Shown in pieces: positions 1-34,342 of a stretch of 34,342 nucleotides of DNA (its first letter is position 1; every line of letters starts with the position of its first letter). Below the pieces are notes generated by a model, which searched no databases, was not told the origin of the DNA, and saw only the letters and a program-made list of their open reading frames with translations. A program made the translations under genes and the position numbers. The DNA is from a virus. The stretch spans positions 1 through 34,342 of IMG/VR virus record IMGVR_UViG_3300022690_000187. One strand, 5' to 3'.

Positions 1-28
1 ATTAAGAGAAACTTTTAAAATATAAATC

Positions 29-556
29 ATGAATAATTCATTTACAGTTTTTGATGAGGCATTTAAGCAAACAATAGGACATGAAGGAGGATATGTTAAC
101 GATCCAGACGACAAGGGGGGAGAAACCAAGTACGGAATATCCAAGCGTTCATATCCTGATATCAACATTAAAGAACTAAGTTTTGAACAAGCCAAAGAGA
201 TTTATTTCAAAGATTATTGGGAGCGACAAGGATGTCATTTAATGGAGGGTCATCCTGAAATCGCTATCGAAATATTTGATACCTCTGTCAATATGGGCGT
301 TGGACGAGGAGCAAAGATATTCCAAGAAGCCCTAAATCTTTCCAACCGTAACGAAAAAGACTACAGGGATATTGCAGTGGATGGTGGAATTGGTTCAATA
401 ACAATTAGCACACTTAGAGCTTGTAAAAATAAACGATTACTTTTCAACGTAATGAATATATTACAGGGCGAGTTTTATATTAACCTTATGCGAAAAAACT
501 CAGTATATGAAAAATATATTGGGTGGTTTAATCGTGTTGAAATTATCAAAAAATAA
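29..556 (+). CDS. Endolysin, GH108-family N-acetylmuramidase
   Basis: This 175-residue protein should cut the glycan backbone of host peptidoglycan at the end of infection. Near the N-terminus it has the GH108 signature HEGGYVNDPDDKGGETKYGI; Glu19 in HEGGY is the expected catalytic acid. The following helical segment (SFEQAKEIYFKDYW) and the stretch around residues 75-95 (IAIEIFDTSVNMG) are also typical of the family, and the C-terminal half fits the peptidoglycan-binding domain usually paired with it. Length is normal for the family. No signal peptide is visible, so it needs a holin. The genes downstream encode membrane proteins, as expected of a lysis block. Family call is confident; lytic role is inferred from family and context. 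Confidence 0.9.
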   Translation: MNNSFTVFDEAFKQTIGHEGGYVNDPDDKGGETKYGISKRSYPDINIKELSFEQAKEIYFKDYWERQGCHLMEGHPEIAIEIFDTSVNMGVGRGAKIFQEALNLSNRNEKDYRDIAVDGGIGSITISTLRACKNKRLLFNVMNILQGEFYINLMRKNSVYEKYIGWFNRVEIIKK

Positions 557-660
557 ATAACATATATCATAACATGTTAACAGACAATACTTTGATTGAC
601 AGAATAAACGATTAGTAGAATACTACTTTTTATTAGGTTGTTTTTTAGTTAAACTTGTGT

Positions 661-819
661 ATGATTGGACCATGGGTATGGATGTTTTTATTCGATATTG
701 TAGATATTATTCTGGTTGTTATATTTCCAATATCATTATCGTTTTTTGTATCTTATAGGCGAAAGAAGAAATATAAGCGTTTGAAGCAAAAAGAAAAAGA
801 TTATAATACAAACCCATGA
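661..819 (+). CDS. Small membrane peptide of the lysis block (holin or spanin candidate)
   Basis: A 52-residue protein with one strong hydrophobic segment (about residues 5-31, MFLFDIVDIILVVIFPISLS) followed by a very basic tail (SYRRKKKYKRLKQKEK). This N-out, positive-inside pattern is common in small phage lysis proteins, but no family is recognised. Its stop overlaps the start of the next gene by four bases (ATGA), so the two are probably translationally coupled. It lies between the endolysin and another membrane protein, which supports a role in host envelope disruption. The roughly 100 bases before it hold no other gene; they contain only a weak AGTAG/CTACT hairpin followed by five T. 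Confidence 0.6.
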   Translation: MIGPWVWMFLFDIVDIILVVIFPISLSFFVSYRRKKKYKRLKQKEKDYNTNP

Positions 820-1187
820 AACAAGATGAAAGAGATGACTTGTTGCAAACATTGGCAAATGGTCAAGTGACAATGCAACAAAGTCAAGCTGAGGCAAAAC
901 TAGTTATAGCTAAAATTCATCGTGGTCTGTATGGTGAGCCAGAAAATAATGTCATTGGATTAATTGAAGACCAAAAAAATGATGAAAAAAAGTTTAAAGA
1001 GCTGGGAACAAAGGTTGACAACTTCTCTAAACGCATAGAGGCCAACACCAAATTCAGAAACGCAGCTACAAAAGTTGGTAAAAATACACTCAAAACATTA
1101 GGGGTTGGAGCAATACCATCAATAGGTGGGGTTGTTGCCTATTTCAAAGAAATTAAACAGTTTTTAATTACATTATTTCATTTATAA
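816..1187 (+). CDS. Lysis-block helical protein with hydrophobic C-terminus (XhlA-like in layout)
   Basis: A 123-residue protein with a long polar, probably coiled-coil N-terminal part (to about residue 85) and a hydrophobic C-terminal segment (about 93-123, ending FLITLFHL). The stretch IHRGLYGEPENNVIGLIED resembles a motif often seen in phage holin-associated proteins, in which a phrase like GLYG-P-E is followed by a helical region. I do not recognise it firmly. It starts inside the stop of the preceding membrane peptide and is followed five bases later by the holin candidate. It may regulate or assist the holin; that is inference from position and architecture. Confidence 0.55.
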   Translation: MKQDERDDLLQTLANGQVTMQQSQAEAKLVIAKIHRGLYGEPENNVIGLIEDQKNDEKKFKELGTKVDNFSKRIEANTKFRNAATKVGKNTLKTLGVGAIPSIGGVVAYFKEIKQFLITLFHL

Positions 1188-1192
1188 AAGTA

Positions 1193-1618
1193 ATGAGCAT
1201 ACTAGAAGTAGGAGACGTAGTAAGTAAGGTTGGAAAAGCCATTGACGATAATACAGAGAGTGGCGAGGAGAGACAACAACAACTGTCTAACAGACATGCT
1301 GTTGATATGGCTAGTGATAACTTACTTTCTAAAATAGTTAGACCAATAACATTATGGTACTTGGGATTGTTGGAGGGTATCATCGTTATAGCTTCAGTTT
1401 GTGGAGTAGTCATTGACATAGCCATTGTATCGCAAGTAGGATTACTCTTCGCATCGGCTGTAGGGTTTTATTTCGATAGCAAGAGAAGAGAGCGTATCGC
1501 AGACAAGAACGCATCTGCCAATATGAAACTAAAAGAGATTGAACTAAAGCACTCTGAAAAAATGGAGCGCAGGCAATTTAGAGAAGATCGAAGAGAAAGG
1601 CGCAGAGAACGGAAGTAA
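1193..1618 (+). CDS. Holin-like membrane protein (3TM-holin-like architecture)
   Basis: A 141-residue protein. After a polar N-terminus come two clear membrane spans (about residues 48-84, including IVRPITLWYLGLLEGIIVIA, and about 79-93, VGLLFASAVGFYF), then a long, highly charged tail ending in runs of Arg and Lys. The RP-ITLWYLG phrase directly before the hydrophobic hairpin is typical of the GTA/3TM holin group found in many phages. The holin would form membrane lesions that let the endolysin out. It is the third gene after the endolysin. Identification rests on architecture and neighbourhood, not on an alignment. Confidence 0.6.
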   Translation: MSILEVGDVVSKVGKAIDDNTESGEERQQQLSNRHAVDMASDNLLSKIVRPITLWYLGLLEGIIVIASVCGVVIDIAIVSQVGLLFASAVGFYFDSKRRERIADKNASANMKLKEIELKHSEKMERRQFREDRRERRRERK

Positions 1619-1620
1619 CC

Positions 1621-1785
1621 ATGCTTAAAAACGTTACAGTAGCCAAAGTAAAGATTGGCACTATGTTCAAATTAAAGCATCACAGTGGGGTGTTTGTAAA
1701 GGTTGAACATCCAAGCGTATTTTATCAAGATTCTACGGTTTATCATGTAGATAAGCAAATTACAGAAATTATTAAAAACCATTAA
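1621..1785 (+). CDS. Hypothetical 54-residue protein
   Basis: A small open frame starting two bases after the holin-like gene and ending about 65 bases before the intrinsic terminator. It is mildly basic with alternating hydrophobic residues (KLKHHSGVFVKVEHPSVFY), suggesting a small beta fold. It has no membrane span or metal-binding motif. No family is recognised. Its tight spacing to the upstream gene and its position before the terminator make it the likely last gene of the lysis transcript. Confidence 0.55.
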   Translation: MLKNVTVAKVKIGTMFKLKHHSGVFVKVEHPSVFYQDSTVYHVDKQITEIIKNH

Positions 1786-1850
1786 ATTTTGAATATTATA
1801 ACAAAATGATTACATTGAATCTTTAGTTGATAGGTGTTAAGTTATTAAAA

Positions 1851-1881
1851 AGCCTCTCCAATAAGTTGGGAGGCTTTTTTT
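1851..1881 (+). terminator. Intrinsic terminator closing the lysis operon
   Basis: AGCCTC-T-CCAA (1851-1861) pairs with TTGGGAGGCT (1866-1875) around a four-base TAAG loop, with one bulged T, and is followed directly by a run of seven T. A run of A on the 5' side could extend the stem and give weak function on the other strand. It separates the late lysis genes from promoter P1, marking a clear transcription-unit boundary. Confidence 0.85.
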
Positions 1882-1901
1882 ATGATCAAAATCCAGATCA
1901 C

Positions 1902-1966
1902 ATAGATAATATCTATTAACATTTCTTCTTATTGTTTCGCTGTTCCGAAAATAATGTGTATATTCG
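1902..1966 (+). promoter_or_regulatory. Promoter/operator module P1 for the early operon
   Basis: Three elements lie in order. A perfect 15-bp palindrome ATAGATAATATCTAT sits at 1902-1916. The near-palindrome TGTTTCGCTGTTCCGAAA (1933-1950; core TTTCG-N6-CGAAA) follows. The -7-like box TATATTCG is at 1959-1966, one base off the Bacteroidota TAnnTTTG consensus. The same layout occurs at 10815-10880 and, without the first palindrome, at 28699-28731. The TTTCG half lies about 24 bp upstream of the -7 box, roughly where a -33 element belongs, so a protein bound here could act as activator or repressor. Transcription should begin near 1973, just before the ATG at 1987. Confidence 0.7.
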
Positions 1967-1986
1967 CATACACTAAACAAACTATC

Positions 1987-2805
1987 ATGCCAAATTACAT
2001 TAAAAACAGATTACAGATTATTGGAACAAATGAACAAGTAGATGCTGTGATTAAAAGATTTACTACTTCATACCCAGAAGAACAACGTAAGTCATTTGAT
2101 GGTAAAAACACATATCAAAACGCTGGTGAATTTGGGTGGCTTGATGAGAAGTCGAATATGTTCACTAGAAGAGATTCTGAAGACGTTCTTGGCGTTCCTG
2201 ATGGATTTCAGCCATATATGGAACCGGCTTGGAATAGATTCCCAGACTTCGAAAAAATAATCAAGATGCCTGATTCGCTTCATATAACAAGCGATGGCTG
2301 GTTAATGCCGCTAGAAAATCAGTTTTCAGGACATACGAAATTAAAAGAACATTTGGATGATCTAAGAGACTTTTGCAATAAACAACCAAAGAGAAAAGAG
2401 GAAACACTTGAAAATTTTATTGCTGGTATTAGAAATCACATTGAGTATGGGCACGCTACATGGTACAGGTGGAGTGTTGAAAATTGGGGTACAAAATGGA
2501 ATAGTAGCGAATGTGAAAAGGTATCTAAATCAACTTTTGATTTCATCACAGCCTGGAGCGGTGTTCCTAATCTTGTTGAATTAATCAGTAAAGAGTTTCC
2601 GAAAATAACATTTAAATATGAATATAGCGACGAGGATACGGGATGCAATTGTGGAGTAGGAGCTTATTTAAATGGAGAAATTGAATTTCGAAAGCTTGAA
2701 AATTCAAGTAAAGAAGCATATGATCTTGCTTTTAAGTTAAGACCTGAAAATGCGGACAATTATCAGCTTGTTGATGGTAAGTATGAATATGTAGAAGAAG
2801 ATTAA
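1987..2805 (+). CDS. Api92/YubB-like protein with ferredoxin-like fold (DUF1281-type)
   Basis: A 272-residue protein opening with MPNYIKNRLQIIG, the typical start of the phage/plasmid Api92-like family, and carrying the conserved phrase NWGTKWN near residue 165. The family has a ferredoxin-like domain; its function is not established, though members often sit next to recombination or anti-defence genes in phages and plasmids. The frame can be extended back to 1954, but that would place the start inside the P1 -7 box, so the ATG at 1987 is preferred. It is the first gene of the early operon and precedes the recombination genes. Confidence 0.6.
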   Translation: MPNYIKNRLQIIGTNEQVDAVIKRFTTSYPEEQRKSFDGKNTYQNAGEFGWLDEKSNMFTRRDSEDVLGVPDGFQPYMEPAWNRFPDFEKIIKMPDSLHITSDGWLMPLENQFSGHTKLKEHLDDLRDFCNKQPKRKEETLENFIAGIRNHIEYGHATWYRWSVENWGTKWNSSECEKVSKSTFDFITAWSGVPNLVELISKEFPKITFKYEYSDEDTGCNCGVGAYLNGEIEFRKLENSSKEAYDLAFKLRPENADNYQLVDGKYEYVEED

Positions 2806-2839
2806 AATAAAAAAATTAACTAAATAAACTAAAATAACT

Positions 2840-3646
2840 ATGAACAATTTACCAGCCTTAAAAAATCAATTGGCAAACGTATCCATAAAGCAACGCTTTG
2901 AGGAAATGCTAGGGAAGAAGGCCCCTGGATTTATCTCTTCAATAATCAATGTTGTTAATGGAAATGATGCGTTATCAAAAGCAGATCCACAAAGTGTTAT
3001 AATGAGTGCTGCGGTAGCTGCAACATTAGATCTCCCAATAAATCCGAATTTAGGATTTGCTTACATCGTTCCTTATTCTGGAAAGGCTCAATTTCAAATG
3101 GGTTATAAGGGATTCATACAACTAGCAATGCGAACAGGCCAATATAAGACTATCAATGCATGTGAAGTGTATGAGGGAGAGCTTAAAAACTTCGATCGAT
3201 TAACCGGAATGATAGAGCTTGACTATGATGCTAAGAAATCAGAAAAAGTAATCGGTTACGTTGCGTACTTCTCAATGATAAACGGCTTTGAAAAAATGCT
3301 TTACATGACAAAAGACAAAATAGAGTCTCACGGCAAAGCCTATTCTAAATCATTCAGTAATTCGAATGGTAGATGGAAAAAAGACTTTGAGTCAATGGCA
3401 TTAAAAACAGTGCTGAAACTTCTGTTAAGTAAGTACGGCTTTCTATCTATCGATATGCAAACGGCTGTCACTTCTGATCAAGGAATATTATCTGATTTTG
3501 AAGGTAACAAAATAGAATTCCCAGACAACGAAGAGGCCAAATCTTTTGATGAGCATCAAGATGTATCGGCCAGCACGTCTGGAGAGTTATTCGAAAATGA
3601 ACATGGTGAAATGGTTGAAAAGCAAGACGATGGAACAGGGAAGTAA
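2840..3646 (+). CDS. recT: RecT-family single-strand DNA annealing protein
   Basis: A 268-residue protein that should anneal complementary single strands during phage recombination and replication. The RecT core is plain: KADPQSVIMSAAVAATLDLP, then NPNLGFAYIVPY, QMGYKGFIQLAMRTGQY and the C-terminal WKKDFESMALKTVLKLLLSKYG. The start follows an A-rich leader (AAAATAACT-ATG), the favoured context in this genome. The acidic C-terminal tail (about 225-268) resembles the charged tails through which annealing proteins contact partners. It overlaps the exonuclease gene by 17 bases, forming the classic recombinase-nuclease pair. Confidence 0.93.
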   Translation: MNNLPALKNQLANVSIKQRFEEMLGKKAPGFISSIINVVNGNDALSKADPQSVIMSAAVAATLDLPINPNLGFAYIVPYSGKAQFQMGYKGFIQLAMRTGQYKTINACEVYEGELKNFDRLTGMIELDYDAKKSEKVIGYVAYFSMINGFEKMLYMTKDKIESHGKAYSKSFSNSNGRWKKDFESMALKTVLKLLLSKYGFLSIDMQTAVTSDQGILSDFEGNKIEFPDNEEAKSFDEHQDVSASTSGELFENEHGEMVEKQDDGTGK

Positions 3647-4256
3647 GCAATGGCACAAAGAGCGCCTTGGAAAAATAACAGCTTCCAACGCTCATAAGAT
3701 TATGGCCCCAAGGGGTTTGGGTAAAACTGGTGAGACTTATGTATATGAACTTGTAAGTGGTGAAATGGGCGTTTATATGGAGGATGTCACAAGCGCAGCC
3801 ATGAGATGGGGGACTGACCTGGAGGACGATGCGAGGGAATATTACTCTATAGCTTTTAATGTTGAGGTTGAGCAAAAAGGATTCATCCACAATGGTAAAA
3901 ACTTTGAGTGTGGGTTTAGTCCTGACGGTATTGTCAATGATGAAATAGGACAGGAGATAAAATGCCCTTATAATCCAGGTAATCACGTCAAACATTTAAC
4001 TATTAAAAGCGCTGCAGACCTTAAAGAACTGAGCAAAGAATACTATTGGCAAATCATGTTTAGTATGTGGTGCTCCGGCCTTAAGAAATGGCATTTTGTT
4101 AGTTATGATCCAAGATTCACGGGCTCTCAAAGAATGCATGTAGTGCCTATTGGAGCCAATGAAAAGGAATTTGAAATCATTGAAGCAAGAGTAAAAGAAG
4201 CATTGGAATTAAAGGAAACTATTTTAAATAAAATTAACCATGAAAACAATAATTAA
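3630..4256 (+). CDS. YqaJ-like exonuclease, partner of RecT
   Basis: A 208-residue PD-(D/E)XK-fold nuclease expected to chew DNA ends into 3' single strands for RecT. It shows the N-terminal GSKQWHKERLGKITASNA (WHKERLGKITAS is diagnostic of YqaJ/lambda-exonuclease proteins), a MRWGTDLEDDARE helix, the active-site GFSPDGIV (Asp99), and QEIKCP (Glu109, Lys111). The YYWQIMFSMW helix after residue 145 matches the family. The frame opens at 3546, but the ATG at 3630 gives the normal family N-terminus and a short 17-base overlap with recT, so it is the chosen start. The next gene overlaps its 3' end by 17 bases. Confidence 0.88.
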   Translation: MEQGSKQWHKERLGKITASNAHKIMAPRGLGKTGETYVYELVSGEMGVYMEDVTSAAMRWGTDLEDDAREYYSIAFNVEVEQKGFIHNGKNFECGFSPDGIVNDEIGQEIKCPYNPGNHVKHLTIKSAADLKELSKEYYWQIMFSMWCSGLKKWHFVSYDPRFTGSQRMHVVPIGANEKEFEIIEARVKEALELKETILNKINHENNN

Positions 4257-4494
4257 GAAGACAGCCGGAATGGCTGAGATATTAGGCATCACAGAGCGCG
4301 CTGTAACCTACAGAGTGAAGTCGATCAGGCGTAAAGCGTACGTGCTTAATAAAAAAGCATTGGCAGGAGAGATAAGCATGGGCGATGCTGCAAAAAGAAT
4401 AATAGAGATGAATGATAAGAAGCTTGCCGGATATAGCTATCAAGTTGATGGCACACAAGAACGCCCTCAGTACACTTTTTGTAAGAACGTTTAA
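4240..4494 (+). CDS. Small helix-turn-helix-like protein
   Basis: An 84-residue basic protein overlapping the exonuclease gene by 17 bases. Residues 8-30 (TAGMAEILGITERAVTYRVK) look like a helix-turn-helix with the usual small residue in the turn, followed by a basic stretch and a polar tail. It might bind DNA, but no family is recognised. Its start sits in the favoured AAATTAACC-ATG context. It is a plausible small regulator or accessory factor of the recombination module. Confidence 0.55.
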   Translation: MKTIIKKTAGMAEILGITERAVTYRVKSIRRKAYVLNKKALAGEISMGDAAKRIIEMNDKKLAGYSYQVDGTQERPQYTFCKNV

Positions 4495-4528
4495 CGGTAT
4501 GGCTAAACACCATAAAACAAAATTAACT

Positions 4529-4807
4529 ATGGAAAATAAAATAACTGAATTAGATGAAATATTGGCAGGATTTGAAGATTGGATGCATGGATATAATGGA
4601 TATGAAATAACAAGAGCTAGAATCATACTTGATGAAATACGAACTGGTGTTTTAGCTAATGTTAGCAAACGGTATTACTGGTTAAAAGCTGATGGTACAA
4701 TTTCTAATATGTGGAATGAAGATGACCATAAAAAATACATTACTGCTCAAGATATAATGGACGCTGAAAAAGACGGGTGGCAACTAATTCAGATTAATGT
4801 TTGCTAA
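4529..4807 (+). CDS. Hypothetical early protein, 92 residues
   Basis: A mixed alpha/beta protein beginning MENKITELDEILAGFEDW. The ATG at 4529 follows the same AAATTAACT leader used by other early genes; an in-frame ATG at 4499 would add ten basic residues and cannot be excluded. Its C-terminal half (KRYYWLKADGTISNMWNEDD) is aromatic-rich. No family is recognised. It sits between two DNA-binding-type small genes in the early operon. Confidence 0.55.
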   Translation: MENKITELDEILAGFEDWMHGYNGYEITRARIILDEIRTGVLANVSKRYYWLKADGTISNMWNEDDHKKYITAQDIMDAEKDGWQLIQINVC

Positions 4808-4854
4808 CAAGTCGATATACGTAATTCAATAATCGAAACTAAAATATTAAAACT

Positions 4855-5067
4855 ATGAAAAACACAGAATCACAACTATCGAGAATCAAAGAACACTTAT
4901 TGAAAGGGTACGGGATATCACATCGATATGCAGAGAAGACGTTCGGGTGCGCACGTTTAGCAGCGCGAATTTTCACGTTAAAGAAAACAATGAGTATTGA
5001 GAAAGAAATGGTAGAGTATGACGGTAAGAGATTCGCCAGGTACACATTAAACGCAATAGTATTATGA
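4855..5067 (+). CDS. HTH_39-type winged-helix DNA-binding protein
   Basis: A 70-residue protein matching the small phage helix-turn-helix family often seen beside recombination and replication genes. The pattern is Q-x-x-RI-x-x-HLLKGYGISHRYAE followed by FGCARLAARIFTLKK and a final E-MVEYDGKRFARY wing. The start follows an A-rich leader (ATTAAAACT-ATG). It may regulate early transcription or assist replication; the family has no settled role. The structured RNA follows immediately downstream. Confidence 0.72.
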   Translation: MKNTESQLSRIKEHLLKGYGISHRYAEKTFGCARLAARIFTLKKTMSIEKEMVEYDGKRFARYTLNAIVL

Positions 5068-5103
5068 TTACATGGAAAAATTAGTGATATTTATTATCTC
5101 GTT

Positions 5104-5189
5104 GGGTCGCACCATGAACGATATTTTAAAACATTTGAAGGCTTTTGGCTGATACGGAGTGCGACCCGTTGAAGCCAAGAGCTTTTTTT
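5104..5189 (+). ncRNA. Candidate structured RNA with crossing helices
   Basis: Between the HTH_39 gene (ends 5067) and the HNH gene lies a 130-base stretch without a credible ORF but with strong base pairing. Helix A is GGGTCGCAC (5104-5112) with GTGCGACCC (5159-5167), nine perfect pairs. Helix B is GCTTTTGGCT (5141-5150) with AGCCAAGAGC (5173-5182), ten pairs with one wobble, followed by seven T. The 3' arm of A lies in the loop of B, so the helices cross: they form either a pseudoknot or two competing folds. The five-base linker 5168-5172 is short for a coaxial pseudoknot, so competition is at least as likely. It could be a free RNA or an attenuator for the HNH gene. Confidence 0.5.
5141..5189 (+). 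terminator. Intrinsic terminator just before the HNH gene
   Basis: GCTTTTGGCT (5141-5150) pairs with AGCCAAGAGC (5173-5182), and the stem can be extended by AAG against the T run (5183-5189). The 22-base loop is unusually long and contains one arm of another helix (5159-5167 with 5104-5112). It lies 17 bases before the preferred HNH start, so readthrough into the rest of the early operon may be conditional. Confidence 0.6.
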
Positions 5190-5205
5190 ATTTTAAATGA
5201 ATGGT

Positions 5206-5727
5206 ATGGAAATTTGGAAAGATGTATTAGGCTATAAAGGAATTTATCAAGTGTCTAGTCTTGGTAGGGTTAAGAGTTTGGGAAGGAAAGTTAAACACTA
5301 TAGCGGACAGTTAAAAACTTTAAAAGAACGCATTTTAAAACCGCATCTACGTTTAGATGGATATTTGAAGTTGGGCTTGTGGGATAATGGTGAAGCAAAA
5401 ACCAGAACGATACACCAATTGATAGCAGAAGCTTTTTTAAATCATCGTCCATGTGGTCTTAAGTTGGTAGTAAATCACATTAATTTTGACAAGCAAGACA
5501 ACCGAGTGGAAAACCTTGAAATAGTAACATCCCGGCAAAACTCAAGCCATAGAGAAAAGAAAGGCACAAGTAAATACACTGGCGTTTGTTGGAATAAAAA
5601 ATCTAAAAAATGGGATTCTATGATTATAATTAACGGTAAATTAAAATATTTAGGACGTTTCACAAACGAATTAGAAGCTTCTGAAGCATACCAAAAAGAA
5701 TTATCAATAATAAATAAGAAACCATGA
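5206..5727 (+). CDS. HNH homing endonuclease with NUMOD4 and AP2-like domains
   Basis: A 173-residue free-standing homing endonuclease. In order it has a NUMOD4 motif at the very start (MEIWKDVLGYKGIYQVSSLG), an HNH_3 core near residues 85-110 (VVNHINFDKQDNRVENLEIV), and a C-terminal AP2-like DNA-binding module (SKYTGVCWNKKSKKW to YLGRFTNELEASEAY). An ATG three codons upstream (5197) is possible, but the NUMOD4 start fits 5206. Such genes spread by cutting related phage genomes at the vacant site. The cluster position between a structured RNA and a tiny HTH gene suggests it was inserted into the early operon. Its stop overlaps the next start. Confidence 0.88.
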   Translation: MEIWKDVLGYKGIYQVSSLGRVKSLGRKVKHYSGQLKTLKERILKPHLRLDGYLKLGLWDNGEAKTRTIHQLIAEAFLNHRPCGLKLVVNHINFDKQDNRVENLEIVTSRQNSSHREKKGTSKYTGVCWNKKSKKWDSMIIINGKLKYLGRFTNELEASEAYQKELSIINKKP

Positions 5728-5876
5728 AAGTATTTTTTAAGAGTTACAAACAACAAATAACCGTAACAGCCTACGCCAAACAAACCGGACTAGATGTCAT
5801 TGAGATCTACGCAATGATAGACGCAGGTGAAATCAAATCAACTAAGAAGGGTAAAAGAACAATGATATTGTTGTGA
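5724..5876 (+). CDS. Tiny helix-turn-helix protein (YAK-G type)
   Basis: A 50-residue protein starting in the stop of the HNH gene (ATGA). Residues 15-50 (TAYAKQTGLDVIEIYAMIDA, then GEIKSTKKGKRTMILL) have the look of an excisionase/MerR-like DNA-binding fold: helix, turn, recognition helix, short beta wing. The pattern YAK-x2-G-x10-AG-x8-G-x3-ILL recurs in the 51-residue protein at 6307-6462, so the two are probably distant paralogues. Function is unknown; a role in regulation is possible. Confidence 0.5.
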   Translation: MKVFFKSYKQQITVTAYAKQTGLDVIEIYAMIDAGEIKSTKKGKRTMILL

Positions 5877-5893
5877 ATATGCTCATGAATTAA

Positions 5894-6058
5894 ACGAATA
5901 ATTGGTGGTACCATCGAGGGAACAGCTGGGAGCAGCTACTCGAACTGGGAGCCCACAAAACAAAGTATAAAACCCACAAAGGGATAATGTATGTCAGAAA
6001 AGAGACAACCAGATTTTATATTCTTGCTAAGAAATCAGGGCAAAGCTGGCTCCAATAA
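5894..6058 (+). pseudogene. Possible decayed or frameshifted ORF
   Basis: A 54-codon stretch without stops in the frame of the short ATG-AAT-TAA at 5885-5893. It has protein-like content (WWYHRGNSWEQLLELGAHKT, then GIMYVRKETTRFYILAKKSG) but no start codon before residue 32. It overlaps the first 23 codons of the gene at 5991 in another frame. The two pieces read together like one protein, with an in-frame stop at 5891 near its beginning and a +1 shift somewhere between about 5991 and 6058. Decay or sequence error is possible, as is chance. Confidence 0.3.
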
Positions 6059-6224
6059 GGTTGAACTTTTTGACGCTACTTTATTTGGATATAAAAAATC
6101 ATCACGTCAGCGTGGCAAGAAGTATAGGTTAAGAGTTAATGGTAAATGGCACGGGGGAATAGGTATGTGGTTTCTATCAAAATGGGAGGTACGGGATTTA
6201 ATGTGGAGAAGCATAAATATTTAA
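5991..6224 (+). CDS. Hypothetical protein, 77 residues
   Basis: A basic, Trp-rich protein whose second half (KYRLRVNGKWHGGIGMWFLS) looks like a genuine folded segment. The first 20 residues overlap a competing frame (5894-6058) that looks equally protein-like, so the true N-terminus may lie in that frame. No family is recognised. Upstream, 5877-5990 holds no other gene. It belongs to the accessory section after the HNH endonuclease. Confidence 0.45.
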   Translation: MSEKRQPDFIFLLRNQGKAGSNKVELFDATLFGYKKSSRQRGKKYRLRVNGKWHGGIGMWFLSKWEVRDLMWRSINI

Positions 6225-6306
6225 ATCAACGAAACCCAGTCAGAATTATTTAGTTAAACATTCACTTTTGTTTGGAATGGTTAAGATAATTAACTACATT
6301 TAATCA

Positions 6307-6462
6307 ATGGAATCATTAAAGATAGATAGGAGTAAGTTAATATCGAAAACAGAATACGCTAAAATGATTGGCGTAACTCCTGCAGCTATTGATAAACAAT
6401 GTAAGGCCGGAAAGTTGAACTTAGTAAAATTCAATGGAGGTGAGCTAATATTGCTTGACTAG
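6307..6462 (+). CDS. Tiny helix-turn-helix protein (YAK-G type), second copy
   Basis: A 51-residue protein whose core (SKTEYAKMIGVTPAAIDKQC followed by KAGKLNLVKFNGGELILLD) is a compact helix-turn-helix with a short beta wing. It shares its layout with the protein at 5724-5876. A TTTG/20-bp/TACATTTA promoter-like pair ends only four bases before the ATG, which would give a nearly leaderless transcript. It probably binds DNA, but its target is unknown. Confidence 0.55.
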   Translation: MESLKIDRSKLISKTEYAKMIGVTPAAIDKQCKAGKLNLVKFNGGELILLD

Positions 6463-6500
6463 TAATATTTTTTTTGATCAATAAGTAAAGATAATTAACC

Positions 6501-6803
6501 ATGAGAGTACAATACACTAAGTTAAAATTAGACTGGAATGATGCTATAGATTACGCCTTTAATCGGGGCCTGTTTCTTCCAAGTAAGGAGCAGGCTGAAG
6601 ATTTAGGCCTGCCGAAAGGCTTTTGGACTAGTACAACGGACAACGAATATAATACAAGAGCATGGGTTACTAGAGAGAAGTATACAGCGATAAAATTCGT
6701 AACATTAAAGAGGGTTGTTCTGGTTAAGCAATTAGTCAGTGAGCAAAAAATATCCTATAGAGTAGGAGACATTAATGAAATAATTTTTAAAAAATTAACA
6801 TAA
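6501..6803 (+). CDS. DUF1566/Lcl-like small protein
   Basis: A 100-residue protein resembling a minimal DUF1566 (Lcl C-terminal, C-type-lectin-like) unit: LDWNDAIDYAFNRGLFLPSK, then GFWTSTTDNEYNTRAWV, then a K-containing strand and VVLVKQLV. The family usually shows a W-x-x-A helix, an LP-T-x-E element, a W-S/T-ST turn and AW. No signal peptide is present, so it is probably intracellular or a virion part. The start follows a GATAATTAACC leader. Its stop overlaps the next start by one base. The match is by eye. Confidence 0.5.
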   Translation: MRVQYTKLKLDWNDAIDYAFNRGLFLPSKEQAEDLGLPKGFWTSTTDNEYNTRAWVTREKYTAIKFVTLKRVVLVKQLVSEQKISYRVGDINEIIFKKLT

Positions 6804-6940
6804 TGAAAGACAAACCAGAAAACCCACAATACAAGTGGTGCCCTACTTGTTGGGGTGATGGCGCAATTGATATTAATGATGATACCGAAACAATCAAATG
6901 TGATAGGTGCAACGGCAAAGGAGTGGTTAAAATTAAATAA
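6803..6940 (+). CDS. Small zinc-ribbon protein (DnaJ-type CxxCxGxG)
   Basis: A 45-residue protein with two CxxC knuckles, CPTCWGDG and CDRCNGKG, spaced like one DnaJ cysteine-rich repeat pair. It would bind one zinc ion and could contact DNA, RNA or a protein. Its first 25 bases are identical to those of the gene at 7585, giving the same MKDKPENP leader. It starts within the stop codon of the previous gene (TAATG). Role unknown. Confidence 0.6.
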   Translation: MKDKPENPQYKWCPTCWGDGAIDINDDTETIKCDRCNGKGVVKIK

Positions 6941-6942
6941 TT

Positions 6943-7194
6943 ATGGATGCAAATAAAATTGTACTGCCATTCATTGGAGTAAATGACAATCCTCATTTCG
7001 TTAGAGGGTTTGAAGTAGGACAAATATGGATGCTTATGAAGTCATACACTAAGTTTGACAATTACCTATTTCATTGGGAGAACAAAGAGCAAATCGAGCT
7101 TATGTGTAAACGATTTCAATACAAATTTAAGGCAAATAAAGTGGATGGAATATGGGGTTGTCTATTTGCAGAAATAGGACATAACATAAATTAA
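6943..7194 (+). CDS. Hypothetical protein, 83 residues
   Basis: A mixed alpha/beta protein with phrases FVRGFEVGQIWMLM and MCKRFQYKFKANKVDGIWGC. It starts two bases after the zinc-ribbon gene, so it is clearly in the same operon. There is no signal peptide, membrane span or catalytic motif, and I do not recognise the family. It belongs to the accessory block between the HNH gene and the replication genes. Confidence 0.6.
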   Translation: MDANKIVLPFIGVNDNPHFVRGFEVGQIWMLMKSYTKFDNYLFHWENKEQIELMCKRFQYKFKANKVDGIWGCLFAEIGHNIN

Positions 7195-7214
7195 AAAGTA
7201 AAACACATTGTATA

Positions 7215-7583
7215 ATGAAACAATTAACAGTAAAGGAAGCAATCAAACAAGGATATACTCTATATGGTTTTGGAAATAGAGAATGGCAATCAACTAATGA
7301 CTTGCATGATGATATATTTGATGAGATTGAAGAAGATGAATGGGGTGATATATTCCTGTTTGAAAAGAAATCAAATCAGCCAATAATTACAACTACCGAA
7401 ATATCTGAAATGTTAGCAGATCATATAAGTGAGAATGATGCTGATGAATGCGGAAGAGAAGACGACTGTGTTTATAAAGCTGTAGATGAATTAGACTTTT
7501 CGCAGACTGCTGAAATGATTAATAAAGAACTAAGTAAGCATAAGTATTGGATGATCACTGATATAAAATTAGTTAACAATTGA
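7215..7583 (+). CDS. Acidic hypothetical protein, 122 residues
   Basis: A strongly acidic protein (for example HDDIFDEIEEDEWGDIF) beginning MKQLTVKEAIKQGYTLYGFG. The charge and size resemble phage DNA mimics and other small inhibitory proteins, but that is only a resemblance of composition. The N-terminal phrase TVKEAIKQGYTLYG is common in small accessory proteins of Bacteroidota phages and plasmids of unknown role. No catalytic motif is visible. Confidence 0.6.
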   Translation: MKQLTVKEAIKQGYTLYGFGNREWQSTNDLHDDIFDEIEEDEWGDIFLFEKKSNQPIITTTEISEMLADHISENDADECGREDDCVYKAVDELDFSQTAEMINKELSKHKYWMITDIKLVNN

Positions 7584-7584
7584 A

Positions 7585-7728
7585 ATGAAAGACAAACCAG
7601 AAAACCCACCAGTTTATATAGACACAAATAAATTACTGCCATACTTGGAAAGTAAGCAGGGTTTTACTCATATTCTATACCCACACTGTATTAATAAGTT
7701 AACAGAAAGGAGTAAAACCGATGAGTAG
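7585..7728 (+). CDS. Hypothetical 47-residue protein sharing a leader with the zinc-ribbon gene
   Basis: A small protein starting one base after the previous stop. Its first 25 bases match those of the gene at 6803 exactly, so both begin MKDKPENP, after which they diverge completely (PVYIDTNKLLPYLESKQGF here). It has no cysteine knuckles apart from a lone CINK. Its 3' end overlaps the YopX-like gene by eight bases. The shared start suggests duplication or recombination at a start region. Confidence 0.5.
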   Translation: MKDKPENPPVYIDTNKLLPYLESKQGFTHILYPHCINKLTERSKTDE

Positions 7729-8455
7729 GGAGATAACATTAAGATTCCATGTTTGGAACAAAAGTGAGAACCCAACAAAGAGAAAGGGTAAAGGATGGTA
7801 TAAGATGAGTGGGTATATTTTACAGTACGCACCATGTCATCCACATGCAAATAGTCGAGGATACGTACTAGAACACAGGCTTCTAATGGAAAATAGCTTG
7901 CATATGTACCTCCCAAAAGACGCAGTGGTACATCATGTAAATAACATACGTGACGACAATAGAATTGAGAACTTACAATATTTTCAAGAACAGTCTACAC
8001 ACGCAAAACATCATGACGTTGGTAAAAGAAATCCGAACGGTCAGTTTGTGGCTGAATCGAAAGAATTTTTGAATAAAAAGTTTAGGCTACGTAACAAAAA
8101 TACGGGCGCTATAAATGTGTTCACGCTACAAAAATTGATTTCAACTACATTCAGAAAAAGTCAGTTTGAATACATGGGCGAATGGACCGGACTCAAAGAC
8201 AAGAACGGTAAAGAGATATACGAAGGGGATATTTGTAGATTCTATCCATGTGAAGATGAGCCATTATTTTTTCATGGGTTAGCTTATATGAATAATGATG
8301 TTGTTGGAGGTTCTTGGAAAATCATTAAATGTGACAATGTTGATTCAGAAATGCCAGAGATTAAAGGAGAAGACTGTCTCGATAGCAGTTCTTTTTGGAA
8401 TGATGATTATGAAGTAATCGGAAACATACACGAAAACCCTGAACTACTTAAATAA
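7721..8455 (+). CDS. YopX-like protein with an HNH domain inserted
   Basis: A 244-residue composite. The start (MSREITLRFHVWNKS) looks like the YopX N-terminus, whose usual form is REIKFRVW. Residues 31-100 then form an HNH_3-type nuclease (RGYVLEHRLLMEN, and AVVHHVNNIRDDNRIENLQY with His71/His72 and Asn80). From about residue 149 the YopX C-terminal part returns: YMGEWTGLKDKNGKEIYEGD, and at the end YEVIGNIHENPELL. YopX proteins are common phage accessory proteins of unknown role. The HNH core looks intact, so the host gene may have gained an endonuclease in frame. Stop and next start overlap (TAATG). Confidence 0.75.
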   Translation: MSREITLRFHVWNKSENPTKRKGKGWYKMSGYILQYAPCHPHANSRGYVLEHRLLMENSLHMYLPKDAVVHHVNNIRDDNRIENLQYFQEQSTHAKHHDVGKRNPNGQFVAESKEFLNKKFRLRNKNTGAINVFTLQKLISTTFRKSQFEYMGEWTGLKDKNGKEIYEGDICRFYPCEDEPLFFHGLAYMNNDVVGGSWKIIKCDNVDSEMPEIKGEDCLDSSSFWNDDYEVIGNIHENPELLK

Positions 8456-9279
8456 TGGCAAAAGAACTCCCGTATTTCAAATTCGAACCCTCAGAGTGGG
8501 ACAATGGAAACATACAGATGTGTTCCAAAGAATCTAAAGGTTTGTTTATTGATTTGTGTTCGATGTACTGGTCAAGACTTGGAGAGATGCCTTATGCACT
8601 TGCATTGCAAAAGCATTGCAACGGTAGTAAAGATGCATTGCAAGACCTTGAAAACAATGAGATTATCAGGGTAGAAGATGGTCAAATAATCATTGAATTT
8701 CTTGATGAGCAGCTAGATGAGTTCCAGAAAACAAGTGAAAAAAGGCGTATGGCAGCTAATAAGAGGTGGTCGGATGCAAGTGCATTGCAAGTGCATTCCA
8801 AAAGCAATGCTATAAGAGTAGATAAGAAGAAAGAAGATAAGAGTAGAGTAGATAAGAAGAAAGAACAAGTAACAAAGAACAAAGAACAAGTAAACGAAAT
8901 CTGCAATTTCGCTTGGTCTCTTTTTCCAGAAGATGTTAGACCTGAAAAGAATGATATTAAAGAAATGAATCGATGGCGTGATTCGATGGAAAAACTTATC
9001 AGGATTGACGGCAAAGAACCGACAGAAATTAAAAAGGTTGTTGCCTGGGCAAGAAAAGACGAATGGTGGCAATCAAGATTCCTTAGTCCGCTAAAATTGA
9101 GAAAGAAAAATAAAGACGGAATTAAATATTATGATTATTTCAACGAAAACAGAAAAAATGGAAACCACAGAACCAAAATCGATACAAAAACTATCTCCGA
9201 CTTTGATCCCGACTCCTACTCAGACTTTAAAGTCGCTGGAGCTAGTGATAGATCGAGCGATGAAGGAAGTCGATCATGA
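8455..9279 (+). CDS. Replication initiator, O-like (DUF4373/DnaD-like)
   Basis: A 274-residue protein in three parts. The N-terminal domain (YFKFEPSEWDNGNIQMCSKE, SKGLFIDLCSMYWSRLG, to about 90) matches the DUF4373/Lin1244-type winged helix of phage initiators. A charged, repetitive linker follows (about 105-145). The C-terminal domain (about 148-225) has FPEDVRPEKN, KVVAWARKDEWWQSRFLSPL and a final YDYF, like replisome organisers that recruit a helicase loader. The next gene is a DnaC-like ATPase, which supports the role. The coding sequence holds clustered TGCATTGCAA repeats and a purine-rich run, so the origin may lie inside the gene, as in phage lambda O. Confidence 0.8.
   Translation: MAKELPYFKFEPSEWDNGNIQMCSKESKGLFIDLCSMYWSRLGEMPYALALQKHCNGSKDALQDLENNEIIRVEDGQIIIEFLDEQLDEFQKTSEKRRMAANKRWSDASALQVHSKSNAIRVDKKKEDKSRVDKKKEQVTKNKEQVNEICNFAWSLFPEDVRPEKNDIKEMNRWRDSMEKLIRIDGKEPTEIKKVVAWARKDEWWQSRFLSPLKLRKKNKDGIKYYDYFNENRKNGNHRTKIDTKTISDFDPDSYSDFKVAGASDRSSDEGSRS
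8601..8900 (+). other. Candidate replication origin: phased iterons and purine tract
   Basis: Copies of TGCATTGCAA lie at 8601-8610, 8612-8621 (first base A), 8634-8643, 8781-8790 and 8792-8801 (one mismatch), with an inverted GCAATGC at 8804-8810. Start-to-start spacings are 11, 22, 147 and 11 bp, close to whole helical turns. They occur in more than one codon frame (GCA-TTG-CAA and CAT-TGC-AA), so they are not a protein repeat. Immediately downstream, about 8814-8900 is a nearly pure A/G run containing an imperfect direct repeat of GAGTAGATAAGAAGAAAGAA, a plausible unwinding element. The arrangement parallels the lambda origin inside gene O. Confidence 0.6.
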
Positions 9280-9961
9280 CAAGATTGCGCTAAAAGTGAT
9301 TAGATGTGAGGCTCAAATTGAAGCTCTCATAAAAGACAAGGAATTGTATGACAGAACAAGGCCCATTGAATACGTTCATATATCCGGTAAAGAATTACAT
9401 TCATACTTTTTACAGGACTACCAAAAAATGAACGGAACGATCATTCACAACCAGGAATGGAATCACTGTGTTTCTCAAATTGCTGAATACATAGCACAAG
9501 GTAAGCCCGTGATTATGTACGGTACAACTGGAGTTGGAAAAACTAGCATCATGCAATCATTTGGAAGGGTGCTGTCAATCCTTAAAAATCCGAATCATCA
9601 AGAATTTATAACTAAACCAGCAAAAGAGTTGGTCGATGAATACAAAAAGGGGATGGATGTAAACGCTACCTATTCAAAGCCTTTAAATATTGGCCTGTTC
9701 AAAAACGCTGGTTTGTTCATTGATGACATAGGCACTGAAGAGCAGGGTATTTCGTTTGGGTCCAAGTCTGATGTTATTGGAGATCTGATATTAGCGATCT
9801 ACGCAAGGCATGACATGAAAAAGATGGTAAGCTTTTCAACCAACCTAAGTGCAAAAGACTTAAAAGAAAGATACGGTCAAAGGGTGTACGGTAGACTAGT
9901 TGAGATGTGCACAGCAGTTGTATTTCCTGAATCAATACCAGATTTTAGATTGAATAAATAA
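9158..9961 (+). CDS. DnaC-like AAA+ helicase loader
   Basis: A 267-residue ATPase expected to load the replicative helicase at the origin. It has Walker A MYGTTGVGKTS (residues about 122-130), Walker B LFIDDIG (about 186-192), a sensor-like FSTNLS, and the arginine-rich ERYGQRVYGRLVEMC near the end that is typical of DnaC/IstB proteins. The N-terminus is a Pro/Thr-rich linker that overlaps the initiator gene by 122 bases in another frame. The frame is open from an ATG at 9131, while an ATG at 9260 would reduce the overlap to 20 bases; 9158 follows the most A-rich leader. The start is therefore uncertain, the function is not. Confidence 0.85.
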   Translation: METTEPKSIQKLSPTLIPTPTQTLKSLELVIDRAMKEVDHDKIALKVIRCEAQIEALIKDKELYDRTRPIEYVHISGKELHSYFLQDYQKMNGTIIHNQEWNHCVSQIAEYIAQGKPVIMYGTTGVGKTSIMQSFGRVLSILKNPNHQEFITKPAKELVDEYKKGMDVNATYSKPLNIGLFKNAGLFIDDIGTEEQGISFGSKSDVIGDLILAIYARHDMKKMVSFSTNLSAKDLKERYGQRVYGRLVEMCTAVVFPESIPDFRLNK

Positions 9962-9992
9962 CGCTATTTTTAAAGATTAAATAATTACAAAC

Positions 9993-10307
9993 ATGGATGT
10001 AAATATAAACGAAGTAATTAAAAAAATACATGATGTGTATGAGTCTCACGATGGGGGTGTAATATCACTTAGTGAAGATGAGACTGTAAAAATAATACAT
10101 GCATTATCCCATCTATCAAACAAGGTTAAAAATCTTGGTGTTTTAGATGATGTTATAGGTAGTTATTCAGAAAACGATTTAAAAACCTCCTTCAATGAAG
10201 GACAATCTAAAAAGCTAACAGGTCAAAGTGATGATGGTGATCAATACGAAGATGAATGGTTTCAGTTCGAAGATTGGTTTAAACAATGGAAACCTAATGA
10301 CCGCTAA
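9993..10307 (+). CDS. Acidic hypothetical protein, 104 residues
   Basis: A very acidic protein with a helical N-terminus (MDVNINEVIKKIHDVYESHD) and a Trp/Phe-rich acidic end (YEDEWFQFEDWFKQWKPND). The C-terminal acidic-aromatic motif resembles partner-binding tails, such as those of single-strand binding proteins, but no OB-fold is present. It follows the helicase loader after 31 bases. Function unknown. Confidence 0.55.
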   Translation: MDVNINEVIKKIHDVYESHDGGVISLSEDETVKIIHALSHLSNKVKNLGVLDDVIGSYSENDLKTSFNEGQSKKLTGQSDDGDQYEDEWFQFEDWFKQWKPNDR

Positions 10308-10322
10308 CGCTGTGGCTAAACA

Positions 10323-10589
10323 ATGTCAACGAAAATAACTGATGAAGAAATTATGGAAATGCTAACAAAACTATTAAGAGACTCTTACCTTTTACAGGAA
10401 GGTAATCCAGAAGAAAGCGCATACTGGCATTTACAAATGCTAAGATCGGCAATAAAGAAATTAGAAAGCACTGAGTCAGTCGATGTTGTTTTAGCTGATG
10501 TTAGCGATTGTGAACATCCTAGAAAGAACAGGGATTACATAGGTAATAATACGCTTAGATGTAATTTATGTGGATATACATTTAAGTGA
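10323..10589 (+). CDS. Hypothetical protein with C-terminal zinc ribbon
   Basis: An 88-residue protein with a helical first half and a small metal site at the end: DCEHPRKNR about 13 residues before RCNLCGYTFK, giving C-x-H and CxxC ligands. This C-terminal module is frequent in small phage proteins of unknown role. The start follows a junction (AACGCTGTGGCTAAACA) that also occurs in near-identical form before 4529. It may contact nucleic acid or a protein partner. Confidence 0.6.
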   Translation: MSTKITDEEIMEMLTKLLRDSYLLQEGNPEESAYWHLQMLRSAIKKLESTESVDVVLADVSDCEHPRKNRDYIGNNTLRCNLCGYTFK

Positions 10590-10612
10590 ATGCTATCAAA
10601 ACAACTAACGAC

Positions 10613-10822
10613 ATGACAAATCAAACGAACATAGATAATTACAAATTGATCCCAATTATAGAGGAACGTCTACAGGTTTGGGATGCAATAGGGGAGAAGA
10701 AACAAATGAAGAAGTGCGAAAAGCTTCTGGCTGGTTGGTATACGGCTATGAACGAATGTAACCCGATAGGCAAAAGGACAAAATTCACTATCTTTAATTC
10801 AAAGATCAATTCTAATAGATAA
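10613..10822 (+). CDS. Hypothetical protein, 69 residues
   Basis: A helical, basic protein (IPIIEERLQVWDAIGEKKQM then KKCEKLLAGWYTAMNE). The frame is open from a GTG at 10586 that overlaps the preceding stop, but the ATG at 10613 is a more ordinary start. Its stop codon lies within the 15-bp palindrome of promoter module P2, so it is the last gene of the P1 operon as drawn. No family is recognised. Confidence 0.5.
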   Translation: MTNQTNIDNYKLIPIIEERLQVWDAIGEKKQMKKCEKLLAGWYTAMNECNPIGKRTKFTIFNSKINSNR

Positions 10823-10880
10823 TATCTATGAAGATTAATTGCATAATGTTTCGCTATACCGAAAAGGTTTATTACATTAC
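10815..10880 (+). promoter_or_regulatory. Promoter/operator module P2
   Basis: It repeats the P1 architecture. The same perfect palindrome ATAGATAATATCTAT is at 10815-10829, and TGTTTCGCTATACCGAAA (10847-10864; TTTCG-N6-CGAAA) follows at nearly the same distance. A weaker -7-like box TACATTAC sits at 10873-10880, exactly where TATATTCG sits in P1. The ATG at 10902 follows an A-rich leader. It should drive the small-gene cluster downstream. The -7 box departs from TAnnTTTG, so this copy may depend on an activator. Confidence 0.6.
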
Positions 10881-10901
10881 ATCATAATTAAAACGAACAA
10901 T

Positions 10902-11057
10902 ATGGAAGTCTCAATCGAAATCATAAAATACCTTAAAGCACACAGTTTGAAAGAAACTTTTCTATATAATAATAGAAACTACCTATCCAAAATTTATAGT
11001 GTAGAACAATATTATGAGAACAGACAACATTTATTAACTCAACAAACGAATATATAA
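10902..11057 (+). CDS. Hypothetical protein, 51 residues, first gene after P2
   Basis: A small helical protein (MEVSIEIIKYLKAHSLKETF then YNNRNYLSKIYSVEQYYENR). The frame could be extended upstream to a TTG at 10839, but that would run through the operator motif, so the ATG at 10902 is preferred. Its stop overlaps the next start (TAATG). No family is recognised. First genes after a phage-controlled promoter are often regulators or takeover proteins. Confidence 0.5.
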   Translation: MEVSIEIIKYLKAHSLKETFLYNNRNYLSKIYSVEQYYENRQHLLTQQTNI

Positions 11058-11275
11058 TGAGTTACACCCGACACATACTTTTCTTTCTACTTCTTGACTT
11101 GTACATAGTGGACTCCTTTGCTTTTTCTTTTTCAAATAATGTTAAATACATGGGCAATAGATTTTCAAGCGAATCAATTGCAGCTGAAAAAATAAGATGC
11201 TTGCTCGGAGTTGTTCAGCAAACAGTCGCAAATGAGAACGTCACTGGACTGGGTGTAATTCAATTATATATTTAA
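11057..11275 (+). CDS. Hypothetical protein with N-terminal hydrophobic segment
   Basis: A 72-residue protein whose first 24 residues (YTRHILFFLLLDLYIVDSFA) form a hydrophobic stretch that could be a signal peptide or membrane anchor. The rest is polar (SSESIAAEKIRCLLGVVQQT). It starts within the stop of the preceding gene. Composition in the first half is unusual for this genome, so a start further downstream, such as the internal Met at residue 32, cannot be excluded. Confidence 0.4.
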   Translation: MSYTRHILFFLLLDLYIVDSFAFSFSNNVKYMGNRFSSESIAAEKIRCLLGVVQQTVANENVTGLGVIQLYI

Positions 11276-11295
11276 ATAACCTAAACACTAAGACT

Positions 11296-11703
11296 ATGAC
11301 AAACATGCCAAATCAATCTAAAATGCTTTTAACCCTTGAGGCGTTCGCAAGCAGAATTATGGGAGTTACCGAAAAGATCCCAACAGAATCATTCACTAAA
11401 ATCATTGACGGTATATTGATACAAAACTTTAATGCCCTAGCCAATTTCAATTGTAGCTATGACTCTATAGCCGTGTGGGAGGACTTTGAGACATTCAGCA
11501 TTGAATCAGACGGTGACGGTTACTTTGTTGATCTTGAACTTAAAGTAAACTATGAGGTTTTGAGAGGTGAAGTTGTTAACGATGTAACATTCAGCATTGA
11601 TGAAATGACTGTATACGACAACGGAGGCGATGAAATGGTAATCGATCACATGCAAGCCGAACAAATCAAACAGGCTGTTGATTCTAAAAACTTTAAAGCG
11701 TAA
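11296..11703 (+). CDS. Hypothetical acidic protein, 135 residues
   Basis: An acidic alpha/beta protein with phrases NFNALANFNCSYDSIAVWED and GDGYFVDLELKVNYEVLRGE, ending in a short helix. It has no catalytic or metal motif. It lies 21 bases after the previous gene with an A-rich leader (TAAGACT-ATG). Function not recognised. Confidence 0.6.
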   Translation: MTNMPNQSKMLLTLEAFASRIMGVTEKIPTESFTKIIDGILIQNFNALANFNCSYDSIAVWEDFETFSIESDGDGYFVDLELKVNYEVLRGEVVNDVTFSIDEMTVYDNGGDEMVIDHMQAEQIKQAVDSKNFKA

Positions 11704-11705
11704 TC

Positions 11706-11951
11706 ATGACATACGTAAAAAAAGGAGACAGAAATAAGGATAAAGACAATCAATTTGATGGTCTTACACCTGAACAAGTAGGATATAAGCTAGCTCTTAA
11801 CATGGCTGGTTTTACAGAAATACCGAGCAACAATGTCAGACAGTTTTATGAGTTGGCTAAGTTGTGTCAAAACAAACCCGGATCAGTAACAATTGCAGAG
11901 GTTGCAGAAATAATGATTGATTACAAGTTTGATAAAAACACAAAAGCATGA
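11706..11951 (+). CDS. Hypothetical protein, 81 residues
   Basis: A protein with a charged N-terminus (TYVKKGDRNKDKDNQFDGLT) and a helical remainder (EQVGYKLALNMAGFTEIPSN). It sits two bases after the preceding stop and overlaps the next start by four bases (ATGA), so it is translationally coupled to both. No family is recognised. Confidence 0.55.
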   Translation: MTYVKKGDRNKDKDNQFDGLTPEQVGYKLALNMAGFTEIPSNNVRQFYELAKLCQNKPGSVTIAEVAEIMIDYKFDKNTKA

Positions 11952-12133
11952 TAAAATCACTTATTTACCGATCCGAGGAGGTGGCTATTAAGCTCTCTAA
12001 CGCATTATCTAGCCTAGGTGATGTAGACACCAAGAGTAGTTACGTTAAGCTGTCCACGCTACTCGATAAACACGCACAAGAGATAAGGGAGATCAACCAA
12101 GAGATCAATAAGTATAAAAATCTATATAAATGA
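11948..12133 (+). CDS. Hypothetical helical protein, 61 residues
   Basis: An almost wholly helical protein with heptad-like spacing in its second half (LLDKHAQEIREINQEINKYK), suggesting a short coiled coil or oligomer. It is joined to its neighbours by four-base ATGA overlaps at both ends. Function unknown. Confidence 0.55.
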   Translation: MIKSLIYRSEEVAIKLSNALSSLGDVDTKSSYVKLSTLLDKHAQEIREINQEINKYKNLYK

Positions 12134-12327
12134 AAGATTCAAACACTTTTATTTGGTACAAAATAAAAGTTATGGCAACACACGATAGGCCCAATGATTA
12201 CATTGGTTTTACCGTTGTGGATCTTGTTCCTGTTGATGGGGAATTTCCAGAATTTTTCTATCCGGCTACTATCGGGGTTGTCAGAAAGCTTCTTAAAACC
12301 GTTCCAAAAATTAGTTTCACACAATAA
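12130..12327 (+). CDS. Hypothetical protein, 65 residues
   Basis: A small beta-rich protein (TFIWYKIKVMATHDRPNDYI then GFTVVDLVPVDGEFPEFFYP). The alternating pattern suggests a compact beta sheet. It starts inside the stop of the preceding gene. No family, membrane span or metal site is visible. Confidence 0.5.
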   Translation: MKDSNTFIWYKIKVMATHDRPNDYIGFTVVDLVPVDGEFPEFFYPATIGVVRKLLKTVPKISFTQ

Positions 12328-12333
12328 CGAATC

Positions 12334-12471
12334 ATGTGGTTATTAAAATCAGCACTTAGATTAATGGCATTAATTGGATTAATAACTTTAATACCCTTTG
12401 CTATCTGGTGGGTATTTACTGGATTGGGGTGGTGGGATACTATAGAAGAAATCGAATACTTAGGGTCTTAA
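12334..12471 (+). CDS. Small membrane protein, 45 residues
   Basis: A single strong membrane span (about residues 9-32: LRLMALIGLITLIPFAIWWV) with an acidic C-terminal tail (IEEIEYLGS). It starts six bases after the preceding stop. Small inner-membrane proteins of this size in phages often modify host entry or lysis, but nothing specific can be said. Confidence 0.5.
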   Translation: MWLLKSALRLMALIGLITLIPFAIWWVFTGLGWWDTIEEIEYLGS

Positions 12472-12490
12472 AATACGAACGATAACCGAC

Positions 12491-12583
12491 ATGAACGAAA
12501 TACTAATAATATCACACTTAGTAATTATACTCGCTGCATACGGTTACCACTTTGCTGAATGGGTTTGTATAAGCTTTGATTGA
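12491..12583 (+). CDS. Membrane micropeptide, 30 residues
   Basis: A 30-residue frame, MNEILIISHLVIILAAYGYH then FAEWVCISFD, with one hydrophobic span. It lies 19 bases after another small membrane gene and before the first structural-type gene. Its size makes it uncertain, but the ATG context (ATAACCGAC-ATG) and orientation agree with the neighbours. No family is recognised. Confidence 0.35.
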   Translation: MNEILIISHLVIILAAYGYHFAEWVCISFD

Positions 12584-12622
12584 CTTGTAATCATATTCAA
12601 TGAATTATAACTATATTTGATC

Positions 12623-13030
12623 ATGGCCAATGAAGTAATATTAATAAACGGAGTAACCAAGCGTGAAACGAACGGTAATTTCGTTTATTTCTTTCCAACA
12701 GCCACTATCACTATTAGCATTACTGAACAGGCTTTTACAGTGCTCCAGATAAATGATGCCGGAAATGTCATTAACGCAAAGTTCGCAGATGTTACTGATA
12801 AATTTGGAACAACGGAAGTAGAGGGTTATATTGATGAATTAGCAGTAAGAGGCTTTTTTTTTGATTCTGAACGACAAGTTGCAATAGATCAAGATATTGA
12901 AGATAAACAGTTTGCAGCAGGGACAGGTAAAGTAAAGACTTCTTTTGAGTCTACAATGATGACAGAATCTAAGAGTCAAACATATTTATTAAGACAAATA
13001 TTATTTTATATACAATCAATAGCGCAATAA
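12623..13030 (+). CDS. Virion-like protein, first of a four-gene block
   Basis: A 135-residue protein with a beta-rich N-terminal half (ITISITEQAFTVLQINDAGN) and a helical C-terminal tail. It begins the block of structural-looking genes before the terminase. The frame opens two codons earlier at a TTG, but the ATG at 12623 is preferred. A perfect TATATTTG box (12612-12619) ends three bases before that ATG. The gene ends one base before the next, and similar gene pairs are common in marine Bacteroidota phages as unnamed virion proteins; the role here is inferred. Confidence 0.55.
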   Translation: MANEVILINGVTKRETNGNFVYFFPTATITISITEQAFTVLQINDAGNVINAKFADVTDKFGTTEVEGYIDELAVRGFFFDSERQVAIDQDIEDKQFAAGTGKVKTSFESTMMTESKSQTYLLRQILFYIQSIAQ

Positions 13031-13031
13031 G

Positions 13032-13640
13032 ATGGAAGTTACATTCGTAGATGGTACAGGAAAAGGCTTCTCGGCCAGAGTAGATGCAAATTTTCGTATA
13101 AGATCGCTTGCAGACAGTCAATCATTATCTCAAGCAGCAGCACAGTTAGGCGATACATTCAATTTTAATACAGGATCAATTGAACTGACTACAGCTAACG
13201 AATCAGCGGTAGCATTTCTTGAGAACCAAACAGAAAATAAATTTGTAATACCAGCAATAGGCTACCTTTTGGGGAACTCAACCGCTGGAGTAGGTGATTT
13301 GAATCTAAAAGTTGTAAAAAACCCTAAAGCAGGCACGATAATTACTAATGCTGTTGCAGTTGATGTTTTTGAAAATAAAAACGCAGGAAAAATCAAAACA
13401 TTCAGCATAACAGACATGCCAAGATTTAAAGGTGTAGAAGGAGATACGTTTACAGATGGAGCGGAATGGTTTCCGACACTTTTACCAGGATCAGCAAGAC
13501 AACATATAATAACTACAGGTGACCTTGTATTGGAGCCAGGTACTAGCATTGGAATGACAATAAAACCACAGGCCAGTAATACAAGCATGTTTATACAAAT
13601 ATTTATGGCAATTAACAATCTTAGTAATGTATTGCTATAA
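13032..13640 (+). CDS. Virion-like beta-rich protein, 202 residues
   Basis: A protein with low-charge, Asn/Gly/Thr-rich content typical of capsid decoration or tail-spike proteins: GFSARVDANFRIRSLADSQS near the start, IPAIGYLLGNSTAGVGDLNL in the middle, and a jelly-roll-like end (TTGDLVLEPGTSIGMTIKPQ). The last part resembles beta-sandwich virion domains that display a final strand (MFIQIFMAINN). Its stop overlaps the next start by one base. Structural role is likely, exact position in the particle unknown. Confidence 0.6.
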   Translation: MEVTFVDGTGKGFSARVDANFRIRSLADSQSLSQAAAQLGDTFNFNTGSIELTTANESAVAFLENQTENKFVIPAIGYLLGNSTAGVGDLNLKVVKNPKAGTIITNAVAVDVFENKNAGKIKTFSITDMPRFKGVEGDTFTDGAEWFPTLLPGSARQHIITTGDLVLEPGTSIGMTIKPQASNTSMFIQIFMAINNLSNVLL

Positions 13641-14278
13641 TGGGCATTTGGGCAATTATAAAGGATGGTTGGGGTAGTGGAAGTAAAGCCAGAATAAATG
13701 ATGAGGGCGCAATTAATATTATAGCACACCCTCACCCGCCATTACAAACAGATGTAAAATACCCAAGTCCACAAACAACATTCTTTACTGACAGTAACGG
13801 ATCAAGTGACATGATAGTCGCGGGGTCATTAGTAAATCCTATTGACTTTTGCGTTAACGCAATAAGCGAAGCAGATATTTATATTAAGTCAGTAACGATT
13901 AGAATTAGTGATAACAACATGAATCTTGATGATTTCGGAGGGCTGGCACCACTGACAAACGGTATAGATTTGATCTATCAAGATAAAATATTAGGCCAGA
14001 GGCTTATTATCCAAAACATGACTACCAATTTAGACATGTTCAGGCCTGCAACAGCCGGAAAAGGCTTTGGATCTGGTAATAACTCATGGAAAGCAGATGT
14101 GAGTGGAGCAGGAGCAGAGACATATTTTCCAGATATCAACATAAAAGAAAGGTTTGGGCTAGAATTTGGGTTCAGATTACAAAAAGGAACCAATGATTTC
14201 TTATGTTTTCGTATAAAAGACGATCTTGCAGGACTAGATACGTTTAATATTCAAGCACATGGATTTGTAATGATATGA
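13640..14278 (+). CDS. Virion-like beta-rich protein, 212 residues
   Basis: Starts WAIIKDGWGSGSKARINDEG, followed by HPHPPLQTDVKYPSPQTTFF, a phrase often found in virion proteins that precede a beta-sandwich. The remainder is rich in beta strands with few charges (DIYIKSVTIRISDNNMNLDD; IKERFGLEFGFRLQKGTNDF), ending FNIQAHGFVMI. The gene overlaps both neighbours. It probably works with the preceding protein, for example as partners on the capsid or tail surface. Confidence 0.6.
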   Translation: MGIWAIIKDGWGSGSKARINDEGAINIIAHPHPPLQTDVKYPSPQTTFFTDSNGSSDMIVAGSLVNPIDFCVNAISEADIYIKSVTIRISDNNMNLDDFGGLAPLTNGIDLIYQDKILGQRLIIQNMTTNLDMFRPATAGKGFGSGNNSWKADVSGAGAETYFPDINIKERFGLEFGFRLQKGTNDFLCFRIKDDLAGLDTFNIQAHGFVMI

Positions 14279-14517
14279 AAATAGAATCAGGAGATAGTGA
14301 AACATTTGTAATCGATGGATTACCATATCAACGGGGAATATATGAGCCTTTTGTAAGTAAGGACGGAACAAGATTTGGGTTAAAACGACAAAATGGTACT
14401 TTTTTAGTTGTCGGTAAATACGATGAATTTAAAAATTCTTCTGATGTTACTTTTGAAAACGTAACAACTATTGTAGCTTACGTTAAAACGTTTATTTTTA
14501 TAAATAGAACGGTATAA
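14275..14517 (+). CDS. Small beta-rich protein closing the virion-like block
   Basis: An 80-residue protein beginning in the stop of the previous gene (ATGA). It is predicted to be all-beta (TFVIDGLPYQRGIYEPFVSK then GTFLVVGKYDEFKN). It could be a stabiliser or chaperone of the preceding virion protein. No family is recognised. The terminase small subunit starts nine bases later. Confidence 0.55.
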   Translation: MKIESGDSETFVIDGLPYQRGIYEPFVSKDGTRFGLKRQNGTFLVVGKYDEFKNSSDVTFENVTTIVAYVKTFIFINRTV

Positions 14518-14526
14518 TTCTTAATC

Positions 14527-14973
14527 ATGCCAGAAGAATCATTCTATAACAAAACGCCCAAAAACGGCAGACCGTTGGACTATGAAACTCCCGAATTGTT
14601 AAAAGGGTGCTGTGATGAGTATTTCGAATATCAAGGCAGTAGAGTCATAGAAGAGCAGCATTGGGTAGGTAAAGAAGCGCATGAAGTGAGTAAAAAACAT
14701 CGCCCTCCATTTACTTTAATGGGGCTTTGTGTGTTCTTAGGAATAACACTTGAAACATGGTCAAACTATCGTAAAAGAGAGCACTTTCTTGGAGTCTGTA
14801 CACACGTAGAGCAAATTATATACGTTCAAAAGTTCGAAAGGGCTTCTGTAGGTATGTATAATGCCAACATAATAGGCCGTGAATTAGGATTAATGAGAGA
14901 GGATCATAAACCACCTGAAACAAACGATAAACCTATATTGGAGAACGGTGATAAACTACCTGAAGATGAGTGA
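14527..14973 (+). CDS. terS: Terminase small subunit (gp3-like DNA-packaging protein)
   Basis: A 148-residue protein that should recognise phage DNA and hand it to the large terminase. The core matches the gp3-type packaging protein family: RPPFTLMGLCVFLGITLETW, SNYRKREHFLGVCTHVEQII and a final helix (YVQKFERASVGMYNANIIGR) followed by ELGL. The acidic C-terminal tail (PPETNDKPILENGDKLPEDE) would contact the large subunit. Five small genes separate it from terL, which is unusual spacing. Its 3' end overlaps the next gene by eight bases. Confidence 0.75.
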   Translation: MPEESFYNKTPKNGRPLDYETPELLKGCCDEYFEYQGSRVIEEQHWVGKEAHEVSKKHRPPFTLMGLCVFLGITLETWSNYRKREHFLGVCTHVEQIIYVQKFERASVGMYNANIIGRELGLMREDHKPPETNDKPILENGDKLPEDE

Positions 14974-15115
14974 TGAACCAACACTATTATGGTCATACAT
15001 TGACAAAAATGCATTACCCTGGAAGTCTTACGGATTCTACAGTAATGGTAAATATTATTCAGGACACAGAAAAATAGGCCGTTGGAAAGTTAAATCACTC
15101 AAAACAAACCAATAA
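14966..15115 (+). CDS. Hypothetical protein, 49 residues
   Basis: A small aromatic-rich protein (DEPTLLWSYIDKNALPWKSY then GFYSNGKYYSGHRKIGRW). It begins inside the 3' end of the small terminase gene and ends two bases before the next start. It lies in a cassette of five small genes between terS and terL. No family is recognised. Confidence 0.5.
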   Translation: MSDEPTLLWSYIDKNALPWKSYGFYSNGKYYSGHRKIGRWKVKSLKTNQ

Positions 15116-15117
15116 AT

Positions 15118-15360
15118 ATGGACAGATATTTCTATAGCGAAGGTTATGTGTATCGAGGCACAGATACCATTTGTCAATTATTTGGTACAATTGAAGAGCA
15201 AGAACGTGTGGGTACATTTATTGCGGACTTGTTGAACCTTGATATAGGAGATGTAGCAAGCGAGTATTATAGTATTTGGAAAAAAAGTGGAAAGAGTTTG
15301 ATGGAAGAGGTTAAATCGTATAAATGGGTAGGATCTTCTGACACTGCAATTGATGACTAA
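15118..15360 (+). CDS. Hypothetical protein, 80 residues
   Basis: A mixed acidic protein starting MDRYFYSEGYVYRGTDTICQ and continuing with a helix (IEEQERVGTFIADLLNLDIG). The first part looks like a small beta hairpin. It overlaps the next start by one base (TAATG). No family is recognised; it is part of the small-gene cassette between the terminase subunits. Confidence 0.55.
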   Translation: MDRYFYSEGYVYRGTDTICQLFGTIEEQERVGTFIADLLNLDIGDVASEYYSIWKKSGKSLMEEVKSYKWVGSSDTAIDD

Positions 15361-15581
15361 TGCGAACCATAACTCAAATATTGATTGACGCTGATAAGGC
15401 CAAAAACCTAGATGAGTTATCATCCTTATGGGATGAGATATGTGTCAATATTAACTATTACACACGGACTCAAATAAACTATTGTATGGAGCACATTGCA
15501 AACAAGGCCAAAGAACTATCAAACGGTGATGTGGACGCCTTAAAAGAGCTGATTGATATACTTAACAGTCATGAATTATGA
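15360..15581 (+). CDS. Hypothetical helical protein, 73 residues
   Basis: An all-helical small protein (RTITQILIDADKAKNLDELS, then IDILNSHEL at the end) with the look of a two- or three-helix bundle. It starts in the stop of the previous gene and overlaps the following gene by four bases. Function unknown. Confidence 0.55.
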   Translation: MRTITQILIDADKAKNLDELSSLWDEICVNINYYTRTQINYCMEHIANKAKELSNGDVDALKELIDILNSHEL

Positions 15582-15772
15582 AAGAGAAAATAGTTAAATG
15601 CCAGAAAGAATATAAATGTGACCAATGCGGTGAACCTATTAAAAAAGGTGAATATGCACATTTTGGAAAAGCTAGACAGCCTAGATTCAGAAATACTGAT
15701 TGTGATGAGCAGATAGGTGTTGAATATGTAGCATGGAGGTTCCATGCAAACGAAGTTATATGCCAAACATAA
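15578..15772 (+). CDS. Small zinc-finger protein, 64 residues
   Basis: A protein with a CDQCGEPIKKGEYAHFGKAR knuckle followed by TDCDEQIG and a His near the end, a spacing reminiscent of small treble-clef or LIM-like zinc fingers. It would bind one zinc ion and could act as a DNA- or protein-binding adaptor. It starts in the stop of the previous gene (ATGA). It is one of at least three small zinc-ribbon genes in this window. Confidence 0.6.
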   Translation: MKEKIVKCQKEYKCDQCGEPIKKGEYAHFGKARQPRFRNTDCDEQIGVEYVAWRFHANEVICQT

Positions 15773-15780
15773 TTATTGAT

Positions 15781-16056
15781 ATGGAAAAAGAATACAGAAT
15801 AACCGAATATTACGGGACTTATCACATACAAACTAAGATAACAGTCACGCCTAGTTTCTTAGCATTCTGGTTGGAGGTCAAATATGAATGGCATTATTGT
15901 ACCAAAAGAGGTAATCCTTCAGGAGAATGGGAGGAGAGCGCCCAATTCTCATCCTTTCACGATGCTGCAACACAGGTCGAAAAGATAAAAATCAACAATA
16001 AAAAGTATGAAAACGGGGCTATTATACATTCTGAATGGGATAAGATCCCGATGTAA
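15781..16056 (+). CDS. Hypothetical protein, 91 residues
   Basis: A beta-rich protein starting MEKEYRITEYYGTYHIQTKI, with a Trp-rich middle (SFLAFWLEVKYEWHYCTKRG). The frame also contains upstream starts at 15733 and 15760, but the former overlaps the zinc-finger gene and 15781 lies nine bases after its stop. It is the last gene before terL, whose GTG start follows four bases later. No family is recognised. Confidence 0.5.
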   Translation: MEKEYRITEYYGTYHIQTKITVTPSFLAFWLEVKYEWHYCTKRGNPSGEWEESAQFSSFHDAATQVEKIKINNKKYENGAIIHSEWDKIPM

Positions 16057-16059
16057 TCA

Positions 16060-17445
16060 GTGTCCAAGCGCATAACAACCACCTCAAACTTTGACTTCAT
16101 ACAGCGTAATTTCATACAAGCAAAGAAAGGGCTAAACAAGGTCAACGCATTAACTCTAAAACGAGAAGAAGAAGATGACCTAGTAATAAAAGCTCAAATA
16201 CAATCACAGATAGATATATTAAACATAGAGAGATTAAAGGGTATAGGACTAGAAGGAGCGAGTAGAACGGGCAAGTCATGGGATATATGCGTATTTCTTT
16301 GTCATTACATCACGACCTATAGAGGTAAAGAAATAAACATTTGTAGAGATCATTTAACCACATTAAAGAAAACATTCTATTCAACCTTAAAAAAGGTCTG
16401 GATTAAAGAATTTAAGTTACCATCATACCACTTCAATAAGAGCGCAACAGACATAATCTACAATGACAACATCATACGATTTGTAGGCGTGAATGATGAT
16501 ATCATGACAGCACACGGCTTGGAATCTGACCTATTAATTGGCAATGAATTCATGGGCGTTGCCAAGGATACAGCAGATCATTTGGAGCAGAGAACAACAG
16601 AGTTTTTTATCTTTGATTACAACCCATCAGCTGTAGAAAGTTACCTATTTGATATGGAAAAAAGGGGTGATTATGCGTGTCACCATACAACCATATTCGA
16701 CAATCCTTACGCGCCACATAATTCAAAGCAAAAAATACTCAGTTATGCACATGAAAAATGTGATGATTATGCAATAGCCAAGAAGGCCGGATATAGTGTT
16801 GAGCAATGGGATACGCTAAAGGCTAAGAATCATGCATTAGGCACAGCAGACAAATTCAAATGGGAGGTGTATGGATTGGGTCTTAGATCGGTGTCTGAAG
16901 ATGTGATATTTCCTAACTGGGAGATGTACACAGAAGATCCAAAGGGTTATGATTGGCGTGGTTACGGTGGTGACTTTGGTTTCAAGACAGATCCTACTAC
17001 GTTCATTGAGGTTACAAGGGATGGCAATAATCTATACCTTAAAGAGAATATCTGGGAGAATGGTTTACTCAACAATGAAATAGCTGATAGGGTTATCTCA
17101 GGAGGATGGGACGATGAGCGCAGCGTATGGGATAGCTCAGAGTATAAAAGTATAAATGAGCTACGTAGTTACGGTGTTCCAGCTGATTGGGCAGAGAAGC
17201 CACCCAACTCGGTAGCCTATGGTATTCAACGCCTTCACCAATTTAACATATTTATTCACTATCTTTCTGTTAATTTACAGGACGAATTCAGAAAATACCG
17301 GTGGGCTAAAGATAGACAAGGCAATTTTAAGCGTAATACTTTCGGTAAAAAGGTGCCAGTTGATAAGCATAATCATGGAATTGATGCCGTACGTTATAAA
17401 GTTTCATATCATTTCGATATATTAGAGCAAGAAAATGAAAATTAA
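16060..17445 (+). CDS. terL: Terminase large subunit
   Basis: A 461-residue packaging motor and nuclease. The ATPase part has Walker A GASRTGKS (66-73) and a Walker B LLIGNE (158-163, Glu163). The nuclease part has GGDFGF (Asp305), VWDSSE (Asp358) and HNHGIDAVRY (Asp442), the RNase-H-fold acidic set of Terminase_3/PBSX-type enzymes. It translocates DNA into the prohead through the portal and cuts it. It begins with GTG, four bases after the previous stop, which fits the family length well. Its 3' end overlaps the portal gene by 11 bases. Confidence 0.95.
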   Translation: MSKRITTTSNFDFIQRNFIQAKKGLNKVNALTLKREEEDDLVIKAQIQSQIDILNIERLKGIGLEGASRTGKSWDICVFLCHYITTYRGKEINICRDHLTTLKKTFYSTLKKVWIKEFKLPSYHFNKSATDIIYNDNIIRFVGVNDDIMTAHGLESDLLIGNEFMGVAKDTADHLEQRTTEFFIFDYNPSAVESYLFDMEKRGDYACHHTTIFDNPYAPHNSKQKILSYAHEKCDDYAIAKKAGYSVEQWDTLKAKNHALGTADKFKWEVYGLGLRSVSEDVIFPNWEMYTEDPKGYDWRGYGGDFGFKTDPTTFIEVTRDGNNLYLKENIWENGLLNNEIADRVISGGWDDERSVWDSSEYKSINELRSYGVPADWAEKPPNSVAYGIQRLHQFNIFIHYLSVNLQDEFRKYRWAKDRQGNFKRNTFGKKVPVDKHNHGIDAVRYKVSYHFDILEQENEN

Positions 17446-18658
17446 AGACAGACTTCAGGGCGAATTTAGATACATAATGGATGCTGTTGGCATTAAAACC
17501 TTAAATCCATTTACTACAAAAAGCCACACCAGCCATACTATACCGCTAACTGGCGCAACACCTCTAGAATTTTTCCCTCTTTTGGGCAGCAATTTCACAT
17601 TTGGGAACAGCAGTAGAGACTTTTTAAGGATCGCATACGGATTAAACCCCTATGTTTTTATGGTCATCGATAGGATCGCACAAAAAACCGTGATGCTTGA
17701 TAGATTATTAGTCAAAAAAAGCAACAATGAAGACCTAATAATTAACGATGAGTTAGAGGATATCTTAGACAGACCCAATGGTAAGGAGGATGGAGGGGAG
17801 TTTTTATACAGGGCTTATGCTACATTCTTAGCAGCTGGTGAATGTTTTATAATCAAAATACCTACGATAATAGAAGGCGAATCAGAGTACGTTTGTCCTA
17901 TCAATTACAATGTAATAATCAATGAGAACAGGCGCGGTGATGTCATTAGTTACACGGTGACCATGTTCGGTATAACTCATAACTTCTTACCATTCGAAAT
18001 ATTACACATCAAAAAGCCTGACATTACAGTCGATGAGCAACACGGCTTTTCAACGCTTAGAGCAGGGCGCAAAGTCTATGAAAGTAATAATGAACTATGG
18101 GCTAGTGAGGCTTCTTTATACAAGAACAGGGGTGTATCTGGAGTATTGTTTGCAAAAGGCAATAGGGTTTTAGATCCGAAAGAGCAGAAAGAATTACAAG
18201 ATCAATACGATGCAGAACATACAGGAGTAAACAATGTTGGAAAGGTAAAAGTATCATCTACTGAATTAGGGTACAAACAAATGGGTATGAACCCAACCGA
18301 TTTGAAGTCTATTGAAACACGTATTGAGCACCTAAGAACGATCTGTGCAATGTACAATGTAGATTCAAAATTGTTCAATGATCCAGGCGCAACAACATTT
18401 AACAATGTCAAGGAAGCAAGCAAGGCAATGGTTTTAAACGCAGTGTTGCCATTAGCTAATAAGATTAACCCGAAATTAGTATCCTTTATAGGGCGTGATT
18501 TTAATGAACTAGACATCACATGGCAGATCGACAAAACAACAATATTAGAACTTACACAGCCCAATATAGAGCTATCAAATAAAGTGCAAGGTGAAGTAGA
18601 TAAAGGAATCCTTACAGTAGAGGAAGCCAAATTAATATTATATCCACAAGGATTATGA
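17435..18658 (+). CDS. Portal protein, HK97 family
   Basis: A 407-residue protein forming the ring at the head vertex. It shows the family's NPYVFMVIDRIAQKTVMLDR, LEDILDRPNGKEDGGEFLYR, the LPFEILHIKKPD segment, and ASEASLYKNRGVSGVLFAKG before the helical C-terminal part with FNDPGATTFNNVKEASKAMV. The length is normal for an HK97-type portal. It overlaps terL by 11 bases and the protease by four (ATGA), keeping head assembly genes in fixed order. Confidence 0.93.
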   Translation: MKIKDRLQGEFRYIMDAVGIKTLNPFTTKSHTSHTIPLTGATPLEFFPLLGSNFTFGNSSRDFLRIAYGLNPYVFMVIDRIAQKTVMLDRLLVKKSNNEDLIINDELEDILDRPNGKEDGGEFLYRAYATFLAAGECFIIKIPTIIEGESEYVCPINYNVIINENRRGDVISYTVTMFGITHNFLPFEILHIKKPDITVDEQHGFSTLRAGRKVYESNNELWASEASLYKNRGVSGVLFAKGNRVLDPKEQKELQDQYDAEHTGVNNVGKVKVSSTELGYKQMGMNPTDLKSIETRIEHLRTICAMYNVDSKLFNDPGATTFNNVKEASKAMVLNAVLPLANKINPKLVSFIGRDFNELDITWQIDKTTILELTQPNIELSNKVQGEVDKGILTVEEAKLILYPQGL

Positions 18659-19530
18659 GCGATAGAAAACAATTAATTGAAAAGAAATTCAAGACCCCAT
18701 ACAAAACGAGGGTTAATACTGGCTCCACAAAGGACGTTGACTTATCCAGTCGCACCGTATCGGGTATGTTTAACAGTTATTTCTTCATTGATTCAGATCA
18801 GGACATGCTATTACCTGGAGCAGCTTCAAAATCCATCAGTGAGAGAGGTGCAGGAAGCAAGAAAGGCAACAAAATAAAGCATCTCAAAGACCATGAATGG
18901 AGTGATGTGATAGCAAGGATTGATGTATTGGACGAAAGAGAGGTTGATTTTAATGGTCAGAAGCTAACGGGTATTTATCATGAGTCTTTCTATCCGGAGT
19001 CTAACGATTCTAATGATCAATTGATTAAGATCCAAGAGGGGCTAATTGATGATAGATCGATCGGATTTCGTTACATGGATTTGGCCTTTGCTGAAAAGGA
19101 ATCGAACATAGAATCAGAGCGCCAAACATGGGATCAGTTTTACCCACTGGCATTAAATCCAGAGAAAGCAGATAACGCAGGGTTCTTCTGGGCGGTCAAA
19201 GAGATCAAATTATTTGAAGGCTCAGACGTTGCCTTCGGGGCCAATGAGCTAACACCAATGTTGGGCATGAAAAGCGATGTCGATAAGGCTATAGTTATCA
19301 ACAAGCTATACACTAAGCTTGATGCTATGACAGCCTTATTCAAGAATGGCAACCTAACAGATGAAGGTTTCCACACCTTAGAAATGGAATCATTACAAAT
19401 TAAATCATATATTGCAAGTATCGTAAACAGTGAGCCGTCTGTAAAAGACACCTTAATTGAAGGCCGTGATGACCCCGACACTCATAAGAAACCAGACGAT
19501 GCAAAAACATTTTTACAATATTTAAAATAG
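18655..19530 (+). CDS. Prohead protease, HK97 family
   Basis: A 291-residue serine protease that should trim the capsid protein and itself during head maturation. The herpes-like triad region is visible: VSGMFNSYFFIDSDQDMLLP, IKHLKDHEW (His76 or His80), then GLIDDRSIGFRYM (Ser135). A long helical C-terminal region (about 195-291) with KLDAMTALFKNGNLTDEGFH may serve as an assembly or scaffold segment. It starts in the stop of the portal gene and ends just before the capsid gene. Confidence 0.9.
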   Translation: MSDRKQLIEKKFKTPYKTRVNTGSTKDVDLSSRTVSGMFNSYFFIDSDQDMLLPGAASKSISERGAGSKKGNKIKHLKDHEWSDVIARIDVLDEREVDFNGQKLTGIYHESFYPESNDSNDQLIKIQEGLIDDRSIGFRYMDLAFAEKESNIESERQTWDQFYPLALNPEKADNAGFFWAVKEIKLFEGSDVAFGANELTPMLGMKSDVDKAIVINKLYTKLDAMTALFKNGNLTDEGFHTLEMESLQIKSYIASIVNSEPSVKDTLIEGRDDPDTHKKPDDAKTFLQYLK

Positions 19531-19534
19531 AATA

Positions 19535-20821
19535 ATGGAAAAGACATTTGAAGAATTTTTGAAAGAAAAGGGTCATGAAACCATTGAGGGAATGGCAGCT
19601 GAAGAGTTGGCAGGATTTTACAATGAGTTCAATGAGGCCAAAAGAGTAGAGCTTGAGAAAGCTATTGAAGCAAAAGCAAGCAAGGAAGATATTACCGACC
19701 TTAAGAAGTCACTTGAAGCAGCACAGAAAGAGCAAATGAAAGCTCTTAATGAAACGCTTAAGCAATACGGTGTAGCCATAAAGGCCTTGACTCCAGCAGA
19801 AAAAGAGCTCAATGATTTGAGTTTTGGCGAGCAGATCCACAAGGGATTGGATGATAACAAGGAGGCACTTCAGTCAATGAAGGATGGATCTAAAAGTTCT
19901 TCATTCTCATTTGAGACTAAGGTAGTAGGCACAATGACACAGGCTAACGTGTCAGGTGGTAATGTTCCCTTGGAAGATAGAATTGAAGGGTTTAACACCA
20001 TACCATCAAGACGTATTCGTTTACTTGATATCATGTCTCAAAGGTCTACAACATCAAATTTGGTGTCATGGGTTTTCCAGGCTGGTAAAGAAGGTACTAC
20101 TGGACAGACAGCAGAGGGCGCGGCTAAGAATCAAATTGATTTTGATATAGTTGTTAACAGTGAAACCGTTAAGAAAACAACTGCATTCATCAAAGTATCT
20201 ACTGAAATGCTTGATGATATTGCTTTCATTCAAAGTGAAATCAACCAAGAATTGATGAGAGAAGTATTAAAGATTGTTGAGGCTCAATCATATGAAGGTG
20301 ATGGAACAGGCCAGAATCACAACGGTATTCGTACTGTAGCTAGTGCATTCGCAGCCGGAACATTTGCTCTTGCAGTAGACAATGCCAATAAGGTAGATGT
20401 TTTGACCGTTGCAGCTAATCAAATAGCAGTAGCGCAAGAAGGTAAGGCAATAGCAAACTGGATCTTGATGCATCCAGACGATGTAACAAGCTTGAAGCTT
20501 GAGAAGATTACCAGTTCTGATAAGCGTTATGTTGAGAGACTTTTGCTCGTTGGTTCTACATTGTTCATGGATGGTATTCCAATTATACCTACCACACTTG
20601 TTACTGTAGATGAGTACTTGATTGGTGACTTTATATTCGCTATATCTGTTGTTAGACAATCAATGAGATTCGAAGTAGGTCTGGATGGAAATGACTTCAC
20701 AAACAACGTGGTAACAATTCGCGGTGAATGGAGAGGTTTAACAATTGTGAAAAACAATGATAGAAGCGCTTTTGTGGCTGGAGACTTCAGCACTGATGCA
20801 GCAGCACTTGAAACAGCTTAA
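19535..20821 (+). CDS. Major capsid protein, HK97 fold
   Basis: A 428-residue protein. The first 100 or so residues are helical and highly charged (coiled-coil delta domain, for example LKKSLEAAQKEQMKALNETL), which the protease should remove. The mature part shows GNVPLEDRIEGFNTIPSRRI, VSWVFQAGKEGTTGQTAEGA, the long spine helix IQSEINQELMREVLKIVEAQ, NHNGIRT, and the MHPDDVTSLKLEKITSSDKR loop. These are standard HK97-type features. The order portal, protease, capsid confirms it. Confidence 0.95.
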   Translation: MEKTFEEFLKEKGHETIEGMAAEELAGFYNEFNEAKRVELEKAIEAKASKEDITDLKKSLEAAQKEQMKALNETLKQYGVAIKALTPAEKELNDLSFGEQIHKGLDDNKEALQSMKDGSKSSSFSFETKVVGTMTQANVSGGNVPLEDRIEGFNTIPSRRIRLLDIMSQRSTTSNLVSWVFQAGKEGTTGQTAEGAAKNQIDFDIVVNSETVKKTTAFIKVSTEMLDDIAFIQSEINQELMREVLKIVEAQSYEGDGTGQNHNGIRTVASAFAAGTFALAVDNANKVDVLTVAANQIAVAQEGKAIANWILMHPDDVTSLKLEKITSSDKRYVERLLLVGSTLFMDGIPIIPTTLVTVDEYLIGDFIFAISVVRQSMRFEVGLDGNDFTNNVVTIRGEWRGLTIVKNNDRSAFVAGDFSTDAAALETA

Positions 20822-20830
20822 TAACTAATT

Positions 20831-21025
20831 ATGAGACAAACTAAAGACGAGGCTGAAAAAGCCTTAAAACACCAAGCAGGGCAGAGGTCCAGAAACACCA
20901 AGATCAAAGGTCTAAAGGCTAAAGAAGGAGGTAAGCAGTTGCTTAAACCAGGTAAAGAATACATGGTTGGTGCTGCATTGGCTGATGTTTTGGTGAAAGC
21001 TGGACGTGCTGAAATTGTGAAATAA
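20831..21025 (+). CDS. Small basic protein after the capsid gene
   Basis: A 64-residue, Lys/Arg-rich protein (RQTKDEAEKALKHQAGQRSR) ending in a compact alpha/beta piece (KPGKEYMVGAALADVLVKAG). That end resembles the short domain that many phages place just after the capsid gene and that contacts head or neck. It overlaps the next start by one base. Likely a minor head-associated protein; the exact role is unknown. Confidence 0.55.
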   Translation: MRQTKDEAEKALKHQAGQRSRNTKIKGLKAKEGGKQLLKPGKEYMVGAALADVLVKAGRAEIVK

Positions 21026-21351
21026 TGTCACAAACAACATTAACATTTGATGTTTCTACAGGTAACGGTGATCTACAGATCACCGCTGCCGGTAGACCTC
21101 GTTCAGATAAAATTGTATCTTTTCAGGCGGTAGGAGATGCAAATGTAAATGGGGCAGTTACCGCGCAGCTGCAAGAGTCTAATCTTTTTGCAGGAACGTA
21201 CAAAGATATTAGTGGCGCAGTGGCTACAGTTGATATGAACACTAATGAATATGTTGACGGTGGACAATTTAACTCGGCTTTCTTAAGCATTAATATTCTT
21301 GTAGGTGCAGCTACGGCTGGAATAATAACCTTTACAATCAATTATAAGTAA
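21025..21351 (+). CDS. Small virion-like beta protein, possible head decoration
   Basis: A 108-residue protein that is almost all beta (TLTFDVSTGNGDLQITAAGR; IVSFQAVGDANVNGAVTAQL), low in charge and without Cys. Position immediately after the capsid genes and beta-sandwich-like content suggest a decoration or head-completion protein. It is tightly coupled to both neighbours by one-base overlaps (TAATG). No family is firmly recognised. Confidence 0.5.
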   Translation: MSQTTLTFDVSTGNGDLQITAAGRPRSDKIVSFQAVGDANVNGAVTAQLQESNLFAGTYKDISGAVATVDMNTNEYVDGGQFNSAFLSINILVGAATAGIITFTINYK

Positions 21352-22055
21352 TGTCGATACCCGTAATCAATGCAACTAGCTTCATAGGGTGGAATAAAAT
21401 CACTGGGAATCAATTCAGAGATGATAAGCTCCTGGAGTATATCACACTATTCGAGGAAGAATACATGCGTATGATTCTTGGAGATGGTGCATTTTTAGAA
21501 ATAGAGGGTGATGCAGTACCTCTACAAAAGTGGACTGATCTTATGGATGGTGTTGATTATACTAACCTGGATGGCGACAAGAAAAGGAATACGGGTATTA
21601 CTGACCAGCTTATTAAATTTATTTACTTTGAGTTTATTAGAGATAACTTTGCCAGCACACAAGTTGGCAAGGTTAAATCTAGTAATGAAAACTCGGTATT
21701 ATTGACAGGTGACGAGGTGGGCGCAGTAGTAAGAGCTAGATATAATTCAGCGGTGCGAGCATTGCATGAAAGCATCTTTCTATTCTTAGAGAATTACGAG
21801 CAAATTGATGAGCCTATCACTGGGTTTGTTGACAACACAGACAATACTTATACAATAAATGTAGCATCTACGCTGTATTTAATCGATACTGACACGGTAA
21901 CTATTGGAGGCAATGAATTTGTTGTATCTGGATTGATTGCAAATACCTCATTTGTTATTTCTGCTGGATCAGTTGGGTTGTCATTTAGTGGCAATGCTAC
22001 CTATAAACCATATGAAGTGGTGGAGTTTAACCCGTTGATATTCACCACTATATGA
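21351..22055 (+). CDS. Putative head-tail connector protein with appended beta module
   Basis: A 234-residue protein. The first 150 residues are helical (DDKLLEYITLFEEEYMRMIL; NTGITDQLIKFIYFEFIRDN), the type expected of a neck adaptor, and they are followed by a beta-rich module (about 157-225: NTYTINVASTLYLIDTDTVT and FVVSGLIANTSFVISAG). A related module forms the start of the next protein. Position right after the head genes supports a connector role. It overlaps the next gene by four bases. Confidence 0.5.
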   Translation: MSIPVINATSFIGWNKITGNQFRDDKLLEYITLFEEEYMRMILGDGAFLEIEGDAVPLQKWTDLMDGVDYTNLDGDKKRNTGITDQLIKFIYFEFIRDNFASTQVGKVKSSNENSVLLTGDEVGAVVRARYNSAVRALHESIFLFLENYEQIDEPITGFVDNTDNTYTINVASTLYLIDTDTVTIGGNEFVVSGLIANTSFVISAGSVGLSFSGNATYKPYEVVEFNPLIFTTI

Positions 22056-23365
22056 AGCTAACGGTTAATATATTCAAAGACTTTATTAACACACTGACTT
22101 TGGTTGGTGAGGTTAGTTCATTTTCAGACGATGGAACGAGTACAACACTCAATGTAAACGCTACCTTTCATGTCAGAAGAGGCATGTCTATCACTATAAA
22201 TGCAGTTGATTTTGTGGTTACATCCGTAGTAATTGACACCACAATAATCATAACGGGGCTACCTGTTGGAGTACCTTTCTATTCAGTTGCGCCCCCTTTT
22301 TACTTTCATGGCACACCTATAGGAATTAACCAAGAAATTAATGGTGAATCAGTGAGCAAAAAAGCTCCCATGATTTACTTATATGAAGTGTTTCCAGAGA
22401 CAGAAATGGACGAAAACTCGTCTATCATTAGAGAGAGTGACATCAGATTGTTCTTCCTTGATGATGCAGATTTTGAAAACTTCGACACTGAAGACTATTA
22501 TGCACTTAGATTAGAGGGGCTAAACTCATTGGTTGATCAATTTATATTAGCATACAGAAAATCAAGAAGCTTCTTTTCATTTGATACCACCTTTAAAAGA
22601 ACAAATTTTACCAAATGGGGTGTCATTGCAAACAATAAAGGAGCTATTAAAAATATTTTTGACGATGAATTAACAGGCATAGAACTTACTTTTACCGCGA
22701 AGTTAACAGATTGCGAAGGAGAGGTGCCACCGTTTATTCCCGTATGTCCTCCACCGGATGCGCCTCCAGCGACTTTTGATGAGTTAGTAGCCCTAATAGG
22801 TAGAGGATATCCTTACGCTCCCCCAACAGATCAACCAGTAATATTTAGAACAGGCGATGATGCGGATATTGAAGCAACAGTATTTGCGCCAATAAGAGCA
22901 GCGAACAGTGTAAAAGCTCATAACGGTTTAGCTAGTTTTTTGGTGTTAAATAATAATAATGAATTTGGGAATACTAATAGATTTACTGATATAAACGGTT
23001 TACAAGTTTATGGTGATAATTACGTAATTGATAATTATACGGGTTTGGCATATTTTAGATTAGTTACTGGTAATAAGAATTGGAATGACTCTATAGACGA
23101 ACCATTATCATCTTCACAGTCTGGATTTACTGATTGGTTTCTTCCATCTATCAATCAATTAGATGTGCTAAAACAAAAAGGGGAAGACCCTGCAACTGCT
23201 TATAGTCCTTTTTCATATGCGAATACGGAATTTCAATCATCAACAACTAATGACGCAATAACAACGCAAAATATTACATATTTGACAAAGTTTCCATCTA
23301 GGAACGGTTTGAGAACAAAAAGCGCAACAACGGTGGGCTTTATACTTTGCAGAAAACACTTTTAA
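22052..23365 (+). CDS. Tail-completion-like protein with C-terminal DUF1566/lectin-like domain
   Basis: A 437-residue two-part protein. Residues 1-225 begin with a beta module related to the end of the preceding protein (STTLNVNATFHVRRGMSITI, FVVTSVVIDTTIIITGLPVG) and continue with a fold fitting a neck or tail-terminator protein (SSIIRESDIRLFFLDDADFE). A proline hinge (PPFIPVCPPPDAPPATFD) follows. The C-terminal part has LQVYGDNYVIDNYTGLAYF, SGFTDWFLPSINQLDVLKQK and TVGFILCRKHF, the DUF1566/Lcl signature of a C-type-lectin-like fold. This domain is Asn-rich and could bind host glycans. Fusion to a neck protein is unusual. Confidence 0.6.
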   Translation: MKLTVNIFKDFINTLTLVGEVSSFSDDGTSTTLNVNATFHVRRGMSITINAVDFVVTSVVIDTTIIITGLPVGVPFYSVAPPFYFHGTPIGINQEINGESVSKKAPMIYLYEVFPETEMDENSSIIRESDIRLFFLDDADFENFDTEDYYALRLEGLNSLVDQFILAYRKSRSFFSFDTTFKRTNFTKWGVIANNKGAIKNIFDDELTGIELTFTAKLTDCEGEVPPFIPVCPPPDAPPATFDELVALIGRGYPYAPPTDQPVIFRTGDDADIEATVFAPIRAANSVKAHNGLASFLVLNNNNEFGNTNRFTDINGLQVYGDNYVIDNYTGLAYFRLVTGNKNWNDSIDEPLSSSQSGFTDWFLPSINQLDVLKQKGEDPATAYSPFSYANTEFQSSTTNDAITTQNITYLTKFPSRNGLRTKSATTVGFILCRKHF

Positions 23366-23367
23366 TC

Positions 23368-23673
23368 ATGAGTAACATACTAAAAAAATACACGAAACAA
23401 GGAGTAGTTATAACAGGATCAGACAATGTAGAACTTGATACACCTACCTTTGAAATTATTGATATCGGTATTGACACGGTTAATCAGAAATTAATCGTTG
23501 AAATAATGCATGAAGTCCAACAGGGAAGTGTACCACAAAAGCATTCAAGGACGTTCAATATTGATTTTGCCAATTTACCTAGTAGCGTGAAAGTTACAGG
23601 AAAGGCGTTTTTAGATGCTATTGAAACAGAAATATTAAAGCTCCCTCAATATCAAGGGGCAACAGAAGTGTAA
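23368..23673 (+). CDS. Hypothetical tail-region protein, 101 residues
   Basis: A small alpha/beta protein beginning MSNILKKYTKQGVVITGSDN and ending in a helix (AFLDAIETEILKLPQYQGAT). The frame is open seven codons earlier, inside the previous gene, but the ATG at 23368 directly after that stop is preferred. The C-terminal phrase is common in small tail-associated proteins. It lies before the only sizeable gap in the structural block. Confidence 0.5.
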   Translation: MSNILKKYTKQGVVITGSDNVELDTPTFEIIDIGIDTVNQKLIVEIMHEVQQGSVPQKHSRTFNIDFANLPSSVKVTGKAFLDAIETEILKLPQYQGATEV

Positions 23674-23707
23674 AATCAAAGCATAGGATAGTTAAAAATT
23701 CGTGAAA

Positions 23708-23738
23708 TTTCGTTAGCTTTCCAATGCGTATAATAAAT
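23708..23738 (+). promoter_or_regulatory. Weak promoter-like site before the tail-tube gene
   Basis: The only gap in the structural genes (23674-23760) contains TTTCG at 23708-23712, within the palindrome GAAATTTC (23704-23711), and a TATAATAA box at 23729-23736. The TTTCG-to-TA distance is 21-23 bp, like that of P1-P3 (23-24 bp), but the CGAAA half is missing. It may be a lower-control relative of the phage promoters. A leader rich in A (AAAAAAACAAACAAT) precedes the ATG at 23761. Confidence 0.35.
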
Positions 23739-23760
23739 ACTAACTAAAAAAACAAACAAT

Positions 23761-24681
23761 ATGACATTTTGTAAATGTTCCGCAACGTTAAGTAACACCG
23801 GAGCGCCAAGTAATCAAAGAATAGTAAAGGATGGCGCCAAGCTTATCGCGGTGCTCCTAAAAGCTGATGACGGAACATCGAACGTCATTCTGGATTCCGA
23901 AACAGTTGATCAATCATTCGTGGATGGTAAAATCAATGAAGTGGATGCAACAAAACGATGGTATCCTATCGGAGAATTTAAGAGCGTTGAAGACGTTAGA
24001 GCAGATGCTATAACTGAAAGCTTCACTGATGGTTCTAGTGGAATCACACAGCAAGGGGTAAGATCTTTTTTAGGTTGGCTTGTAGACTTCGCGCCTAAGT
24101 ATATTGAAAATCTCGAAGCTTTTTCATGTAACAAGTTTGGTCTATTTATCATTGATGATTGTGGAAACCTACAAGGCTCTATCTCTTCAGATGGCACAAA
24201 GTTGAAGCCAATTAGAGTAAATGAACTATCTTGGAATCCAACATTTGCAAAGCAATCAGCTACAGAAAAATCTAAAGTGATACTAGGATTTGAATTCTCT
24301 CAGTTAGAAGCAGATTCAAACCTAAGAGTACTCGATGAAACAGAAGTTACAGCCGATTTATTGGATGTCGAAGGACTTATAGAGCTTGATGGAGTTCAAA
24401 CAAGCATCACAACCACTGGATTTGTGACAGCAATTACAGTGGATTTTGATGCAGACTTTACCCCCATTAAATCTATTGGCCTTGTGATTACAGATTTCAT
24501 TCTGTTCAACACCACAACCAATTTAGCGATTGTTATTACTTCAGTAGTAGAAGCACCCGAAGGAACCTACACTTTTGTTATTCCTATACAGACATCAGCA
24601 GACATATTGAGATTAACAAACGACAGAACCACTGGGAATAAGCCAGGGTTTGCTCTTCTTGAACTTATAACCATACCATAA
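23761..24681 (+). CDS. Probable major tail (tube) protein
   Basis: A 306-residue protein starting TFCKCSATLSNTGAPSNQRI, a form of N-terminus (cysteine-rich phrase ending in a Gly-Pro-type turn) seen in structural proteins of Bacteroidota phages. Strands such as IRVNELSWNPTFAKQSATEK and the C-terminal beta sandwich (GFVTAITVDFDADFTPIKSI) suit a tail-tube subunit with an extra domain. Position between connectors and tape measure, and the probable separate promoter, fit a highly expressed tail protein. The assignment is by position and style. Confidence 0.5.
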   Translation: MTFCKCSATLSNTGAPSNQRIVKDGAKLIAVLLKADDGTSNVILDSETVDQSFVDGKINEVDATKRWYPIGEFKSVEDVRADAITESFTDGSSGITQQGVRSFLGWLVDFAPKYIENLEAFSCNKFGLFIIDDCGNLQGSISSDGTKLKPIRVNELSWNPTFAKQSATEKSKVILGFEFSQLEADSNLRVLDETEVTADLLDVEGLIELDGVQTSITTTGFVTAITVDFDADFTPIKSIGLVITDFILFNTTTNLAIVITSVVEAPEGTYTFVIPIQTSADILRLTNDRTTGNKPGFALLELITIP

Positions 24682-24857
24682 TGGAAGGCAAAGGAAAATC
24701 AATTAAGATTGGTAACGCTTCGTTTAGGCCAAATTTACCTTCTGTTATGAAGTACAAGGAATTCAAATCTAATTATGAAGAAGTGTTAAGAGGCTATGAT
24801 ATTGACAAGGCATGGGTTGAATTAGGAGGTAAGCTACCAAATAAATCAAGTGATTAG
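24681..24857 (+). CDS. Small tail-assembly-region protein, 58 residues
   Basis: A small protein (GKSIKIGNASFRPNLPSVMK, then YKEFKSNYEEVLRGYDIDKA and WVELGG). It starts within the stop of the tail-tube gene and overlaps the next gene by eight bases. Its position just after the tail-tube gene is where tail assembly chaperones usually lie, but it is short, and no slippery frameshift site is obvious. No family is recognised. Confidence 0.5.
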   Translation: MEGKGKSIKIGNASFRPNLPSVMKYKEFKSNYEEVLRGYDIDKAWVELGGKLPNKSSD

Positions 24858-25335
24858 CTTTGGTGCACTATCTGATTTAGTAGAAAACGGGAGAGCTTTA
24901 ACGATAGATAAGGCTCTCTTTTTTGTATTCTCTGATGATCAGATACAGGATTTTGTTTTAGAGCTAAACACTGGAGGGGGAATATTTGCCAGAGGAATCA
25001 AAGGGCAGTTGTTTTCCGGTGTTGATTCGACAGGTAATGAGCTTGCAGATATTGGTGGCGATTACTCACCTATAACAATTCAAGAAAAACAATTTAAAGG
25101 GCTTCCAACTGATCGCATAACTCTGTTTGATGAGGGGGATTTTTACAGGTCATTTAGAATTGATGTATCAAAAGACAGCGTTTCAATATCAGCCAATACA
25201 ATTAAAGAAGGTGTTGATCTCCAGAACAGGTGGGGAGATGAATTACTAGGTCTAACAGATGAAAGCAGAAACAAATTAATTGATGAGCTTATCCCAGAAA
25301 TTATTCAATTCATCATCGAAGAACTACTACGATAG
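24850..25335 (+). CDS. Putative tail protein, 161 residues, GTG start
   Basis: A protein with a conserved-looking middle (GGGIFARGIKGQLFSGVDST, then EKQFKGLPTDRITLFDEGDF) and an end (LQNRWGDELLGLTDESRNKL) similar to unnamed tail-region proteins in Bacteroidota phages, possibly of the HK97-gp10/head-tail joining type. Only GTG is available as a start, at an eight-base overlap with the preceding gene. The C-terminal 17 codons overlap the next gene in another frame. Structural or assembly role is inferred from position. Confidence 0.5.
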   Translation: MISFGALSDLVENGRALTIDKALFFVFSDDQIQDFVLELNTGGGIFARGIKGQLFSGVDSTGNELADIGGDYSPITIQEKQFKGLPTDRITLFDEGDFYRSFRIDVSKDSVSISANTIKEGVDLQNRWGDELLGLTDESRNKLIDELIPEIIQFIIEELLR

Positions 25336-25747
25336 TATTCACAACTGTACTTTATATGCGTTTGATATAGCGTTATCAACAGGCGACATGGAAGTTATCC
25401 ACATTTCCGGTAAATATAACGCTGCAAAGGCAATGGATTCATGGAAGAAAATCTTTAACGAGTACCTAAAAGAGTTCGGACTCCCCGAATCATACGAGCG
25501 TTATTTGAAATTAATGGTTAAAGCATGTACCTTGTACAGTGACGCATACAATAAAAAGGACAAGAAACATTTAATTGTGAACGCTAAACTAAAGCAAGCC
25601 CAGGCCAATAAAGAAATAACCGGTATCCCTGAAAGCCTTAATAAAACGGCTGCCAGAGTTGCTAAATATATGCGTATGCCTATTGATGTAAAGTCTATTA
25701 CTGTATCTGAATTTTATTCATATTTAGATATTATGCAAGATGGTTGA
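25283..25747 (+). CDS. Putative tail assembly chaperone-like protein, 154 residues
   Basis: A helical protein with FDIALSTGDMEVIHISGKYN and WKKIFNEYLKEFGLPESYER near the middle, upstream of the tape measure. Its first 17 codons overlap the preceding gene. A site such as X-XXY-YYZ is not evident in that overlap, so simple translation from ATG 25283 is the default. Helical tail chaperones in this location are typical, but no family is recognised. Confidence 0.45.
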   Translation: MSLSQKLFNSSSKNYYDSIHNCTLYAFDIALSTGDMEVIHISGKYNAAKAMDSWKKIFNEYLKEFGLPESYERYLKLMVKACTLYSDAYNKKDKKHLIVNAKLKQAQANKEITGIPESLNKTAARVAKYMRMPIDVKSITVSEFYSYLDIMQDG

Positions 25748-25777
25748 ATTTATTTATTAACTAAAATTATAAAAATT

Positions 25778-25969
25778 ATGTTTGATTTTGTTGAAGATTT
25801 AGCTAAAGGGATTGGGACTGTTATAGGAACCGCAACATGTCTAATTATTGGGGTTCCAATGTTGGTGATAGCCGAAACATTGGGCATTACTGTAAAGATG
25901 GTTAAGGAAGCTAAAGACAGTGGGTGTGAAACTTATGAAGAAATAAAAGATTTTTTTGATATCAGATAA
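25778..25969 (+). CDS. Small membrane-associated protein before the tape measure
   Basis: A 63-residue protein with a hydrophobic segment (about residues 11-38: GIGTVIGTATCLIIGVPMLV) and a charged helical tail (VKEAKDSGCETYEEIKDFFD). It starts 30 bases after the preceding gene behind an A-rich leader (AATTATAAAAATT-ATG) and ends five bases before the tape measure. Function unknown. Confidence 0.55.
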   Translation: MFDFVEDLAKGIGTVIGTATCLIIGVPMLVIAETLGITVKMVKEAKDSGCETYEEIKDFFDIR

Positions 25970-25974
25970 TCAAG

Positions 25975-28686
25975 ATGGCTAAGAAAAAACTCTCATATGA
26001 TCAGATTGCAGACAAGAATTTACTTGATCCACTAATCAAGGAGCTACAAGAGGTAAACAGCCTATTAAAATTAACGGCTGAAGGTCTTAAGATAGTAGCC
26101 AAAGAAAGTGCTGAGATCGCGAAAGCTACCCCCCTGGAATCGTTCGACAATATCGATAAGGTAGAGAAGAGCATACGTAAAACTACCGATGCAGTAGAAG
26201 AACTTGACAAGGTAGAAAAAGACAGGCGTAAATTAAGTGAGAAACTCTTAGAGCTTGACGATGACAGGACCAAAGCAAACTTTGAGTTGCGCGAAGAGAT
26301 CCGTTTACAGACCAAAGAACTTAGAGATCAGGCCAAAGAAAGTAAGGCGTTAGAGAACGCATATAAGACACTAACAAAAAGGACTAACGAGGCACAGGCT
26401 GATTTCAAGAAGCTGGCTGCCCAATTTGGTGCTAACTCCAAAGAAGCTAGAGAAGCAAGAAAGAGATTCGAAGAGTTTGATGAACAATTACGCGAAGTCA
26501 ATGACGCTGCAAAAGATGGAAGGCGTGATGTTGGTAGGTATGAAAAAGGTGTTCAGAAGCTAAATAACACCCTCGGTAAACTAGGAATACTAGCCATTAT
26601 AGTAAAGCTTCTAGAATTGAGTAGCAATGCTTTTAACGCTAATAGTGAAGGCGCTGCAAGGCTTGAAAAAGTTATGAAGGCGGTTACACTTAGTGTCTCT
26701 GTGTTCATTAATAGGCTAGTTGTCGCGTTCCCAATAGCTCAAGCTAAATTTAACCTCTTCGTTTTAAGTATACGAATCGGATTTGCACAGGTATTGAACT
26801 TATTCGGGCAGAATGAAGAAGAGGTGGCAAGTCTCACGAAGGCTTATGATGATCTTTCAAGTCGAGCAGGAAAGAATTTAACTGATGTATTTAAAGGTAT
26901 GGGAGATGAAATATCCGATCTCATAGATAAGTCTGATACCCTCATTGATTCTACGCTTAGGTACAGGAAGGAGATTGTGCAGCTTGAAAAAGAAATAGCA
27001 GCAAATGTAAAGGAGCAAAGAAATTTAGAATCAATAGCTGGAGATACTTCATTAAGCATCCAAGAACAGGTAAAAGCATTTGAAGACTTAAACAAAATCA
27101 ACGAAATAGTAATCGGTAATGAGGTTAAGATAGCGAAATTAAGAGAAGATTTAGCGATTCAAAATTCAGAAGTAAATAAATTTAACGTTGAATCACAAGA
27201 GGAATTATCGGCTGCAATTTTAAATACCGCTAACGCTGAAGCTGAATTATTAGGGACTAGACGTGACATACAAAAAGAAATATCTACTCTTCTAGATGAT
27301 CAGGTACAACAGAATTTAGATTTCTTTGTTGATGATTTCGACAATCTTAAGGGAATAAACGAACGAATCATAGCAGATCAGACCCAAACATTTCAACGTA
27401 GAAGAATGTTGCTAAACCGTAACTTAAGGCTCTCACAGGATTCGTTTAAGAATGAAGAGGACGAACTTAATAAAAGCCTTGAAAGACAGGGTAAGGCCAT
27501 AATTGATTTCGAGGCTCTTAGCGCAAGCACTAGTGCTAAAGAGAACGCGAGGGTTATAGAGCAATCAGGACTAAGCGAGCAGTTAGGGGTTCGTGCATTA
27601 GAGATCATTAGAGAACGTAGAACAGTAACACAAGACAATGCAGAGGCGCAAAGAGATTTAAATGCAGCCGAAAAAGACAGCAACGACATACGATCAGATA
27701 TAGTTTTAACAGATCAGGCATTATTGGAATTGCAAGAAAAAGGGGTAGATATTCAGATTGTATTAGAAAGGTTGAATGAGCAGAGATTATCTAACGACAT
27801 CAAGAACCTACAATTCAGATTGTCACTTGCTAGAGAGGGTAGTGAGGAAATTTTAAACATCAACCAAGAACTAAACGAGAAGCTTTTAGAGCAACAGCAA
27901 GCCAGAATAACAAAAGAGCAGGAAGCAGAAAGAAAGAATTTAGAGCAAAGAAAGGAGTTTCAGGAAACCATCTTCGCAGTACTTTCGGATGTGGTGTCTA
28001 AAGGATTTGAAAAGCGATTAGAAGAGATAGATGACGAGATCAGTGCGGAGGAAAAACGGGCTGACAGGTTATTCGAATTGGCAGCAGAGGGCAATGAAGA
28101 TGCTCAGAATAACTTAGCTATTACCCAAAAAAGACAGGCAGAATTAGAACTCGAAAGGGAGAACCAACTCAAGCGACAAAAACAAAGTGAGCTTGCTTTA
28201 GCGGCTATTGAAACGTATAGCGCGAAGGTTGCAGAAGGGTCTAAGAATCCACTAGCCTCGACCATTGCAGACATATCCGTATTACGAGCTTTTGTGGCTT
28301 CTCTTCCTGGATTCTTTGAAGGGTCAGAAAGGGTAGGTGATGATTTAAACCCGTTGATGTCTGGCAGAGATGGTCATATAATCCGTGTTGATGGCGATGA
28401 GCGTATCTTAAGCCCTAGCCAAAGTAAGATAATTCCAAATTCTATGAGCAACATGGAGCTTGCTTTACTTGCCTCTAATGCTGGAAAGGCTAAGTATGCA
28501 GATATCAAAACAGATGTTAACAGGGTATTGGTTGCTGAAATAAAGAACTTGACAAGGATCACAGAGGCAAAACCTACTTATATGGGGCTAGACTATGACA
28601 AACAAAGAGATGCTATTATAACAACCATGGTTAAGAAAGGAAAACTTGAAAGAAAGCACACTAAAAACGGGGGTATTTGGGGTTAA
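25975..28686 (+). CDS. Tape measure protein
   Basis: A 903-residue, mostly helical protein that sets tail length and is threaded through the tail tube. Long coiled-coil stretches (for example DAVEELDKVEKDRRKLSEKL; EQQQARITKEQEAERKNLEQ) flank a hydrophobic section (about residues 200-280: LGILAIIVKLLELSSNAFNA; FNLFVLSIRIGFAQVLNLFG), probably the membrane-active part. The C-terminal GRDGHIIRVDGDERILSPSQ is typical of Bacteroidota tape measures. The usual 0.15 nm per residue predicts a tail of about 135 nm, supporting a siphovirus. The next unit has its own promoter, P3. Confidence 0.88.
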   Translation: MAKKKLSYDQIADKNLLDPLIKELQEVNSLLKLTAEGLKIVAKESAEIAKATPLESFDNIDKVEKSIRKTTDAVEELDKVEKDRRKLSEKLLELDDDRTKANFELREEIRLQTKELRDQAKESKALENAYKTLTKRTNEAQADFKKLAAQFGANSKEAREARKRFEEFDEQLREVNDAAKDGRRDVGRYEKGVQKLNNTLGKLGILAIIVKLLELSSNAFNANSEGAARLEKVMKAVTLSVSVFINRLVVAFPIAQAKFNLFVLSIRIGFAQVLNLFGQNEEEVASLTKAYDDLSSRAGKNLTDVFKGMGDEISDLIDKSDTLIDSTLRYRKEIVQLEKEIAANVKEQRNLESIAGDTSLSIQEQVKAFEDLNKINEIVIGNEVKIAKLREDLAIQNSEVNKFNVESQEELSAAILNTANAEAELLGTRRDIQKEISTLLDDQVQQNLDFFVDDFDNLKGINERIIADQTQTFQRRRMLLNRNLRLSQDSFKNEEDELNKSLERQGKAIIDFEALSASTSAKENARVIEQSGLSEQLGVRALEIIRERRTVTQDNAEAQRDLNAAEKDSNDIRSDIVLTDQALLELQEKGVDIQIVLERLNEQRLSNDIKNLQFRLSLAREGSEEILNINQELNEKLLEQQQARITKEQEAERKNLEQRKEFQETIFAVLSDVVSKGFEKRLEEIDDEISAEEKRADRLFELAAEGNEDAQNNLAITQKRQAELELERENQLKRQKQSELALAAIETYSAKVAEGSKNPLASTIADISVLRAFVASLPGFFEGSERVGDDLNPLMSGRDGHIIRVDGDERILSPSQSKIIPNSMSNMELALLASNAGKAKYADIKTDVNRVLVAEIKNLTRITEAKPTYMGLDYDKQRDAIITTMVKKGKLERKHTKNGGIWG

Positions 28687-28698
28687 TAATTGTTGATA

Positions 28699-28731
28699 TG
28701 TTTCGCAGTACCGAAATGTTTAGTATCTTTG
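28699..28731 (+). promoter_or_regulatory. Promoter/operator P3 for the RNA-ligase cassette
   Basis: TGTTTCGCAGTACCGAAA (28699-28716, core TTTCG-N6-CGAAA) is followed at the expected distance by TATCTTTG (28724-28731), a perfect TAnnTTTG -7 box. It sits between the tape measure stop and the ATG at 28751, and transcription should begin about 28736-28738. The 15-bp palindrome that accompanies P1 and P2 is absent. This is the best-formed of the phage promoters in the window and isolates the two following genes from the tail operon. Confidence 0.75.
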
Positions 28732-28750
28732 GGGACACAAAAACAAAACT

Positions 28751-28984
28751 ATGATGGAAGACATGCCAAAAAACTCGGTTAAGTACCAACTTGAAATACT
28801 CAAAAGCTTTAAACACGAAGGGATGGCTGTGTTTATGGTGACAGACAAAGGTCATATAATAGGAGGCACTGATGATTCACGATTTATCAAAGCTAAATGG
28901 TATCAAAAGATATTGTGTTTCTTTAGCGGTAGATACAAGTCAAGATTTATAGACATACTACCAATGAAACTGAATAAATTATGA
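28751..28984 (+). CDS. Hypothetical protein, 77 residues, first gene of the P3 cassette
   Basis: A small basic protein with VKYQLEILKSFKHEGMAVFM, then TDKGHIIGGTDDSRFIKAKW and a hydrophobic/aromatic turn (YQKILCFFSG). It starts about 15 bases after the predicted P3 start point and overlaps the RNA ligase by four bases (ATGA), so the two are expressed together. No family is recognised. It may be a helper of the ligase or an independent accessory factor. Confidence 0.55.
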   Translation: MMEDMPKNSVKYQLEILKSFKHEGMAVFMVTDKGHIIGGTDDSRFIKAKWYQKILCFFSGRYKSRFIDILPMKLNKL

Positions 28985-29532
28985 AAAAGATAACCACGTT
29001 ATTTAAAAAAGACCCTAACGATTTAGGGCGCGTGATTAATGAGGTAGATCCAGAAAACGAATGGGCTTTTAAATTTGGTATTCCTACACGAAAATTTGAC
29101 GGAACAGCATGCTCTATTATTGATGGTGAATTGTATAAAAGGTTTGATTTAAAAGAAGGGAGAACTTTGCCTCCTAACGCGATACCTTGTCAAGAAGCTG
29201 ACGAAATCACAGGACACCATCCTCACTGGGTTAAGTGTGATATAAACGATAATTCTAATAAATGGCACTTTGCAGCATTTGACGAATTAGAGAATAAAAA
29301 AGATGGAACGTATGAGCTTTGTGGAGAGAAAATACAAGGAAATCCAGAAAAGATAAAAGGTCATAAATTAATAAAGCATGGTTCAATAAAGCTTCCGTTA
29401 TTTGATGACACCTTTAAGTACATAAAAGAGTATTTAAATATGTGGGATATTGAAGGACTTGTATTCTATCACGAAGAAGATGATAGGATGTGTAAGATTA
29501 GAAAATCTGATTTTGGAATCAAAAGGGGATAG
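28981..29532 (+). CDS. RNA ligase (nucleotidyltransferase fold, DUF5565/Rnl1-like)
   Basis: A 183-residue ligase with the nucleotidyl-transfer motif RKFDGTACS (Lys38 is the expected adenylated residue), a middle strand WHFAAFDEL, IEGLVFY (motif IV) and CKIRKSDFG (motif V). The GRTLPPNAIPCQEADEITGH phrase, with HPHW following, is characteristic of the small RNA ligase 1 family. It would seal broken RNA, plausibly host tRNAs cut by defensive anticodon nucleases. No kinase/phosphatase partner is seen in the window. Sited within the tail operon but with its own promoter, it behaves like a moron gene. Confidence 0.8.
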   Translation: MKKITTLFKKDPNDLGRVINEVDPENEWAFKFGIPTRKFDGTACSIIDGELYKRFDLKEGRTLPPNAIPCQEADEITGHHPHWVKCDINDNSNKWHFAAFDELENKKDGTYELCGEKIQGNPEKIKGHKLIKHGSIKLPLFDDTFKYIKEYLNMWDIEGLVFYHEEDDRMCKIRKSDFGIKRG

Positions 29533-29553
29533 TATTATTAAATAGGTCAATAA

Positions 29554-31311
29554 ATGGGCGCATCAAAATACAATGAAACAGTAATCAAGCTTAACGGTAA
29601 AACGTTGGCTGTGCCTCGTGAATTCTTTGACGTTGCTATAAAGGCTAGCTTTGATCAGAACCCACAAGCCAATCTAACCACTGATGCATTCACATTTATC
29701 CTTGATGCCGCAAAGGAGATTCAAGCACACATAGATAACGGCATAAAAAGTGGTGTTGGTATCTTTGAAGGGATGCCCCTTACCATTAGCGCTACAGGAA
29801 ACAATAATAGTATAGCTGTTTTTAATGGCATCTTAGACCTTCAGGATAGCACGATAATAAACAATGAGTTAGGCCAGATAGAGGCAAAGATAAAGCAGGA
29901 TAACGGACTAAATAACTTAGAGGATCAAATTGAGGCGTTAGATTTTGGCTTTCTGTTAGATATAGGTGTTATTAAAACGTCTGACTTTATTGATGTTGAC
30001 TACGTAGTGATAAAGCCTAATTCAACGATAGAGGCTATCACCATGTTAATAACTATCTACCTATTGTCTAAGCAGTTAATAGACACGATCAAAGATATTA
30101 GTGATCAGGTGGCTATCATTGCTGGTATTGCGGTGAGTGGTTTACCGGGGCCAATTGGAGCAGCTATTTACGCGGTTGCAGCAGCTATAGCACAGGTTAT
30201 ATTTGCAGCAGCATTGTTGTTATTAATCATTAAGCTAGGACTGCAGTTAATTGAGCTTTTAGTTCAGCCAAAACGAACACACAAGGCCATTACTGTAAAG
30301 ACATTGCTAGAAAAGACATGTGAGAAGATAGGATATGGATTTAATACGACCATTGAGGACTTGGATAACCTCGTTTATCTTCCATCAAACAACAATCCAG
30401 ACGATTACAAGGAATCAATCTTTATACAAACCCCTGGCATCATCGATCAAGGCATTCCAAACGTTACTGACTTCGGATATACGTGTACAGAGTTATTCGC
30501 ATTAGCTAGAATGTTGTTTAATGGTAGATTTTTGATTGAGAATAACAGCGTAGAGTTCCATACCGAAAGTTCTGAGTTTTGGATTAAAAGATCAACTTGG
30601 ATCAAGCCGGATGTACTAAAACAGGGGCATAGATTTAATACTGATGAGTTATTATCAAGTATTAACATTAATTTCCGTACAGATATAACGGACGAATACA
30701 CTATTGATGAGTTTAAAGGTACTGTTTTCCAAGTGCTGACAGATGCTAAGACCGTTAATGTATTACGAAATAAGACCATTAAAAACGCTGAACAGGTATC
30801 AATACCATGTGCTTTAGGCACTAGAAAAGAGAAGTTGAACGGGTTCGAAAAGCTATTGGCTGAACTGGCTGGTACATTTGACAGAGTATCTAAAATATTT
30901 GGTGGTAACAGCAACTTAAAAGGAAAGATAACCGAAAAAGTAGGGGTTCTTAAGGTGTCATTCAACAATCATGCAGTGCCAAAGCTCATATGGTTAGAGG
31001 GAAACAGGATGCCTAGCAATCACCGTGAGTTATTCAGTGCGAAAACGTTATGGAATAAATACCACGTAGAAAAATCATTTGTACAGAACAATTTTGAACG
31101 TCAAAGGGTGATGTTTGAGAATGTACGTATCCCTTTTGGCTTTGAGGACTTTACGCAAGTGGTAAATAATTCGTATTTTCACGATACAGAAGGGAAACTG
31201 GGAAAGATTATTACCTTAGAGTGGACAATGAACAAAGACTTTGCTATAATTAGCTATTGGCAGTCACAACCATATACTAAGAACTTAAAAGAAATATTCA
31301 TAGAACCTTAA
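29554..31311 (+). CDS. Large tail-associated protein with internal membrane segments
   Basis: A 585-residue protein downstream of the tape measure. The N-terminal 150 residues look like a distal-tail/baseplate fold (GKTLAVPREFFDVAIKASFD; GIFEGMPLTISATGNN). A hydrophobic region at about 159-236 (AIIAGIAVSGLPGPIGAAIY; AIAQVIFAAALLLLIIKLGL) could form one to two membrane spans. The C-terminal 340 residues are soluble and end in aromatic strands (LGKIITLEWTMNKDFAIISY). A tail-tip protein with membrane segments may help DNA cross the inner membrane. Placement is solid; exact role is inferred. Confidence 0.55.
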   Translation: MGASKYNETVIKLNGKTLAVPREFFDVAIKASFDQNPQANLTTDAFTFILDAAKEIQAHIDNGIKSGVGIFEGMPLTISATGNNNSIAVFNGILDLQDSTIINNELGQIEAKIKQDNGLNNLEDQIEALDFGFLLDIGVIKTSDFIDVDYVVIKPNSTIEAITMLITIYLLSKQLIDTIKDISDQVAIIAGIAVSGLPGPIGAAIYAVAAAIAQVIFAAALLLLIIKLGLQLIELLVQPKRTHKAITVKTLLEKTCEKIGYGFNTTIEDLDNLVYLPSNNNPDDYKESIFIQTPGIIDQGIPNVTDFGYTCTELFALARMLFNGRFLIENNSVEFHTESSEFWIKRSTWIKPDVLKQGHRFNTDELLSSININFRTDITDEYTIDEFKGTVFQVLTDAKTVNVLRNKTIKNAEQVSIPCALGTRKEKLNGFEKLLAELAGTFDRVSKIFGGNSNLKGKITEKVGVLKVSFNNHAVPKLIWLEGNRMPSNHRELFSAKTLWNKYHVEKSFVQNNFERQRVMFENVRIPFGFEDFTQVVNNSYFHDTEGKLGKIITLEWTMNKDFAIISYWQSQPYTKNLKEIFIEP

Positions 31312-31323
31312 AACCAACGATAT

Positions 31324-31596
31324 ATGAAACTGGAATACATTAAAGCAAATGGTATTTATTGGAGACCTCAAGAGGCTGGAGTACAAGACCCTAAAATGAT
31401 AGAAGGTGCATGCTTTCCAGTATGCTACATAAAAAAGAGGTGGTTTGGTATATGGCAGATTGACTATTATGATAATTTCATATATGCTTATAAGAGTCAA
31501 TCAGATAATCAAAAACCAGTAAGCAAATTATTGTTGTACCCCAACGGTATTGAAGAAATCAGATTTTCAAAAGATTACTTAGAGAACGAATCATGA
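31324..31596 (+). CDS. Hypothetical protein, 90 residues
   Basis: A Trp/Tyr-rich protein (KLEYIKANGIYWRPQEAGVQ, then CYIKKRWFGIWQIDYYDNFI). It might fold as a compact beta sheet. It follows the large tail protein after 12 bases and overlaps the next gene by four (ATGA). No family is recognised; it could be an accessory gene in the tail region. Confidence 0.5.
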   Translation: MKLEYIKANGIYWRPQEAGVQDPKMIEGACFPVCYIKKRWFGIWQIDYYDNFIYAYKSQSDNQKPVSKLLLYPNGIEEIRFSKDYLENES

Positions 31597-31826
31597 CATT
31601 AGCTACTAATCAACGTGAGGCTTTGATTGCTGAAAGAGGTCAGCCAAAATTAACATTAGAATTTGATGTTTTTGATGGCAACAAGGTAAGTATGTGGACA
31701 CACTTTGACCATTCAGCAGATTATAATGAAATGAAGAAGGGGTTGTTGTCAATCAAAGAGCATTTAGACGAATTTTTAAAAGACGAAAAAATGTGTCCGT
31801 TTCATAAACCGAACGTTCAAATATAA
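31593..31826 (+). CDS. Hypothetical protein, 77 residues
   Basis: A small protein starting TLATNQREALIAERGQPKLT, with a beta strand pair (LTLEFDVFDGNKVSMWTHFD) and a helix (MKKGLLSIKEHLDEFLKDEK) before CPFHKP. It starts in the stop of the previous gene and ends six bases before the next. No family is recognised. Confidence 0.5.
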   Translation: MTLATNQREALIAERGQPKLTLEFDVFDGNKVSMWTHFDHSADYNEMKKGLLSIKEHLDEFLKDEKMCPFHKPNVQI

Positions 31827-31832
31827 ATAATC

Positions 31833-32066
31833 ATGTTAGATAAAACCGGAATACTCAACAAAGATTTAGTCAAATTAGCGAATCAAGCCGAAAAGGTATT
31901 TAAACAACAGATGGACATAGCCAGAATTGCTGTTGATAAATTACCAGATAGTGAAGCAAAGATGAAGGCAAAGTTTAAAGTTATTTTGAAATCAAGCACT
32001 AGTAAAAATGCCAATCATGAAGATTTGATGAAGAAGCTAAACAAGATCGTAAAAAATGGGCGTTAA
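31833..32066 (+). CDS. Hypothetical helical protein, 77 residues
   Basis: A basic, wholly helical protein (NKDLVKLANQAEKVFKQQMD; LPDSEAKMKAKFKVILKSST), possibly a small assembly chaperone for the neighbouring tail proteins. It overlaps the large tail gene by 11 bases. No family is recognised. Confidence 0.5.
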   Translation: MLDKTGILNKDLVKLANQAEKVFKQQMDIARIAVDKLPDSEAKMKAKFKVILKSSTSKNANHEDLMKKLNKIVKNGR

Positions 32067-34218
32067 GATTGATATATCAAACTTCAGGTGTTTAAACCAG
32101 CTTAGAAATGGTGAAGATTTCGACCAGAACCTAACAGAGTTCACCCCTAATTTAGTGGGTAATGTTGGTGAAAAGGTACGGATTTCATTCACGGCTGCTC
32201 TTTCAGTTGAATCTTCGGCAGAAGGTACTGAGTCATGGGACATGCGAGACGGCAGGATTGAGCGATCAACCGGAGATTTCAAGAGTGATGGACTAATTGC
32301 TGGCAATGTTATGACCTTCTTTAACAATTGGCCTGACAGGTTCGATGGAAATGTTGAATTTATAGCGACCATAGACACTATTTCCTCTGATGGATCAGTT
32401 TTAGAATTCACGGTTACAGGCCTTTCGCAAACATCGATCGGAGATGTTCAGGATGTAGGCGTTATTATTGAGCAAGCAAGACCTGAAAACAACGCTACAG
32501 CTTCATTACTTAGGTTTGGGCTAATAGGAAATGATGAATCTTTCAATTTCATATCAAAAACATCATTAGGCCAACAAATATTTTACGCCATTGAATTAGC
32601 CGCAAGCACAGTAATAGACTATGATTCTTTAGGGAAGCTTAAAGATTGGGTGACAGGAAATGCCACTATTGAGCAATCGTCAGCAATAAACCTATTTAAT
32701 AACACATATTTTATTGTGCATGATTTTGTACTGAATCCGTGGTTTATATTGGAATTCAAAGCGAACTTATTAAATGATACCGTTCCTGAATTATTAGAAG
32801 GGGACAACTCTTTAAAATATGCGTTTGATCTTGAGTTCAGAAAAACACTAACAGATATAGCCTCTAAAAAAAGCGCCATCACAGAAGATATTGAAGGGGT
32901 TATTGGTTGGTTCGGGGAGAACTTCAACGGGTTTAACAATGACTATCTAGTTGATTCTATTGCTTATGAGGATAACGACACAGCGGACACATTATTAGGT
33001 ATAGGTATTAACAACAACACCAAAGTAACGGTAGTAGTGTCAAGAAAAGTAGGAACTATTACTACCAGTTTTTCAGCATCGGTTCACGTGGCTGTACTTC
33101 CGGTTGCAGAGTCACAATATCAACAGACAGAAACAGATTTAATAGAGAACTTCTTATTTGATAGCCTTACATTAGCCAATCCAGACACCAGCAATACGGG
33201 AACCGGAATAATAAAGTCTGTTAATTCGAGTATAAGTGCTGGTAAATTGACGCTTACCTACGTAATCACTTATGCCGTCAATGATAAATTAAGACTTACC
33301 GAAGAGTCTGAATACATGACCTGGATTCAGATTGAGGATTCAACTATAAGCACAGGCAACAGTGATAGGGTTGCTATATTGGCAGACCTCAGAAACTATA
33401 CAGATGCTAATTTTGTGGCTAATTTTTTGAACTTCACAAAATATGATTTCCTTACCCATGAACTAGAAAGGGGAGTAGATCCCGGGAAGGCAGCTATAAC
33501 CGATGGGATTAATGAAGACGGGATTGCGCTATCTACAATATTTAGTTCGGACGTTTCAAAGAACGTGGTAATTAATGCTATTCGTCACGTATTGATAGCT
33601 AGAAACACAGCTACAGGCATCTTCTTTGATATTGACAGCTATGATATTGATATTGGCAACACTATAACCGATGGAAACGGAGTGCAACAGTTCACTGTTC
33701 AAGTGGGAAGAGGCTATGATTTGTTGTTGACAGATCAATTCAATTTGGTTGAGTTGCTTACTACAAATCTTGTTGGAAATGATCAGTTTTATACTGGGTA
33801 TTTCGGGCAAAAAATAAGCTGGCAAGACTGGCTATCAAACGCATTAGTTGATACTGTGTTTTTTGATAGTGCGGAACCAAATGATAATTTAAACTTCAAG
33901 ACATCTAATTATAGTGAGCAGAATAGCTATGAAATATTCTTGGCTACAATAGTAAATGTTAGCGGTGATGATGATTTGGGTAGAAATGTAACGGGTGATT
34001 TTATTCAGCTAGGCAATAAAATGATTGTTGATGACTATGATTCAGAGCCCACTATAACAGGCGTAATTGAAACACTTGACCCTGATACACTACAAACACT
34101 TGGGGGGGGGCAATATTATACAACGGTAGAGACACGTTCTTTCGGGTTACATATACTAGACTGGCTTCCGAGCCTGTTGATTATGCTATACATAGAATTG
34201 AGCCAGCACTATCTTTAG
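32056..34218 (+). CDS. Large tail protein, frame broken by a G9 run
   Basis: A 720-residue, beta-rich, low-Cys protein of fibre or baseplate type: GEKVRISFTAALSVESSAEG, TWIQIEDSTISTGNSDRVA and many Thr/Ser/Asn-rich strands. At codons 683-685 the frame enters GGG-GGG-GGG (34102-34110). The 35 residues after it look unnatural and stop at 34218, whereas the -1 frame stays open to the window edge with protein-like content. The real protein is therefore probably longer and read in the -1 frame after the run. A tenth G, or slippage, would restore it. The product is likely a tail-tip or fibre protein. Confidence 0.6.
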   Translation: MGVKIDISNFRCLNQLRNGEDFDQNLTEFTPNLVGNVGEKVRISFTAALSVESSAEGTESWDMRDGRIERSTGDFKSDGLIAGNVMTFFNNWPDRFDGNVEFIATIDTISSDGSVLEFTVTGLSQTSIGDVQDVGVIIEQARPENNATASLLRFGLIGNDESFNFISKTSLGQQIFYAIELAASTVIDYDSLGKLKDWVTGNATIEQSSAINLFNNTYFIVHDFVLNPWFILEFKANLLNDTVPELLEGDNSLKYAFDLEFRKTLTDIASKKSAITEDIEGVIGWFGENFNGFNNDYLVDSIAYEDNDTADTLLGIGINNNTKVTVVVSRKVGTITTSFSASVHVAVLPVAESQYQQTETDLIENFLFDSLTLANPDTSNTGTGIIKSVNSSISAGKLTLTYVITYAVNDKLRLTEESEYMTWIQIEDSTISTGNSDRVAILADLRNYTDANFVANFLNFTKYDFLTHELERGVDPGKAAITDGINEDGIALSTIFSSDVSKNVVINAIRHVLIARNTATGIFFDIDSYDIDIGNTITDGNGVQQFTVQVGRGYDLLLTDQFNLVELLTTNLVGNDQFYTGYFGQKISWQDWLSNALVDTVFFDSAEPNDNLNFKTSNYSEQNSYEIFLATIVNVSGDDDLGRNVTGDFIQLGNKMIVDDYDSEPTITGVIETLDPDTLQTLGGGQYYTTVETRSFGLHILDWLPSLLIMLYIELSQHYL
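34102..34110 (+). repeat. Mononucleotide run of nine G
   Basis: Nine consecutive G, in an AT-rich genome, at the point where the long tail-protein frame ends and the -1 frame takes over. It could be a contingency tract, a slippery site of the G-GGG-GGG type, or a sequencing error. Ten G would join the two frames into one protein. Confidence 0.85.
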
Positions 34219-34342
34219 GCACAGGCATACAGGAGCTATCATCTCTTTTACCTTTTCCTTCAGATAATATATTAGTCCCTTTATCAGGGGAAACACTATT
34301 GAAGATTACTGACAACGGACTGACAGTAATTACCGAATGTCT
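34110..34342 (+). CDS. Continuation of the large tail protein in the -1 frame (partial)
   Basis: From the last G of the run the -1 frame reads AILYNGRDTFFRVTYTRLAS and onward, ending near ETLLKITDNGLTVITECL at the window edge without a stop. The content is protein-like (RIEPALSLGTGIQELSSLLP) and no start codon is needed if it is joined to the upstream frame. It is therefore listed as the continuation of that gene, open at the right edge. Confidence 0.55.

Follow-up and report, generated by a model that had tools for sequence, protein, structure and literature searches.

A probable replication origin inside a phage initiator gene: conserved layout, divergent iterons

Replication of this virus very probably begins inside the gene for its own initiator. 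The window—the whole stretch of DNA analysed, 34,342 bases long, which is a complete IMG/VR virus record—carries in that gene two clusters of short repeats (iterons) followed by a purine-rich tract, and comparison of sequences leads us to read the region as a theta-type origin where the initiator binds the iterons, melts the tract and recruits the helicase loader. The case for an intragenic origin is strong because the layout is conserved among relatives while the iteron sequences diverge. We infer initiator binding, tract melting, helicase loading and replication in the following way. The 8455 protein, as dimers or oligomers, would bind half-sites 11/22 bp apart in cluster 2 and, in subfamily A, to which this initiator belongs, half-sites in cluster 1 as well, with the bound molecules all facing one side of the DNA. 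Once bound, the initiator would strain and melt the adjacent, pentamer-repeated tract (8811–8890), and its C-terminal part would recruit the DnaC-like loader, the product of the next gene, and hence the replicative helicase.

The novelty would lie in the conservation of an 11-bp-phased array and a pentamer tract across Bacteroidota phage initiators, in the pairing of arrays, one of them within HTH-coding sequence, and in the coupling of a protein segment to iteron type. No description of such origins in aquatic Bacteroidota phages was found in the open-access literature. The layout offers a sequence-only route to origins in this large and little-studied group of phages, and it opens to experiment the general question of how initiators can diverge along with their binding sites and yet stay matched. 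The features discussed are as follows.

8455–9279, + strand: initiator gene, 274 aa, with a wHTH N-domain, an array-encoded linker and an O/DnaD-like C-terminal part (PHROG profiles, AlphaFold)
8593–8655, + strand: predicted HTH helices 2 and 3, codons 47–67, overlapping iteron cluster 1 (DSSP of the model)
8594–8643, + strand: iteron cluster 1, copies at 8601/8612/8634, 11/22-bp phased (motif scans)
8716–8775, + strand: proposed iteron-reading segment, codons 88–107, at the end of long helix 81–112 (tracking of segment and iteron type)
8743–8745, + strand: codon 97 (R), within the proposed iteron-reading segment
8774–8811, + strand: iteron cluster 2, copies at 8781/8792 and an inverted partial copy at 8803–8811, 11-bp phased (motif scans)
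8811–8890, + strand: purine-rich, low-stability tract, a putative unwinding element, encoding the linker RVDKKKEDKS, with 5/10/15-nt periodicity (composition, stability)
9131–9961, + strand: DnaC-like AAA+ helicase loader gene, the 3' neighbour of the initiator gene (phrog_50, 2.8e-20)

Iterons and the purine-rich tract

Copies of TGCATTGCAA with no more than one mismatch occur at 8601, 8612, 8634, 8781 and 8792, spaced by 11, 22, 147 and 11 bp and occupying two codon frames, and an inverted partial copy, AGCAATGCT, lies at 8803–8811. The first-pass annotation had counted five repeats of TGCATTGCAA type, plus a partial copy in inverted orientation, with spacings of 11, 22 and 147 bp, and all of these are found, between 8601 and 8811. 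It had also taken the use of different codon frames as a sign of selection on the DNA, and synonymous shuffles of the initiator gene support this. In 2000 such shuffles, which kept the protein and the codon usage, iteron copies averaged 0.8 and never exceeded 4, versus 5 observed; near-identical 10-mer pairs averaged 3.6, with a maximum of 19, versus 36 observed. The locus ranks first in the whole window both for clustered 9-mer pairs (26 vs a mean of 1.0) and for 11/22-bp phasing (8755–8782, 8584–8602). By the measure of these shuffles and ranks, the iteron repeats are selected at the DNA level.

The iteron signal resides in clustering, not in genome-wide frequency: at two mismatches or fewer there is no excess of the motif across the genome, 42 matches being observed and 54 expected. 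At one mismatch or fewer, the 34-kb window contains seven TGCATTGCAA sites, six in the initiator gene and one at 24245. This lone palindromic match (TGCTTTGCAA/TGCAAAGCAA, 24245–24255), distant from the origin, is probably a product of chance.

The tract that follows cluster 2 had been described as an A/G-only region of some 90 bases. That was too strong: 8811–8890 is ~84% purine, its A and G being interrupted by scattered T and, toward the 3' end, by some C, and unbroken stretches of purines all stay below 20 nt. Its purine fraction is the highest in the whole window. The accompanying suggestion, that a region resembling an unwinding element comes after the repeats, fits the stability profile, in which the tract is the least stable 90–150 bp of the initiator gene and falls at the 2.3–5.7 percentile of least stable sequence in the genome. 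Plasmid Rep proteins bind the repeats of a single-stranded unwinding element strand-specifically (PMC4081077), and our pentamer-phased tract may be an analogue of such repeated single-strand-binding elements, the plasmid DUE repeats for example (PMC4081077). GC skew, put forward earlier as a check on the origin, provides no signal of one: its sign is positive over the whole window, and after detrending the extremes of the window disagree with those of Leeuwenhoekiella phage Arctus_1.

Might the repeats be a mere by-product, of a low-complexity linker peptide or of slippage during replication, with no function as DNA? The linker is charged and repetitive, and a 30-bp repeat within the tract (8815/8845) could have arisen by slippage. 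Periods of 11 and 5 nt, however, are not multiples of 3 and so cannot stem from a repeated peptide; shuffles that preserve the protein never yield the repeats; and in relatives with two separate arrays in one gene, the arrays diverge in step, as described below. We find such an origin of the repeats scarcely credible.

The initiator, its neighbours and known origins

Among PHROG profiles, the initiator matches DnaD-like proteins (phrog_2514, 1.8e-13), replisome organizers (phrog_4880, 2.9e-8) and O-like proteins (phrog_277, 1.6e-5), the O-like matches being confined to residues 121–219. BLASTP aligns residues 174–218 with residues 220–264 of lambda O (E 4e-5), a match that is C-terminal only. 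The AlphaFold model has a confident winged helix at residues 25–79 and then a long helix, 81–112; by DSSP of the model, HTH helices 2 and 3 span residues 47–54 and 60–67. Foldseek ranks the DnaD NTD (2vn2) first, but with an E of 0.1. Structural alignment places DnaD/RepA chains at Z 6.0–6.4, and model residues 1–82 align to the RepA-type initiators 4pql and 5kbj at Z 6.2–6.4. These fold matches are middling, and no more than suggestive of a likeness between the N-domain and the winged helices of DnaD/RepA-type proteins. A Pfam search of the initiator protein returned no match, to the RepA_N family or any other; for DUF1376 (PF07120) the protein again gave none, and relatives gave weak ones in 13 of 46 cases (best E 4.8e-4). 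The initiator profile matched none of the sequences of solved structures.

The next gene is a helicase loader gene, as had been noted at first pass, and of DnaC-like type; matches of its protein to the PRK08116/PRK06835 and DnaI-like models fall below the cut-off. As listed, the loader ORF starts 149 bases within the initiator gene, at 9131; translation more plausibly begins, and perhaps really does begin, at 9260, where there is an ATG in frame. In some relatives the initiator gene adjoins a primase-helicase gene rather than a loader. On the other side, the gene at 7721–8455, which overlaps the initiator start codon by 1 base, encodes an HNH_3 endonuclease domain fused to a YopX domain. The host of the virus is probably a flavobacterium, because the nearest isolate relatives of the initiator gene belong to phages that infect Leeuwenhoekiella, Flavobacterium and Cellulophaga.

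The arrangement is that of lambda ori: in both, iterons lie midway along the initiator gene, a purine- and AT-rich tract adjoins them on the 3' side and the loader gene comes next. In lambda O, taken as a control, the annotated iterons are followed by the part of the gene that is richest in purines and in A+T. The two initiators also share, by the weak match at residues 174–218, an O-type C-terminal domain. Lambda, however, has four 18-bp iterons 20–24 bp apart in one cluster, whereas the window has units of 10–11 bp in two clusters, one of which lies inside HTH-coding sequence. In sequence the N-domain does not match lambda O, and where lambda has P the window encodes a loader of the DnaC-type AAA+ kind (phrog_50). 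The term 'lambda-like', which the first-pass annotation applied, suits the layout and, to a weak degree, the C-terminal domain, but does not extend to iteron size (18 bp in lambda), N-domain sequence or type of loader (P in lambda). As we see it, the region would work like lambda ori, the initiator is, to judge by its N-domain, probably not a member of the O family, and iteron size and loader set the system apart from lambda O as defined.

Other systems are alike in other ways. In SPP1, oriL lies inside gene 38, which encodes the replisome organizer G38P, and comprises direct repeats and an AT-rich unwinding element (PMC6316719). An origin within the initiator gene, putative in our case, and a separate helicase loader are common to both, but SPP1 has a second origin (oriR), whereas a scan of the 34-kb window finds no second cluster of the TGCATTGCAA iteron elsewhere. 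In the RepA_N plasmid pSK41, the Rep boxes are central in rep, and the linker encoded by the origin is dispensable for the protein (PMC5703833). pSK41 Rep and the RepA_N plasmids share with the window a wHTH N-domain, here a predicted one, central intragenic sites and an origin-encoded linker; the N-domain of pSK41 Rep is reported to bind the boxes (PMC5703833), whereas in the family described here iteron type tracks the segment after the N-domain. The rep gene of phage TP901-1 likewise encodes a DnaD-like initiator and has a repeat array in its linker-coding part, but that array (nt ~300–390) has a period of 15 bp rather than 11, and the protein backbone differs. With its phased direct repeats and the easily unwound tract beside them, the region probably belongs to a broad kind, the intragenic iteron origins of phage and plasmid initiators.

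Layout and iterons among relatives

The relatives assembled comprise 170 non-redundant genes from viral and bacterial contigs, with four N-domain backbones, A to D, of which A is the subfamily of the window initiator. Bacterial genomes scanned for prophage copies contributed only three relatives. Common to the 170 is a layout: an 11-bp-phased array at the same codons, and then a pentamer-phased purine tract. Lag spectra, computed against a synonymous null on 140 of the eventual 170 genes, have lags of 11, 22 and 44 bp at nt 300–395, the 11- and 22-bp periodicity being present there in all four backbones, with z up to 21. At nt 135–215, the region of cluster 1, there is an 11/22-bp excess in backbones A and B only; the remaining N-domain and control regions have no comparable periodicity by the same test. 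The tract has a periodicity of 5/10/15 nt in A, C and D, weakest at 15 in C. Its Ile codons are biased to ATA in relatives (0.92–0.93 vs 0.35–0.44 outside, in A and C), and its Lys codons to AAG.

Iteron sequence varies with lineage. Backbone A has GCANNTGC and GCGNNCGC, B has TAGCAATGCTA, C has AACCGAAA/AAGCGAA types and D has TTCAACA/TGTTGAA, and there are others besides. Conservation of the repeats, on which the original proposal depended, is therefore found in the 11-bp-phased layout, which is kept, but not in the iteron sequence, which is lineage-specific.

Sites for the initiator need not be sites for starting replication; the arrays could serve chiefly in autoregulation of the gene's own transcription. 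Many Rep proteins autoregulate, sites in the 5' half of the gene could block its transcription, and the shuffle and lag data reveal sites at the DNA level, not their function. Yet the sites lie 140–360 nt inside the coding region rather than at a promoter; a low-stability, pentamer-phased tract such as A, C and D possess is predicted by an origin and not by an operator; and the gene is that of an initiator, adjoining a loader or, in relatives, a primase-helicase. We regard autoregulation as quite improbable for the arrays' chief role, and take them to be parts of an origin.

In backbone A, array 1 overlaps the codons of predicted wHTH helices 2–3 (residues 47–67) and array 2 lies in the linker. 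Within genomes, the similarity of cluster 1 to cluster 2 is 16.1; permuting the pairing lowers it to 11.7 (5000 permutations, maximum 13.4), and the synonymous null gives 8.5. Half-site classes of the two arrays agree in 53 of the 54 assignable genomes (GG 34, AA 19, AG 1), three further genomes being unassigned in cluster 1, and the central dinucleotide is common to both arrays in 27 of 32 (20.5 expected). On a tree of flanking codons, the half-site class changed four times, and the independent pairs agree in 4/4 cases, which are too few for significance. Going by these comparisons, where a second array sits in the HTH-coding part both arrays diverge together.

The protein segment that tracks iteron type

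As a predictor of similarity between arrays, the segment after the wHTH comes first (beta 0.47), ahead of the N-domain (0.27). The C-terminal domain was considered as the part that travels with the array and was discarded, its beta being 0.03. In backbones C and D combined, where the HTH region is free of iterons, only residues 93–104 exceed the permutation limit (0.65 vs 0.54), and in D alone the same residues score 0.56 versus a limit of 0.35. The C and D backbones lend no support to helix 3 of the wHTH as sole reader of the iterons. HTH residues do correlate with the array in A and B as well, but there they are themselves partly iteron-encoded. On these statistics, the segment after the wHTH, residues ~93–104, whose codons lie immediately 5' of the array, is the best correlate of iteron type within the initiator.

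Pairing of segment and array holds across different backbones, nearly one to one. In classes that were set after inspection, GGRP goes with AACC in 54/54 genes and GKASA with CAAC in 16/16; AxxRW goes with GC(A/G) in 68/72, KGGL with TAGC in 13/15 and YW with ACGT in 2/2. Among AxxRW genes, all 45 with Asn at residue 97 have GCG iterons and all 19 with Arg have GCA, never the reverse, and several of those with Ala97 have mixed arrays. The window initiator, with Arg97 and GCA arrays, fits the rule. A tblastn search of isolate phages with the consensus segment-array peptide found no match.

We hold it an even question whether the iterons are read mainly by this basic segment, and not by the recognition helix of the wHTH, with reader, sites and tract forming one exchangeable cassette. 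Evenly poised, too, is the proposal that a cassette of ~150–200 bp is swapped between backbones, specificity changing in one step, and that Arg or Asn at residue 97 sets GCA versus GCG. If true, initiator and origin would stay matched for a simple reason, the reader being encoded beside the sites that it reads, and what this predicts for residue 97 and for swaps of the segment could be tested at little cost.

The coupling is confounded: segment and array are adjacent DNA, and a stretch that hitch-hikes with its neighbour in recombination can look functionally coupled to it. Less probable, in our view, is a reading in which recombination at the conserved FLDEQ codons simply carries neighbouring DNA along and it is the wHTH that reads the iterons. 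Exchange of modules among initiator genes is evident from the sequences of the Cellulophaga phages phi19:1 and Nekkels_1, whose initiator genes are near-identical in the 3' half and differ in N-parts and arrays, with the recombination join directly after the purine tract (L013 ~2950–3240, L014 ~3040–3340). Independent changes of segment and array that have branch support number only 2–4, moreover, and tree-based sign tests are underpowered. Against this, D backbones that are similar to one another bear arrays of several types, every type being accompanied by the segment that matches it, and this disfavours the wHTH as reader, because a swap that left the wHTH behind should break the origin. 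Residue 97, besides, sorts GCA from GCG iterons without exception, and the C-terminal part does not track the array.

A few relatives depart from the common pattern. One (L324:2001–2400) joins an A-type N-domain and a KGGE segment to an unrelated continuation, has no iteron array and, from its sequence, may not be an initiator. Three C-type backbones with a GNLKRWN segment (L187, L192, L193) have, in place of the usual 11-bp array, CTAAAGTATCG-like repeats scattered farther downstream. GKKGAxIKAM is a further segment type, with an 11-bp array of its own, CCACCCTTAAA/CCACCCTTCAA (L400:1756–2130, L404:2001–2380).
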